From: a virus
Reading direction: 5' to 3' (one strand)
Virus record (IMG/VR): IMGVR_UViG_3300042868_004895
Location: 1-52,815 of that record
DNA length: 52,815 nucleotides
Below the pieces are notes generated by a model that had not been told where the DNA came from, did not search any database, and worked only from the letters and a program-made list of their open reading frames with translations. Shown here piece after piece: positions 1 through 52,815 of the stretch (its first letter is position 1; the number at the start of each line of letters is the position of its first letter). A program made the position numbers and the translations under genes.

Positions 1-2387
1 TGCTGCTCGATGGCGACCTTGGCCTGCAGCTCTGCGGCGTCCATCTGGGCGTCTATCTGCATCTTCTGGGCGTCCATCTGCATGCGCTGCGCCTCGGTTT
101 GCGCATCCATCTGCATGCGCTGCGCGTCGGCCTGTTGCTCGGCCTGCAGTTTCTGCTGATCGAGCTGCAGCTTCTGGCCTTCCAACGCCAGACGCGGGTC
201 TTGCATTGGCTGTTGCTGGAATTGCTGCATGACCTGCTGCGCCTGCTGGATGATCTGCGGTATCTGCGCGAACACCTGACTGCCCTCGGTCAACGCGGAC
301 GTCGACGCCTCGGCCAGCATGCGGTCGAGCGCCTTGCGTCCCTCGATGTCCTTCGGCTCCATGTTGCGCATCACGTCGCCGAGATCCTCGCCGTCCAGTG
401 CTGCGGTCGACACGTCGAAGACGGACGATGCGTACCAGAGCGCGACGTGCTCCTTGATGTGGTTGAGCATGGCGGGGATGTACACCGGCGCGAACACGGG
501 GTTCATGCCGAACGTCGGGGACATCATGTACGCGATGTGCGTCTGCAAATGCGCCAGATGGTCTTGGTTCGGAAAGGCCGTGACCGGCCGACCGAGCGAC
601 GCGGCGACGTTCTCGTTGACTGCGTTCTGCTCGGAAGGCTCAACGGCTGGGTTGAGCAGCTCCTTCGCGTTCGGCACCTTCAGCGTATCGAGGATGCGCT
701 CCTCGACCTTGCGCATGTTGTACATGCCGGGGATGGCTGCGGCGCGTTGCGCCACTGCCTGCACCTGCGCGTAGCGCTGCGCCTCGCTGAAGATGTTCGG
801 GTCGGAGACCGGCACGACGTCAAGGACGCCATCGAAGTCTTCACGCTTGGCCAGCTCTTCGCCCGCCTCTTTCTCCAGCTTCTCGTCGTCGAGATTGAAG
901 CCGTTGAGACGGTCGAGGATGCGCAGCATGCGCCCCATTGCGTCGTGCAGACGGCTGTGGATGGCCGAATAGACGACTGCGCCCTGCTCCAGCTTGGCAA
1001 GCGTCGTGCCGACCGGCGCGTTGGGGTTGCCGTCGGCGATGTCTTCCATCGACGTACGCACAACGCCCTTCGCCGCGTCGACAAGGAAGCCGAGCAGGCT
1101 GAAGAGCACAGGCGATGGCTGGTTGTACGGCAGAGGCATGGCCAGCTTGCGCACGTCGTCGACGTTCAGGCCGCCCTCGATCTCCTCGGTCTGGCCCGGC
1201 TGGATGGACAGGCTCTGCCCGCCGGATGTGCCGCCCTTGAGCTTGAGCATGGTCTGGCTGTTGCTGATGTGCGCGCTGTCGAGCAGCGCACGCAGCGCGC
1301 CGGTGGCCGCGCCGGACAGGCCGCCGATCATGTGCGGCAGGCCGATTGGGTAAGCGCCGCGCCACGGGATGAACGGGAACTCAACGAACCAGTACATCTC
1401 GTCGCGTGCCGCGTCTTCCTCGTCCCAGTTGCGGTAAACTGCGAGTACCTTGCCCGTCGTCTTGTCGACGCTGACGATGTACGGCGCGTTGCCCTCGCCC
1501 TCTTCGACTTCCATCGTGACGTAGCACTCGTACACGATGCGCAGGCCGTCCTCGTTGTAGCTGGTCTGGTCACGGCCCTCGATGCGGTCGTTCGCCTGTC
1601 CGGCTACGGACTGCTCGGGCTCCATGCTGGCGGGTGCCAGATCCACGTCGCGGTACATTCCGTCGCGTACGCGGTTTTCGTAGTCCAAACTGGTAATATA
1701 TTGCACGTGCGTCTTGCGCTGCGCCGTGTAGAAGTTCGTCGCTGCGTAAGGCAGGAGCATGTCGTCAATCGGCACGAACAGGAACGTCGGCCGGTTGCGC
1801 GGCGTGTCCCAGCCGAGCTTCAGGTACTGCGCGCCGCCGAGCGGTAGCTGCGTCATGAGCTGCTCGAGCTCGGCGCGTACCTCGGGGCACTGCACGGTCA
1901 TCTGCCAGTTGAGCAGGCTCGTCTTGCGCTTGGCCTTGTCGACCTTGTCCGTCGTCGTTGGGCCGCTGATGCTGTCCTTGGCTGGGCCGCCTGACGGGAA
2001 TATCTCCTTCATGGCGCGCGCCGCGAAGTCGACGCAGGCCTCGGTCATGACGGGATGCACGACTTTCGACGCGCCCTCGAACTGCGCGCCGCCGGGAGCG
2101 TCATCGCCCAGACCAGTGCGGCGCAGGCCGTCCTCGTACTGCTCGTCGCGCTTCTTGCGCGCGTCCTTGTCCTTGCTGATCAGGTCGAGAAGCTGCGTCG
2201 AGAGGCTGCTCAGCTCGTGCTCGGGCATGTCCTCGGCAAGGTTGCTGTAGAATTCGTTCTCGGCCTTCGGCGCGGCGTCGTCGCCGAAGCGCACAATCGC
2301 GCCACCGTCCTCGGTGTCTTCGACCTCGTCGTCGTCAACGTCGGGCAGATCCACGTACTCGCCTTCGGGCATCTCGTCTTCGTCCAT
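1..2387 (-). CDS. portal protein (partial, C-terminus beyond window)
   Basis: Read from the minus strand, this frame is open from an ATG at 2387 to the window edge, at least 795 residues. The protein forms the dodecameric DNA gateway at the capsid vertex and docks the terminase. It has an acidic N-terminus, then a portal-like body (segments such as GGAQFEGASKVVHPVMTEA and WRGAYPIGLPHMIGGLSG), then a Gln/Met/Ala-rich helical tail with repeated AQRMQMDAQ units near positions 50-130. Length and tail recall the C-terminal barrel of P22-type portals (family knowledge). The start follows AAGGACGATAC, just after the terminase stop. It sits directly downstream of terL, the usual packaging order. I rely on my own translation; the exact portal family is an inference. 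Confidence 0.85.
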   Translation of the reverse strand, partial: MDEDEMPEGEYVDLPDVDDDEVEDTEDGGAIVRFGDDAAPKAENEFYSNLAEDMPEHELSSLSTQLLDLISKDKDARKKRDEQYEDGLRRTGLGDDAPGGAQFEGASKVVHPVMTEACVDFAARAMKEIFPSGGPAKDSISGPTTTDKVDKAKRKTSLLNWQMTVQCPEVRAELEQLMTQLPLGGAQYLKLGWDTPRNRPTFLFVPIDDMLLPYAATNFYTAQRKTHVQYITSLDYENRVRDGMYRDVDLAPASMEPEQSVAGQANDRIEGRDQTSYNEDGLRIVYECYVTMEVEEGEGNAPYIVSVDKTTGKVLAVYRNWDEEDAARDEMYWFVEFPFIPWRGAYPIGLPHMIGGLSGAATGALRALLDSAHISNSQTMLKLKGGTSGGQSLSIQPGQTEEIEGGLNVDDVRKLAMPLPYNQPSPVLFSLLGFLVDAAKGVVRTSMEDIADGNPNAPVGTTLAKLEQGAVVYSAIHSRLHDAMGRMLRILDRLNGFNLDDEKLEKEAGEELAKREDFDGVLDVVPVSDPNIFSEAQRYAQVQAVAQRAAAIPGMYNMRKVEERILDTLKVPNAKELLNPAVEPSEQNAVNENVAASLGRPVTAFPNQDHLAHLQTHIAYMMSPTFGMNPVFAPVYIPAMLNHIKEHVALWYASSVFDVSTAALDGEDLGDVMRNMEPKDIEGRKALDRMLAEASTSALTEGSQVFAQIPQIIQQAQQVMQQFQQQPMQDPRLALEGQKLQLDQQKLQAEQQADAQRMQMDAQTEAQRMQMDAQKMQIDAQMDAAELQAKVAIEQ

Positions 2388-2398
2388 TGTATCGTCCT

Positions 2399-3880
2399 TC
2401 ATTGGCTATACGGGTTTCTGTACACCTTTGGCGCGGGTCTGTCACCCTCGGTGCGCTTCGGTGGCTTCGTGAGCTTCAGCAGGCCCTTGTCCATGAGGAC
2501 GCGGATCGCCTGCGTGGTCTGGTCGACGTGGTCGTCGTGCTTGATGCTGCGCTCGCCGGTGAAGCTGCAAAGCTGGTGGATGACCGGCTCGCACCATGAT
2601 CGCGGCTTGCCCGGCTTCTTGTCGCTCTCGGGCATCCAGACGCGGCGCTGCGCGAAGATGGGCGAGGCCATGTGCAGTCGGCTGAGCTTGTCTGCGCGTC
2701 CGGGGTTGTACGCGAATGCCTGTATGCCCTCGCGGTCGAGCATCTGCCGCAGCGATATGCCGCTGCCCTTGTCCTCGATCAGGAGCAGGTCAGGCTTGCG
2801 GCCCGATGACAGTGGCTTGCCGCTGCCGAACATGGGCTTGATGAGCGCCGTGTCCTCGTCGTCTCCGTAGCGCACCGCGAGCTCCTTCTTCACGCGCTTC
2901 ATCAGGTCGGGCAGGCCGAGATGGTCTTCCCAACAGTCGAGCAGGATGATGTGGCTCATCTCCTTGTACTGGAACAGGCCCCACACGCCGCACGCCGTCG
3001 GGTCTGGGTCGCCCTTACGGTCGAGGCTCTTCTCCGTGTACGCCGTGTCGAGCGACATGATGATGAAGTCGAGCCTCGGCAGCGGCTTTTCTGCGGGCCA
3101 GAGGTTGATCCAGCTACGCTGCACGATGCCGCTCTCTTCAGGATCAATCAGCTCCCCGTAAAGCTCCTGTCGCCCAAGCGTTGTGCCCTCGTATTGCGCC
3201 AGATTATCGAAGAAGGTCGACGGCAGGTTGGCCTTGTTGTCGTACGTCGAGCCGCGCACGATCAGCCGGTTGGCCTTCGGCGCGGTCAGGTTGCGGATGA
3301 GCTCCTTGGGCTTGGGCGTCGTGGTCCACAACACCTGCGGCCGCTCGCCCAGACGCATGCCCATCATCATCATGTCCCACGTGTCTTCGTCGTACTGCCA
3401 CGCGGCCAGCTCATCACACCACGCCCGTGTATGCTGTGGGCCCCGCAACCTCTCAGGCTTCTCTGCCGTGAAGCCGCGTATCGTGCAGATGTTGCCAGCC
3501 GCGTTGTACATCTTCACAACGAGATCCGACTTATTGTAATCTGCAAGTAGGGCGTTGGGCAGTACGTTGAGTATGCCGCTTTCGCCCTCGAAGCAGGTAA
3601 ACTTAACGTCCTGATACGTTGGCGCGATGACGCAGCTATCGAAACCGCTTTCGTCCTCGAACACGGCACGCGTCAACCACTCTGCGCCGACGCGCGTCTT
3701 GCCGAAGCCGCGACCGGCGAGGACGCCCAGCTCCGTCCAGTCGGTGCGTGGCACGAACTGATTGGCGCGCGCAGTCCTGCGCCAGCGCAGTTGCCAGTCG
3801 AGGTGCACGCGCTGCATGGGCGTGAGGTCGTCAAGCGTCATGCGACTGAACGTGTCGGTGATGTCGTGCATGGGAGGCAT
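2399..3880 (-). CDS. terminase large subunit (TerL)
   Basis: ATP-driven DNA packaging motor and headful nuclease, 493 residues, a normal length for the family. The Walker A motif AGRGFGKT is at about residues 55-62, and the Walker B end WCDE at about 154-157. The C-terminal RNase H-like nuclease shows its acidic residues in SLDTAY, LLLIEDKGSG and DDHVDQTTQA. The start overlaps the terS stop as TGATG, so translation is probably coupled. A second ATG at codon 4 is a possible alternative start. It is followed by the portal gene. TerL identity is secure; the packaging strategy (headful or cos) cannot be read from this sequence. Confidence 0.97.
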   Translation of the reverse strand: MPPMHDITDTFSRMTLDDLTPMQRVHLDWQLRWRRTARANQFVPRTDWTELGVLAGRGFGKTRVGAEWLTRAVFEDESGFDSCVIAPTYQDVKFTCFEGESGILNVLPNALLADYNKSDLVVKMYNAAGNICTIRGFTAEKPERLRGPQHTRAWCDELAAWQYDEDTWDMMMMGMRLGERPQVLWTTTPKPKELIRNLTAPKANRLIVRGSTYDNKANLPSTFFDNLAQYEGTTLGRQELYGELIDPEESGIVQRSWINLWPAEKPLPRLDFIIMSLDTAYTEKSLDRKGDPDPTACGVWGLFQYKEMSHIILLDCWEDHLGLPDLMKRVKKELAVRYGDDEDTALIKPMFGSGKPLSSGRKPDLLLIEDKGSGISLRQMLDREGIQAFAYNPGRADKLSRLHMASPIFAQRRVWMPESDKKPGKPRSWCEPVIHQLCSFTGERSIKHDDHVDQTTQAIRVLMDKGLLKLTKPPKRTEGDRPAPKVYRNPYSQ

Positions 3881-4344
3881 CAGGCCGCCGCGTCAGTCTC
3901 GTCAGCGCCCGGCTGTTGTGCGACAACGCTCGACAGTAATTTGGTCAGTGCGATGTTGTCCGCGTTTGCGTCGATCTTGAGGGTCTCGCCCTCCTTGTTG
4001 CCGATGCTTACGTCTTGCTTCGTGCCGTACTTCTTTGGGCTCCAGCATGCGAGCAGCTTAAGACGCGTGTCGATGCGCAACTTGCTGAGTTGCACGTGTT
4101 CGCTAATGGCGCGCGTGCCGTCGGCTATGTCGAGGATGTCTTCGGCCAGCGCCTCGAAGCCCAAATCTCGCGCGCACGCGACCCGTGCAGCGAACTCTTC
4201 GTCTGCTCGCATCCAATCATACACAACGCGCCAGCCCGGCATGTCATCCTGCCTGCAAAGCACGCGCAGCGCGATGCCGTTCGACAGGCCGTCGATGATA
4301 CGCTCCTCAACCTCGGGGGTACGTTTCGATTGGCGCTTGGCCAT
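3880..4344 (-). CDS. terminase small subunit (TerS)
   Basis: DNA-recognition subunit of the packaging terminase, 154 residues. The N-terminal helix-turn-helix region contains RIIDGLSNGIALRVLCRQDD and MPGWRVVYDWM. It is followed by an oligomerisation-type helical segment (DIADGTRAISEHVQLSKLRI) and the WSPKKYG motif often seen in proteobacterial TerS proteins (family knowledge). The C-terminus is Ala/Asp-rich. It precedes terL with a one-base TGATG overlap. It would bind the packaging start site on phage DNA. Confidence 0.88.
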   Translation of the reverse strand: MAKRQSKRTPEVEERIIDGLSNGIALRVLCRQDDMPGWRVVYDWMRADEEFAARVACARDLGFEALAEDILDIADGTRAISEHVQLSKLRIDTRLKLLACWSPKKYGTKQDVSIGNKEGETLKIDANADNIALTKLLSSVVAQQPGADETDAAA

Positions 4345-4401
4345 AAGTCTGCATGCTCCGCTCTATTAGGCAGTACTACCAGTAAGGCCCCAACATACGC
4401 A

Positions 4402-5007
4402 TCACAACAAACCTTGGCAAGGGGTGCCGAACACAACACGCCCAGACGCCAAGCGAAGCCCACCAGACCGCGCCAGAGACTGGACGGCCCTCACGACCAT
4501 CTGCCTGCGCGTATCGCGCCCAGTGCCCGCCGCAAGCTTGCCTATGGCATGCTTAACCAGATCCGCGACCGTCGCGCTGTCGGCAACAACAGCCAGATCC
4601 TCGGCCGCACGCAATACGGCACCCTCGACGCGACCAACACGCGGCGGTGCCTTGACCTTCGCCGCCTTGACCGGCCTCGCGAGACGCTGGGCCTCCGTCT
4701 TCCACGCGTCCCGCATGTTCGTGCTGAACTGAAAGCGGTGCGCCTCACAACACCGCGTCAGGTGCGGCGAGGACATCCACTGGTGCACTTCCTTCGTCGT
4801 GATGAAATACTCCTCGCAGGTCTCGATGGCACAGCGCGCCTCCAAATCCACGAACAGCTTGAACTTACCGCGATGCTTGAACGGCCGAACGCCGATCACC
4901 TCGAAGTACTGCTCGATGTCAGGCAGGCAGAACTTATCCCCGACGGCCCACCGCACAGCCTTGTGCCCCTCGATGAAAGCACCGACCTCGTCTGCGTTAC
5001 TCCACAT
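4402..5007 (-). CDS. DNA-binding-type protein with primase-like C-terminal winged helix
   Basis: 201 residues. I do not recognise the N-terminal part (about 1-115), which has cysteines at 27, 59, 64, 86 and 87. A basic linker (RPVKAAKVKAPPRV) leads to a C-terminal domain at about 125-194 that aligns with the end of the primase-helicase encoded at 10997. Both contain GRVE..VL, RDTRRQ..V.RA.Q.L and LRL..G. The domain is probably a winged helix, so the protein likely binds DNA. The start has a good SD (GGAG, 9 nt upstream) and is the first gene leftward of the divergent control region, before terS. A role in regulation or in linking replication to packaging is only inference. Confidence 0.8.
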   Translation of the reverse strand: MWSNADEVGAFIEGHKAVRWAVGDKFCLPDIEQYFEVIGVRPFKHRGKFKLFVDLEARCAIETCEEYFITTKEVHQWMSSPHLTRCCEAHRFQFSTNMRDAWKTEAQRLARPVKAAKVKAPPRVGRVEGAVLRAAEDLAVVADSATVADLVKHAIGKLAAGTGRDTRRQMVVRAVQSLARSGGLRLASGRVVFGTPCQGLL

Positions 5008-5029
5008 ATCAAATCTCCAATCTGCTCGG

Positions 5030-5058
5030 GCTGTATATTTTTATAAAAGCAAATGCAA
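5030..5058 (-). promoter_or_regulatory. predicted leftward promoter for the 201-residue gene and terminase operon
   Basis: On the minus strand, TTGCAT (5058-5053) is followed by either TATACA after 15 bp or TACAGC after 17 bp, with an AT-rich spacer. It lies about 25-30 nt upstream of the ATG at 5007. The -35 word resembles that of the rightward early promoters. Confidence 0.45.
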
Positions 5059-5239
5059 CACCCTTTCACATCTTACTGTACTTGCACCGCACCATTAGCA
5101 TCAGCAACTTGAACTACAAGTTAAGTGCTGATGTACTGATGCGTGTTGCAGAGTGCACCGCGCAGCACGACGCAACGTGATGCGCAAATGGTGTAAATGG
5201 TGCAGATAAAAATAATTTGCAAAATAATGCAAATAGGTG

Positions 5240-5302
5240 TTGACCTACCTTCAAACCCACAGTATGAGGGTACATCAGTAACGAAGAAACGGAGTACACA
5301 AC
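5240..5302 (+). promoter_or_regulatory. early promoter 1 and conserved leader
   Basis: TTGACC (5240-5245), 17 bp spacer, TATGAG (5263-5268). An imperfect dyad TACCTTC/GAGGGTA (5246-5252, 5266-5272) straddles the -10 box. A leader ATCAGTAACG...CGGAGTAC follows, the most diverged copy of the leader found before five other early genes. It drives the gene at 5303 and probably the genes after it. Confidence 0.65.
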
Positions 5303-5569
5303 ATGACAAATATCGAAGCTAAAGCAGAAATCGCCCGTCTCGCATCAGTGCCAGTCGCGCCAGATTATTTTGTAGCTACTGACGGCGAGCTTTGCGCAGG
5401 ACCAGTTAACGGTTGGGTATCACCTTATAGTTCAGAAGCCGCTTGTGCGACGGAAGCAGAAGCCGAGCGTCGCGCAGCTCGTCAAGGTGGTTGCGTAGTT
5501 ACACGCCGCTCACCAGCCGAAGGTCGCGCTACTCGCCTCGCCCGTCTTGAGGCGATTGCCGCAGCTTAA
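5303..5569 (+). CDS. hypothetical early protein, 88 aa
   Basis: First rightward gene after the main early promoter. 88 residues, Ala/Glu/Arg-rich in the second half, with helical stretches (ATEAEAERRAARQGG and RLARLEAIAAA). No motif or signal peptide is recognised. The start is supported by CGGAG 8-10 nt upstream in the conserved leader. Its immediate-early position makes a host-takeover role possible, but nothing in the sequence shows one. Confidence 0.72.
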   Translation: MTNIEAKAEIARLASVPVAPDYFVATDGELCAGPVNGWVSPYSSEAACATEAEAERRAARQGGCVVTRRSPAEGRATRLARLEAIAAA

Positions 5570-5576
5570 CCCAACC

Positions 5577-5592
5577 GGGGGCTTCGGCCCCC
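5577..5592 (+). terminator. TTCG-tetraloop hairpin between early genes
   Basis: Perfect GGGGGC-TTCG-GCCCCC stem-loop, 7 nt after the stop of the 88-residue gene. No T-run follows, so it may be a partial terminator or a transcript-stabilising or processing hairpin rather than a full intrinsic terminator. Confidence 0.55.
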
Positions 5593-5621
5593 ACCCTATC
5601 AGCAACACAGGAGTACATCAC
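5593..5621 (+). promoter_or_regulatory. conserved early leader copy without an obvious promoter
   Basis: TATCAGCAACACAGGAGTAC at 5597-5616 is a copy of the early leader including the Shine-Dalgarno sequence. It follows a hairpin instead of -35/-10 boxes, so its transcript presumably comes from the promoter at 5240. It matches the antisense loop at 16415-16434 at 18 of 20 positions. Confidence 0.6.
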
Positions 5622-5876
5622 ATGACCATCATCACACAAGCAATCGAGACGAAGTACCTCAAGGCCACCAACGTGCGCGGATCGCGCATCAAGGCCACCG
5701 CACTGGCTGGCAGCCTGACCGTCGGCTACGACTACGCCCTCGACAGCGACGCCAACCACGCGGCCGCAGCGCAGGCGCTCATCGCACGCCTCGGCTGGAC
5801 TGGCACATTCGCTCAGGGCGGCAACGCTGCGGGCACTGGGTACGTCTTTGTCAACATCGAAGGAGCGCTGGCATGA
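5622..5876 (+). CDS. conserved small phage protein, 84 aa
   Basis: 84 residues. It contains TKYLKATNVRGSRIKATA followed by a segment with SLTVGYDYAL and LGWTGTF. From memory, proteins of this pattern are common in phages, with no assigned function. The start is set by the conserved leader SD (AGGAG) and lies downstream of the hairpin. It overlaps the next small gene by ATGA. Probably a small folded cytoplasmic protein. Confidence 0.78.
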   Translation: MTIITQAIETKYLKATNVRGSRIKATALAGSLTVGYDYALDSDANHAAAAQALIARLGWTGTFAQGGNAAGTGYVFVNIEGALA

Positions 5877-5968
5877 CAGCCTTTCACGCCGCAACGACCA
5901 TCTTCTTCTTGGTCGTCCTGCCCGCCATCATCACCATCGCAATCATCAAGACATTCAAGGGAGAATAA
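5873..5968 (+). CDS. tiny membrane protein, 31 aa
   Basis: A 31-residue reading frame starting inside an ATGA overlap. It is almost entirely one hydrophobic helix (IFFLVVLPAIITIAIIK) with a short charged tail. It would span the inner membrane once. Function unknown. It was identified from translational coupling and tight spacing to both neighbours. Confidence 0.55.
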   Translation: MTAFHAATTIFFLVVLPAIITIAIIKTFKGE

Positions 5969-5969
5969 C

Positions 5970-6161
5970 ATGACCGACTTCCACGTACAGGACCACGGCA
6001 GCATCATCATCCTTCTGCCACAGACGACTGTGGCCAAGGACTGGGCCGACGAGCACTTCCCCGAGGACGCCCAGAACTGGGCCAACGGCACCGTCATCGA
6101 GCGCTGCTACTTCAAACCGGTCTACGCGGGCATCATCCGCGACGGCCTGACCATCAGCTAA
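5970..6161 (+). CDS. conserved small phage protein, 63 aa
   Basis: 63 residues with the segments HGSIIILLPQT, AKDWADEHF and IIRDGLTIS, which look like a compact alpha/beta fold. The start follows AAGGGAGAATAAC, one base after the upstream stop. I have the impression of a widespread phage family of unknown function but cannot name it. Confidence 0.68.
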   Translation: MTDFHVQDHGSIIILLPQTTVAKDWADEHFPEDAQNWANGTVIERCYFKPVYAGIIRDGLTIS

Positions 6162-6173
6162 GGAGCAAGACAC

Positions 6174-6323
6174 ATGACGAAGATCCACTCGAAGGCATAC
6201 GGCGGCAGCGTCACGACGCAGGTTCACCTGCGTGAGCTGTGGGCACTACTCGGTGCCAGCACCCAGCAAGAGGCCCGCAGGGCGCTTCAGCAACTGCTCA
6301 AAAATAGCTATTGCAATGCCTGA
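6174..6323 (+). CDS. hypothetical protein, 49 aa
   Basis: Short frame after AAGGAGCAAGACAC, a strong SD. 49 residues with a helical middle (LRELWALLGASTQQEARRALQQ, read in two parts). Its 3' end overlaps the -35 box of the next promoter (6311). No family recognised. Confidence 0.55.
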   Translation: MTKIHSKAYGGSVTTQVHLRELWALLGASTQQEARRALQQLLKNSYCNA

Positions 6324-6368
6324 TTGCATCCTTTAAGGGTACCTCATCAGCAACAAGGAGCACACGAC
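6311..6368 (+). promoter_or_regulatory. early promoter 2 and conserved leader
   Basis: TTGCAA (6311-6316), 17 bp, TAAGGG (6334-6339; TTTAAG two bases earlier is the alternative). The -35 region carries a dyad TGCAAT-N5-ATTGCA. The leader ATCAGCAACAAGGAGCACAC follows and supplies the SD of the gene at 6369. Confidence 0.62.
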
Positions 6369-6632
6369 ATGATACGACCAATCATCAACAACAACGGCAC
6401 CAACGCCCTCGACCTTATCGACGCCCGCCGCAACGCGATGGCCCTGATCAACGAGGTTATCGACGCGCTCAAGCAGGTGACGCCCAACGGCCGCGACTAC
6501 CTCGGTGATCGCGACCGGCTCATCGCCGACCGTAACCTCCACTTCGACCGACTGGCAGCACTGCACGCACTGCGCGAGGAGCTACTCGACGAGGCACTGC
6601 ACATCCAACAGCAAGAGAAGGTGGGAGCATGA
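6369..6632 (+). CDS. hypothetical helical early protein, 87 aa
   Basis: 87 residues. A short N-terminal Asn-rich segment (IRPIINNNGTNAL) is followed by long amphipathic helices (ALINEVIDALKQV, RLAALHALREELLDEAL). Its start is fixed by the conserved leader SD, and its end overlaps the next gene by ATGA. No known domain. Confidence 0.7.
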   Translation: MIRPIINNNGTNALDLIDARRNAMALINEVIDALKQVTPNGRDYLGDRDRLIADRNLHFDRLAALHALREELLDEALHIQQQEKVGA

Positions 6633-7018
6633 CAAAGACACACTGCGTACATGGGCATGAGTACACGCCAGAGAACACCCGCGCCAACAATCGAGGCCAG
6701 ATTTACTGCCGGATATGTTCGTGCATTAGAGCGCAACGGTACAAGGCCAAGAACCCCGACGTCGTTAAGGCCCACCGCGCAAAGTACCATCCGGTATGGC
6801 AGGAAAAGAACAGGCCCAAGATGCGCGCGAAGTCACGCGCCGCTGGCAGCACGTCTGCTGTGCATTACAACGACGGCGTGGAGGCCGAGCGCGCCGCGAC
6901 TGTGGCGTGGCTGCGCAAGAGCGCCAAACTTAACCCGCACATGCCCGAAGCGCAGGCGTTGGTTATCCTCTTTTCCAACGCCATCGAGGACGGCAAACAT
7001 CACGGAGAACCAAAATGA
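6629..7018 (+). CDS. zinc-ribbon protein, 129 aa
   Basis: The N-terminus shows a probable metal site, with Cys and His in CVHGHEYTPENT and CRICSCIR (Cys6, His8, His10, Cys27, Cys30). The HGHEYTPENT pattern also occurs before HNH nuclease domains (family knowledge), but no H-N-H nuclease core follows here. The rest is basic then helical, ending in MPEAQALVILFSNAIEDG. Probable nucleic-acid binding; function unknown. Linked to both neighbours by 4-bp overlaps. Confidence 0.72.
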   Translation: MTKTHCVHGHEYTPENTRANNRGQIYCRICSCIRAQRYKAKNPDVVKAHRAKYHPVWQEKNRPKMRAKSRAAGSTSAVHYNDGVEAERAATVAWLRKSAKLNPHMPEAQALVILFSNAIEDGKHHGEPK

Positions 7019-7209
7019 CACCCAAGCAACTGGAACTGAACAGCCTGCTACTGCAATACGAGATGCAGGTATTGGCACTATACGAGCTGCAACGCACCGA
7101 CCCTAGCGCGGATGACTACATCGACGACGTGGAGCTGGATAAGTCCATCGCGAAGCGTCGTGCGGACATGGAGCGCCTACGCGGCGCGATCCTCGAGTAC
7201 GCGGCATGA
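7015..7209 (+). CDS. small coiled-coil protein, 64 aa
   Basis: 64 residues, nearly all predicted helix (LELNSLLLQYEMQVLALYEL and SIAKRRADMERLRGAILEY). Acidic in the middle. It overlaps the upstream and downstream genes by ATGA. No family recognised. Confidence 0.65.
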   Translation: MTPKQLELNSLLLQYEMQVLALYELQRTDPSADDYIDDVELDKSIAKRRADMERLRGAILEYAA

Positions 7210-7475
7210 CCGCCATCACCGAGGACACACCCGCAGGCGGCCCAGAGGAGCTTCAGTGGAAGATCGACCGGCTGATCGAGCAGGTCGAGCGGCACGCCGC
7301 CGAGCTGGAGCGCGAGCGCCACGCCCACAGGGAGACACAGAAGAGCCTGAGCAAGGCGCTTGAGAAATCACTCAACCTAACATCGCGCCTGACCGTTGGC
7401 GTCCTGCGCAAGGCAGGCTTCACGGTCGAGATCGAGCTGCCGGACGTCTGCGACGCCTGCGGCGAAGAATTTTAA
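7206..7475 (+). CDS. coiled-coil protein with C-terminal CxxC, 89 aa
   Basis: 89 residues. A long heptad helix (about residues 14-60, very Glu/Arg-rich) is followed by VGVLRKAGFTVEIELPDVC and a final CDACGEEF. The two cysteine pairs could bind a metal in a dimer. Translationally coupled to the preceding gene. Function unknown. Confidence 0.66.
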   Translation: MTAITEDTPAGGPEELQWKIDRLIEQVERHAAELERERHAHRETQKSLSKALEKSLNLTSRLTVGVLRKAGFTVEIELPDVCDACGEEF

Positions 7476-7486
7476 GGAGAAGACCA

Positions 7487-8167
7487 ATGACCGTACCACA
7501 ATTAGAGAAACGCGTACTTGATTACCTGACCACCAAAGGCGCAGCCACTAAGTTCGAGATAAAAGCAGCCATCGGCTGCAGCAAATCGGGCGTGCAGCTC
7601 GCCGTTAAGAAGCTCGTCGCCAGTGGGCGCGTCGAGACCACGCCACGCTTGCGCAAGCACAACTCAGCCCGCAGCCACGCCGTCTACTCGGTCGTTGTCG
7701 CGAAGCCCATAGCGCCTGTGTTCAAGCAGCCAGCAGTCGAGAGCGTGAACGTCTTCGAGCACCCCGAGATCTACAACCGCTTGCGCGAGTTGGAAGAACA
7801 CACGCGGCGCTTGGACAAGATCGTCACCAATCTCAGGGAAGACCTGACCGACGCCACCGCCGGGCTGAAGAACGAGCTGGGCGCGCTGGCTAAGGAGCAC
7901 ACCGTAAACAACACCCGCCTGAACAAGGCGGTGAAGTACATCAACGATCTCGACCTCAATCGCATCCGCATCGACGGCGTCATACAAGAGGATCGCTGGC
8001 GCATGGACGATATTGCCGAGCGCCTGCGCGCACTGGAGCCGCAGCCCGCAGTCGATCCGCTGTACACCGAGATCGAGCGGGACATCACGGATAAGCTTGG
8101 CGGTCAGATCAGCCCCGAGCTGCTGCGCGCCACCATCGACAACGCGTACGCCGAACGGAAAAAATAG
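7487..8167 (+). CDS. winged-helix plus coiled-coil early protein
   Basis: 226 residues. Residues 1-65 look like a winged helix-turn-helix: LEKRVLDYLTTKGAATKFEI, then GCSKSGVQLAVKKLVASGRV. This is followed by a long coiled coil (about 95-180) and a C-terminal helical segment. It would bind DNA as a dimer or oligomer. It has its own SD (AAGGAGAAGACC) and ends just before the promoter at 8171. It could be an early transcription regulator; no named family. Confidence 0.75.
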   Translation: MTVPQLEKRVLDYLTTKGAATKFEIKAAIGCSKSGVQLAVKKLVASGRVETTPRLRKHNSARSHAVYSVVVAKPIAPVFKQPAVESVNVFEHPEIYNRLRELEEHTRRLDKIVTNLREDLTDATAGLKNELGALAKEHTVNNTRLNKAVKYINDLDLNRIRIDGVIQEDRWRMDDIAERLRALEPQPAVDPLYTEIERDITDKLGGQISPELLRATIDNAYAERKK

Positions 8168-8170
8168 TTG

Positions 8171-8228
8171 TTGCACATACCCTCAAACTCCTCTAGTGCG
8201 AGGGTATCAGCAACAAGGAGTACACGAC
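8171..8228 (+). promoter_or_regulatory. early promoter 3 and conserved leader
   Basis: TTGCAC (8171-8176), 17 bp, TAGTGC (8194-8199). A perfect dyad ATACCCTC (8177-8184) / GAGGGTAT (8200-8207) flanks the -10 region, as at 5246-5272. The leader TATCAGCAACAAGGAGTAC follows. Confidence 0.65.
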
Positions 8229-8462
8229 ATGATTAACTGGACTAAAGACGAACGCGTAGCCGCTCTGCTTCCGCAGATCCTCGCGCACATCAACGAGAAC
8301 GACGAGTTCTCGCTTGAGCATGAGGCTCAGCTTGAGCTGATCCGCGACGAGTATCTTTGGGAGCGCTCGAACGACTATCGCGGCGAGTGCGCCGACGCAT
8401 TCGAAGAGTGGCACGGCCAGCCGACAGTCGAAGAATACATAATCGCGGAGATCGAAGCATGA
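8229..8462 (+). CDS. acidic early protein, 77 aa
   Basis: 77 residues, strongly acidic, with helical segments (DERVAALLPQILAHINEND and LELIRDEYLWERSNDY) and a tail EWHGQPTVEEYIIAEIEA. Small acidic early phage proteins sometimes mimic DNA or inhibit host enzymes; here that is speculation from charge alone. Start set by the conserved leader. Confidence 0.7.
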   Translation: MINWTKDERVAALLPQILAHINENDEFSLEHEAQLELIRDEYLWERSNDYRGECADAFEEWHGQPTVEEYIIAEIEA

Positions 8463-8662
8463 TTACCGAAGACACACAGCACGACGTGCTGCTGCGCGCA
8501 GCCGAGCTGCTCAAGGAGCAGGAGGCCCTAAAGGTCAAACTACGCGTCAACGAGGCCGCCCTGACGGCAGTCGCACGCCAGTACGGCGAGGCGTACCGCA
8601 TATGGGGCTTCCGCCCCACCGAGGTGCTGCGTCAGGCCTGCGTAGCGCGGGGCATCCTGTAA
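8459..8662 (+). CDS. hypothetical protein, 67 aa
   Basis: 67 residues starting at an ATGA overlap with the upstream gene. Mostly helix (HDVLLRAAELLKEQEALKVK), ending in RIWGFRPTEVLRQACVARG. No recognised family. Confidence 0.65.
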   Translation: MITEDTQHDVLLRAAELLKEQEALKVKLRVNEAALTAVARQYGEAYRIWGFRPTEVLRQACVARGIL

Positions 8663-8847
8663 TGGCGCGGCCCATGACATACCCGATGGGCGACCTCGCC
8701 GTGGGCGAGAGCGTCAGCATGCCCGCAGACCAGCCCGGCGATGCGAAGCGGATTGCTCGGAACTGCAGCCAGTATGGCATCCGTAAGGGTCGGGCATACC
8801 GGGTACGCACTATCGAGGGCGTCGCCTTCATCACGAGGCTAACATGA
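8662..8847 (+). CDS. small conserved protein, 61 aa
   Basis: 61 residues beginning at a TAATG overlap. It has MTYPMGDLAVGESVSMPA followed by a basic region, KRIARNCSQYGIRKGRAYRV. The layout 'YP..DL.VGES' then a short HTH-like basic helix occurs in small phage proteins of unknown function (from memory). Possibly DNA binding. Confidence 0.66.
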   Translation: MARPMTYPMGDLAVGESVSMPADQPGDAKRIARNCSQYGIRKGRAYRVRTIEGVAFITRLT

Positions 8848-9143
8848 CAGACACACCACCAAACTGGGTACTGATCGAAGCCGCGAAGCGGTGCGATTGG
8901 GCACCGGGGAAGACGCTGGCGCAGATGCGCGGGCATATCCACAATTCGGGTGCTTATCGCGCCCTGTGCGACATGATCCAGAGATACGAGCAGCCGCCCG
9001 TGGATCGCAAGCTGCTGTGTGCGCAAGCCGCCGTTACTGGCGCGCTGATTGAATTGGATGCGTCACACTTCCCAAAGAAAGAATGTATATGGGATTGCTG
9101 CGTCCGCGCCATCGAACTTTGGGAAGAGGGGTTCGGGAAATGA
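8844..9143 (+). CDS. hypothetical protein, 99 aa
   Basis: 99 residues, ATGA-coupled at both ends. Contains four Cys, several Trp and helical segments (GALIELDASHFPKKE, WDCCVRAIELWEEGF). No domain recognised. Confidence 0.66.
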   Translation: MTDTPPNWVLIEAAKRCDWAPGKTLAQMRGHIHNSGAYRALCDMIQRYEQPPVDRKLLCAQAAVTGALIELDASHFPKKECIWDCCVRAIELWEEGFGK

Positions 9144-9592
9144 CAGACAAATACGGCAAAATCCACACCGATGGGAGCCGCTCAGGTGGTCAGCCATTGG
9201 ACGATAGCATTGAAGCAAAAGCACAGGCGCTGGTGGATCGGCTACGCTATGACTGCCATCTTGCGACGCAACTGGGGGACGATGCTCGTATTGTATTACC
9301 GGCCATCGATGCCCGCACGATCATCTCGCGCATCGAAGCTCAAGCGGCGGAGATTGAGCGGCTGCGGGCCGAAGCAGAGGCGCATTACGACCGTGGCTAT
9401 TACGATGGCAGCACACACCCGATTGTGCGGCACGATGCGCTGCGGGAGGCTCTGGCCGACCTGCTCCATGCCGTTTGCGGGGAGAAAGGTTTTGCCGAAG
9501 CTGTGCGGCGGGATAGCGGACGGGTATATCCGTGGCCTGCCCTTGAACTGGCCGAAGCAAAAGCCCTCGCGGCATTGGGACAAAGCAAATGA
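9140..9592 (+). CDS. hypothetical protein, 150 aa
   Basis: 150 residues. There is a central coiled coil (IISRIEAQAAEIERLRAEAE) and a GYYDGSTHPIVRHDALREAL segment. The start is the ATG at 9140 in an ATGA overlap. The repeated 'MTD' starts and coiled-coil architecture resemble the next gene, but sequence similarity is weak. Function unknown. Confidence 0.66.
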   Translation: MTDKYGKIHTDGSRSGGQPLDDSIEAKAQALVDRLRYDCHLATQLGDDARIVLPAIDARTIISRIEAQAAEIERLRAEAEAHYDRGYYDGSTHPIVRHDALREALADLLHAVCGEKGFAEAVRRDSGRVYPWPALELAEAKALAALGQSK

Positions 9593-9885
9593 CCGACAAC
9601 GGCAAGGCACTGGTTCAAACGCTTGTCGAAATCTACGGGCGCATTGGCGACTTCCATATAACGCCATGTGACGGCGCGATCCCTATATCCGAAGCCGATA
9701 GGCTCGCGGAGAAGGCCGTAGAGGACTACACCAACGCCATCCTCGGAAAGGCGCAGGCAGAGATTGAAAAGCTGAAACGCGACCACGCGGCAGCGGTAAA
9801 GGAAGCCAACATCGCCAAGGCGCGACTTAAAGGGGTTGAGAAACAATGGCACGCAGATCGCGCAGCACTAAAGGGAAGCAAATGA
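9589..9885 (+). CDS. coiled-coil early protein, 98 aa
   Basis: 98 residues: an N-terminal half with IPISEADRLAEKAVEDYTNA and a C-terminal coiled coil (KAQAEIEKLKRDHAAAVKEA). ATGA-coupled on both sides. No known family. Confidence 0.65.
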   Translation: MTDNGKALVQTLVEIYGRIGDFHITPCDGAIPISEADRLAEKAVEDYTNAILGKAQAEIEKLKRDHAAAVKEANIAKARLKGVEKQWHADRAALKGSK

Positions 9886-10010
9886 CCGACAACACACCGC
9901 TATTCGCTATAATCATCGGGCTGGCGGCACTCACCGCCTACCTGATCGCGACCGCGCCTAAGATAACCGAGCAAGAGCGCAAAGAGATGGAAGAGGATTG
10001 GTGGGGATGA
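9882..10010 (+). CDS. tiny membrane protein, 42 aa
   Basis: 42 residues starting in an ATGA overlap: MTDNTP, one transmembrane helix (LFAIIIGLAALTAYLIATA), then a charged cytoplasmic-type tail ending EEDWWG. The second single-span micropeptide of the early region. Function unknown. Confidence 0.58.
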   Translation: MTDNTPLFAIIIGLAALTAYLIATAPKITEQERKEMEEDWWG

Positions 10011-10294
10011 CAAACACATTCAGAGTTAGCGACGCGGACATCAAGCGAGCCTGCTCGTACATAACGGAAGACAAGGCCATCGCCGACTACTTCCACGTCG
10101 ACATAACACGCGTGAAAGAGCTGCGTAAGAAGACGTCACAGAGGGAGGCACTGAAGGCCGAGCGTGCGCAGAGCCGCGCGCCCATGCACGCCACCGCCGA
10201 AGAGCAGCGCATGCGCGCAAACGCAAAGCAGGGATCTGATGATTTGCTGCGCGCACTGATGAAATTCTTTGAAAACCGAAAGGCAGCACTATGA
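10007..10294 (+). CDS. HTH-like early protein, 95 aa
   Basis: 95 residues. Residues 5-40 fit a helix-turn-helix (DADIKRACSYITEDKAIADY, then FHVDITRVKELRKKT), followed by a basic helical tail. The ATG at 10007 overlaps the upstream stop as ATGA; I prefer it to an earlier in-frame GTG. Possible DNA binding. Confidence 0.65.
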   Translation: MTNTFRVSDADIKRACSYITEDKAIADYFHVDITRVKELRKKTSQREALKAERAQSRAPMHATAEEQRMRANAKQGSDDLLRALMKFFENRKAAL

Positions 10295-10518
10295 GCAAGA
10301 AGATAACAGCCGCAGTCGAGGCCGAGAAGGCCGCCGTCATTGAGCTGCTGACAACGATGCAGAGCGGCATAGACGTCGCCGCACGCACCGCTGGGCCTGC
10401 GGACATCGGCACGCTGCGCTTCGCCAGTGGCTTTATAGGCGGCATCATCGAGAGCATCCAAGACAATCTGCACCGTGGAGAGGCCCCGCAGCCGAAGTCA
10501 TCAATTATTTTGCCGTGA
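10291..10518 (+). CDS. hypothetical protein, 75 aa
   Basis: 75 residues, mostly amphipathic helix (AAVEAEKAAVIELLTTMQSG) with a small-residue-rich stretch (FASGFIGGIIESIQD). It ends the gene chain that begins at 8229. No recognised domain. Confidence 0.64.
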   Translation: MSKKITAAVEAEKAAVIELLTTMQSGIDVAARTAGPADIGTLRFASGFIGGIIESIQDNLHRGEAPQPKSSIILP

Positions 10519-10535
10519 GCAACTGCAAAAGGCTA

Positions 10536-10585
10536 TTGCGCAAACGGATGTTACAACATAAGACGGCGCAAGAAGGAGAAACGAA
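10536..10585 (+). promoter_or_regulatory. possible promoter before the HTH/primase operon
   Basis: TTGCGC (10536-10541) with CATAAG 15 bp or TAAGAC 17 bp downstream, then an SD (AAGGAGAAACGAA) before the ATG at 10586. It lacks the conserved ATCAGCAAC leader, so it may belong to a different regulatory class. Confidence 0.35.
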
Positions 10586-10786
10586 ATGAAAGTATGGCCT
10601 TGGTCCGAGATCTCCGATCTCAAGGATGAAATCACCCAACTGAAGTGCGCATTAGACAAGTCTTACGCGACTGCGCGCAGCGCAGAGACGCGCCTAGCGG
10701 CCAGCAAGTCGCTCATCAAGCGTGCGCACTTCCGCAACCCAAAGACCGGCCGCATCGGCCGTAAAGGACAAATTTTTGATGTTTGA
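10586..10786 (+). CDS. small coiled-coil protein, 66 aa
   Basis: 66 residues with an N-terminal coiled coil (EISDLKDEITQLKCALDKS) and a basic tail (HFRNPKTGRIGRKGQ). Overlaps the following HTH gene by 8 bp. The basic tail suggests nucleic-acid contact, not proven. Confidence 0.62.
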   Translation: MKVWPWSEISDLKDEITQLKCALDKSYATARSAETRLAASKSLIKRAHFRNPKTGRIGRKGQIFDV

Positions 10787-10994
10787 AGAAACCCTCGACA
10801 GGGCCATTGAAGCGGGCGGAGGCGTGATTGCCTTCGCCAAGGCGATGGGCGTAACGCATCAGGCCGTGTACCACTGGAAGAAGCGCGGATACGTGCCCTT
10901 CGATAAGGCCGCCAAGGTGCAGAACCTGTTTGGAGAGCCAATGCTGAACCTCGTCCGCGAGGATGTAGCCACTGCCCTGACATTGAACGCGTAG
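10779..10994 (+). CDS. YdaS/Cro-like helix-turn-helix regulator
   Basis: 71 residues from the ATG at 10779, preceded by AAAGGAC. The segment GGGVIAFAKAMGVTHQAVYH plus WKKRGYVPFDKAAK is a clear Cro/YdaS-type HTH, in which the recognition helix follows 'VTHQAVYHWKKRG'. Such proteins act as small repressors or antitoxin-like regulators in phages. It lies immediately before the primase-helicase, and no integrase or CI partner is present, so a role as early-gene repressor is more likely than control of lysogeny (inference). Confidence 0.82.
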   Translation: MFEETLDRAIEAGGGVIAFAKAMGVTHQAVYHWKKRGYVPFDKAAKVQNLFGEPMLNLVREDVATALTLNA

Positions 10995-10996
10995 AC

Positions 10997-13006
10997 GTGC
11001 AGAACGTGCAACCCATCACACCATCAGTACGCGCCGTGCAAGTGCCGCAGCCTTTGCACGAAGTGCAGGGCTGGCTGCTCTGGCGCTTCGAGCCCTTCAT
11101 CGGCGAGGCGAAACCGCGCAAGGTTCCGTACTGGGTGGACGGCACCCGCCGCCACGGCGAGCAGGGTGGTCCCGTTGACCGCGCACGCCTGTCGACCTTC
11201 GTCGCGGCGCGTGAGGCTGCCGCACGCATGGGCTATGACGGCGTCGGCTTTGCCCCGCTGCCTGACTTCGGCTACACGTTCCTTGACTTTGACAACTGCG
11301 TCGACGTCGCAGGCAACATGCCCGCCGAGATTGGCAGCATCGTCAGCCGCACGTACGCCGAGTACAGCCCGAGCGGCAAGGGCATCCGCGCCGCGCTGAA
11401 GGGCGATTTGGGCAATCACAAGTCGCAGACGACGATGGACGACTATGGCTTTGAGACGTTCAGCTCGTCCGGCTTTGTCACGTTTACCGGCAACATCCTG
11501 CCCATCTGCGACGTGCTCGGCCATCAGGACAAGATTGCCGACGTGGACGACCAGACGCGCGCCCTGTGCGAGCGGCGCTTCGGCGCACGTACGCAGGTTG
11601 CGTTCAACCCCGACGACTTCATGGCGGGCCGCGAGCCACGCCTCGGCTTAACCATAGCTAAGATGCAAGACCTACTGGCCGCACTCGACCCGAGCATGGG
11701 CCGCGAGCCGTGGCTGCGCGTAGGCTTCGCCCTGCACCACGAGACTGAGGGCGACGACACCGGCTTCGAGCTGTGGGACGAGTGGTCGAGCGATGGCGAC
11801 ACGTACCCCGGCACGGAGGGCCTGCGCCACCAGTGGGACAGCTTCAAGGGCGGCACAGGCAAGCACCTGACCACCATGCGCTCCGTCATCAAGATGGCCA
11901 AGGAGGCGGGCTACCGCGAGCCGGACAACCGCGAGGCCGTGATTGCCAAGGCCGAGGTGCTGATGGCCGAGCTGCCCAGCAAGAGCGTCGGACGCTTCGG
12001 CCCAGTGCCGATCTACGACCTGTCGCTCGCGCCGCCGATGCAGTGGCTGATAAAGGGCGTACTGCCGAGGGCCGAGCTGGGCGTGCTGTTCGGCGCGTCG
12101 GGCTCAGGCAAGACGTTCGTGGCGCTGGATCTGGCCTTCTCGGTCGCACGCGGCAACGCGTGGCGCGAGCGGCGCACGGCGCGCGGGCGTGTTGTTATCA
12201 TCGCCGCAGAGGGCGCAGGCGGCATCGGCAAGCGCGGTGAGGCCTACTCTCGCTATCATGAATTCGACCTGCGTGGCATCGACCTGCACGTCATCCCTGC
12301 CGCGCCGAACTTTCTGGACAATGACGACATCTCCGAGGTGATGGCCGAGATAAGCAACATCGGCCCAGTGGACTTGGTCATCATCGACACGTTCGCGCAG
12401 GTGACGCCGGGCGCAAACGAAAACACATCCGAGGACATCGGCCGCGCACTGGCGAACCTGAAGCTCCTGTACGGCGTGACAAATGCAATGAACCTCGTCG
12501 TCGCCCACGCCGGTAAGGATCTCAGCAAGGGCGTGCGTGGCTGGTCGGGCCTGAAGGCCGCAGCCGACGTCCAGATCGAGGTGCTACGCCACGAGAACGG
12601 CGACCGCGAGATTATCATCGAGAAGATGAAGGACGGCGAGGACGGCCTCCGTTGGGGCTTCAAGCTCGAAGTCGTCGAGGTCGGCATCGATTATGACGGC
12701 GACATCGTCACGAGCTGCGTCGCCGTGCCAGTGGAATTGCAGGCCAAGGTCGAGCAAGAGCGCATCGGATTGAAGCGTCGCGGACGTGTAGAAAATCACG
12801 TGTTGGAAGTCATGACGCTGTTCGGCGAGCAAAGCATTGTCGGCGCAGTGGAGCTTATCGACCGCGCCGTGGACGCATTGCAGCCACCAGAGGACGGCAA
12901 GCGCGACACGCGCAGGCAGTCTGTAACCCGCGCAATTCAGGCGCTCAGCAAGGAGAAGGACGGCCCGCTGCGTCTGGAGGGTGGAAAAATTATCTTCTAC
13001 GAGTAA
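10997..13006 (+). CDS. primase-helicase (AEP-type prim-pol with RepA-like ATPase)
   Basis: 669 residues from a GTG 2 nt after the upstream stop; the SD is weak, so coupling is likely. Residues 20-200 resemble an archaeo-eukaryotic-type primase: YTFLDFDNCVD with the DxD metal ligands (97-99), YSPSGKG at 123-129, then a conserved block (SSSGFVTFTG). Residues 215-305 look like a PriCT-type linker (EPWLRVGFALHHE). Residues 340-580 form a RepA/AAA_25-like ATPase: Walker A GASGSGKT (367-373), LVIIDTF (460-466) and VVAHAGKD. The C-terminus (596-669) is a winged-helix-like domain shared with the protein at 4402. It would unwind DNA and prime synthesis at the fork. Confidence 0.9.
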   Translation: MQNVQPITPSVRAVQVPQPLHEVQGWLLWRFEPFIGEAKPRKVPYWVDGTRRHGEQGGPVDRARLSTFVAAREAAARMGYDGVGFAPLPDFGYTFLDFDNCVDVAGNMPAEIGSIVSRTYAEYSPSGKGIRAALKGDLGNHKSQTTMDDYGFETFSSSGFVTFTGNILPICDVLGHQDKIADVDDQTRALCERRFGARTQVAFNPDDFMAGREPRLGLTIAKMQDLLAALDPSMGREPWLRVGFALHHETEGDDTGFELWDEWSSDGDTYPGTEGLRHQWDSFKGGTGKHLTTMRSVIKMAKEAGYREPDNREAVIAKAEVLMAELPSKSVGRFGPVPIYDLSLAPPMQWLIKGVLPRAELGVLFGASGSGKTFVALDLAFSVARGNAWRERRTARGRVVIIAAEGAGGIGKRGEAYSRYHEFDLRGIDLHVIPAAPNFLDNDDISEVMAEISNIGPVDLVIIDTFAQVTPGANENTSEDIGRALANLKLLYGVTNAMNLVVAHAGKDLSKGVRGWSGLKAAADVQIEVLRHENGDREIIIEKMKDGEDGLRWGFKLEVVEVGIDYDGDIVTSCVAVPVELQAKVEQERIGLKRRGRVENHVLEVMTLFGEQSIVGAVELIDRAVDALQPPEDGKRDTRRQSVTRAIQALSKEKDGPLRLEGGKIIFYE

Positions 13007-13024
13007 AAAAATGCAAATTAGGTG

Positions 13025-13081
13025 TTGCAATACGTGTTTGCATCGTTCATAGGGGGTCATCAGCAACAAGGAGTACCCAAT
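13025..13081 (+). promoter_or_regulatory. early promoter 4 and conserved leader
   Basis: TTGCAA (13025-13030), 17 bp, CATAGG (13048-13053). Dyad TGCAA-N7-TTGCA (13026-13042). The leader ATCAGCAACAAGGAGTACCC follows. The upstream words ATGCAAATTAGGTGTTG also occur, nearly identical, before the promoter at 5240. Confidence 0.65.
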
Positions 13082-13390
13082 ATGACCGTATTAGCCACCA
13101 TCAGCAACATCCACCCAGCCGACCGGCTCGGTGACATCAAGGCCGAGATCGCCCGCCTGTCGGAGATTGCGAAGTTCCTCGAAACCGAGATCAAGGATCT
13201 TGGCGTCGGCGCACACGAGGGCGACCTCTTCCGCGCCACCGTCAGCGAAGTGGCCGAGCGTTCGTCGCTCTGCCCCAAGGCTGCCGAAGCCAAGCTCCGC
13301 GAGCTGGGCGTTGACGGTCGCTGGTTCAGCAAGAACCAGAAGACCACCAAGGGCTACACCGTACTCAAAATCGTAGCGAGGAAAGCATGA
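13082..13390 (+). CDS. conserved phage protein, 102 aa
   Basis: 102 residues. An N-terminal coiled coil (LGDIKAEIARLSEIAKFLET) is followed by a compact domain with GAHEGDLFRATVSEVAE and WFSKNQKTTKGYTVLKI. From memory, this helix plus 'EGELFRATVSE' layout occurs in many phage replication regions, with no assigned role. Start set by the conserved leader; ATGA overlap with the next gene. Confidence 0.74.
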   Translation: MTVLATISNIHPADRLGDIKAEIARLSEIAKFLETEIKDLGVGAHEGDLFRATVSEVAERSSLCPKAAEAKLRELGVDGRWFSKNQKTTKGYTVLKIVARKA

Positions 13391-13557
13391 TCTTAGCCGC
13401 AGAATACACGTCGGGTACCAATCGGTACCCGCCAACCCTTTACATCAACCGGATCGCGGACGGACGCCGTTCGAACGTGGCCGCATTCACCGTGTCAGGC
13501 AAGCGCGAGGCGCGCAAGCTTGCGAAGCAACAAGGAGCAGAACCGTGGAACTTTTAG
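13387..13557 (+). CDS. hypothetical protein, 56 aa
   Basis: 56 residues, basic, with ILAAEYTSGTNRYPPTLYI and SGKREARKLAKQQGA. Starts at an ATGA overlap and overlaps the next gene's GTG start by 13 bp. The coding DNA contains a perfect palindrome CGGGTACC-AATC-GGTACCCG at 13412-13431. Confidence 0.58.
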   Translation: MILAAEYTSGTNRYPPTLYINRIADGRRSNVAAFTVSGKREARKLAKQQGAEPWNF

Positions 13558-13838
13558 ACCGCAACCATTATCGAATGCGCGAGGACAGCAACCTCCTTGA
13601 AGAGGCGAAGTACAACCCCACCTCAGAGCTGGCCATCATATTGGCTGAGCGTTTGGACGACGTGCTTCTCGAGGCCGACACCGACATTGAGGAAGCAAAG
13701 GCGCGCGCCGCCGACTTCGAACGCGACGCGCTCGAACTCGACGACAAGATCTACCTGCTGCAACAGAAAATCGACGAGCTCGAACTGATGCTCAGCCAGC
13801 GCGACGAAACTATTGAAGAACTGAAAAAAGGAAACTGA
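13545..13838 (+). CDS. acidic coiled-coil protein, 97 aa
   Basis: 97 residues from a GTG preceded by CAAGGAGCAGAACC. The second half is one long acidic coiled coil (FERDALELDDKIYLLQQKID and ELELMLSQRDETIEELKK). Likely a dimer. Function unknown; co-transcribed with the recombination genes that follow. Confidence 0.66.
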   Translation: MELLDRNHYRMREDSNLLEEAKYNPTSELAIILAERLDDVLLEADTDIEEAKARAADFERDALELDDKIYLLQQKIDELELMLSQRDETIEELKKGN

Positions 13839-13841
13839 TAG

Positions 13842-14282
13842 ATGATAAAGATCGAAGTAACAGGCAACAGCATCCCCGAAGTCGCCGACAAGCTGCTGGC
13901 CATCGGTGCCAGCTTGCGTGCCAGCACGGCCGTTCTGCCCATCGCCAATGGGGGCACCGGTGCCCAGACACTGGAAGAAGTTATGGAGGTAGCCGAAGCC
14001 GCACCCGTGGACCCTATTCCGGCCCCCAAGAGTGCCCCAGTTGCCGAAGTCTCCGAGAGCCAGCCAACGACGACGGAACCCTCTTCTACCCCTGCCCCTG
14101 CGGCATCGGCCTCTGAGCTGTCGTTCGAAACGGACGTGACGCCAGTCGTGCTGGCCGTGGTGCAGGCGAAGGGCAAGCCAGTCGTCGAGGAGATCCTGTC
14201 GCAGTTCGGCGTTGCCCGTGCATCGCAGCTCGACCCTGCGCGTTGGCCAGAGCTGCTCGCCGCATTGAAAGACCAACTATGA
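13842..14282 (+). CDS. conserved early protein with fibre-like NGGTG motif, 146 aa
   Basis: 146 residues. The N-terminal block [19 protein letters not shown] looks like a small conserved phage domain. Residues 32-41 ([10 protein letters not shown]) are identical to the repeat unit of this phage's tail fibres. A Pro/Ala/Ser/Thr linker (about 54-95) then leads to a C-terminal helical domain ([33 protein letters not shown]) that I recall from phage recombination-region proteins. Overlaps the DUF2800 nuclease start by ATGA. Function unknown; possibly an accessory of the nuclease/SSB pair. Confidence 0.7.
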
Positions 14283-15469
14283 ACCTGCACGCAAAGCTAT
14301 CACCGTCGGGGGCCCATCGTTGGATGGCGTGCCCCGGCAGCGTCACCCTTGAGGCCGACATCCCTGACACAAGCAGTGCCTACGCCCGCGAGGGCACCGC
14401 AGCGCACGAGCTGGCGGCTATGGTGCTTGAAGATCCAGCCAGTCACGCCAGTGACTATGTCGGCAAGAAGATTGCATTCAACGATCACGGCGAAGACGTG
14501 CTGTGGCTAATCACAAAGGACATGGCCGAGTACGTTGACGATTATGTCAAGTTCGTACGCGAACGTGCTGAAGGCAAGATCCTGCACGTTGAGTGTAGGC
14601 TGTCCATTGGGCACATCACCAGCGAAGACGGTGCCACTGGCACCAGCGACGTCGTGATTATTGACCGCGAGCAGGAGGCCATCGAGGTCATCGACCTGAA
14701 GTACGGCATGGGCGTGCGCGTAGACGCGGAGCATAACGCGCAGATGCAGATGTACGCCCTCGGCGCGTTGTACGAGTACGAACTGATTTCGGACTTCTCG
14801 TGGGTGACGATGGTCATCCACCAGCCGCGCCTCAACCACGTCAGCGAATGGAACATCCCTGTCGACCAACTGCTCAGGTTCGGAGACGAGGCTCGCCTCG
14901 CGGCCGACAAGGTGCGCTGGGAAGAGCCGACGTTCAACGCAGGGGAGAAGCAATGCCGCTTCTGCAAGGCGAAGGCGACGTGCCCCACCCTGCGCGCCGA
15001 AATCACCGAGATCGTCGGCGGCGTGGCAACGCTTGATGACTTCATCCCGGAGACGGTCGACAGTCAGACAGGCGACAACTATCTGCCGATGGCCATGTCT
15101 AAGGTCGGTTTGGTCGAGGATTGGTGCAAGGCGGTCCGCGCCGAAGTCGAGCGAAGACTGCTTGCGGGCCAGACCGTTGACGGCTACAAACTGGTTGAGG
15201 GACGCAAGGGCAACCGCGCGTGGTCAGACGAGGACGCCGTTGAGAAGCTCTTCAAGAGCTTCCGTCTGCGTCAAGAGGAGATGTACGACTTCAAGCTGAT
15301 CAGCGCCACCAAGGCCGAGAAGCTTTTGAAAGAAAACCCGAAGCGGTGGGCGAAGGCTGAGCAGTTGATCACCCGCAGCGACGGCAAACCATCAGTGGCA
15401 CCCGCCACCGATAAGCGTCCAGCAATGGACGTAAAACCTGTCTTGGATGATTTCCAAGGCTTAATTTAA
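14279..15469 (+). CDS. DUF2800 RecB/Cas4-like PD-(D/E)XK nuclease
   Basis: 396 residues from the ATG at 14279 (ATGA-coupled). It opens with [20 protein letters not shown], a hallmark of the DUF2800 family. The nuclease core is [10 protein letters not shown]...[10 protein letters not shown], giving the D and D-x-K catalytic residues. A cysteine cluster ([11 protein letters not shown]) resembles the Fe-S site of Cas4/AddB-type nucleases. Together with the DUF2815 protein and polymerase downstream it forms a known phage replication/recombination module. Probable role: processing DNA ends for recombination. Confidence 0.9.
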
Positions 15470-15497
15470 CTGCGAACTGAAGATTGGAAAATGTAAA

Positions 15498-16082
15498 ATG
15501 GCTACTCAAGTACTGCTCAAGAACGTCACGCTTGCCTTCCCCGCACTGGGCGAACCGCAGGCATTCGGCGAGGGCGAACCGGCATATGGTGCCAAGTTCC
15601 CCATCGAGCCAAACTCCGAAAACGCTAAGCTTATCGAAGACGCCATCAAGGCCGAGGCGAAAGAGGCGTGGAAGGACAAGGCAGACAGCGTGCTGGCTAT
15701 GCTCGTTGAGGACGGCAAGGTTGCCTACTCACGTCGCGAGTATCGCTCGAAGAAGACCGGCGAGCCTTACGCTGGCTTTGAAAAGACGTTCTACCTTGGC
15801 ACCCGTAACGCGTCGGTCCAGCCGTCCGTGTACGACCAGTACGGCGAACCTGTCGTCGGCAAGGCCGAAATCACCCGCAAGGCGTTCAGCGGCGCGGTTG
15901 TGAATGCGTCTGTCGAAGTCTGGGCGCAGGACAACAAGTGGGGCCGTCGCATCAACTGCTCGCTGCGCGGCATCATGCTGACCGGCGAAGGCCAAAGCTT
16001 CGGCGGCGGTTCAAGCCCAGCATCTGCAGACGAGTTCGCGGCCTTCGCTAAGGCCAAGGCTGACGCAGACGACGTCCTGTGA
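15498..16082 (+). CDS. DUF2815 single-stranded DNA-binding protein
   Basis: 194 residues with the family pattern TQVLLKNVTLAFPALGEP, then PAYGAKFPIEPNS, GFEKTFYLGTRN and an INCSLRGIMLTGEGQSFGGG segment. The acidic C-terminal tail (ADADDVL) is typical of SSB proteins that recruit partners. It would coat single strands during replication and recombination. Follows the DUF2800 gene as in many phages. Confidence 0.9.
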   Translation: MATQVLLKNVTLAFPALGEPQAFGEGEPAYGAKFPIEPNSENAKLIEDAIKAEAKEAWKDKADSVLAMLVEDGKVAYSRREYRSKKTGEPYAGFEKTFYLGTRNASVQPSVYDQYGEPVVGKAEITRKAFSGAVVNASVEVWAQDNKWGRRINCSLRGIMLTGEGQSFGGGSSPASADEFAAFAKAKADADDVL

Positions 16083-16333
16083 GCGTAATCGGCCACAACT
16101 CCAGCGAAGATCAACTGCGCCTCCTAATCGAGCGTGTTGAGCGTCTGGAAGAAGAAAAGAAGGGCGTCTCCGAAGATATTCGGGACGTCTACAGTGAAGC
16201 GAAAGCCTTCGGCTTCGATGCGAAAATCATGCGTCAAATCGTCCGCCTGCGGAAGATGACAAAGGATGACCGGGCGGAGATGGAGGCCATACTGGAGACC
16301 TACAAAAAGGCTCTTGGCATGGATCTGCTCTAA
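16079..16333 (+). CDS. GapR-like nucleoid-associated protein (DUF2312)
   Basis: 84 residues from a GTG overlapping the upstream stop as GTGA. The sequence matches the GapR/DUF2312 pattern almost throughout: LLIERVERLEEEKKGVSEDI, then RDVYSEAKAFGFDAKIMRQI, then VRLRKM and a final EAILETYKKALGM. Bacterial GapR is a tetramer that encircles AT-rich, overtwisted DNA ahead of replication forks and aids topoisomerases (established for Caulobacter). A phage copy between SSB and polymerase probably helps fork progression or replaces the host protein on phage DNA. The family is mainly alphaproteobacterial. Confidence 0.9.
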   Translation: MSVIGHNSSEDQLRLLIERVERLEEEKKGVSEDIRDVYSEAKAFGFDAKIMRQIVRLRKMTKDDRAEMEAILETYKKALGMDLL

Positions 16334-16342
16334 CTGTATAAG
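16314..16342 (+). promoter_or_regulatory. predicted promoter for the structured leader and DNA polymerase
   Basis: TTGGCA (16314-16319), 17 bp spacer, TATAAG (16337-16342), the best sigma70-like match in the early region. It lies in the last codons of gapR. Transcription would start at about 16348-16350, within the left arm of the first inverted repeat. Confidence 0.6.
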
Positions 16343-16345
16343 ATT

Positions 16346-16463
16346 GGTGCGTTGGTCTCTATCCACCCTTTTAGACCAACGCACCTCTATTCTGGCGAGC
16401 CGCGCGTGGTGCGGGTGCTCCTGCGTTGCTGATACACGATCGCGCGGCTCACCAGAATAGAGG
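16346..16463 (+). ncRNA. structured leader or small RNA upstream of DNA polymerase
   Basis: The 140-bp gap before the polymerase holds two inverted repeats. IR1 is a perfect 13-bp stem (16346-16358 / 16373-16385). IR2 is a 23-bp stem with one mismatch (16384-16406 / 16441-16463). They share two bases at 16384-16385, so full pairing of both is exclusive. The 3' arm of IR2 contains the polymerase SD, AGAGG. The IR2 loop has GTGCTCCTGCGTTGCTGATA (16415-16434), antisense to the conserved early leader. Its GCTGATACA (16428-16436) also complements TGTATCAGC (16465-16473), just before the GTG start. The repeats are plain in the sequence; an RNA function is inference. Confidence 0.6.
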
Positions 16464-16473
16464 ATGTATCAGC

Positions 16474-18444
16474 GTGACTACACTTTGGCTTGACCTTGAA
16501 ACATACAGCACCGTGCCCATTAAGCACGGCGCGCACCGCTACGCCGAGGCGGCGGAGGTGCTACTCGTGGCGGTCGCAGTAGACGACGAGCCTGTCGCCG
16601 TGTGGGACTGCACGCAGGGACACGCCGACTGGCGTCAGCGCCTGCAGGCCCTGCTCGACGCAGCCGACACCGTCGTCATCCACAACAGCGCCTTCGACCG
16701 CACCATCCTGCGCCATCAAGGCGTGCACGTGCCCGTCGACAAGATCGAGGACACTATGGTTATGGCGCTCGCGCACAGCCTGCCAGCCTCGCTGGGCACG
16801 CTCTGCGACATTCTTGGCGTGCCCGTCGATAAAGCTAAAGACAAGTCCGGCAAAAAGCTGATACAGTTGTTTACGAGCCCGTGCCCACGGAACTGGAAGA
16901 TACGGCGCGCAACGTCGGAGACGCATGCAGATGAGTGGACCAACTTCGTCGAATACGCCCGCCTCGATGTGGACGCGATGCGAAACATACACGGCCGCAT
17001 ACCAAGATGGAATTATACACATAGTGAGCGGTACCTTTGGCAACTCGACCAAGGAGTTAATGACCGTGGTATCGCCGTCGATGTTGACTTCGCCAAGGCA
17101 GCAATCCGAGCTTTTCGACGAGCTTCTGGATCTTTGGCCACTCGTGCGGCAAGCCTGACCGGCGGCGCGGTTCCGAACACAACGCAGCGCGAGAAGCTTC
17201 TGCAGTACCTGCGCACGGCGCGTGGGCTCGAGCTTGAAGACCTGACGAAGGCGACCGTCGAGACCCTGCTGAAGGGCGAGCTCGATCCGCTGACGCGCGA
17301 GCTGCTCGAGATACGCCAGCAAGCCTCGGCCACGTCGCCTGCGAAGTACGGCGCGCTGATGGACGCAGCCTCGACGGACGGGCGCTTGCGCGGGACGATG
17401 CAGTTTTGCGGCGCAGGCCGCACAGGCCGTGACGCGGGCCGCATCTTTCAACCGCAGAACCTGCCCCGCTCGCCCGACTGGTTCGACGGCGACGTTCAGG
17501 AGCAGACGATTGTCGCGTTCAAGACGGACTGCGAGGACATCATCTACGACAACGTCAGCGAGCGCTGCGCCTTCGCCGTTCGCGGGTGTCTGGTCGCGGA
17601 CAAGGGCAAGAAGTTTGTGATCGCCGACCTTTCCAACATCGAAGGGCGCGTCCTTGCGTGGATGGCCGGTGAGGCGTGGAAGATTGAGGCCTTCAAGGCG
17701 TACGATCGCGGCGAGGGCGCGGACTTGTACAAGGTGACCGCCGGGCGCATCCTGAACAAGGATCCGTTCGAGGTGACGAAGGGCGAGCGCCAGACGCAGG
17801 GCAAGGTGCCTGAGCTGGCCGGAGGCTACGGCGGCGGCCTCGGTGCCTACCGCAAGATGGGCGGCGCAGTGTTCGACGCGATGGACGACGACACCATCAT
17901 GGAGATCGTGCACGCGTGGCGTAAGGCGCACCCTGCGACGAAGCGCTTCTGGTACGACGTCGAGGGCGCAGCCCGCTCGGCCGTGCGCGCCGAGGGGGAG
18001 AGTTTCGCCGTGCGCGGGGACATGGTGCGCTTCGACCGCCAGAAGGGTCCCGACGGCGTTGATTACGTTCGCTGCCGTCTGCCGTCTGGCCGGTACCTGT
18101 GCTACCGCAGCATGCACATCAACGAGGACGCCAAGCTCGTGTACGAGGGCATGAACCAATTCACGCGCAAGTGGGAGCTGCAGGAGACGTACTACGGCAA
18201 GCTGGTCGAGAACATCGTTCAGGCCGTGGCGCGCGACGTGTTCATGACCGGCATGCGCCGCGCCGAGGAGAACGACTATCCCGTCGTCCTGCGCGTGCAC
18301 GATGAGCTTGTGTGCGAAGTGCCCAACCACAAGGGCTACGACGCCGACGTTTTAGCGACAATGATGTCAACGAACCCGAGCTGGTCGATAGGCCTGCCGC
18401 TGTCGGCGGCGGGCTTCGAGGGCCTGCGCTACCGTAAGGAATGA
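16474..18444 (+). CDS. family A DNA polymerase with 3'-5' exonuclease
   Basis: 656 residues from the GTG at 16474, which has AGAGG 10 nt upstream. An in-frame TTG 48 bp earlier lies inside the hairpin loop and is unlikely. Exonuclease domain: D7 and E9 (LDLETYS), D75 (HNSAFD), Y161/D165 (YARLD). Polymerase domain: motif A DLSNIEGR (D385), motif B R439...K444...YGGG, motif C VHDEL (D610, E611). All catalytic residues are present, so it should be an active replicative polymerase with proofreading. It works with the primase-helicase, SSB and GapR encoded nearby. Start-codon access may be controlled by the inverted repeat just upstream. Confidence 0.95.
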   Translation: MTTLWLDLETYSTVPIKHGAHRYAEAAEVLLVAVAVDDEPVAVWDCTQGHADWRQRLQALLDAADTVVIHNSAFDRTILRHQGVHVPVDKIEDTMVMALAHSLPASLGTLCDILGVPVDKAKDKSGKKLIQLFTSPCPRNWKIRRATSETHADEWTNFVEYARLDVDAMRNIHGRIPRWNYTHSERYLWQLDQGVNDRGIAVDVDFAKAAIRAFRRASGSLATRAASLTGGAVPNTTQREKLLQYLRTARGLELEDLTKATVETLLKGELDPLTRELLEIRQQASATSPAKYGALMDAASTDGRLRGTMQFCGAGRTGRDAGRIFQPQNLPRSPDWFDGDVQEQTIVAFKTDCEDIIYDNVSERCAFAVRGCLVADKGKKFVIADLSNIEGRVLAWMAGEAWKIEAFKAYDRGEGADLYKVTAGRILNKDPFEVTKGERQTQGKVPELAGGYGGGLGAYRKMGGAVFDAMDDDTIMEIVHAWRKAHPATKRFWYDVEGAARSAVRAEGESFAVRGDMVRFDRQKGPDGVDYVRCRLPSGRYLCYRSMHINEDAKLVYEGMNQFTRKWELQETYYGKLVENIVQAVARDVFMTGMRRAEENDYPVVLRVHDELVCEVPNHKGYDADVLATMMSTNPSWSIGLPLSAAGFEGLRYRKE

Positions 18445-18445
18445 C

Positions 18446-18643
18446 ATGTTCACGCAACTGAACCCGTCGATACCAATGGACACGCCCAAGGGCGCTGGTC
18501 TGGCGCTGGCCGTCATCGACTACGGACTGGAGCACAGCCTGCTCTGGGTCGTCGCAATCGACGCCACCGGCGAGATCTGGTGCGTGCCGAATGCCGACGT
18601 GCGTGCGCAGAAGAACTGGTCGGCGGGGCGGTTAATCGAATGA
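18446..18643 (+). CDS. small conserved phage protein, 65 aa
   Basis: 65 residues starting 1 nt after the polymerase stop with an AAGGA SD. The pattern MFTQLNPSIPMDTPKGAGLA, then AVIDYGLEHSLLWVV, then GEIWCVPNADVRA is one I recall from many phage genomes near replication genes. Probably a compact beta-rich protein; function unknown. ATGA overlap with the nuclease gene. Confidence 0.75.
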   Translation: MFTQLNPSIPMDTPKGAGLALAVIDYGLEHSLLWVVAIDATGEIWCVPNADVRAQKNWSAGRLIE

Positions 18644-18924
18644 CGCCCGCAGGCAAGCTGCAGGATCACCTGAAGCACGTCGTGCAGAAGAGTGGGGGTC
18701 AGTACCGCAAGGTGCGATGGGAGGGCCGCAGGGGCTGCCCAGACTGCTTTGTGTGGTGGACGTGGCCCAAGGCGGCCTTCATCGAAATCAAAGCCGACGG
18801 CGACCGCGTCAGCGGGCACCAGCAGCGGGAGATTGAGCGCATGAGAAACGACAGTTTTCCGGTCTTTATCGCCCGGTCGATAGAAGAAATCGACGAGATC
18901 GTAAAAAAAGTGCGAATTGGTTGA
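18640..18924 (+). CDS. VRR-NUC domain nuclease
   Basis: 94 residues from the ATG at 18640 (ATGA overlap); the longer GTG start is less likely. VRR-NUC-type PD-(D/E)XK core: RRGCPDCFVWW gives the PD, AAFIEIKADGDR gives the ExK, and SGHQQREIERM matches the conserved Gln-containing helix. Stand-alone VRR-NUC proteins act as structure-specific endonucleases, often for branched or Holliday-type DNA. Its place between polymerase and helicase fits recombination or resolution work. Confidence 0.88.
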   Translation: MTPAGKLQDHLKHVVQKSGGQYRKVRWEGRRGCPDCFVWWTWPKAAFIEIKADGDRVSGHQQREIERMRNDSFPVFIARSIEEIDEIVKKVRIG

Positions 18925-18933
18925 ATTAGGGGG

Positions 18934-18992
18934 TTGCAACCTGTGTTTGCATATGCTATATACTGCGTATCAGCAACGAAGGAGTAAACCAC
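18934..18992 (+). promoter_or_regulatory. early promoter 5 and conserved leader
   Basis: TTGCAA (18934-18939), 17 bp, TATATA (18957-18962). Dyad TGCAA-N7-TTGCA (18935-18951). The leader TATCAGCAACGAAGGAGTAA follows. Confidence 0.7.
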
Positions 18993-19169
18993 ATGTCTAA
19001 CAAATACACCGCATACGCCGTCTTCGAGAACGGCGACCAAGAAGTCCACGAGGGTCTGAGCCGCGCTCGCGCCATCGCCCGCTACGGCCAGTTCACCCGT
19101 CAGGTCCGCGACAAGCGCTATGGCGTAGCTGGCCCGATCAAGTCCTACGGCTGGAGGCTCGAAGCATGA
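18993..19169 (+). CDS. small protein, 58 aa
   Basis: 58 residues: KYTAYAVFENGDQEVHEGLS then a basic helix (RARAIARYGQFTRQVRDK). Start fixed by the conserved leader SD; ATGA overlap with the next gene. Family not recognised. It is first in the operon that ends with the SNF2 helicase. Confidence 0.62.
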   Translation: MSNKYTAYAVFENGDQEVHEGLSRARAIARYGQFTRQVRDKRYGVAGPIKSYGWRLEA

Positions 19170-19417
19170 CATACCTCACAGCCAAATACATCCGCGCAGC
19201 CGCAGCCAAAGACCCGCGCATAGACCCCGAGATCGAGTGGGACGAGTTGGGCAAGGCCATCGTCTGGCTGGCGGATGGGTACACGTGGGACGCCCGTGAC
19301 GGTAACCGCTCCGTCGAGGCTTTTATCATTGCCGAGCGCAACGCTGACCAAGATCCACGCGACACCGTGGCTCGTTGGAAAGACTGCGTTGCTAACATCG
19401 AGGAGATCGCGACATGA
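19166..19417 (+). CDS. hypothetical protein, 83 aa
   Basis: 83 residues, acidic, helical, with several Trp (WDELGKAIVWLADGYTW). ATGA overlaps on both sides. No motif recognised. Confidence 0.66.
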   Translation: MTYLTAKYIRAAAAKDPRIDPEIEWDELGKAIVWLADGYTWDARDGNRSVEAFIIAERNADQDPRDTVARWKDCVANIEEIAT

Positions 19418-19569
19418 AGACCAAGAAACGCACCGAAGCAGAACTCAAGGCTATGGCTTACGCCATAGCCGACGAGGTCGAGACCCGCGCCGAGGCCATC
19501 TGGCAACGCGCACCGAAGCTCACGTACGAGCAATGCCAGAGTTTGGCGCTATTGCAGATGTTGAAATGA
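19414..19569 (+). CDS. small helical protein, 51 aa
   Basis: 51 residues, essentially one or two helices (KTKKRTEAELKAMAYAIADE, then RAEAIWQRAPKLTYEQ). It starts in an ATGA overlap and ends in an ATGA overlap with the helicase. Function unknown. Confidence 0.6.
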   Translation: MKTKKRTEAELKAMAYAIADEVETRAEAIWQRAPKLTYEQCQSLALLQMLK

Positions 19570-20951
19570 CCAAAGCTTTCACACCACACGATTATCAGAA
19601 AGAGGCTATGGCGCACCTGTACAAGGTGCGCCGTAGCGCTTTGTGGATGCCGATGGGCGGCGGGAAGACCGTGTCCACGCTGACCGCACTCGACAACCTG
19701 TCGACGGTCGAGGACGTCTTCCCCGCGCTGGTGCTGGCACCGCTGCGCGTTGCCAAGTCGACGTGGCCGGACGAGATTGCCAAATGGCCGCACCTGTCGC
19801 ACTTGCGCGTCAGCGTCATCACAGGCACGCCGAAGCAGCGTCAGGCGGCACTCGACAAGCCAGCCGACATCTACTGCACGAATTACGACAACCTCGTCTG
19901 GCTGCGCACTGCCCTCGGCGACGCGTGGCCGTTCAAGACGGTGGTGGCCGACGAATTCACGCGCCTGAAGTCCTACCGCATCCGTCAGGGTGGCTCGCGG
20001 GCACGCGCACTGGGTCAGGTGGCCCACACGCACGTGACGCGCTTCATCGGTCTGACGGGAACGCCTGCGCCAAACGGCGTGAAAGACCTTTGGGGGCAGA
20101 TATGGTTCCTCGATCAGGGCGAGCGTCTGGGCAAGACGTTCAGCGCCTTCGAGAGCCGCTGGTTCCGCAAGGGGTACGACGGCTACAGCCTCGTGCCGTA
20201 CGACCACACGCAGGGCGAAGTGGAGGAGAAGCTGAAGGACATCTGCCTGACGGTGCAAGGCCTGCAGGTTGATGAGCCAATAACGACGCCAATCTACGTC
20301 GACCTGCCTGCGAAGGCGCGCGCCGCGTACGCGGAGATGGAGGCGGAGATGTTCGCCATAATCAACGAGGAGGGTGTCGAGGCACCCAACGCGGCCGTTC
20401 GCACGCAGAAGTGTCTGCAGATTGCCAACGGGGCTATATACACGAATGAAGTAGGAGAGTGGGAAGATGTACACGCCGCAAAGCTGGACGCGCTGGAAAG
20501 CATTATTGAGGAAGCCAACGGCGCGCCGGTTATCGTTGCCTATAACTTCAAGCACGATCTCGAACGTCTACAAACTCGTTTCCGTCAAGGCAGGGTGCTG
20601 GACGCTGACCCTGATACGATCCGGCAGTGGAACGCCGGGCGGGTGCCGCTACTATTCGCTCACCCTGCGTCGGCGGGACACGGACTGAATTTGGCCGACG
20701 GCGGTAACATCCTCGCCTTCTTCGGCGTCAACTGGAACTTAGAAGAGCACATGCAGATCATCGAGCGTATCGGGCCCATGCGGCAGAAGCAGGCGGGCTA
20801 TGATCGACCGGTGCACATTTACCCGATCCTCGCACGCGACACGGTCGACGACATGGTCATGGAGCGACTGTCGTCGAAGAAGAGCGTGCAAGAGATATTA
20901 TTAGAAGCGTTAAAAAGGAAGAAAAATGAAAAAGGTACTGATAGAAATTGA
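19566..20951 (+). CDS. SNF2-type DNA helicase
   Basis: 461 residues from the ATG at 19566 (ATGA overlap). The frame stays open 97 codons upstream, but that part is unlike the family and overlaps two genes. Superfamily 2 motifs: Q-like FTPHDYQKEAM, motif I MGGGKT (30-35), motif II VADEFTRLK (DE at 129-130), motif III GLTGTPAPNG, motif V HPASAGHGLNLADGG, motif VI QIIERIGPMRQ. The last differs from the usual QAxxRxxRxGQ. Probable role: DNA translocase or branch remodeller in replication and recombination. Confidence 0.92.
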   Translation: MTKAFTPHDYQKEAMAHLYKVRRSALWMPMGGGKTVSTLTALDNLSTVEDVFPALVLAPLRVAKSTWPDEIAKWPHLSHLRVSVITGTPKQRQAALDKPADIYCTNYDNLVWLRTALGDAWPFKTVVADEFTRLKSYRIRQGGSRARALGQVAHTHVTRFIGLTGTPAPNGVKDLWGQIWFLDQGERLGKTFSAFESRWFRKGYDGYSLVPYDHTQGEVEEKLKDICLTVQGLQVDEPITTPIYVDLPAKARAAYAEMEAEMFAIINEEGVEAPNAAVRTQKCLQIANGAIYTNEVGEWEDVHAAKLDALESIIEEANGAPVIVAYNFKHDLERLQTRFRQGRVLDADPDTIRQWNAGRVPLLFAHPASAGHGLNLADGGNILAFFGVNWNLEEHMQIIERIGPMRQKQAGYDRPVHIYPILARDTVDDMVMERLSSKKSVQEILLEALKRKKNEKGTDRN

Positions 20952-21159
20952 TGAGATAACGCACCGCAAGCTTTTAGAGTTTTGCGAGGGGCGCGACCTT
21001 TGTGACGAGATTTACTCGCTCATACTGTGGGCGCAAAAACAGCCAAGTGTACCTGCAACGGTGAAAACCATCAGCAAGTATTACGACACTGAAAAATACA
21101 AGGCGATTGCCAAGGCGGAAATTAAGCGTACTTCTCCAGAAGCTCTTGAAGGCCAGTAA
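20926..21159 (+). CDS. hypothetical protein at the convergent junction, 77 aa
   Basis: 77 residues with a strong SD (AAAAAGGAAGAAAA). It overlaps the helicase end by 26 bp and the end of the convergent virion gene (21122) by 38 bp. N-terminal part: KVLIEIDEITHRKLLEFCEG; basic C-terminal tail. No recognised family. Confidence 0.66.
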   Translation: MKKVLIEIDEITHRKLLEFCEGRDLCDEIYSLILWAQKQPSVPATVKTISKYYDTEKYKAIAKAEIKRTSPEALEGQ

Positions 21160-23083
21160 CAACACCGTCAACGGATCCACCTTCTGCGAACCCGCGTTTG
21201 CGGATTAAATCGCGAAGTTCCTTTTCACCGCCACCGGCGACCGCACTTAGCATTTCGTCAAAATATTCTGGCAATACCATTTGGTTTTCCTTGCCAAAGT
21301 TCCGGTACGTTTCTTGCAATTTTGCGGCCAAATCTGGCGCGACGTTGTCGAATGCCGAAACGTACTCGGGACGCGCGCCGATAAGATCGAGGTACGATTG
21401 GCCGTAACGGCCCGCGTCAGTTTCCCAAGGGTTCTCCGCGTACATGCCGTGGAAGAAGCCTCCTTCTGGTTTGGCGGATCCAGTTTCACTGGCGGCCGCT
21501 TCAACATATTTTTTGAAGAGGTCGGGGTCCATGCCAAAGTTAGGAAGGCGAACGCCTTGCGGGCTTGAAATGATACCCATGCTTTCCGGGTCGACGCCAA
21601 GTCTTGATTGGAGGTCTGAAAGGACTTTAGCACGGTCGTCGTCAAGCGTTTGGCCGTAGTTAAGTTCGACGGCGTTTCTGGAGCCTACAGGAACGTCTTT
21701 GAACAGCTTATTACCTGCAATGGCCTTCTGGCCCGTCATGAGGCCGTAAGTCGCCTCAATCGCCTTCATAAGGTTCATTGAAGACGGATCGATAGCCTTT
21801 CCTACTGGAATATCGTCGGTCTCCATGCCCTTTTTAATGGTGTTTGTGCCCAAGGCGTACTGCGCTTGGCTTCCGGGGCTGATGACACCCTCGTACACGC
21901 CGGGCCCTTGGAAGCGAGGCCCAGTAAGCGCGCCGAAGCCGAGTGCGATACGGTCGCGGGCTGCTTGGTCGTAAACCACGTCCGCGACGCGGTCGTCTAA
22001 TTCTTGTTTTAATGCAAGTGGCGCTTCAGCAAGCTCGGGCATGATGCCGGTGTTTGAACCGAAGATGGTTTCGCGCGAGCCCTGTCCGTAGTGCCTCGGA
22101 AGGTCATCCGCGTAACTGTACGCAGCCTCGTTCGGTTGTATTTCGCCCGCGTCAATCTTTCCGCCGGACCAACCAGCGCCTTGCACGCGTCCCGTTGTCC
22201 AATCGAATGGCTGCTCCGAAAGTGTCGGGATAACTTGGTTGATTTGGTCGTCCATCCAACGGTGCTGCGCTTCGGTGGCCGTGCCCTCGTAGGGTTTTCC
22301 GTTCTTTCCCGGATAGCCCCACACGCGCATGTCCCAGATGTCGTGCACGGCGCGGGGGTCGATACTCGGGTCGGCAAATCCGCCTCCGATAGCGAGCTGC
22401 TGTTCAAACGGGCCGCGCTTTAGGCCAGTGGCAACGCCATTGGTATTGTACACATCGGTGATGCCAGCGCCCATCGCCGTAGGGAAACGGCCAGTGTTCA
22501 CCGGATCGCCTGAAATAATTTGGTTGTGGCCCTTTACGGTAAAGCCAGTGTTGGGTTTTACGCCCGTGCTTGACGATGTAACGGAAAAATTGCCCGCTAC
22601 CTTGCGTGCCATTTCGGGATCTTCGCCGACGTGCGACATAATAGCTTTGCCGCTATCGTCATACCAAAGCGCGCCTTGTTTGCCTTTCTCGACCGCTTGC
22701 CGGTAATTCTCCCGCAAGACGGCTTCTTGTTCGGGCGTTGTAACACCTTGCGGGGCACCTGCTATTTGTTTGGACGGGGCTTGCGTGGTTGGCGCGGATG
22801 TCTTTTCCGTCTTTACGGCAAGCGGCTTTTGCGTTTTGGTGGTCTTGACAGCCAACGCGTCCCGATCAGCCTTGGCCTTTGCCGCCTTGGCCTTTGCAGC
22901 CTTAGCAGCGGCAGCCTTAGCCGCAGCGTCTCTTTTGGCTTTGGCAGCGGCCCGTTCGGCCGCGACGTCGGTCACGCCGAATAGGTCGCGCGCCGCAGGC
23001 TCGATGCTGTCAGGAAGCACCCGGAACAGTTTGTCGTTGATAGGGTCTAGTACCCGACGAAATGGGTTCTTCTTATCGGCCAC
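21122..23083 (-). CDS. large virion-associated protein, possibly internal/ejected
   Basis: 653 residues. Residues 40-80 form an Ala/Lys-rich helix, followed by a flexible Lys/Thr/Pro linker, then a large unrecognised domain (RVWGYPGKNGKPYEG, EAQHRWMDDQINQV, YGQTLDDDRAKVLSDLQ). The end RKRGFAEGGSVDGVVTG carries the GG-motif seen in other structural proteins here. It is the last gene of the virion operon. The role as an ejected internal protein is inferred from position and size; an enzymatic domain is not excluded. Confidence 0.72.
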   Translation of the reverse strand: MADKKNPFRRVLDPINDKLFRVLPDSIEPAARDLFGVTDVAAERAAAKAKRDAAAKAAAAKAAKAKAAKAKADRDALAVKTTKTQKPLAVKTEKTSAPTTQAPSKQIAGAPQGVTTPEQEAVLRENYRQAVEKGKQGALWYDDSGKAIMSHVGEDPEMARKVAGNFSVTSSSTGVKPNTGFTVKGHNQIISGDPVNTGRFPTAMGAGITDVYNTNGVATGLKRGPFEQQLAIGGGFADPSIDPRAVHDIWDMRVWGYPGKNGKPYEGTATEAQHRWMDDQINQVIPTLSEQPFDWTTGRVQGAGWSGGKIDAGEIQPNEAAYSYADDLPRHYGQGSRETIFGSNTGIMPELAEAPLALKQELDDRVADVVYDQAARDRIALGFGALTGPRFQGPGVYEGVISPGSQAQYALGTNTIKKGMETDDIPVGKAIDPSSMNLMKAIEATYGLMTGQKAIAGNKLFKDVPVGSRNAVELNYGQTLDDDRAKVLSDLQSRLGVDPESMGIISSPQGVRLPNFGMDPDLFKKYVEAAASETGSAKPEGGFFHGMYAENPWETDAGRYGQSYLDLIGARPEYVSAFDNVAPDLAAKLQETYRNFGKENQMVLPEYFDEMLSAVAGGGEKELRDLIRKRGFAEGGSVDGVVTGLQELLEKYA

Positions 23084-23085
23084 GA

Positions 23086-26000
23086 CTATCTCCCCCGGAG
23101 TATTGCGAATGGATTTCGGGCAAAGTTACGTACGGCCAGTGCGGCTTGGTAACCGGGCTTTGTGGCAACTGCTTTTTGAAAGCCTTTTTTGCCGAGTGCG
23201 CCAGCGCCTGTCATTTGCATATACGTAAGTGCGTTGCCCGGCGTGTCCTCGCGGACGGCACGCATGCGGCTCGTTTCAGGCTTGCCACGGACGGGTTCCG
23301 CCTTACCCGCGCTGTACGCAGCGCCTTGCAATGCGTCCTCGGCAAGGCCGACCCCTAATTTTGAAAGGCGCGGCGCGCGTGCCGCGACGCGGCCCACCGC
23401 ACCCGGCACACGCAGCGCGGCCAGTGATGGCGTCAGCATTGCGCCGCCAACCATACCTGCCATTTCAAGGCCACCAGCCGTCATTGGGTTAGCTTCTGCG
23501 TAACCTTGCTGCGCCAAGCGGATGCGCTTAACTTCGTTTTCATATGCCTTTGGATCTTTGGACGCGAGTGCGCGCAGCTTCGCCTCGATCTCGTCACCAA
23601 AGCCGAAGGTCAGGCCTTGCCCGAACGTGCGAGCCGCGTTGGCGTAATCGTATCCGGCCTTTGGCTGGCCGCCGTTCTTGAACGCCTGCACGTGGCCGCC
23701 ACGGTACATGCCGAGTTCGGGGCTCTCGTAATCCTCACCAGTGTCGGCGTAAAACCGACGGTCAGTGTCTGGATCATACGTCACTTCGCGCCCCGTAAGC
23801 TTGTCGACTACAATGCCCTCTGGGGCCGCTTTGATGGCGTCGATCGACACCTCGTCGACCACAGGCGCTTGCGGCGCAGCTTGCGGTGCAGCTTGCTGGT
23901 ACCGAGCGGCAAGATCTTCAGCCGAAGGCTGCTGTGGGTAGCCGTTAACTGCGGTAACCCGCACCTCATCTGGCTGGGAAGCCTGCTCGATGGCGTTCGC
24001 CGCGCCCACGACCCCGTACGCTGGCAGACGATATTTCGACGCAAGGTTTGTCACGGTGTCGGCGAATGGCGCGGTGCGGCCTGCCAAGTTTTCAGCAAAG
24101 TCGGAGACCCCACCGGCAAAGCGCCCACCAGCGTACGCAGCCTCGCCAACGAGGCGCGGCGATGTCAAAGGCAACGCTATCAGGGACGTGCCGCCAGTCG
24201 GTATCGCACCCATGACGCCACCGCCTGCCGTTACAGCACCAAGGCCGCGTGGCGTGGTAGCATTTAACTGTTGCCCGGCAAGTGACGGGAACATCGTGTC
24301 GGCCCCAGCTTCCTCAATGGTGCGGCCAAGGTCAGCACGACGTCCGTAATTGGTGTTCGCGTTATTGCGCAAGATAGACTGCAGCTTGCGGATGCTGGTA
24401 TCTACGGGCGCGCCGGTCTTTAGCGACAATGAACGCTCAATGTCGGCCAGTTTCTCTGCGGCAGTCTGATACTGCTTCATAACCTTGGAGTATGCGGGCA
24501 CTTGCTTGGCTATGACGTCACGCACTTCACCATAAATGCCGGTTGCGATAGATGACGCGCGGCGGTTGTTATCTGTGGCAAAATCGTTGGACAAATCCCC
24601 AAGGCGTTGCTTCAGCCCGTCCATACCTTCTGGCGTGTGGAACTGCGCAGGATCGCCTGCGGCCCAATCGTCCACAATGCCCTTGGCCTTTTCGTACACG
24701 GCAGCGGCAGACGGGTTCTTAACCTTATCGCCCATAAACGCGCGGTCGCGCAGCTTGCCCAGTCGGTCGTATATAGGCTGGAAGTCGAGAATTGTTTTGT
24801 CCTTGGCAACATCGACCATGCCGTTGCGATATGTTTCCGAGGCATCCTTGCGTATGTTGCCGACAGCCTCGCGCGCCTGCGCGAGAATGTCTTCCATGTC
24901 GCCGCCGCCGCGCATGTTTTCGACGAATGCCTTGCCCTTATCGCCGCCTGCCTTACCGGCACGAACGGCCTCTTTGACGGCCTCGGCACCCGCGCCAGTG
25001 GTGACACCGAGGACGTTTGCGCCGACTTCACCGGCGGCCTTTGCGGCGACGTTGCCTGCCTGAAACGGCATTTTTGCAACGCGTGTAGCCAAGCGGACAG
25101 GGTCGAGTAGCTTGCTTAGCTCAGTAGCCTTCGCGACTTTACCCAGCGAGCCGAGGCCACCGACAACTGTGCTGGCGTCCATCAGGATCTCGGCAGGACG
25201 TTCGGCAAGCGCCTCAAGGAAACCTTGCTCGGTGCCGTACTGATTGGCGTAATGCTCGCCGATGGCGGCGATGGTTTCGCCGTCTGTGACGCCGATAATA
25301 TCGCCCGCCACTTTGCCCATAAACTGCGCGGTCTCGGGCAGGTTGACGGTCAGGGCCTTGCCCGTCTCGGCGAAGGTCTCAAGTGCGCTATACGGCAGGT
25401 TGACGAGGCCACGCGCAGACGCGCCGAGCAGGCCCATGCCTTCCTTCTCTTCTTTATCCACCAGATCGTAGCTAAAGCCACCCCAACCGACGTCCTTGTT
25501 CATGTTGTCGACGGTGGTCTTACCTTGCACGAGAGCATCGGCCATGAAGGCCTCGTCAGTCGGTACGCCAGCCTTGATCGCGCCGTCCATAACAACAGCG
25601 GCGTAAGTTTCCGGCGTCAGTTTCTTCTGGTCGTACAAGGCGCGGATGCGGTCTTCCGTCTCCTGCGGCAAGCGGTAACCCTTGACTTCGTTTGGCGCTA
25701 GTTCGCGGCGGATTGAAGCCTCAACCTCGTCAACGCCGCGTGGCTTTGTGCCGAGTGCCAAAACTTCCGAGGGCGGCTTGCCATCGGCCATGCCCGAAAT
25801 GAGCATATCGAGCATAGCGTACTTGGTTTCAATGGCCCTGTCGCTGTCGCCAGCTTGAGGAATGTAGGCCATGAAGACCTCCATTTCCTTGTCACTGTCG
25901 CCTTCTTTTGCAGACTGAGCCACAAGCGGGCGGATCAGCGGCAGGATGGCTGCGTTAGCTTTGGTGAAGTTCTCGAACTGCGGTATCGCGGGGATGATGC

Positions 26001-26394
26001 CACCTAGGCTTGGCTTGTCAAAGTACTCGGCGTAACCGAAAGCGCGCGTCGCAGGATTGCCTTTAATCTCGTTCTTGTACAACTGGATGTTGTTCAGCAT
26101 CTGCGCACGCACGACGGCGGCGCGAGACTGCGCGCCTTTCGTTTTGGCTTCGAGTGCCACTTCAGTTGCGCTCTTGACCGGGCCCCTCGCCGCGTCGGCT
26201 TTTGCCTTTATGGCGTTAGCCACGGCTGTATCGGCGTCTGCGTTTGCCTTGCGGATTTGGGCGTCCATAGTCGCTTCATTGATTGCAATGTCCTGACCGC
26301 GCTTGACGCCTTCCTGCGACGTCTTGGTCCCTTCAGGGCTGCTGCTCTCGGCGGCCTTAGCCGCTTTGAGGTCTTTTGACCAAAAATCTGCCAT
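23086..26394 (-). CDS. internal virion (ejection-type) protein, 1102 aa
   Basis: Largest protein of the internal-protein block. Residues 1-110 are a Lys/Ala coiled-coil region. The middle has several small-residue-rich hydrophobic helices able to meet membrane (GMVGGAMLTPSLAALRVPG; GAITPGGTSL-like segments). MYRGGHVQAFKNGGQPK lies near residue 910, followed by an Ala-rich helical end. Long helical proteins with membrane-prone stretches in this position typically form the DNA-ejection channel in podoviruses (general knowledge). No lytic transglycosylase motif was seen. Confidence 0.75.
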   Translation of the reverse strand: MADFWSKDLKAAKAAESSSPEGTKTSQEGVKRGQDIAINEATMDAQIRKANADADTAVANAIKAKADAARGPVKSATEVALEAKTKGAQSRAAVVRAQMLNNIQLYKNEIKGNPATRAFGYAEYFDKPSLGGIIPAIPQFENFTKANAAILPLIRPLVAQSAKEGDSDKEMEVFMAYIPQAGDSDRAIETKYAMLDMLISGMADGKPPSEVLALGTKPRGVDEVEASIRRELAPNEVKGYRLPQETEDRIRALYDQKKLTPETYAAVVMDGAIKAGVPTDEAFMADALVQGKTTVDNMNKDVGWGGFSYDLVDKEEKEGMGLLGASARGLVNLPYSALETFAETGKALTVNLPETAQFMGKVAGDIIGVTDGETIAAIGEHYANQYGTEQGFLEALAERPAEILMDASTVVGGLGSLGKVAKATELSKLLDPVRLATRVAKMPFQAGNVAAKAAGEVGANVLGVTTGAGAEAVKEAVRAGKAGGDKGKAFVENMRGGGDMEDILAQAREAVGNIRKDASETYRNGMVDVAKDKTILDFQPIYDRLGKLRDRAFMGDKVKNPSAAAVYEKAKGIVDDWAAGDPAQFHTPEGMDGLKQRLGDLSNDFATDNNRRASSIATGIYGEVRDVIAKQVPAYSKVMKQYQTAAEKLADIERSLSLKTGAPVDTSIRKLQSILRNNANTNYGRRADLGRTIEEAGADTMFPSLAGQQLNATTPRGLGAVTAGGGVMGAIPTGGTSLIALPLTSPRLVGEAAYAGGRFAGGVSDFAENLAGRTAPFADTVTNLASKYRLPAYGVVGAANAIEQASQPDEVRVTAVNGYPQQPSAEDLAARYQQAAPQAAPQAPVVDEVSIDAIKAAPEGIVVDKLTGREVTYDPDTDRRFYADTGEDYESPELGMYRGGHVQAFKNGGQPKAGYDYANAARTFGQGLTFGFGDEIEAKLRALASKDPKAYENEVKRIRLAQQGYAEANPMTAGGLEMAGMVGGAMLTPSLAALRVPGAVGRVAARAPRLSKLGVGLAEDALQGAAYSAGKAEPVRGKPETSRMRAVREDTPGNALTYMQMTGAGALGKKGFQKAVATKPGYQAALAVRNFARNPFAILRGR

Positions 26395-26411
26395 TTTAAT
26401 CTCCTGCGCCC

Positions 26412-27077
26412 TTATTGTTTCGGGATAACTTTACCGGCATCTGGGCCGGAAGGCACTACGTAATACTCGCCGATAGGGATTGCGTCGTACTGGGCCGGTG
26501 TCTTCGGGCGGTGTACTTCGTTCGGTATTTCGCGAAGGGCCCCCTTTGTGTCGATGTCGTACCTGTATGGCGCTTTAGTGCTTTTCTTCAACAGCGGCGC
26601 GGCCGTCTTCACAAGGTCCGCTGCGGTCTGCGCACGCTTGACGCCGTAGCCGTCGCTTTTCTCCATGTACGCGTCTTGAAACTGCGCCAGTTGCGCATCG
26701 CGCTGCAGGCGAGCCTTGCGCTCGGCGTCGGAGATGTCGCTGAACGCGCCGGAGATCTTGCCTATAGTGCCGCCGATACCCGTGTACTTCCTCGGTGCGA
26801 GGAGCGCCTTAGACAGCATGAATAGCTGTTCGGATTGCGTCGGGCCTTGGTTGCGTGCTTTGATGCGAGCCTCGCCAGCCTCGAAACGCTTCTTGTCGCT
26901 CGCTTCTTGCTGTGTCAGTGCGCCCATTTGCTGCTGGTACAATGACTGCAAGAGGCCCGGCAGTTTTGCTTGGTCGCCCAGTTGCGAAAAGTCGATGCCG
27001 CCGCTTTTGGCCGCCAAGTTGGACATCGCCGTTACCTGTTCTTGATCCTCGGCGCTGGTGTCGTCTTCGTACATCAT
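26412..27077 (-). CDS. structural-region protein, 221 aa
   Basis: 221 residues, mostly coiled coil and helix in the first 150 (LLQSLYQQQMGALTQQEASD), with a basic middle and a C-terminal block IPIGEYYVVPSGPDAGKVIP. Starts at ATGATG, overlapping the upstream stop. Lies between two internal-protein-like genes, so it is probably a minor virion component. Confidence 0.68.
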   Translation of the reverse strand: MMYEDDTSAEDQEQVTAMSNLAAKSGGIDFSQLGDQAKLPGLLQSLYQQQMGALTQQEASDKKRFEAGEARIKARNQGPTQSEQLFMLSKALLAPRKYTGIGGTIGKISGAFSDISDAERKARLQRDAQLAQFQDAYMEKSDGYGVKRAQTAADLVKTAAPLLKKSTKAPYRYDIDTKGALREIPNEVHRPKTPAQYDAIPIGEYYVVPSGPDAGKVIPKQ

Positions 27078-28153
27078 TTAATTCCCAACAGCTTATTGAG
27101 CGCCGATCCAGACTGCGAATTGCCCAATATACCACCGAGAGCAGCCAGCGCGCCGCCGACTGTCTCGCCTGTGCTCGGCTTAAGTTCTGGCTGGTAGCCG
27201 AGTGGCACGAGGCCTTCTTCCCTGCTCGCCTTCGGCACGCCAGCAGCAACGCCACCGAACGTCTGCAGCATAGCATTGATTTGCTCTTGCGGATAGCCCT
27301 GCTGACGCAGGAAGTCGCCGTATGCCACGTCGATGTTCTTCTGAGCCTGACCCTGCTGCGCCGCGCCGACTTGCTGCAGTGCGCCCGCACCGGTGATGCC
27401 GAGTGCCTGCGCCTGCGCGCCGAGTTCGCCGAGTTGTCCTGCGCCCGCAAGGTTGCGCGATATATCCTGCCCACCGAGGTTGCCTGCCGTACTGGCAAGG
27501 TTGGCTTGGCGCGCAAGGTCTGTGCTCGCAAGGCCCGTGGCGTCAGTAAAGCCGCTACGGAGGGCAATCGCCTGCTGTCCGAGGATGTCGGCGTTCGTGT
27601 CGCGGAGGGCGCGCGCCGTATCGGTCATCATTCCCGACGGCGTGCCACCCATGTTTTCGTCGCGTGGGCCGAAGCCGAGTTGGCCAGCCTTGACGTAACG
27701 TCCTTCAACGTCAGGCAAAAGATTTTCGTTTAGATTGCGTCGGCCCAATTCACCAATGCGGTTAACGACCTGATCCGTGTACGGGTTCATGTATTGGCCG
27801 ATGTTGGCAACACTGGTCTGCCCCGCCGCACCGAGGTACGGCTGCGCCGCGCCAAGGCCGCCCGGCGAGTTAATCGCGTTCGCCGTTGCGGTCGTGGCGG
27901 TGTTCAGCGCAGGCGCGTATGCGCCAGCCGCTTGACCTGCCATGTCGAACCCAGCCCGCATCGTCGGCGAGAACTCGGCTACGCGCGGCCCTTGATACGT
28001 GGGCATCGGCTGCGCGGCCTGCGCCTGCTGGTTCGACAGCAACTGCATGGCGTAGTTCGTGTACCAGTCAGGCAGCACGGTCTCGCTGGTGAGCGACTTG
28101 AACGTCGAGCCAGTGGGCAACTGCCCGTTATTGAGAAAGTCTGTAAGCGCCAT
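27074..28153 (-). CDS. virion protein, internal-type, 359 aa
   Basis: 359 residues, Ala/Gly/Gln-rich and helical. Recognisable segments are IGQYMNPYTDQVVNRIGEL, GRRNLNENLLPDVEG and LASTDLARQANLASTAG; I recall this pattern from marine podophage structural proteins. A Gly-rich C-terminus (GGALAALGGILGNSQSG) could interact with membrane. Starts one base into the upstream stop. Likely part of the ejectosome; inferred. Confidence 0.72.
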   Translation of the reverse strand: MALTDFLNNGQLPTGSTFKSLTSETVLPDWYTNYAMQLLSNQQAQAAQPMPTYQGPRVAEFSPTMRAGFDMAGQAAGAYAPALNTATTATANAINSPGGLGAAQPYLGAAGQTSVANIGQYMNPYTDQVVNRIGELGRRNLNENLLPDVEGRYVKAGQLGFGPRDENMGGTPSGMMTDTARALRDTNADILGQQAIALRSGFTDATGLASTDLARQANLASTAGNLGGQDISRNLAGAGQLGELGAQAQALGITGAGALQQVGAAQQGQAQKNIDVAYGDFLRQQGYPQEQINAMLQTFGGVAAGVPKASREEGLVPLGYQPELKPSTGETVGGALAALGGILGNSQSGSALNKLLGIK

Positions 28154-30438
28154 TATGCTGGTCCTCCGGCCAAGTACTGCTCTGGCCTTTTTGCGTTGTC
28201 ACTGAATTTGCCACGAGCGAGCTTCTTGCCCTTCTGCTTGCGGACTTTGACGCGGAAGCTGTCGAGCAGCTTTGCGCCTGCCTTGTTCGATCCGTTGCCG
28301 AGTAGAGCCACAGTCTCCGCGTCGATGACGTACTCGCCGTCCGAGAGGAGGGCGGGGATCTTGTCGTCGCGACCGTCACCGGCACCCTCGACGGCGAAGC
28401 CACCGCGTGCGAAGCGCATGTCATCGGCAGCGGGGGCGTACATCGAAGGGCCAGCGGGGTTGTTTGGCACCGGCGTTGTGACCGGCTGCGGCAATGCAAC
28501 CTGCGGCGCACGCACTGGCTGCGGCGCGAATGCGTCCTCGGCCGTTGTGCCCTCGTAGCCAGTGTATGCGCGGCTGGTGTTCGGCGCGCCTTGTGTGGCG
28601 TAATCGAAGAAGCTTTGCTCGGGGCCGTAGCCGTAGCGGTAATAGTTCTGCGGGCTGCGCATGCCTTGGCTTGCGAGTGTGGACGCAGGAAGCGCGCCGC
28701 CGCTAACGCCGCCCGGCAGGGTCGATGCGGGCAGTTGCTTGCTGAAGAGCGAGCTAAGAGCGCCCATGCCTGCGGGTATTTTGCCGCCGGAATTGCCGCC
28801 CTTATCGCCACCGAGTAGGCCGCCGATTGTGCTGACGCCAAGGCTGGCAAGGCGCAGATAGTCGGCGATGTCTTTAGCGGTGAGCTTCTTATCGGCTTCT
28901 GCGGGCTGCGTCATGTCCGGCAACGGTGTATCAAGGCCAAATATAGGGCCGTATGGGCTGACTGCGCCCGAACGCTGCCCAGTGACTTTAATAATTTCCT
29001 CGTCTGGGCCGTTAACCGCACGAAGTATTTCGGGCGACAGCGCGCTGTCGGGGATGACTACATTCGGCGAAAGTGGGTTTCGGAAGCGATTGCCTTCCGC
29101 CACAATCTCACGGGTAGCGGTATCCACGCCGTCAACCACCGAGCTAAGTGGCCCACGAGCGTCGTTGGTTGGGATTGATACGTTTGGCGTAACCGCGCCG
29201 AGGCGCTCCCCCGTTACCTTGATGATGTCTTCTTCAGACATCTGGTCGGGCTTAGGTTGCGCTGCCGAGGGGTTCACACCCGAAAGCACGCTTGCGGGTA
29301 TAGGGAACGCGGCGGCGAACGGCAAGCCTGAACCTGAGACGATTGTGGCTGGGGGTTCGAGTTCCGCCGGTTTGGCCGATGGAGATGACCCGCCGCCGAT
29401 TGGGACAGGGGCCGAGAAGCCGGTGTTTCCAGTGACCGTTGCTATCGGTGCGGGGCCGCTGGCGGCACTCGCGCCAGTGCTGCCAGCGCCAACATTAGGC
29501 CCTTGGCCTATACCCTTGATAGCGTCTTGTATACTTGGCGCTGCATACGCAAGAGCGCCAGAGGCAACGCCGCCAAGTAACGAGTTTTGCAAGTTTTTAC
29601 CTGTGGCCAAGCCGCCTGCGGTCGCGCCGAGGCCTACGCCGAGTGGTTTAGCCAACTTGCCTAAATCACCGATTGCCGGTATCTTAGGTATTAGCGCACC
29701 CCCAGCGGCAGTGAGGCCACCTAGTGCAGCACCTTTAAGGACATTCTGGCCTTTAAGCGCAGAACTTGCCCCGCCTGTGAGCGCCCCAAAAGCAAGCTGA
29801 CCCCCAAGAGTTTTAGCAAAATTAGCGCCAAGCAAAGCTGCGTTGACACCCGGTATAGCCATCATCGCCAGCGGCAGCACGGTGCCCGCCACATTGGCAA
29901 TCTCGCCCAACGTGCTCTTGTTCGACTTCTCGTTGGCAACGGTCGTGTATGCGCCCGACGGGTCCGCCGTCTGGATGACGTACTGGGCCTTACGGCCAAG
30001 GGTGTCAGACAAGTTCTGTCCTGCGGCAACGGCTTGCCGTGCGGCGTCATAGCCTGCACCTTCGAACACAACCTGATTGGTGCGGAGGTCAACGAGGCGC
30101 ACTGGCTGATCAGCTCCCATGACGAACGCATTGCCCGATTGCGCAGTGAAGTTGCCTTTGTTGGATAGCGGTGCAGCAATGTATTCGGTATTCGGATCGT
30201 CTGGGTATATTCCGCCCATCGCGCCGCCGCCAAAGTCTGTGCCGAAGTTCATTCCGTACAGGTTGTTCAGGCCGCTTAAGTCCAAACCGCTCAGATTGTA
30301 AGGCGCTGCGGCCTCCTGCGTCGTCGGCTCAACCATCGCCCGCTGTGGTACGGCAGGCTCCGCGTCCATGATCGGCGCGGGCCCGTACTCAGGCACGGAC
30401 GCTTCCAAATAGTTGCTGAAGCCGGGGATGTAATTCAT
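28153..30438 (-). CDS. internal virion protein with glycine-zipper membrane region, 761 aa
   Basis: The start is taken at the ATG at 30438, an ATGA overlap with the upstream gene; a start 14 codons earlier is less likely. Residues 200-330 hold many GxxxG/A-type stretches (GVGLGATAGGLATG; LLGGVASGALAYA). Two repeats with IIKVTGERLGAVTP and IIKVTGQRSGAVSP follow. The C-terminal domain DDKIPALLSDGEYVIDAETV, then AGAKLLDSFRVKVRK, is known to me from several phage virion proteins. Most likely an ejected pore or tube component. Confidence 0.75.
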   Translation of the reverse strand: MNYIPGFSNYLEASVPEYGPAPIMDAEPAVPQRAMVEPTTQEAAAPYNLSGLDLSGLNNLYGMNFGTDFGGGAMGGIYPDDPNTEYIAAPLSNKGNFTAQSGNAFVMGADQPVRLVDLRTNQVVFEGAGYDAARQAVAAGQNLSDTLGRKAQYVIQTADPSGAYTTVANEKSNKSTLGEIANVAGTVLPLAMMAIPGVNAALLGANFAKTLGGQLAFGALTGGASSALKGQNVLKGAALGGLTAAGGALIPKIPAIGDLGKLAKPLGVGLGATAGGLATGKNLQNSLLGGVASGALAYAAPSIQDAIKGIGQGPNVGAGSTGASAASGPAPIATVTGNTGFSAPVPIGGGSSPSAKPAELEPPATIVSGSGLPFAAAFPIPASVLSGVNPSAAQPKPDQMSEEDIIKVTGERLGAVTPNVSIPTNDARGPLSSVVDGVDTATREIVAEGNRFRNPLSPNVVIPDSALSPEILRAVNGPDEEIIKVTGQRSGAVSPYGPIFGLDTPLPDMTQPAEADKKLTAKDIADYLRLASLGVSTIGGLLGGDKGGNSGGKIPAGMGALSSLFSKQLPASTLPGGVSGGALPASTLASQGMRSPQNYYRYGYGPEQSFFDYATQGAPNTSRAYTGYEGTTAEDAFAPQPVRAPQVALPQPVTTPVPNNPAGPSMYAPAADDMRFARGGFAVEGAGDGRDDKIPALLSDGEYVIDAETVALLGNGSNKAGAKLLDSFRVKVRKQKGKKLARGKFSDNAKRPEQYLAGGPA

Positions 30439-30671
30439 GAGCTTGTACCTTCGAGCATTGGATATACACGCATTCCCCACTCACGCCAATCAGAGAACTG
30501 ATATGGATCAGGAATAATTTGCTGCGTAAATGGTGAGGCACGCAGTAGCCCGATTGCCCAGCCTTGCCACTCGGCCTCCTCGGGAGGCGTGCCGAATGCC
30601 CACGCGTCGTTGACGGACAGTATAACCGAACATGCCCAGTCTTGCCAAGTCATTCCGCGAGGGTCGATCAT
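30435..30671 (-). CDS. small structural-region protein, 78 aa
   Basis: 78 residues, very Trp-rich (WQDWACSVILSVNDAWAF, EAEWQGWAIGLLRASPF, YQFSDWREWGMRVYP): three similar W-rich blocks that may be repeats of one helical hairpin. Coupled to the gp10-like gene upstream and to the internal protein downstream. Function unknown. Confidence 0.68.
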   Translation of the reverse strand: MIDPRGMTWQDWACSVILSVNDAWAFGTPPEEAEWQGWAIGLLRASPFTQQIIPDPYQFSDWREWGMRVYPMLEGTSS

Positions 30672-32443
30672 CCCAGTGTCGTCCCATCGCCCGGCTGGAC
30701 GTGCGCAAGCACGAGGCCCATCTGATAGTTACCACCGAGGGTGTTGCTCTCGAAGCGGAAGCGCAGCTCGCGGCGCTGTGTCTTAAGGAAGACGACCTGC
30801 TCCTGCGGCGTCTGCGGGGTCTCAACAAACGTCATGATTATGCCGTTCACTTCAGGCGCACGGGCGTTTGCTCGGCCCATAACCTGAACGGTCATGTCGC
30901 CGCTCTGCACGAAGTCTGGCTCAAGCATCAGCACTTGCATGGACTTGTTGATGCCCGACGTGACAGGCATGGACAGGTCCGCCGTCTCGAAATACGACTG
31001 TATCGGGTTGAGCGTCAGGCCGTCAACCTCATCCGTGCCGACCTCGTGAACCCAGAACTTGTACGGATTGTCGAAGGTCAGATTGAACGTGGCAGCGCTG
31101 CCCGAGCCACCCGTCACGCTGACAGGGTTGGCCGGTATTTCGGCGTACTGGCCTGCGTTGCTGATTGTTACGCCGGTAATGCCGCCTGAGCCGTTGACCG
31201 TGGTCACCGTCAACTCTGTGTCAATCTGGCCGAGGCCGCCCACAACGTCGAGGGTGTCGCCTGCGGTATAGCCGGTTCCTGCCGCGTTGATGGCGACGCC
31301 AACTGCTTGGGCCTCCTGCGGCGCAACGCCAGACAGGAGCGGCTTGCTGAACACGGCGGGGAATAGGCCCGCGCCGCGTCCGCCGTTTGGCAGCTCGGTG
31401 TCGTACCACGTATTTTCGCGCACGTTGTAGATGACGGCGTGGTTCGGTTCGATGCTGTCGCCGAACGGGAAGCACCACCATATCTCACCGAAGCGCGGAA
31501 CCTTATACGCAAACACCTTCTGGCGCTGCGCATAGTTAAGGTTGTCGAAGAAGAAGTTCAGGTTTAGGTTGTTCTCGACTTCGCGCACGACGCCGTTGAA
31601 AGTCAGGAAGCGGTCGGTACCAATCCAGTAAAAGATACCGTCGTATTCGATGACGCTGTTGGCCGCCAAGATTGATGACTGCGTGCTGATGGTGTCGAAC
31701 TGGAACACCGCCGTGCCGCCAACATACGTGCCGCGAATGAGGCTGTCCGCCGACCAGAACAGGCCCGACGGGCTGTTGCCGGGGCCGCCGCGCAGTGGCA
31801 TTCCCTTGACGATCTTTTGGCCTGTGATGTACGCGTTGCCCGCACCGGAGCTGGTGAAGTCGGCGGGGTCGTTAGGCACAGACCACGCCGCGTAGCCGTC
31901 GTTGCCGAAGGCGAATGTGTACGGCGGCAGTGTGACCACGCCGCCAGTGACGCTGAAGTTTGCGGGCACCGTGGTGACTTGCGTCAGGGCACTCGTGCCG
32001 AGCAGGTCGCCGACGAAGAGCGCGCCGCCGTCACTGTTGCAGATGCAGTTCAGGTTCGGCGCGACTTGCGCGACGATCTGGTTACCGTTGGTCGTGTCGT
32101 ACGCCGTGGCGAACTGCCACATGTTGCCGTCGTCTGTGGTGAAGCCTGACGACGGGGTGCGGTCGGTGATGACGCTCGTGTTGTACGTGGCGTCGATGAA
32201 GAAACGCTCAAGGCGGTCTGCCGAGCCTGCGTGAACGTATGTTAGCAGATCCTGCGTGTACTCGTGCAGCGCACGCGGCAGGCCGCGCAGGAATTTGTTG
32301 ATCGAGCGGTAGCCGCCAATCTTACGCGGCAAGCCGCGCTGGAAGCGGACCCACTGCCCGTCGACGTACTGGTCGCCCTCGAACTTGGTGCCGTCGCGCT
32401 TGATGCCGGGGGCGGAGCGTATCTGTACGATTTGTTCGGGCAC
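30668..32443 (-). CDS. P22 gp10-like tail/packaged-DNA stabilisation protein
   Basis: 591 residues. The N-terminal signature APGIKRDGTKFEGDQYVDGQ, then WVRFQRGLPRKIGGYR, is typical of phage stabilisation (gp10-type tail hub) proteins, which plug the portal channel and connect to tail spikes. A beta-propeller-like body follows (IEYDGIFYWIGTDRFLTF, VPRFGEIWWCFPFGDS, YNVRENTWYDTELP). About residues 385-460 look like an inserted small domain (INAAGTGYTAGDTLDVVGG, VTISNAGQYAEIPANPVSV), absent from the core fold. Confidence 0.82.
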   Translation of the reverse strand: MPEQIVQIRSAPGIKRDGTKFEGDQYVDGQWVRFQRGLPRKIGGYRSINKFLRGLPRALHEYTQDLLTYVHAGSADRLERFFIDATYNTSVITDRTPSSGFTTDDGNMWQFATAYDTTNGNQIVAQVAPNLNCICNSDGGALFVGDLLGTSALTQVTTVPANFSVTGGVVTLPPYTFAFGNDGYAAWSVPNDPADFTSSGAGNAYITGQKIVKGMPLRGGPGNSPSGLFWSADSLIRGTYVGGTAVFQFDTISTQSSILAANSVIEYDGIFYWIGTDRFLTFNGVVREVENNLNLNFFFDNLNYAQRQKVFAYKVPRFGEIWWCFPFGDSIEPNHAVIYNVRENTWYDTELPNGGRGAGLFPAVFSKPLLSGVAPQEAQAVGVAINAAGTGYTAGDTLDVVGGLGQIDTELTVTTVNGSGGITGVTISNAGQYAEIPANPVSVTGGSGSAATFNLTFDNPYKFWVHEVGTDEVDGLTLNPIQSYFETADLSMPVTSGINKSMQVLMLEPDFVQSGDMTVQVMGRANARAPEVNGIIMTFVETPQTPQEQVVFLKTQRRELRFRFESNTLGGNYQMGLVLAHVQPGDGTTLG

Positions 32444-32934
32444 TATACGCTCTCCAACTCGACGGTTACGGTGCCAGACGCGGTGTTGCTTAAGCTGTCC
32501 GTTACGGTGCAGCGGTACACCCCGCTCTTGAATATGTTAGCGGCAAGCGATGTGGTGAATGTGGTTGTAGCAGATGTCGGGCTGTTGATTGTGAAGACGT
32601 CGCCAGACACACGGGTCCAAGCGTACGTGTAGCCACCCGCGCCTCCCGACGCGGTTCCTGTGACAGGGTCACTGGTCAACGACCCGGCCCCAACGCGGGT
32701 GTTGTACGTATCGCTGGGGCTTACGTTTATCGCCAACGCGGTCGCGGCCGACGTACCGTAAAAGTTACGGATGCTGATCGCGCCGCTTGACGGCACCGCG
32801 CCGTACGTCCCGGTCGTACCGGGTGGAACTCGGCCTCCGCCAGCATAATACTCGTTCAACCCGATAGGGTTTACGCCGCCAAACTCAGTTTGGATGTTGG
32901 CGAGTGTGAGGGGGCCGCTGGTAGGCAGTGCCAT
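32443..32934 (-). CDS. tail/neck-type structural protein with Ig-like C-terminus
   Basis: 163 residues. N-terminal block ALPTSGPLTLANIQTEFGG, then AVPSSGAISIRNFYGTS, is a common phage structural motif (from memory). The C-terminal 85 residues read as an Ig-like beta sandwich (GGYTYAWTRVSGDVFTINS; FKSGVYRCTVTDSLSNTAS). TAATG/ATGA-type tight spacing to both neighbours. Could be a fibre accessory or virion surface decoration. Confidence 0.75.
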   Translation of the reverse strand: MALPTSGPLTLANIQTEFGGVNPIGLNEYYAGGGRVPPGTTGTYGAVPSSGAISIRNFYGTSAATALAINVSPSDTYNTRVGAGSLTSDPVTGTASGGAGGYTYAWTRVSGDVFTINSPTSATTTFTTSLAANIFKSGVYRCTVTDSLSNTASGTVTVELESV

Positions 32935-35723
32935 TATTTAGCTCCCCGTAGCTCGTCCACTTCAGCTTTTAACTCTGCGATGGCAGCGAACGCCACGGCG
33001 ACTAATTTCTCGTAGTCAACGGCCAGTGTGCCATCGTCACGAGTGCGGACGGCCAACGGGAAAACCGCCTGCACGTGCTGCGCGATGACACCGAAGTCGG
33101 ACTTCTGAACGAAGTAGCCGTCCTCGCCGCCATGCTCGGCGATGTACGCGTCCGTCCAGTCGAACGTCTTACCGCCAACCGCCGACACAACGCCGAGGGC
33201 GTTTTCAATCGGCTGCACGTTTTCCTTCAGACGGGCGTCCGAGGAGTAGTACGCCGTGACGTTGTTCGTTGCGCGGATCTCGCCCGCAGTGCCCGAACCG
33301 GCCGTGCCGACGCCGAGGCTGTTGACCTGATAGTTGTTGCTCGTGTTGAGCGCGTTTGCGGTGGTCGCCGTCGTTGCGGTTGTCGCCGAGGTAGCAGATG
33401 TAGCCGTCGCCGCGTTGCCGCTGATGCTGATGGCCCACGTGCCGCTTGCGCCTGAACCTGTGGTCGAGGGCACACCAAGCGCCGATTGCGCACCCGCAGC
33501 CGATGTTGCGCCTGTACCGCCGTTGGCGACCGCAAGCGTGCCTCCGAGCGTCAACGTACCGGACGTTGTGATTGGTCCGCCAGTCAGCGTCAGGCCCGTT
33601 GAGCCGCCTGAGCCAGAGACTGAGGTGACCGATCCGCCGCCCGCTGTAGCGGAGATGGTTATGCCGCCCGCACTGTTCGAGACAGATATGCCCGAGCCTG
33701 CGGTGAGCGTCGAGACGCTATAGCCAGAGCCGTTCCCGATCAGAAGCTGGCCGTTTACCGGTGTGGTCGCGACGCCGGTGCCGCCTTGGCCGACGGACAA
33801 CGCCGTGGTGAGGCCCGTCAGGGACGTGATGTCGGAGTTCGCGCCAGAGCCTGCCGCGCTGAGGGTAAGCCTCGCGCCGGAGGCACTGGTCGCGCCAGTG
33901 CCCCCAGACGCTATCGCTAAGGTTCCCCCTAGAGTGAGTGTGCCCGCGCCTGTGATAGGCGAGCCGGTGAAGGAAAGGCCGGTGGTGCCTCCCGACGCGG
34001 CCACGGAGGTAACGCTGCCGCCGCCCGAGGTGGACGCGATAGTGATCGATCCGTTGCCGTTGGTGACAGTGATGCCCGAGCCAGCCGTTATGGTTGCCTT
34101 CGTGAGCGTGTTGCCGGTGCTATTGCCGATGAGCAACTGCCCGTCGGTGTACGTCGTCTGGCCTGTGCCGCCGTTGGCGACGGGCAGCGCAGTGCCCGAG
34201 TACGACAACGCAAGCGTGCCAGTCGTCGTGACTGGCGAGCCGGATACGGTAAAGATGGACGGGGCCGACAAGGCCACGCTCGATACCGATCCACCGGCCG
34301 CCGCGCCAACGCCGTTGATGAAGAGGCCCGTGGCGTTGATGGTGCCCGCGCCCAGTGCGCCGCCGGTAGGCGCTCCAATCTGGATACCCGATGAGTTAAG
34401 CAGCGCGGTGATGTCCGAGTTCGCGCCGCTCGCAGCCGCGCCGAGGTTGGTGCGCGCAGCACCGGCGGTCGTTGCGCCAGTTCCGCCCTGCGCGACGGTC
34501 AACGCCGTCGTGAGGCCGGTGATTGCCGTGATGTCGGAGTTCGCGCCTGCGGCCGCAGCCCCGATGGCCGAACGCGCCGCAGCCGTTGTCGCCGCCGTAA
34601 ACACGGACGTGCCGATGCCTGTACCGCCGAGGTTGGTCAGCGCTGATGGCGCGTTGACCGCGCCCGTTCCGCCTTGGATGACGGGAACAACACCGGTAAA
34701 GGCCGCCGAGGTGGTCGCCGAGATGATGTTCGTGCCGTCGCAATACAGGATGGCCGTTGCCCCCTGCGTGACCAAAGTGGCCGCGCCACTGGCAGTCTTG
34801 ATGCCGAGTGTGAACGCGCCAGTCGTGGCGTTGTTCACCCAGTACTGCTGAACCGTTGCAGGCACAACGATGTTGACGTTGGACGTCAGCGTGCCTGTGA
34901 ACTTGTACGCAATACGGTTCAGCTCCGAGCCAGCGAGCGTGTACGTGCCGCCAGTGACGGCGATGGTCGTGTAGTCGAAGGCGAAGACCGCCTGCTGGCC
35001 GAGGCCGATAGTGTACCACTGGATGCCGTCGCTTACGACCACGGCGCTGTCGCCGGGCTGCAAGAGGAGCGTGGACGCGGCATTGATAAGCTCGGAGCCG
35101 GACGGGTCGACGGTGAGATCGCCTTGGCCGCCGTTGCGAACTTGCACGAACCAGCCATCGCCAGCGGCGACGGCGGTAGGCAGGTTCATCGTGCCGAGGC
35201 CGCCGTTCCAGACAAAGACCTTCGCTCGATCAGGCGCGGTCAACGAGTATGGCGTGGCGGAGAAGTCGATGACTTCGTAATTCTGTGCGAGTTCCGAGCC
35301 GTCTGCTACCAGACCGGCACCGGCCAGCGCGGCGGCCTGAGCCTGCGCCACAGCCGCGCCGTAGCGGAACGTGCGCCAGACACCGCCGATGGTGGTGTTG
35401 TCGATGAGGTACGCCTGCCACTGCTCGCCCGCGCCGATGCTCAGGATTGCGTTACCAGCGGCGTTGTCGATGGTGATTGTGTCGGGGCCGAGGTTGTTGA
35501 ACAGGATTGTCTGGCCGACGCTGACAGCGGTCGCGTCAGGCAGCGTGACGGTGAAAGGCCCCGTTGGTGTGATGTCGATGATACGCGCGACAACGCTGTC
35601 GCCCTCGCCTGCGCCAACCGGCCAGTTAAGCGCGATGTCGGCGGTGAGCGCCAACGCCAAGTACGAAACGTCTGCGGGGTATATCGTCGTGCCGCCGAAG
35701 ACTTGTGTGAAACTGCCAGACAT
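32934..35723 (-). CDS. tail fibre with S74 intramolecular chaperone
   Basis: 929 residues after a strong SD (AAGGAGG). The N-terminal virion-binding part (about 1-330) is followed by many NGGTGAT/GGTGATSA-type repeats making a trimeric beta shaft. The end SSDARLKENVQPIENALGV to GVIAQHVQAVFP is a Peptidase_S74 endosialidase-type chaperone that trimerises the fibre and cleaves itself off; the Ser and Lys of SDARLKE are present. It is likely the primary receptor-binding fibre or spike. Confidence 0.88.
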   Translation of the reverse strand: MSGSFTQVFGGTTIYPADVSYLALALTADIALNWPVGAGEGDSVVARIIDITPTGPFTVTLPDATAVSVGQTILFNNLGPDTITIDNAAGNAILSIGAGEQWQAYLIDNTTIGGVWRTFRYGAAVAQAQAAALAGAGLVADGSELAQNYEVIDFSATPYSLTAPDRAKVFVWNGGLGTMNLPTAVAAGDGWFVQVRNGGQGDLTVDPSGSELINAASTLLLQPGDSAVVVSDGIQWYTIGLGQQAVFAFDYTTIAVTGGTYTLAGSELNRIAYKFTGTLTSNVNIVVPATVQQYWVNNATTGAFTLGIKTASGAATLVTQGATAILYCDGTNIISATTSAAFTGVVPVIQGGTGAVNAPSALTNLGGTGIGTSVFTAATTAAARSAIGAAAAGANSDITAITGLTTALTVAQGGTGATTAGAARTNLGAAASGANSDITALLNSSGIQIGAPTGGALGAGTINATGLFINGVGAAAGGSVSSVALSAPSIFTVSGSPVTTTGTLALSYSGTALPVANGGTGQTTYTDGQLLIGNSTGNTLTKATITAGSGITVTNGNGSITIASTSGGGSVTSVAASGGTTGLSFTGSPITGAGTLTLGGTLAIASGGTGATSASGARLTLSAAGSGANSDITSLTGLTTALSVGQGGTGVATTPVNGQLLIGNGSGYSVSTLTAGSGISVSNSAGGITISATAGGGSVTSVSGSGGSTGLTLTGGPITTSGTLTLGGTLAVANGGTGATSAAGAQSALGVPSTTGSGASGTWAISISGNAATATSATSATTATTATTANALNTSNNYQVNSLGVGTAGSGTAGEIRATNNVTAYYSSDARLKENVQPIENALGVVSAVGGKTFDWTDAYIAEHGGEDGYFVQKSDFGVIAQHVQAVFPLAVRTRDDGTLAVDYEKLVAVAFAAIAELKAEVDELRGAK

Positions 35724-35725
35724 CT

Positions 35726-36379
35726 TTAAGCCTCCTTACGCACAGCGGTTCGGTCGAGTATCTTGGCGAGGTCTTCGCCGTTCAACATGCCAGCCGCGCG
35801 GTCGTACATATTTTGCCATACAGGGATGCGCTCGTCGTTCTTCAGGAATGGCGTCGCCTCTAAGAGGGTGGCGTACAGAAGTATTTCAGGCGCGTTTTCA
35901 GTGAGCCAGTTTGTTTGCGCCTCCTCGTCGAGGAGCGGCGGCAACTGGTAGTATAGGATCTCGATAGGGTAGTCTACGTCCGGCGTCGGAGCGACAAGCC
36001 AGTGATTATAGTCATAATCGCTGTAGAATACCGGCTGTCCGGTTTCGGTGGCGTCTGGCCAGTAGCTGCGCAAATAATCGTAGCTGCGGGTATACAGGGC
36101 CGTGCGGCTGTTGTTACTCGCGCCGGTGCCGATGAACACGGACACAGTGTCGCGCCACCGGTCGGGTTTAGTTACGACGGGATTGCCTGCGGCGAGCTGC
36201 GTGGTGACCACGTTGATGAAGCCCTGTATCTTCAACTCGCGAGCGATGCGGCGCTCGGCGAGGTTGATTAGACGCGGGATTTGCTCGAAGACGATAGGGT
36301 CGGACGCAAGCGTGTCGCCGCGCTCAAGGTAGCGCTGCACGTCTTGTTTCAACGTCGTGAATGTCATCGCAGTGGCCAT
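35726..36379 (-). CDS. head-tail adaptor-type protein
   Basis: 217 residues. The helical N-terminus (VQRYLERGDTLASDPIVFEQ, IPRLINLAERRIARELKI) and the later blocks VFYSDYDYNHWLVAPTPDVD and ENAPEILLYATLLEATPFL match what I know of phage adaptor proteins (DUF6682-like, gp4/gp11 adaptor role). Such proteins ring the portal and link it to the tail. Position before the fibre and gp10-like genes fits. Confidence 0.78.
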   Translation of the reverse strand: MATAMTFTTLKQDVQRYLERGDTLASDPIVFEQIPRLINLAERRIARELKIQGFINVVTTQLAAGNPVVTKPDRWRDTVSVFIGTGASNNSRTALYTRSYDYLRSYWPDATETGQPVFYSDYDYNHWLVAPTPDVDYPIEILYYQLPPLLDEEAQTNWLTENAPEILLYATLLEATPFLKNDERIPVWQNMYDRAAGMLNGEDLAKILDRTAVRKEA

Positions 36380-36418
36380 AACGTGCCCCTATAACAGATT
36401 TAACGCATAATAACAGCC

Positions 36419-36441
36419 TTCGCCGCGACTAGCGCGGCGAA
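36419..36441 (-). terminator. hairpin terminator after the lysis cassette
   Basis: Perfect 9-bp stem TTCGCCGCG / CGCGGCGAA with a 5-nt loop, 9 bp past the last lysis-cassette stop on the minus strand, followed by GGCTGTTATTATG, which is only weakly T-rich. It may separate the lysis and adaptor/fibre transcripts. Confidence 0.6.
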
Positions 36442-36449
36442 TTTGTTGT

Positions 36450-36635
36450 TTACCCGGCGAGGTACTGCGAAAGCAGTGTCGCGCCTGTGGCAATCGTGGC
36501 AAGTATGGCCGCAGCCTTGGCTTTCCAACCGAGGGCGGGCTTCGCTTCGCCGTCCATCGGCAAGATTTTGCCGACGGCTTTCTTGAGGATTGCCTTCTCG
36601 GCTTCTTTTTGGATAAGTTTCTTTAGATTAAGCAT
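36450..36635 (-). CDS. small membrane protein next to endolysin, 61 aa
   Basis: Start at the ATG at 36635, which has AAGGAGAACGATT; the longer start overlaps the endolysin. 61 residues: a basic helix (LNLKKLIQKEAEKAILKKAV), a linker, then one transmembrane helix (AAAILATIATGATLLSQYLA). It may be a holin-like or lysis-regulating peptide. Such small proteins beside endolysins are common, but this one is not assigned. Confidence 0.66.
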   Translation of the reverse strand: MLNLKKLIQKEAEKAILKKAVGKILPMDGEAKPALGWKAKAAAILATIATGATLLSQYLAG

Positions 36636-36646
36636 AATCGTTCTCC

Positions 36647-37261
36647 TTAGAGCCAAGTAGCATACTTCTTGGTCTTAGCTTTGCGGTCCTCGAGGCCATG
36701 TGTGCCCCCGTTGATCCGCTTCGTCAGTGCGAGGATGGCAGCGTCATTGATGCCCTGATCGCAAATCGACCACAGCTTGTTTGCGTCGAAGAACCACAGG
36801 GCGCTTTCAAAGCCCAGTTCGGTTGCGACGAGGTCTGGATTGTCCAAAATCTCCTGTTCGCGACCAATGTACCGACCGAATGCGCGGTAATTGTTCTTGC
36901 CCGTGAGTTGGAGGGGGCCTCGGCCTTTGTATGCGAAACCGTCGCCTGACGCCTCATCGCCGTTGCCCATGCGGTTAGCATAGACACGGTTAGCAATCTT
37001 GGCTGGCTGACGCTCGTAAGCCTTGGCCATTGCGTCGGTTGGGAAATACTTCCCGAAGATGCTGCGCAAACCCTTTGCGCTATAGTTCAGGTTCTCGCTG
37101 AACGATTTGAAGTTGCCGCTTTCGTGCGCCGTCTGGGCGAAGAAATGCGCGGCGCGGTTCTTGTTCAGCTTGAAGTGCGCGCAGGCGGATTTCAATGTCC
37201 CCGGACCGAACGCGCCATCTGGATGGCAGCCACATTTATCTTGAAGGTTCATTAAGCTCAT
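36647..37261 (-). CDS. endolysin, GH19 chitinase-like
   Basis: 204 residues from the ATG at 37261 (ATGA overlap, GGAG SD). The N-terminal 30 residues (LQDKCGCHPDGAFGPGTLKS) look like a trimmed peptidoglycan-binding repeat. The GH19 fold follows: FFAQTAHESGNFKS with catalytic Glu47, ENLNYSAKGL with Glu56, then GNGDEASGDGFAYKGRG and PLQLTGKNNYRAFGRY. GH19 phage enzymes cleave the glycan strands of peptidoglycan. There is no signal peptide, so it needs a holin. Confidence 0.93.
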   Translation of the reverse strand: MSLMNLQDKCGCHPDGAFGPGTLKSACAHFKLNKNRAAHFFAQTAHESGNFKSFSENLNYSAKGLRSIFGKYFPTDAMAKAYERQPAKIANRVYANRMGNGDEASGDGFAYKGRGPLQLTGKNNYRAFGRYIGREQEILDNPDLVATELGFESALWFFDANKLWSICDQGINDAAILALTKRINGGTHGLEDRKAKTKKYATWL

Positions 37262-37731
37262 TTGCCAGCACTCCGCCAATCAGGAAAGTCAAGTTCATCG
37301 ACAACGCCGTCGCCGTTGGCATCGTAGCGCAGGTCACCGCGATACTTCTCCCAAGGCTCCATGTCGTCATCATCGTCATCTTCAAGCTCGTCGACGGGGG
37401 CGTCGACAGGCTGCATTTCCGGCGTCAGGTCGAGCGGCGCGGGCGGTGGCGAAGCAGGCTCTTCTGGCTCAGGGTCGTTGCGGTCTTCAGGGGGTGGTGG
37501 AACCAACTCGCCCTTCATGCCCATCAACGTGGCGTAGGAGCCAGCCACAGCGCCGACAACCGAAGTCATGACGTATGACAGCAAGCCGAACACGTCCTTG
37601 TTGTCGATGATTTCGTTCGACACGAACAGGCCAACAATCATGGCACAGGTGATCGCGACGATGACGAAGGCCATCGTGCGGGCGGCAAGCCATAGCGCCT
37701 TAATGCGCGCATCAAGCAGTTTATCTTCCAT
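37258..37731 (-). CDS. holin-like protein with C-terminal EF-hand/dockerin-like loop
   Basis: 157 residues. Two transmembrane helices (about 13-38, TMAFVIVAITCAMIVGLFV, and 47-69, VFGLLSYVMTSVVGAVAGSY) precede the endolysin gene, as expected for a class II-type holin. A long Pro/Asp/Glu-rich linker (75-125) follows, then YDANGDGVVDELDF (136-149), a complete 12-residue calcium-binding loop with ligands at D137, N139, D141, D145 and D148. I know of no holin family with such a loop. The holin role is inferred from topology and position. Confidence 0.72.
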   Translation of the reverse strand: MEDKLLDARIKALWLAARTMAFVIVAITCAMIVGLFVSNEIIDNKDVFGLLSYVMTSVVGAVAGSYATLMGMKGELVPPPPEDRNDPEPEEPASPPPAPLDLTPEMQPVDAPVDELEDDDDDDMEPWEKYRGDLRYDANGDGVVDELDFPDWRSAGK

Positions 37732-37733
37732 CT

Positions 37734-38255
37734 TTAGTCCTTTCCGGCCAGCGGGTTCGCCAGCGTCTTTTGAATACGTGCAGCAGTCTCAGTCTCAAGT
37801 TCCTTGATCCGGCGCTGTTGCTCCCTGTCCTGCTCACGCAGTTGGTCTATGATAGCGCGCTGCATCGACATGTTTTGCGCGTCGCTGTTTCTAACACTGC
37901 TCGACACTGCGTCAACGGTCTGGCGCGTTGCGCCCACGCTGCTGGAGATCGAGCCGGTCAGGTAGTTCAGGGCTTCGCTATTGCCTTTGGTCAGACGTTC
38001 GACGCTCGTGACGCGCTCGTCCAATACCGAAATGCGGCCTTCAATGCCCGATAGGTCGGGCGGCACGTAGGCCGCCGTGACTTCCTGCATCGTCAGGAAT
38101 TGCTGATACACTTGGAAACCGGCCCACAGACCGCCGAGGATTGTGGAGAATGCAGCAAAGATAATGGCTATCTTGCCGCTGCTTAGGCCACCAATGTTAA
38201 AGCTGAAGCCGCTTTCGTCGAAAGAGACTTTGGGCTCCTCATCTGTACTGCTCAT
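37734..38255 (-). CDS. membrane-anchored coiled-coil protein of the lysis cassette
   Basis: 173 residues: an acidic N-terminus, one transmembrane helix (about 29-50, IAIIFAAFSTILGGLWAGF), then a long coiled coil to the end (SVLDERVTSVERLTKGNSEA; LREQDREQQRRIKELETETA). This layout suits an inner-membrane spanin-like or assembly protein. No lipobox partner was found. SD GGAGATGGTAG supports the ATG at 38255. Confidence 0.72.
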   Translation of the reverse strand: MSSTDEEPKVSFDESGFSFNIGGLSSGKIAIIFAAFSTILGGLWAGFQVYQQFLTMQEVTAAYVPPDLSGIEGRISVLDERVTSVERLTKGNSEALNYLTGSISSSVGATRQTVDAVSSSVRNSDAQNMSMQRAIIDQLREQDREQQRRIKELETETAARIQKTLANPLAGKD

Positions 38256-39699
38256 CTACCATCTCCTGCCAACGGGCATCGTTCGTCTGCATCATACGAT
38301 ACATCTCAAAGTTTGCGTCTTGCAGCCTACGTCTGCGGTATATATCACGAATTGCGTAAAAGTCAGCCCTATCTTGCAATGACGCCTGCGTGTACGCGGC
38401 GAAGCCCGGTACGGCTCCCATCGCTGCGATGGTTTCGCTCTCCCCCTCGGACATGCCGCTTTCGGTCTGAGGCGCGTTTCCGCCTGTGGCCGAGGGCTGG
38501 GACGAACCGAGGCCCAGCGCCTCGACCGTGTTGGACACAGACATCGGACTGCCCGCCGAGATCGCCATGTCCAATGGCGACGATCCTTGCGACGCAGACA
38601 TGCTCGGCCCCTGCACAAACGATCCGCCGAATGCGTTATCGAAGCGCACCTGCACCGTGAACGTGCCCGACGCCGATGCGTCCTGTGTCTCTTGCATGGT
38701 GCCAGTTTGCGTTTGCAGACCGCCCTGCGCCTGTTGCGCTTCCTGCGTGGCGACATCCTGCTGCTGCGCGCTGGCTTCAAAGTCCGGGTTGACTGCGGCC
38801 AACGCAGCGACCTCGTCAGGGTCAAGCCGCTCATCCGCGTCGGCCTCTGCCGCACTGACATCTGCAACAGCCGCAGTCTCGTCTACGGCCTCATCAAGTT
38901 CTTCTGCGACTTCGATGGTGTCCGCAACCTCCTCAGCCCGCTCCAGCGCAATCTCCGCCACCTCTTGCACCTGCTCCACCTCCTCCGGTGCGAGGGTCAC
39001 GCTCTGCTCAACAGCTTCGGCAATCGCGGCCACGGGGTCAGGTATCGCGTCGATACTGATTGGCGGACAGCTTGGGTCCATAGGCGTCACGTTACAGTCA
39101 ACGGTAGCGGCGGGCGCAATCCACGACAGGATGCCCGACTGGTTCTGGAGGAACTGCGCGTTGCGCCCATAGAAAAGCTGGATGTTGTCGTCCGCAGTTG
39201 GGCCGGTGATGCCTGCGGTGAAAGTGTGGCCCCCATTAAAGCCCAAATTGCCGTAATTCAGTTGTATCTTGCCGTCGGCAAAGAGGCCGATCTCGAAGGT
39301 GCTGCTGTTGTTCGTGCCGTATTCGTTTACGCCATACCAGCCGAAGAGGATCGAACCGTTTTCGCGGCGGTAATAGGGGTTGCCAGTAAAGCTGATTAGG
39401 TCTGACCAGTAGGCGTAAATGGTGTTGCGCTGCGCCAGCTCTATAGGCCGCCCATCGCAGCATAAATGCGCCCCGCTTTGAAACGACACAAAGCCGTTGC
39501 TCGACACCCAAGCGTCTGTGAATGTCTGGCCCCAATATTCAAACTCAAAGCCAAGAGCCACGTTCTGCGTGTTATCGTCCCCCAAATTAAGGGGTGTCAT
39601 CGTTGTTGGAACACCGTTGATTTGCGGCGGGATTAGGGCAGGCTCGTAGGTCTGCGCACGCAGAGGCGTTGCGCAAGTCAGCAGGAGAGCCACCCGCAA
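38239..39699 (-). CDS. exported nidogen-like (NIDO) protein of the lysis cassette
   Basis: About 486 residues. The N-terminus is a signal peptide (RVALLLTCATPLRA followed by QTYEP). The start is unsure: a TTG at 39699 gives a neat signal peptide, a TTG at 39771 overlaps the upstream gene, and a CTG lies between. Residues 30-200 resemble a nidogen-type domain: GFEFEYWGQTFTDAWVSSNG, then FVSFQSG, IYAYWSDLI and FEIGLFADGKIQLNYG. Then come an acidic coiled coil (EEVEQVQEVAEIALERAEEV), a Gln/Ala/Ser-rich linker and a helical end (YAIRDIYRRRRLQDANFEMY). It should act in the periplasm or outside. Function unknown; an outer-membrane or surface role during lysis is possible. Confidence 0.72.
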   Translation of the reverse strand: MRVALLLTCATPLRAQTYEPALIPPQINGVPTTMTPLNLGDDNTQNVALGFEFEYWGQTFTDAWVSSNGFVSFQSGAHLCCDGRPIELAQRNTIYAYWSDLISFTGNPYYRRENGSILFGWYGVNEYGTNNSSTFEIGLFADGKIQLNYGNLGFNGGHTFTAGITGPTADDNIQLFYGRNAQFLQNQSGILSWIAPAATVDCNVTPMDPSCPPISIDAIPDPVAAIAEAVEQSVTLAPEEVEQVQEVAEIALERAEEVADTIEVAEELDEAVDETAAVADVSAAEADADERLDPDEVAALAAVNPDFEASAQQQDVATQEAQQAQGGLQTQTGTMQETQDASASGTFTVQVRFDNAFGGSFVQGPSMSASQGSSPLDMAISAGSPMSVSNTVEALGLGSSQPSATGGNAPQTESGMSEGESETIAAMGAVPGFAAYTQASLQDRADFYAIRDIYRRRRLQDANFEMYRMMQTNDARWQEMVDEQYR

Positions 39700-39709
39700 A
39701 GCGTATGTC

Positions 39710-40582
39710 TTAATCTTTGACAGGGCGAAGCTCGACGTTTTCGGTCCACGCGGCGCGGGCTTCCTCGCCAATCAATCCCAAGAATGGGCACGGTGTTCCG
39801 GCCATCTCCATTGCCCTAAAGACGCGGAAGTCTTGGCACAGGAGGCTCACAGCGGCAACGCGCATGCCCATGTCGTACAGGGTCTTCGACAGCTTCATGC
39901 GTTCGCAGTTCTGGTCACGCACAGTGCGGCCAGCCGACAGGCCGATGATCTGCGTCTGCACCGCGCCAGACTGGCCGGTGGTGCAAAGGTCTTGACTGTA
40001 GGACATCATCGACGGTGCAATGGCACTGGGAGGCGGCGACTTAATGTTCTGGTCAATTACCTGCCGCGATACGTTTTCACTGTAGCTGGTGGACTTGCTG
40101 TCATTCACGTTGACGTTGTTGTTCTGGTTGACGTTGTTGCTCGTCTGATTGATTGTGTCGCTGTTGATGTTGCGGTTGGTATTGTTGGCCGTGCTGTTCA
40201 CGCTCTGGTTGATCGTGCTGTTGCTCGTGTCGGTATTGATATTCCGATTGGTGTTGTCGGACGTACTGGCCGATGTATTCTGGTTGATGTTGGTCATCGT
40301 CCCAGAGTTGATATTATAGTTTGTGTTCGTGTTAGCGGACGTGTTTTGGTTGATATTGGTCATCGTGCCGGAGTTGATATTCTGGTTCACGTTCGTGTTG
40401 GTGTTCGTGCTGGTGGACGTGTTGGTATTCGTGTTCGTGCTGGTGGACGTGTTGGTATTGTTCGACGTGCTGTTCGTCGTCGTGTCGTAGACATACGACG
40501 TCGGCGCAGGGGCCGCCTGCGCAAACACGAGGGAGGTCGCGCTAATGGCGGCCACAAAACCAAACAGAAACCGCTTCATCAC
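39710..40582 (-). CDS. exported Asn/Thr/Ser-repeat protein
   Basis: 290 residues. A clear signal peptide (MMKRFLFGFVAAISATSLVFA, cleaved before QAAPAP). Residues 30-170 are almost only Asn, Thr, Ser and Ile, with the 16-residue unit NINSGTMTNINQNTSA twice and looser copies around it. The C-terminal 100 residues form a conserved-looking domain with four Cys (SYSQDLCTTGQSGAVQTQI, SAGRTVRDQNCERMKLSKTL, AVSLLCQDFRVF, AGTPCPFLGLIGEEA). I recall similar C-terminal domains in other phage proteins, without function. Repeats of this type can stack as beta-solenoids. Starts in an ATGA overlap. Confidence 0.78.
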   Translation of the reverse strand: MMKRFLFGFVAAISATSLVFAQAAPAPTSYVYDTTTNSTSNNTNTSTSTNTNTNTSTSTNTNTNVNQNINSGTMTNINQNTSANTNTNYNINSGTMTNINQNTSASTSDNTNRNINTDTSNSTINQSVNSTANNTNRNINSDTINQTSNNVNQNNNVNVNDSKSTSYSENVSRQVIDQNIKSPPPSAIAPSMMSYSQDLCTTGQSGAVQTQIIGLSAGRTVRDQNCERMKLSKTLYDMGMRVAAVSLLCQDFRVFRAMEMAGTPCPFLGLIGEEARAAWTENVELRPVKD

Positions 40583-40791
40583 CGATCCGCCTTGTTGTCT
40601 AATTTGTCCTCGATCCGGCGCAGGTGCATCATCACCTCGTCGAACTTCTTGTCGATGGCGTTGAACTTCTCGTCACCAAAGCCGAGACGCGCCTCAAGCA
40701 GCGTCAGACGGCTGTTGAGGTTCACCCACACGGTGATGAGGCCGCCGATAAAGGCGAGCACAGTGACGATGCTGACGAGGTCGAGGTCCAT
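40579..40791 (-). CDS. small membrane coiled-coil protein (XhlA-like layout), 70 aa
   Basis: 70 residues. One N-terminal transmembrane helix (LVSIVTVLAFIGGLITVWV) is followed by a coiled coil (FNAIDKKFDEVMMHLRRIED). Similar small anchors with coiled coils occur in phage lysis clusters, such as XhlA and holin partners, although there the helix order differs. TAATG and ATGA overlaps with the neighbours. Confidence 0.7.
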   Translation of the reverse strand: MDLDLVSIVTVLAFIGGLITVWVNLNSRLTLLEARLGFGDEKFNAIDKKFDEVMMHLRRIEDKLDNKADR

Positions 40792-41153
40792 TATTTCAGG
40801 TTCCGCAGCTTGTATATGGTGGTCAGATACGTGTCTGTGACGCCGTCAACCAGATTGCCCACAGCGCGGTTGCCCTTGCATATCTCTTCGTGATGCTCTT
40901 CAATCCAGTCCGCGTCGGCCTCTAGGAGCTTCAGCACGTCGCGTTCGGTCACCTTTGGCGCGGGTATGTTGCCAATCAGCTCGAACGCGCCTTGGTACGC
41001 TTCCACGAGCTTGTCGATGGCGTCGATCACGTCGTCGTAGAAGTCGCCCAGTGACATGTGCTTGGCGTAGCTGCCGTCGCCCTTCGCGCGCCAGTGCTCG
41101 AAGTGTGCGACGTTGCGTGCATAAAACACGCGGCTGATAAGTTCCTCGATCAC
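40791..41153 (-). CDS. DUF5856-like helical phage protein
   Basis: 120 residues from a GTG at 41153 (GTGA overlap, AAGGAACAGGGTC SD). Blocks: ISRVFYARNVAHFEHWRAKG, then GSYAKHMSLGDFYDDVIDAI, DKLVEAYQG and EEICKGNRAVGNLVDGVTD. His and Glu placed in helices (AHFEHW, IEEHHEE) suggest a ferritin-like four-helix bundle; the family name is from memory. It lies between the fibre accessory gene and the lysis cassette. Role unknown. Confidence 0.72.
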   Translation of the reverse strand: MIEELISRVFYARNVAHFEHWRAKGDGSYAKHMSLGDFYDDVIDAIDKLVEAYQGAFELIGNIPAPKVTERDVLKLLEADADWIEEHHEEICKGNRAVGNLVDGVTDTYLTTIYKLRNLK

Positions 41154-41509
41154 GACCCTGTTCCTTCTGCGACTTCTACCCAAGCCAATGTGGCTTCGTC
41201 CCAACGATATGGCTTGCCGTCATCCGGATATGCTGTTGGCGCATCCCACAGGCAGGTTTCTTCGTTCAGCGTCCATGATGGGAATGGTTTAGGCGGGATA
41301 AATGCGTCGCGGCCCGCATCGTAAGTGTAGCCAATGCCAGCATAGTTTTTACGCAGCGGGCGTCCTTCGGGGTGTTGTCCGCCGTGCGTGTTGTACGATG
41401 TCTGCACGAATAGCGCAGGGTCACCAAATAGGCCCGTGTCGATAACATCCTGCTCGATGACCAGAACCTCGGTGACGATGCCGTCGATAACTTTTGCAAA
41501 GTGGCTCAT
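41150..41509 (-). CDS. fibre-associated accessory protein, copy A
   Basis: 119 residues, coupled by ATGA to the tail fibre upstream. Pattern: AKVIDGIVTEVLVIEQDVID, TSYNTHGGQHPEG, YAGIGYTYDAGRDAFIP, PFPSWTLNEETCLWDAPTAY. Most of it is identical to the gene at 45007. Proteins of this pattern follow fibre genes in many aquatic phages, so a fibre-assembly or capping role is plausible; unproven. Confidence 0.75.
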   Translation of the reverse strand: MSHFAKVIDGIVTEVLVIEQDVIDTGLFGDPALFVQTSYNTHGGQHPEGRPLRKNYAGIGYTYDAGRDAFIPPKPFPSWTLNEETCLWDAPTAYPDDGKPYRWDEATLAWVEVAEGTGS

Positions 41510-43308
41510 GCCGTGTAACTCCCAGATGAATTAAATTGAAGTATGGTGTTTGCACCAGAGGTTGTGACCACAGGCGAACCTGTTGTCGTGCCGGTGTAGA
41601 AAGCTGTTGGTACTGAAATTATGACCACGCCCGAACCGCCAGTAGTCGATCCACCAGCACCACCGTTACCTGTATTAGCTGTCCCAGCAGAACCTGTGCG
41701 AGAGCCACCTACCGCACGGGTAACTGATGTCCCTGTTATTGACGAAGCCAATCCGATGCCGCCAGCACCGCCCGCCGCGCTAGAGGCACCCGCGCCACCC
41801 GCACCGCCGCCACCGGCGGCAGTATTAGCCCCCGATGAGGTTCCCCCTGCGTTACCAAAACCACCTGATGCAGATGTAGGCTGTGTAGCCGCGCCACCAG
41901 CGATTGTACCGCCGCCGCCAGCGACAGTGGCACCACCGCCGGACCCACCTGACTGACCAGCGGAAAAGCCGCTACTGCCGCCGCCACCGCCGCCTAGTGC
42001 AGTTAACGAAAGCGCCGCCACAGTTGAGTTAGTGCCGTTACCAGCCGGAAAGCTGGTGTTAAATGGAACAGAGCCTCCAGCGCCAACATTTACTGAGTAT
42101 GTTATACCCCTAAACAATGTTTGAGTAGAAGGGAGGTAGCCACCCGCACCGCCGCCGCCGCCGATACCGCTATTAGTACCGCCGCCGCCACCGCCAGCAA
42201 TAACCAACATGTCTGCGCTGTAAAAAATACCACCACCGACAGCCGCAGTATACGACCCTGACGCTGTAAAGGTTAAAACGGCGTTATTACCCGCCCGCAC
42301 AATCGCTGGAGAGCCGGTGCGCGTGCCACTATATTCCGACAAGGGAACAGAAATGACAACTACGCTACCCTTACCAGCAGACCCCGCCTGAAACGTGCTA
42401 CTGTCGATGTAGTAGCCGCCATCGCCGCCAGCGCCATAGTAAACTGGTGCACCTGTAATTGTAGAAAGCAGTCCTATACCACCTTGCCCAACGCCGTTAT
42501 ATCCAGAGCCGTTTCCACCCGCGCCACCCGCGCCACCGCCGCCACCGCCAGATGTGAAATATGAAGTGCCGTCATAGTAGTAGTTCTGCAAGCCTTCTGG
42601 AATACTTGCGTTACTGCGTGCCGCGCTTGATGAACGCGCCAATATTGTGGTAGACCCAGACAGGCTTGAGTTAGCACCCGCGTTTCCGCCGGAGCCTTGC
42701 GCACCAACAGTTACGGTAAGAACACCAAGCTCAAAGTTTGACGCACCTGTTACAACGCCGCCGCCACCACCGCCGCCATAGGCTCCTGTATTACCAGCGC
42801 CCCCGCCGACAACGACGTAATTAACCAGACCGGCTTGAACAACGCCTACTATGGCTTCCCAGCTATTGGTATCTACCTTGACCAACTGCCCTGTTGCACC
42901 AGCCGGAACAACAGGAGAAGTAACAGCAACCGCGCTACCTTCGGGGAACACAGAAACACCCGCCCCCGACAGCAGGATGCTTGTCGTGCCTTGGTTAACA
43001 ATCGTGATTAACGTGCCTATCGGAAAAGCAACCGACGCATTTGCCGGAATTGTAATTGTCTGTGCGCCAGTGTTGGCGGAATAGATGTGCTTGCCAGCGT
43101 CAGCCAGCACCAGCGTGTAGTTACCACTCTGGATGTTCTGCGGGTATGCCACCACTGCCGAGGCAGATGTCCAGTTTGTGCCGTCGCTGGTCAGGATGTT
43201 ACCGGCAGTACCGGGTGAAGTTAAGCCTGTTCCTCCGTTGGTAACAGGCAGAGTGCCTGAAGCCGTGGATACGCTTACTGGAGGAATTATACTTGAGAGT
43301 GTAGCCAT
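41506..43308 (-). CDS. tail fibre with tandem glycine-rich adhesin domains
   Basis: 600 residues. N-terminal shaft part: PVTNGGTGLTSPGTAGNILT and a module QNIQSGNYTLVLADAGKHIY shared with the fibre at 45370. From about residue 165 come two consecutive Gly-rich domains, each ending in a beta block (AVLTFTASGSYTA and TILQFNSSGSYTA). Such domains build polyglycine-II-like adhesin tips in other phages (family knowledge). Receptor binding is likely. SD AAGGCGCATAAGT. Confidence 0.85.
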   Translation of the reverse strand: MATLSSIIPPVSVSTASGTLPVTNGGTGLTSPGTAGNILTSDGTNWTSASAVVAYPQNIQSGNYTLVLADAGKHIYSANTGAQTITIPANASVAFPIGTLITIVNQGTTSILLSGAGVSVFPEGSAVAVTSPVVPAGATGQLVKVDTNSWEAIVGVVQAGLVNYVVVGGGAGNTGAYGGGGGGGVVTGASNFELGVLTVTVGAQGSGGNAGANSSLSGSTTILARSSSAARSNASIPEGLQNYYYDGTSYFTSGGGGGGAGGAGGNGSGYNGVGQGGIGLLSTITGAPVYYGAGGDGGYYIDSSTFQAGSAGKGSVVVISVPLSEYSGTRTGSPAIVRAGNNAVLTFTASGSYTAAVGGGIFYSADMLVIAGGGGGGTNSGIGGGGGAGGYLPSTQTLFRGITYSVNVGAGGSVPFNTSFPAGNGTNSTVAALSLTALGGGGGGSSGFSAGQSGGSGGGATVAGGGGTIAGGAATQPTSASGGFGNAGGTSSGANTAAGGGGAGGAGASSAAGGAGGIGLASSITGTSVTRAVGGSRTGSAGTANTGNGGAGGSTTGGSGVVIISVPTAFYTGTTTGSPVVTTSGANTILQFNSSGSYTA

Positions 43309-43358
43309 ACTTATGCGCCTTCGTTAGTAATAGTCATCACAAAAGTTCCTCTACATGC

Positions 43359-43922
43359 CTATACCGTAAGCCACAGATCGACACCTTGGCTGTCAATGCC
43401 ACTTCCAGCATAAACACTGCCATCCGTAGTTATAGAAGCGTAAAAATTTGGGTATAGGCCGCTCGTAACATGGCTGTATACGCTACCTACGAGGGGAGTA
43501 CTAGAGTATCCTGATGTATATATTGACGCGCCGCTAACACACCCGAACCCTAAGTCTATGCTATAATAATCGTAACCACCCTCGCTAGACCCAGATATGG
43601 GCGACGTGGACAACTTGCCTCCAATAAACACTTCTGAAACAGCCTGTAGGTTGCTGTAGGTAGTGCCGCCTAAAGCCGACCCAGCAGTGTCCGATGAGCT
43701 ATCTCCCGGCCATGACGTGCCGTATATATAGGCGCTTCCGAGATATATCCCTTTGAGACCATTGTAGCCATTTGTCACGGTAAATTGGACGGCCGTGGGG
43801 GCGTTCGGGCTTTTTAAGAAATACGATTGCCCTACAACTGTTTCAGCCGAAAACTGGGCAAGAGACGTAATAACAGCCGCTCCGCCTTTAGCCCCTGCTA
43901 GGACGCATAGTACCCCTGTCAT
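43359..43922 (-). CDS. fibre-region protein, possible tip or accessory, 187 aa
   Basis: 187 residues from the ATG at 43922 (ATGA overlap with the fibre at 43919). Beta-rich, with MTGVLCVLAGAKGGAAVIT, then TVTNGYNGLKGIYLGSAYIY and a Tyr/Ser/Gly-rich second half. No recognised domain. Its place directly after a fibre that lacks its own Gly-rich tip suggests it provides a separate tip (inference). Confidence 0.7.
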   Translation of the reverse strand: MTGVLCVLAGAKGGAAVITSLAQFSAETVVGQSYFLKSPNAPTAVQFTVTNGYNGLKGIYLGSAYIYGTSWPGDSSSDTAGSALGGTTYSNLQAVSEVFIGGKLSTSPISGSSEGGYDYYSIDLGFGCVSGASIYTSGYSSTPLVGSVYSHVTSGLYPNFYASITTDGSVYAGSGIDSQGVDLWLTV

Positions 43923-45004
43923 GTCACGTTGCCCGTCGCCACCCATACTGTCGAGGTTACTTTGACCAGTGTTGCAAGGCCGTATTGGGCTAGTGTGCGC
44001 GAACCTGTGCTGGCCGCACCCGCTAGGCGCAAGGTATCCGTCGTGATACTGATTGTCTGGTTACTGCCACTGTTGTTGAATACCACAATGGTTGCCCCGA
44101 TAGGGAACGCAACGGAAGCGTTTGCGGGGATAACCACGCCGCCTGTCGTGATGCTGATGTGCTTGCCCTGATCGGCCAGTGCCAGTGTGTACGACGCCGT
44201 CTGGCTGTTCTGCGGCAAGCCGCGATAGCCTATGGTGGCTGCGGTAATAGTGCCTGTCGCGGTAATTGTTACGTCTTGGTCGAGTGCGGTTATGTCCGTA
44301 TTTGCGCCTGACGCGGCAGCGCCGAGGGCTGTTAAGGCCGCTCCTGCTGTGGTCGCGCCTGTACCGCCGTTGGCGATAGGCAGCGTACCGGAGACTTCAG
44401 ATGTAAGGCTAACGGTTCCAGCAGTGAAAGCCGAGGTGCCATTACCTTTAACAACACCCGTGAGCGTAGTCGCGCCCGTACCGCCGCGTGAGACATTCAG
44501 CGTGCCGGTAGTCTGACTGTTAATATCTATTGCCGCCGCGCCTGCACCGCCGACCTGCGCGAATACGTTCCAAGTCGTGCCGCTATAGACAAACTGGACA
44601 CTGACGCTGGAAATATCGCAGACGAGATTTTCGGACAAACCCTCGATGGTGGATCCGTTGCGGCCAACCGTGAGGTTGTTCGTGGCCCACGACGCTGCGG
44701 TGTCAACGACAAACACCTGATCGCCTACAGCCGGAGTGGCTGGAAGCGTAACCGTGAAGGCTCCGCCACTGGTGTTGGTCTGCACACCCTCGTCGGCAGC
44801 GGCGGTATAGTTAGACGTTTTGACCGTAGTGTACGTTATACCGCCGCCAGACGGAACTTGCGACACCCACGCGGTGCCGTCGCTGGTAAGGACATTACCC
44901 GTAGTGCCCGGTGAGGTTAAGCCCGTGCCGCCATTACCCGCAGGCAATGTGCCCGTTGGTGCCGATACGTTTACCGGCGGGAGAATGTCTGAAAGGATGG
45001 TCAT
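43919..45004 (-). CDS. tail fibre shaft protein, 361 aa
   Basis: 361 residues from the ATG at 45004 (GGAG SD just upstream). NGGTGLTSPGTTGNVLTSDG repeats are followed by a module (TVKTSNYTAAADEGVQTNTS to YSGTTWNVFAQVGGAG) that closely matches the middle of the fibre at 45370. The C-terminal module contains SYTLALADQGKHISIT. No Gly-rich tip is present. It is a paralogue of the two neighbouring fibres. Confidence 0.82.
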   Translation of the reverse strand: MTILSDILPPVNVSAPTGTLPAGNGGTGLTSPGTTGNVLTSDGTAWVSQVPSGGGITYTTVKTSNYTAAADEGVQTNTSGGAFTVTLPATPAVGDQVFVVDTAASWATNNLTVGRNGSTIEGLSENLVCDISSVSVQFVYSGTTWNVFAQVGGAGAAAIDINSQTTGTLNVSRGGTGATTLTGVVKGNGTSAFTAGTVSLTSEVSGTLPIANGGTGATTAGAALTALGAAASGANTDITALDQDVTITATGTITAATIGYRGLPQNSQTASYTLALADQGKHISITTGGVVIPANASVAFPIGATIVVFNNSGSNQTISITTDTLRLAGAASTGSRTLAQYGLATLVKVTSTVWVATGNVT

Positions 45005-45006
45005 AG

Positions 45007-45360
45007 TTACGCTCCCTCGGGTAGTGCGACCCACGCCAATGTATCTTCGTCCCAAGTGTATGTCTTGTCGTCATCTGGGTATGCCGTCGGCGCATACCAC
45101 AAACATGTTTCTTCGTCCAACGTCCATGATGGGAATGGCTGTTGCGGGATGAACGCATCGCGCTCTGCGTCGTATGTATAGCCGATCCCTGCGTAGTTCT
45201 TCCGCAGCGGACGGCCTTCAGGATGTTGACCACCATATGTGTTATATGAGGTCTGTACCCAAAGCGCAGGATCGCCAAACGCGCCTGTGTCGATGACATC
45301 CTGCTCGATAACTAGAACTTCGGTGACGATGCCGTCTTCTACTTTTGCAAAATGAGCCAT
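45007..45360 (-). CDS. fibre-associated accessory protein, copy B
   Basis: 117 residues, a close paralogue of the gene at 41150: AKVEDGIVTEVLVIEQDVID, TSYNTYGGQHPEG, YAGIGYTYDAERDAFIP, PFPSWTLDEETCLWYAPTAY. It follows the longest fibre as copy A follows the shorter one. The duplication pairs one accessory gene with each Gly-rich fibre. Confidence 0.76.
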   Translation of the reverse strand: MAHFAKVEDGIVTEVLVIEQDVIDTGAFGDPALWVQTSYNTYGGQHPEGRPLRKNYAGIGYTYDAERDAFIPQQPFPSWTLDEETCLWYAPTAYPDDDKTYTWDEDTLAWVALPEGA

Positions 45361-45369
45361 TGTACGTCC

Positions 45370-48300
45370 TTAGAATGTAATCGTGCCGGATGAGTTGAAC
45401 ACGTAAACCGTGTCACTGCCATCGGTGGTTATTGTTGGCGAACCTGTGGTCGCTGTTGCGGCTGAAGCTGTGGCTACGCGGATAATGACTACGCCTGAAC
45501 CGCCCGAGCCACTTATTGTGTAAGAACCACCGCCACCGCTTCCTGTGTTTGCAGTACCCGAAGTGTTGCCTGAACCGCCGCCACCAGCACCGCCAGCGCC
45601 AAACGCATTGTTACCACCGCCGCCGCCGCCGCCAGCGCGTGTAACCGATGTTCCTGTGATTGATGAGGCCAAACCAGCACCACCAGCACCACCATTGTCG
45701 CCAGAAGCAGCGGTACCGCCGACACTAGCACCGCCGCCACCGCCGCCAGAACGGGTCACACCAGCACTACCGCTACCCCCATTAAATCCTTGGCCAGATA
45801 CACCTGTGCCGCCAAAACCACTGCCAGTACCGCCGCCACCTGAGCCGCCAGCGCCACCAGTGATAGTGACGGCTGGTGTGCCCCCATAGCCCCCGCCTGT
45901 AGTAGTTACCGTTGTTGACCCAGAAATTACAGATGAGGAACCAATCGTATTTGACGCACCGCCAGCACCAACGGTGACGGCTATCGTCCCACCATTAAAA
46001 AGTGCCGTGCTGGTTAGATACCCACCTGCGCCGCCGCCACCACCGCCGCCTTGCCCACTACCGTTAGCCCCGCCGCCACCGCCACCTGCGATAACTAGAT
46101 AAGTAAAGGATACCGTGTTCTCAGCGACTACGCCGAACGTAGCTTTCCAAGCATCTGTGCCTGTCTTCATTAGTTGCACGGCTTGACCAGCGAAAATAGC
46201 TGGTGAGGACAACGCACTGGTACTGCCGTTTGCTTTTATGGTTACGCCTGATGATGACAAAACAATTTTGGCAGTGCCATCATTCACAATCGTGATTAAC
46301 GTCCCGATAGGGAATGCGACCGATGAGTTTAATGGCATAGTGATTGTCTGCGCACCTGTGTTGGCAGAATAAATATGCTTGCCAGCATCGCCAAGAACCA
46401 GCGTGTAGTCACCCGACTGGACGTTCTGCGGATAGGACACCGCGCTTGATGGGGCCGCTGCCGATGTCCATGTAGTACCATCACTCGTCAGCAAGTTTCC
46501 AGCAGTGCCCGGTGCGACAGTCTGAACCGCACTCGCACCATTCCCCAATACAACGGCATTTGCCGCCAGTGTGGTTGCGCCTGTGCCGCCGTTCGCTACA
46601 CCAAGCGTCCCTGACAGGTCGCTCGTTGGGATAGTGACCGAGGCGGTGAAGGGCGAGGTGCCGTTGCCCTTGATGTAGCCAGTTATGGTGGACACGCCCG
46701 TGCCGCCACCGGCCACTGCAATAACGCCACCGCTTGCGCCGCCGACTTGGGCAAACACGTCCCAAGTCGTGCCGCTGTAAACCAACTGCACGCTGACGCT
46801 GGAAATGTTGCAAATAAGGTCGGTGGCCGACCCCTCGATGGTTGAGCCGTTACGCCCGATTGTAAGGTTGTTCGTTGCCCATGTGCCGCCACTATCGGTA
46901 ACGATAACTTGGTCACCGACGGACGGAGTAGCTGGAAGCGTAACCGTGAAAGAGCCACCGGCAGTGCTGGTCTGCACGCCGTCGTTAGCGGCGGCGGTGA
47001 AGTTAGACGTCTTGACCGTAGTGTACGTGATGCCACCGGCTGCGGGGAGCTGCGACACCCACGCGGTGCCGTCGCTGGTCAAGACGTTTCCTGCGGTGCC
47101 GACTGCGGACAGCCCCGTGCCGCCGAGGCTAACAGCCACAGGAGCGGTTAGGCTGAATTGCGTGCCAGTTAGTGTCAGGCCCGCGCCAGCCGAGTAAATC
47201 TGCGCGGATGAAATCTGCGCGAATGTGATGTCTGTCGTACCAAACGTAATCGTACCCTGCGTATTGCAGGTGTAGGTCTCGCCTGCGCCGGTCGTGCCCT
47301 GCTGAACAAACACGGTCGAGCCTTCGCTCAGGCCGTCTGGGCTGGCGTTGACAAAAGTGTCCGCGTCACTGGAGCGTGTCAGCACCCAGTTTGTTGAGCC
47401 GGAACCTACGTTTGTTACGACATAGATGCCGTTCTGGGTCTCATCGGTCTGCTCATAAACAAGGACGCGGTCAGCGACGCTAACCGTCACGCCGTCGATA
47501 ACTAGCGCCGCTTGAGTGCCAGCATTAGTCAGGGTAGCGCCGACCCCAGCAGTGCCATTGTTGTATGTCGCGTTCAGATTGATGGGGCTTTCGACCCGCA
47601 CCGGCTGGTGGAAGTGAATGCCGCTTGAGGCTACTGTATCGACGTACTGTTTGTTGGCGATGTCATTGTTGCTGGCTGGGGCCGTGCTAACTGTACCTGT
47701 CGTGAGCGCGATTGACGTGATGTCGGTGTTCGCGCCTGAAGCCGCCGCGCTGAGGTTTGATCGTGCGGTGGCGGCCGTCGTTGCGCCAGTGCCGCCGTTG
47801 GCTATGGCGATAGAGCCCGAGATGTCTGCGCTGACAATGCTACGGAACGTGGGCGTGCCCGCCGCGCCGTCCGGTGCCGCGAGGACGGTGTTGGCCGTTT
47901 GCGTTGCGAAATTGGAAGGGAGGACGGCCAGCGTCCCTCCGAGTGTCAGCGAGCCTGTTGTCGTCACTGTGCCGCTCAGGTTCAGCCCGCTGACGGTGCC
48001 GGTGCCTGAGACTGACGTCACCGTACCTGTGTTCGACGTGTATCCTGCGGGGTTGCTTGCGGGATACGCGCCTAAGTTCGTCAGGGCCGTGGCCGCGTTT
48101 GTCGCGCCTGTACCGCCATTTGCAACGGCAAGCGTGCCGCCGAGAGTTAGCGTGCCTGTCGATGTGATCGGGCCGCCAGTGAACGATAGGCCAGTCGTGC
48201 CGCCGCTGGCGTCAACGCTGCTGACAGTGCCTGTGCCGCCCGTGGATGTGATGGTGAAGTTGGGATACGTGCCAGTTACGGACGTCAAGCCAGCGCCTGT

Positions 48301-49167
48301 CAGCGACACAATCTGGTCGGGCGCGGTGTTGACGACGTTAATGGAGCCGGACGACGTTATCGGGCCGCCAGATACGCTGATGCCTGTGCCTGCCGTCAAG
48401 TTTACGCTCGTGACGGTACCAGCCCCTGAAATCGTCTCCCATTGAGGCTCGTCCGTGCCGTTAGACACAAGAACTTGGCCAGCAACGCCGGGGTTGGTCA
48501 GCGCAAACTTCGAACCCGTCGAGTATACGACGGCACCGGCAACGGGAGAGAGGGCGTCGCCAGTGCCGCCGCGACCCAAGGGGAGCGCGCCTTGGGTTTG
48601 GGTTGCGTCGGAAAGGTCCACGGCTGGGTGGACGTGATCCCCGCGAGATACATTGGTAGCGGAGCCCGGCGACGGGACCCCGAGTGCCAAGGGCGTTGCC
48701 ACAGAAAAGTTGGCTGCGAGTGCTACGTTGTCGGCAAGCGAGCCGCCGCCTACTAGGCCCGGACCGGCCGTGATTGTGCGTGAGGTGGGCACGAAGCCCG
48801 TGGCGTCGAGTGCAACCGTGCTGGCGCTCGTGACGCGGCCCTTGGCGTCGACAGTGAGGATTGGGATGGCTGATCCCGAGCCGTACGTGCCTGCGGTGAC
48901 ACCCGTAAGTGCGAGCTGGTCGAAGCCAACGCCGCCGGGCGCAATCGAGATGACGCGGTTTTCGGACAAATCCCCGCCGCCTGCGAGGCCCGTGCCCGCC
49001 GCGATGACGCGCGTGGACGGCACTGCGCCAACGGCAGCGATATTTGCGAACTGGACCTTGTATGTCCGCCCCTCAAGGATGTACGGCAAGTAGCCGAGCG
49101 TACTCGAGCCCATGTACTCGGGCAAGCCAGTGATCGGCGTCGGGATTAAGTTGGTAGGTACACCCAC
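45370..49167 (-). CDS. long tail fibre with glycine-rich adhesin tip, 1265 aa
   Basis: The longest gene. The N-terminus (LIPTPITGLPEYMGSSTLGY) is a likely virion-attachment part. It is followed by repeats (GAGTGLAGGGDLSENRVISI-type, NGGTGATT units) and a module with RGDHVHPAVDLSDATQ. Further on is the TVKTSNFTAAANDGVQTSTA module also found at 43919, then QNVQSGDYTLVLGDAGKHIY as at 41506. The end is a Gly-rich tip closing with TVYVFNSSGTITF. It is a mosaic of modules also used by its two neighbours and is likely a host-range determinant. Confidence 0.86.
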   Translation of the reverse strand: MGVPTNLIPTPITGLPEYMGSSTLGYLPYILEGRTYKVQFANIAAVGAVPSTRVIAAGTGLAGGGDLSENRVISIAPGGVGFDQLALTGVTAGTYGSGSAIPILTVDAKGRVTSASTVALDATGFVPTSRTITAGPGLVGGGSLADNVALAANFSVATPLALGVPSPGSATNVSRGDHVHPAVDLSDATQTQGALPLGRGGTGDALSPVAGAVVYSTGSKFALTNPGVAGQVLVSNGTDEPQWETISGAGTVTSVNLTAGTGISVSGGPITSSGSINVVNTAPDQIVSLTGAGLTSVTGTYPNFTITSTGGTGTVSSVDASGGTTGLSFTGGPITSTGTLTLGGTLAVANGGTGATNAATALTNLGAYPASNPAGYTSNTGTVTSVSGTGTVSGLNLSGTVTTTGSLTLGGTLAVLPSNFATQTANTVLAAPDGAAGTPTFRSIVSADISGSIAIANGGTGATTAATARSNLSAAASGANTDITSIALTTGTVSTAPASNNDIANKQYVDTVASSGIHFHQPVRVESPINLNATYNNGTAGVGATLTNAGTQAALVIDGVTVSVADRVLVYEQTDETQNGIYVVTNVGSGSTNWVLTRSSDADTFVNASPDGLSEGSTVFVQQGTTGAGETYTCNTQGTITFGTTDITFAQISSAQIYSAGAGLTLTGTQFSLTAPVAVSLGGTGLSAVGTAGNVLTSDGTAWVSQLPAAGGITYTTVKTSNFTAAANDGVQTSTAGGSFTVTLPATPSVGDQVIVTDSGGTWATNNLTIGRNGSTIEGSATDLICNISSVSVQLVYSGTTWDVFAQVGGASGGVIAVAGGGTGVSTITGYIKGNGTSPFTASVTIPTSDLSGTLGVANGGTGATTLAANAVVLGNGASAVQTVAPGTAGNLLTSDGTTWTSAAAPSSAVSYPQNVQSGDYTLVLGDAGKHIYSANTGAQTITMPLNSSVAFPIGTLITIVNDGTAKIVLSSSGVTIKANGSTSALSSPAIFAGQAVQLMKTGTDAWKATFGVVAENTVSFTYLVIAGGGGGGANGSGQGGGGGGGAGGYLTSTALFNGGTIAVTVGAGGASNTIGSSSVISGSTTVTTTGGGYGGTPAVTITGGAGGSGGGGTGSGFGGTGVSGQGFNGGSGSAGVTRSGGGGGGASVGGTAASGDNGGAGGAGLASSITGTSVTRAGGGGGGGNNAFGAGGAGGGGSGNTSGTANTGSGGGGSYTISGSGGSGVVIIRVATASAATATTGSPTITTDGSDTVYVFNSSGTITF

Positions 49168-49169
49168 AG

Positions 49170-49481
49170 CTATTCGCCTCCGTAAATTAAAAAGTCGTCA
49201 AAGTCCTCGGTGACGAGGAATTGATTGCCGTTTTCCGTAATGACGCCGCTGGGGTTGGTCGGTATGGGCGCGTCCGTGCGCATGAACGGCAAAGTGATGT
49301 TTTCCGTCTGCCGAGCGGGCAAGCGGTACGGATCGAACTGATCGAGGTCGGCGTCGCAGACACGCAGGCCGGGGAAATTTAGGTCCGAATGCAGCATGTG
49401 CAGCGGAAACTTGCGGCTGCAGCGTGCGCAGATGCCGATGCCCAGCGTCGGGTTGCCGCGAGTGTTAAGAAAGACCGGCAT
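49170..49481 (-). CDS. zinc-ribbon structural protein, copy A
   Basis: 103 residues starting at a TGATG overlap. GIGICARCSRKFPLHMLHSD, then PGLRVCDADLDQFDPYRLPA: a CxxC plus a single later Cys and conserved Asp/Tyr, probably a small metal-stabilised fold. The C-terminal 40 residues (PSGVITENGNQFLVTEDF) are extra relative to copy B. Such Cys-containing small proteins occur in phage neck/tail regions (from memory). Confidence 0.74.
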   Translation of the reverse strand: MPVFLNTRGNPTLGIGICARCSRKFPLHMLHSDLNFPGLRVCDADLDQFDPYRLPARQTENITLPFMRTDAPIPTNPSGVITENGNQFLVTEDFDDFLIYGGE

Positions 49482-49711
49482 CAGCTCAGCGCCTCGTCAG
49501 GACGCGGGAACCGCAACGAAATCTGCTCACCGGCGCGTGCGGGCAAGCGATACGGGTCGTATTCGTCGAGGTCATCGCGGCACACTTTTAGGCCCGGACT
49601 GTTGCGGTCGCTCCACAACTCCTCCAGTGGGAATTTGCGCTTGCATCGGTCGCATATGCCAATGGCCAGCCACCTCTTTCCGCGTGTGTCAAGGAAGCCC
49701 TCTACTGGCAC
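49481..49711 (-). CDS. zinc-ribbon structural protein, copy B
   Basis: 76 residues from a GTG 4 nt after the upstream stop. GICDRCKRKFPLEELWSDRN, then PGLKVCRDDLDEYDPYRLPA aligns along its length with copy A, including CxxC, VC, D-DPYRLPAR. A tandem duplication. Probably a minor virion or assembly protein. Confidence 0.74.
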   Translation of the reverse strand: MPVEGFLDTRGKRWLAIGICDRCKRKFPLEELWSDRNSPGLKVCRDDLDEYDPYRLPARAGEQISLRFPRPDEALS

Positions 49712-49715
49712 GGCC

Positions 49716-50702
49716 TTATCGCGTGTACATTGATATGTTTGGCAAGATCATCATCGGGCTGTTGTCCCGCTCTTCTTGCTGCGCGAAGTACAGGCTTTCC
49801 TTAGCCTTCGCGTCGAGCATTGAGATCATGCTTGGGTCGACTTCGATATACTCCAGCGCCAGACGCGCGGCGAGCATAGCCACAATCGCCTCGTACCAAC
49901 GCTGCGGCACTTCGATTTCTTGCGTCATGGTGCCTACGTCCATGATGTAGCGCTGACGCCACAGGACGATTTGGTACACTTCCGCCTCTTGATTGGGGAC
50001 CGGCCACATGTGCATCACTGGCTGCTGCACTTGACGGTCAAACCAGTACTGAAGTGGACGATTTGACTGGAAATATTTGTTCGGCAGGTTCGTGTAATCG
50101 TCGCGGTTGATGCGCGCCAGCGGGATTTCGGTCGGCATGTTGCCGAGATACACAAGACTGAAGCTCAAAGTGCCTGATGTCGCGCGTACGCGGAAATACG
50201 TTGTCGCGACGCTGCTTTCGAGGTCGAACCACGTCCACTGTCCGGCCGTTGCTGACGGTGTTTCTGTCTGGATGACGTCCCAAATCAGGCCGTCTTCGCT
50301 GCGCTCAAGGGCCAGCGGCACGGCGTCCGCCGCCCACTTGACGCCTACCGTGCTGACGAACGTCGGTGAGGTAAAGTTTACTTCACGTGCCGTTGACGTG
50401 TCGTAATTGATGCCGGTGACTTGCTGCAGCGTGCGCAAGTTGCTGTTCAGGACGTCGAGCGTGCCTGTGTCGAGGGTGATGTCGCCAACGCCGTTGTAGA
50501 GCGGGTATATTTGCTTGTCGATGCACCAGAGCTGGATGCCGCGATTGGACAGGTCCGACAGCAGCATGAAAAGCTGGTCGTTTGCGATGTCGACATGCTC
50601 GGGCGTCAACGACTGCGCGGGCAGTTTGCAGCGGCGCGCCGCGTTTTCAATAACTTTGCGGGTATTGAAAACCGTCTGCGATACTGTGTTTGAATAGGCC
50701 AT
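49716..50702 (-). CDS. neck/tail connector-type protein with beta-sandwich insertion
   Basis: 328 residues. The N-terminal helical part (VFNTRKVIENAARRCKLPAQ, ANDQLFMLLSDLSNRGIQLW) and a C-terminal part (YFQSNRPLQYWFDRQVQQPV, MHMWPVPNQ, EIEVPQRWYEAIVAMLAARL) resemble phage adaptor/connector proteins. Residues about 105-195 read as a discoidin-like sandwich (VGVKWAADAVPLALERSEDG, TWFDLESSVATTYFRVRA) inserted in between. Likely sits between portal and tail or on its surface. Confidence 0.74.
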   Translation of the reverse strand: MAYSNTVSQTVFNTRKVIENAARRCKLPAQSLTPEHVDIANDQLFMLLSDLSNRGIQLWCIDKQIYPLYNGVGDITLDTGTLDVLNSNLRTLQQVTGINYDTSTAREVNFTSPTFVSTVGVKWAADAVPLALERSEDGLIWDVIQTETPSATAGQWTWFDLESSVATTYFRVRATSGTLSFSLVYLGNMPTEIPLARINRDDYTNLPNKYFQSNRPLQYWFDRQVQQPVMHMWPVPNQEAEVYQIVLWRQRYIMDVGTMTQEIEVPQRWYEAIVAMLAARLALEYIEVDPSMISMLDAKAKESLYFAQQEERDNSPMMILPNISMYTR

Positions 50703-50779
50703 AAGTTTTTGCTCGCTGTTTCAACGCAGCAGCGCGCAAGCGTGAGCGCGCATTTCTGACCTGACCCGCATACACGAAA

Positions 50780-50807
50780 GCAGTCTCGGCTACAATACCG
50801 AGACTGC
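50780..50807 (-). terminator. intrinsic-type terminator
   Basis: Perfect 10-bp stem GCAGTCTCGG / CCGAGACTGC with an 8-nt loop, 11 bp past the stop of the gene at 50819, followed on the minus strand by TTTCGTGT. The 116-bp gap (50703-50818) otherwise holds only a small GCGCGC-type dyad near 50734-50753. Confidence 0.7.
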
Positions 50808-50818
50808 CTTAGATGTTA

Positions 50819-51253
50819 TTAGCACTTGCCCTTTGGCATTGCCATGAGGCCACCCTTGCTGCGCGGGATTGGGAGGCGTATCATCGGACGGTCGCTGTGC
50901 GCGGGAACGGCCTTCTTCTTCTTGGCGGCGAGGGCTCCGAGCTCAGCCATACTATTCATGCTTTTTGCTGGTGCCTTCTTGGCGGGGCTCACGCCGCCCG
51001 GTGTCATGCCGAGTTCTTTATCCGTCATACGGCGGCCAGAGCTGTCGGTTGGGCGGGTCGAAATGCCCTCGACTGGTGGCTTGCGGCCCTCCATGCGGCG
51101 ACCTTCTGCCGCGACTTCGGCAGCCGTCGCGCGTTTGCCGCGCTCGTTGTACACGCCGCCGCCATCAAACTTCTTTACGACGCCGCCAGTGGCTTTCTTC
51201 ACTGGTCCGCCGCACATGTACTTCACCTTGGTGCTGTCTTTGAAACCTTTCAT
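50819..51253 (-). CDS. basic GG-motif virion-type protein, 144 aa
   Basis: 144 residues from the ATG at 51253 (SD AAGGTAAGTGAC, 1 nt after the upstream stop). N-terminus KYMCGGPVKKATGGVVKKFD, then GGGVYNERGKRATAAEVAAE; basic and Pro/Lys-rich to the end, disordered. Gly-Gly/Lys motifs of this kind recur in other virion proteins here. Possibly DNA- or capsid-associated. Confidence 0.7.
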   Translation of the reverse strand: MKGFKDSTKVKYMCGGPVKKATGGVVKKFDGGGVYNERGKRATAAEVAAEGRRMEGRKPPVEGISTRPTDSSGRRMTDKELGMTPGGVSPAKKAPAKSMNSMAELGALAAKKKKAVPAHSDRPMIRLPIPRSKGGLMAMPKGKC

Positions 51254-51254
51254 G

Positions 51255-51422
51255 TCACTTACCTTTCTTGCGGGCCGCAGCCATGTTATCAACGAGATTT
51301 GGATATGGTCGCCCGGCCGCCTTGGCGCGGGCCTTGGCGGATTTCTTCTTTTTGACCGATAAATCCTTCGGCTTTCCGAGATCCTTCGGGCGTTTCTTGT
51401 CCCAAACGGCTAAATCGCTCAT
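51255..51422 (-). CDS. small basic protein, 55 aa
   Basis: 55 residues, Lys/Arg/Ala-rich: SDLAVWDKKRPKDLGKPKDL, then KAAGRPYPNLVDNMAAARKK. It starts one base after the upstream stop region and ends two bases before the next ATG. I recall the 'AAGRPYPNLVDNM' pattern in small phage structural-region proteins. Likely disordered and DNA- or protein-binding. Confidence 0.68.
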   Translation of the reverse strand: MSDLAVWDKKRPKDLGKPKDLSVKKKKSAKARAKAAGRPYPNLVDNMAAARKKGK

Positions 51423-51423
51423 A

Positions 51424-51708
51424 TCAACAGTCCCATTTGCGTAGTGATAGGGCCTTGCGCGTCGGTCGACCCTTGTCGTCCTTCATCGGCCCCGGCATGC
51501 CAGACATTCTTGCGCAAAATGACTTGCGCCGCGCAGCGGATTTGGGTGATTTCTTCGCCTGTTTGGCCGAAACGGGTGGCTTGATGTCATGCCCCTGAGC
51601 GCGCAGCGATGCGCGCCCCTTGGCGTTAAGGCCACCCTCGGGGTTCTTACCCTCCTTGCGGGTCCATGCGCCTCCCTTGGCGCGCTTGACGGCAAGGTCG
51701 CTCATCAT
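51424..51708 (-). CDS. DUF6321-like basic protein
   Basis: 94 residues from the ATG overlapping the upstream stop (TGATG). Pattern: KNPEGGLNAKGRASLRAQGH, then RRKSFCARMSGMPGPMKDDK and GRPTRKALSLRKWDC; to my knowledge this is the DUF6321 family. Strongly basic with conserved Cys near the end. Function unknown; it accompanies structural genes in many phages. Confidence 0.78.
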   Translation of the reverse strand: MMSDLAVKRAKGGAWTRKEGKNPEGGLNAKGRASLRAQGHDIKPPVSAKQAKKSPKSAARRKSFCARMSGMPGPMKDDKGRPTRKALSLRKWDC

Positions 51709-52115
51709 CAATCTGCGTAGGACTTAACCATCTCAAGGATGATTGTGTACGTATCACCTGCGGTCTGGTCGAGTGTCGAAAACTGAATATCGCCCGTCTT
51801 GCCTGCGCCTGCGTTGTTCCACAAACCGCCGAAACTTTCGTAATCGGAGACGTAGTTGTTGTTCTGCGGGACGACGGTGACAAGCACGTCGGTGGTCGCG
51901 TCCCAGTAAATGGCCACTTCCATGCCGTGCGTCATGGCGTAAATCTTTGTGATTGTAACGCCGTCGCAAGGCCGGTCAAAAGAACTGGGGAGGAGTGTCG
52001 ATACATCAACCTTGGTCACCTTGGTCTCGCCGGTGCCGTCGGAGATGTTCGTGAATTTCATGATGGCTTTGCGTTCGCCATCGAACAAGATTTGTGTTGC
52101 TACTGCGTCTGCCAT
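51708..52115 (-). CDS. structural-region protein, 135 aa
   Basis: 135 residues, beta-rich and acidic, with ERKAIMKFTNISDGTGETKV, VTITKIYAMTHGMEVAIYWD and GDIQFSTLDQTAGDTYTIIL. The SD (AAGGAACACACAG) is clear. Probably a minor virion or capsid-associated protein by position between the capsid-proximal genes; family not named. Confidence 0.72.
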   Translation of the reverse strand: MADAVATQILFDGERKAIMKFTNISDGTGETKVTKVDVSTLLPSSFDRPCDGVTITKIYAMTHGMEVAIYWDATTDVLVTVVPQNNNYVSDYESFGGLWNNAGAGKTGDIQFSTLDQTAGDTYTIILEMVKSYAD

Positions 52116-52138
52116 CTGTGTGTTCCTTATAAAATGCG

Positions 52139-52171
52139 GCGGGTAGCAGGGACTTCCGATCCACTACCCGC
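52139..52171 (-). terminator. possible terminator hairpin
   Basis: 8-bp stem GCGGGTAG / CTACCCGC with a 17-nt loop, followed on the minus strand by CGCATTTTATAAGG, a modest T-run. It lies just upstream of the SD of the gene at 52115, so it may only attenuate. Confidence 0.5.
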
Positions 52172-52196
52172 ACGCACTATATCATCGCGTTAACGA

Positions 52197-52640
52197 TTAG
52201 TCATCAGCCGTTGTTTGAACGTACAGCATGGTGACGCGAACTTGGCCTGCAGTCGGCTGACCGACTGAGGTTACAGTTGCGACAACCGCACGGTTCGTGC
52301 CAACATCGTCCATCGCAGCGAGCTGCGCAGCGCTGAAGCCGTTTGAACGGCGAGCTGCCGTCTTTACGCTGACTGCGCTGAGGTACTGCGTGCCGCCGGA
52401 AGCGGTACCGGCCGAAAGCGTGGCCGAAGTCGCGCTGTCGTAAGCCGTGAGAACGTCAACGTAGAAGTCAACAATCTGCGAAGACGCAGGGATGTTGAAC
52501 GTCGCGTTTTGTACCAGTGTGGCGTCGAAATTGATCAACGCGGTTTGGCTGAGATAGGCGAGGCCGAGGTTTGGGCCAAAGCTTTCGCCTGCGTTGCGGT
52601 CGCCAGAGGCGAGTGGTCCGCTCCAAGTAGTCTGTGACAT
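52197..52640 (-). CDS. capsid-proximal structural protein, possible decoration protein
   Basis: 147 residues after a strong SD (AAAGGAGAAACTAA), immediately downstream of the major capsid gene. SQTTWSGPLASGDRNAGESF, then FNIPASSQIVDFYVDVLTAY, SATLSAGTASGGTQYLSA and a Val-rich end (GQVRVTMLYVQTTAD): an all-beta protein. From memory this pattern is very common next to capsid genes in aquatic phages. Capsid decoration is an inference. Confidence 0.74.
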   Translation of the reverse strand: MSQTTWSGPLASGDRNAGESFGPNLGLAYLSQTALINFDATLVQNATFNIPASSQIVDFYVDVLTAYDSATSATLSAGTASGGTQYLSAVSVKTAARRSNGFSAAQLAAMDDVGTNRAVVATVTSVGQPTAGQVRVTMLYVQTTADD

Positions 52641-52664
52641 TTAGTTTCTCCTTTAGAGAAGGGA

Positions 52665-52682
52665 GGGGGACCGAAGTCCCCC
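52665..52682 (-). terminator. TTCG-loop hairpin after the capsid gene
   Basis: On the minus strand GGGGGAC-TTCG-GTCCCCC, 7 bp beyond the capsid stop, followed by TCCCTTCTC. It may limit read-through so that capsid is made in excess, or stabilise the capsid transcript. Confidence 0.6.
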
Positions 52683-52689
52683 AACCCGA

Positions 52690-52815
52690 TTAGATGCCAG
52701 CCGTACCGTATACGCCGCGTGGATCGGTCCAACCGAAGTTGTAACGCTCAGTGGCCTTGTAGCGCATGCTGTCGGTTTCGAAATCACCTTCCATGCTCTT
52801 CTCAAGACCGCGACG
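52690..52815 (-). CDS. major capsid protein (C-terminal 41 residues only)
   Basis: Open to the window edge. It ends with EGDFETDSMRYKATERYNFG, then WTDPRGVYGTAGI, typical of the end of phage major capsid proteins of the P22/N4-gp56-like groups (from memory). The rest of the gene lies outside the window. Its position, with the portal at the other edge, fits a circularly arranged head module. Confidence 0.8.
   Translation of the reverse strand, partial: RRGLEKSMEGDFETDSMRYKATERYNFGWTDPRGVYGTAGI

Follow-up and report, generated by a model that had tools for sequence, protein, structure and literature searches.

Immediately upstream of its DNA polymerase gene, the environmental virus record analysed here (52.8 kb; 52,815 nt, hereafter the window) carries a structured 5' leader whose hairpin loop probably works as a trans-acting antisense RNA that blocks the early operons, and the phage very probably switches its early genes by RNA pairing. 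The architecture of this element, the co-variation of its stem and the co-variation of its loop with both the early leaders and a cis site are shown by comparison of sequences alone. That the element acts as an RNA is inferred without transcript or small-RNA data, with high confidence; that the outcome is repression of early translation is likewise inferred, without translation data, and we consider it likely; that the element marks the switch from early expression to replication is an inference for which the balance is even.

The polymerase leader comprises two hairpins behind its own predicted promoter, all on the forward strand. The promoter, called from sequence, is sigma-70-like (TTGGCA-17 nt-TATAAG, 16314–16342), and its start site is expected at about 16348–16350, the foot of hairpin 1 (16346–16385; 13-bp arms at 16346–16358 and 16373–16385). 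Almost all of 55 distinct relatives retain the TATA element, 3' of the upstream gene's stop codon; conservation of TTGG does not count as independent evidence because these bases overlap a conserved Leu-Gly codon run of the upstream gene. Hairpin 2 (16384–16463) is the window's strongest inverted repeat, with 23-nt arms (16384–16406 and 16441–16463) that are 96% complementary and a 34-nt loop, GTGCTCCTGCGTTGCTGATA, whose antisense core (16412–16434) is made up of an anti-spacer/anti-SD module, GGGTGCTCCT, and an anti-box module, GTTGCTGATA. It lies directly 5' of the GTG start at 16474 of a family A DNA polymerase gene (16474–18444, forward strand; Pfam DNA_pol_A PF00476, and PF01612), the presumed Shine-Dalgarno (SD) sequence of which falls within the 3' foot of the hairpin. 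The polymerase shares 57% identity with its counterparts in Caulobacter phages GB2A and RW, and its early operon mates are a DUF2800/PD-(D/E)XK protein, an Enc34-type ssDNA-binding protein and a GapR-like protein, with the promoter and both hairpins sitting between the GapR-like gene and the polymerase. The GapR-like DNA-binding protein (PF10073, 16079–16333), encoded directly 5' of the hairpin, points to an alphaproteobacterial host range. No T-run or U-run is present 3' of hairpin 2, where the sequence continues directly into the polymerase start, so that a discrete small RNA would require processing. The sequence-only reading had imagined the loop as part of a small RNA; the element is not a small-RNA gene of its own: it forms the structured 5' leader that precedes the polymerase coding sequence, and a predicted promoter lies immediately 5' of it.

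Relatives were gathered by a single-protein search, followed by pattern scans with the loop and inner stem and by a polymerase-profile scan. The single-protein search returned five close relatives with 91–94% polymerase identity and an identical loop, and the pattern and profile scans added dozens of further contigs. A hairpin with arms of 23–34 nt and a loop of 23–42 nt precedes the polymerase in 78 of the 79 related virus records examined, a clade spanning polymerase identities down to ~58%, at a distance of 2–15 nt or, where an extra ORF is inserted, of ~56–1030 nt. The one exception, L137, has neither the hairpin nor recognisable leaders in its 9.3 kb; in this close relative a PAPS-reductase-like ORF precedes the polymerase. 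When 38 distinct leaders were aligned, 95.6% of the cells in the hairpin 2 stem were paired, and two-sided (compensatory) changes were found at 17 of 22 pairs, a result obtained in 0 of 500 shuffles and lost when the partner was shifted by 1–3 columns. The stem of hairpin 1 also co-varies strongly across relatives, as in the change from GTTGG/CCAAC to GTCGG/CCGAC in L004.

The inserted ORF is found between hairpin and polymerase in about half of the relatives (L005, L007, L008, L017, L027, L115 and others). It encodes 97–99 aa or ~214 aa, takes over the TATCAGC-ATG start and looks like homing-endonuclease-type cargo; no Pfam match was obtained for the two inserted ORFs tested. In L113 (215–345) the hairpin stands before a different kind of ORF (MTRKTKGDPRTLVFRKG...) and is followed by a site with the full length of the box, AATCAGCAACGACATG. 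Among cultured or annotated relatives (GB2A, BPP-1, BcepC6B, BL94, Acinetobacter phage 4316 and RcRudolph), no equivalent hairpin was found before the polymerase. A genome-contig scan identified five polymerase relatives, only one of them close (68%), in a possibly misbinned Bacteroidia MAG contig that lacks the hairpin. Two other inverted repeats were seen near polymerase genes: a perfect 16-bp repeat with a 40-nt loop in the bbp40/bbp41 gap of BPP-1 (L207), shortly before the end of the polymerase operon, which gave no signal above coding-region background as an antisense to phage starts, and, in a Gallionellaceae MAG contig (L205), a perfect 22-bp repeat with an 18-nt loop that precedes the polymerase by ~670 nt.

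The loop of hairpin 2 is antisense to six early leaders of the window, and thereby to the ribosome-binding leaders of nearly all early operons; the complementary stretch takes in the box ATCAGCAAC, the SD and some of the spacer. The reverse complement of 16415–16434, TATCAGCAACGCAGGAGCAC, finds its two best ungapped matches on either strand at 5597–5616 (18/20) and 18968–18987 (17/20), the first of which reproduces the match from which the sequence-only reading had started. That reading had also listed matching leaders at 6369, 8229, 13082 and 18993, with one small length difference; the matches hold, but these positions are start codons, and the length difference of 1–2 bases applies to the first three leaders only, the fourth being gapless. 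The corresponding forward-strand leaders lie at 6345–6361 (predicted mRNA 5' end, ATG 6369; predicted duplex energy with the loop of -35.5 kcal/mol), 8205–8221 (predicted mRNA 5' end, ATG 8229; -33.9), 13058–13074 (ATG 13082; -35.9), at the head of the operon that continues into the DUF2800, ssDNA-binding and GapR-like genes, and 18968–18985 (ATG 18993; -33.8), behind the polymerase operon. Two further leaders lie on the same strand, at 5597–5616 (ATG 5622; -39.0), directly behind a terminator-like hairpin and with no evident promoter, and at 5274–5300 (ATG 5303; -30.1), with a longer spacer and a variant box, ATCAGTAAC, that differs by one change.

The duplex prediction that had been proposed as a check was run with RNAduplex, an energy model in which loop and leader are treated as open strands. 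The six leaders gave -30.1 to -39.0 kcal/mol, whereas the means of their shuffled versions lay between -13.4 and -15.6, and none of 300 shuffles reached the observed energy for any leader. In one comparison, late-gene starts paired more weakly with the loop (about -9 to -27) than the leaders did (-26 to -38). The consensus ATCAGCAAC-N0-3-AGGAG-Y-A occurs six times in the window, as five leaders and, reversed, the loop, and not once in 300 Markov-simulated windows. Most leaders start 5–7 nt past a predicted -10 element, which makes the box the probable 5' end of the mRNA. An internal start region, TGTCAACATCGAAGGAGCGC (5849–5873), matches the anti-loop sequence at 15/20 positions with -34.8 kcal/mol and is a possible seventh target. 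The early promoters at 6324–6345, 13031–13053 and 18938–18957, like those of many relatives, contain a doubled TTGCA (TTGCAA-N7-9-TTGCA) that spans the -35 element and spacer, is conserved in relatives and is probably the site of a phage transcription regulator. Two other early promoters (5245–5275 and 8180–8206) instead have an inverted repeat, TACCCTC...GAGGGTA, placed between the -35 element and the start, possibly an operator.

Across relatives, six loop classes with readable leaders could be distinguished, and the leaders of each genome follow its own loop. Within 10-kb flanks, GTTGCTGAT loops are accompanied by 88 distinct ATCAGCAAC leaders and no ACCAACAAC, and GTTGTTGGT loops by 16 ACCAACAAC leaders and no ATCAGCAAC. 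The GTTGCTGAC loop (L175/L117) has GTCAGCAAC in 3/3 leaders, and the loops GTTGCTGAG (L147), TTGCTTGAT (L197) and GTTGTTGAT (L130) go with CTCAGCAAC, ATCAAGCAA and ATCAACAAC leaders, respectively. A whole-contig search of twelve contigs yielded a block-diagonal table: the window contains five TCAGCAAC leaders and none of other classes, L130 six TCAACAAC and no TCAGCAAC, L197 two TCAAGCAA and no other class, and GTTGCTGA-type contigs 4–5 TCAGCAAC each and no ACCAACAA. The GTTGTTGGT contigs L179, L184 and L194 contain 4, 6 and 2 genuine ACCAACAA and 0, 1 and 0 TCAGCAAC; a seventh ACCAACAA match in one GTTGTTGGT contig was excluded as its own loop in reverse reading. The SD module appears, from the sequences, to have shifted as well in the GTTGTTGGT clade, where AAGGGAT leaders face ATCCCT loops. 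In L009, with loop GTTGCTGGT and TCAGCAAC leaders, the pair is kept only by a G-U wobble. The exceptions are one TCAGCAAC leader within a ACCAACAAC genome and CTCAGCAAC, with a mismatch at the edge, in 10 of ~108 main-class leaders.

Mapped on the polymerase tree, these data correspond to seven loop changes and seven leader changes, and of the 15 records with a variant loop, 14 have variant leaders. When the 4–5 independent pairs are put to a yes/no sign test, p is 0.125 at best and cannot reach 0.05, because few of the loop changes are independent. A generic leader scan with swapped-loop energies was noisy, since it admitted coding-region hits, and was not decisive for single-locus classes. 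As far as the comparisons go, the strength of the co-variation rests on the exact matching of nine-base words, and on this basis selection on the loop/leader pairing is strongly supported. The proposal that the loop pairs with SD-bearing leaders in several early mRNAs gains support from this trans co-variation; a loop that failed to co-vary with the leaders of relatives would have refuted it, and the opposite was found.

The loop has a further partner in cis. Between hairpin 2 and the GTG start lies TGTATCAGC (16465–16473, forward strand), a 9-nt complement of loop positions 16428–16436, and in many members TATCAGC, complementary to the loop, occupies the same place between hairpin and start codon. 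Among relatives, co-variation with the loop extends to bases of this site that are not part of the shared box: GCTGATAC loops, with TAC behind GCTGA, go with GTATCAGC sites, with GTA before TCAGC (one exception), GCTGATAA loops (TAA) with TTATCAGC sites (TTA; one exception), and GCTGATCC loops (TCC) with GGATCAGC sites (GGA) in 2/2 cases.

Such a site raises the alternative that control runs in the reverse direction, with the early leaders or the cis site binding the loop to regulate polymerase translation and with little effect on early mRNAs; a cis pseudoknot would block the start codon, and the early leaders would open it. The co-variation of the 7–10-nt start-codon site with the loop in most relatives and the burial of the polymerase SD within the stem foot are both as this alternative would have them, but the anti-SD and anti-spacer segments of the loop are left unused by the cis site, and several lineages (L138–L140, L160–L164, the L178–L195 clade, L191 and L196) lack the site yet retain the match between loop and leaders. 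Since the matching persists where the cis site is missing, the trans role is the more conserved one. We regard reverse control as unlikely overall; polymerase-directed control remains possible in lineages with the cis site.

The co-variation with leaders and cis site also bears on what kind of sequence the box is. Leaders and loop might be DNA sites of one phage regulator, the loop merely holding a reversed site and the co-variation tracking a changing DNA-binding protein. A genome-wide co-variation would be expected of a DNA site too, and 113 of 123 counted leaders lie directly behind a promoter. The box is nevertheless kept in promoterless leaders behind terminators or stop codons (window 5597; L006 354; L130 9811; L191 1055; L196 6085; L153 3064), which favours a role at the RNA level, and the complementarity extends over SD and spacer. 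Also against a DNA site are the invariable antisense orientation of the loop and its place, in every case, at the apex of a co-varying stem with G-U pairs, the cis site that co-varies with loop bases beyond the shared box, and the L009 pair held only by wobble. We consider the DNA-site explanation improbable.

The sequence-only reading had itself offered another origin, an inverted leader copy left by recombination, which could be functionless, with gene conversion maintaining the similarity. Although the loop does look like a leader turned around, the element is retained in 78 of 79 records with both stems co-varying, loop and leaders agree only where they pair and diverge in spacers and flanks, and the loop bases matched by the cis site are other than those matched by the leaders. 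The loop/leader co-variation makes a recombination fossil very unlikely and the copy hypothesis untenable; given also the conservation and the pairing-only match, a non-functional inverted copy can in practice be ruled out, and we attach next to no credence to it.

We thus return to a trans-acting antisense loop as the preferred reading. The loop would pair with the 5' end that the early mRNAs have in common, covering box, SD and spacer over ~18–20 bp, and would block 30S/ribosome binding on all early operons together as the polymerase transcript accumulates. Because the loop-bearing transcript also encodes the polymerase, build-up of polymerase mRNA would lower early translation. In most relatives the loop may also pair with the site just 5' of the start codon behind the hairpin, which would place the downstream gene under the same control. 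With the polymerase SD held in the foot of the long stem, translation of the polymerase would seem to require that the stem be actively unwound or be processed, by RNase III for instance, and processing might release the loop RNA; cleavage of the stem by RNase III that frees both the polymerase SD and the loop RNA is inferred without cleavage data and is at best a tentative proposal. A closed loop on a 23-bp stem that pairs with ~20 nt of another RNA is topologically demanding, although a free mRNA 5' end may help the ~20-nt leader to wind into it, again an inference. The long near-perfect stem expected of an RNase III-processed leader is present (arms of 23–34 nt in 78 records), and so are two properties expected of a trans-acting antisense RNA, conserved complementarity to several translation initiation regions and co-variation of regulator and target. 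Alternatively, pairing could present early mRNAs together with the polymerase leader to a nuclease, RNase III or another, with mRNA cleavage or processing rather than ribosome blocking as its purpose. Both the 23–34-bp stem and the loop/leader duplex are of a size suited to RNase III; direct evidence is lacking, steric blocking of the SD requires no nuclease, and we find this purpose very improbable.

Early shut-off in phages is usually ascribed to switches in transcription or to protein repressors, T4 RegA among them. Antisense control of ribosome-binding regions is known from the c4 RNA of P1/P7/P4-type phages, which lies upstream of a gene, has loops antisense to the ribosome-binding region and controls one antirepressor operon, and from staphylococcal RNAIII and RsaE-type RNAs, whose C-rich loops are complementary to the SD of several mRNAs as short, generic anti-SD sequences. 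Here, unlike in the RNAIII and RsaE types, the target is a long box specific to a gene set and co-varying with the loop. Unlike c4 (RF01695, listed in PMC2864571), one loop matches five or six operons in trans in addition to a cis site, and what lies downstream is the polymerase or an ORF inserted ahead of it rather than an antirepressor operon; the c4 model gave no match at its gathering score in the window and none up to E = 10 over 16250–16560.

T4 RegA is a single repressor that acts on the translation initiation regions of ~30 early mRNAs and is encoded within the replication gene cluster (PMC3014915). The element described here likewise provides one regulator for many early initiation regions, sited among replication genes, but RegA is a protein, whereas the regulator here is an RNA loop in the polymerase leader and its targets are near-identical leaders. 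On our best reading, with repression inferred, the antisense hairpin is a functional RNA counterpart of T4 RegA. The operator of T4 gene 43 (DNA polymerase) is also a leader hairpin affecting initiation (PMC3014915); it is bound by the polymerase protein, whereas the conserved feature here is a loop antisense to other mRNAs. VpdS and PreS are phage small RNAs that act in trans by base pairing and are reported to be Hfq-dependent, PreS acting on host dnaN (PMC12197685). The loop would share this mode of action, but its targets are the phage's own early leaders, and it is carried in a long-stem 5' leader with no terminator behind; the discrete transcript ending in a Rho-independent terminator and U-run that characterises such RNAs has no counterpart at hairpin 2. 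Rfam 15 gave no match at gathering threshold, the sub-threshold hits being to generic hairpin families, BLASTN of the leader (16334–16480) found no match among GenBank phages and plasmids, and no description of such an element was found in the open-access literature.

In principle the element is an antisense RNA; what is new, to our knowledge, is the architecture, a polymerase leader with one loop set against the whole early regulon, and in lineage-specific codes. We lean towards a new phage RNA family, in which the polymerase leader serves as a trans antisense RNA against a shared 5' tag of the early mRNAs and as a cis switch, with one loop as the early-to-replication switch and a lineage-specific lock-and-key code that co-evolves. 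The comparative evidence, from a clade seen in dozens of environmental virus records, points to a single RNA loop that addresses an entire early regulon by way of a shared leader tag. Loop and tags that have been rewritten together several times are rare natural evidence for one-to-many RNA pairing, and the natural loop/leader classes, such as GTTGCTGAT/ATCAGCAAC and GTTGTTGGT/ACCAACAAC, offer ready-made orthogonal pairs for testing it.
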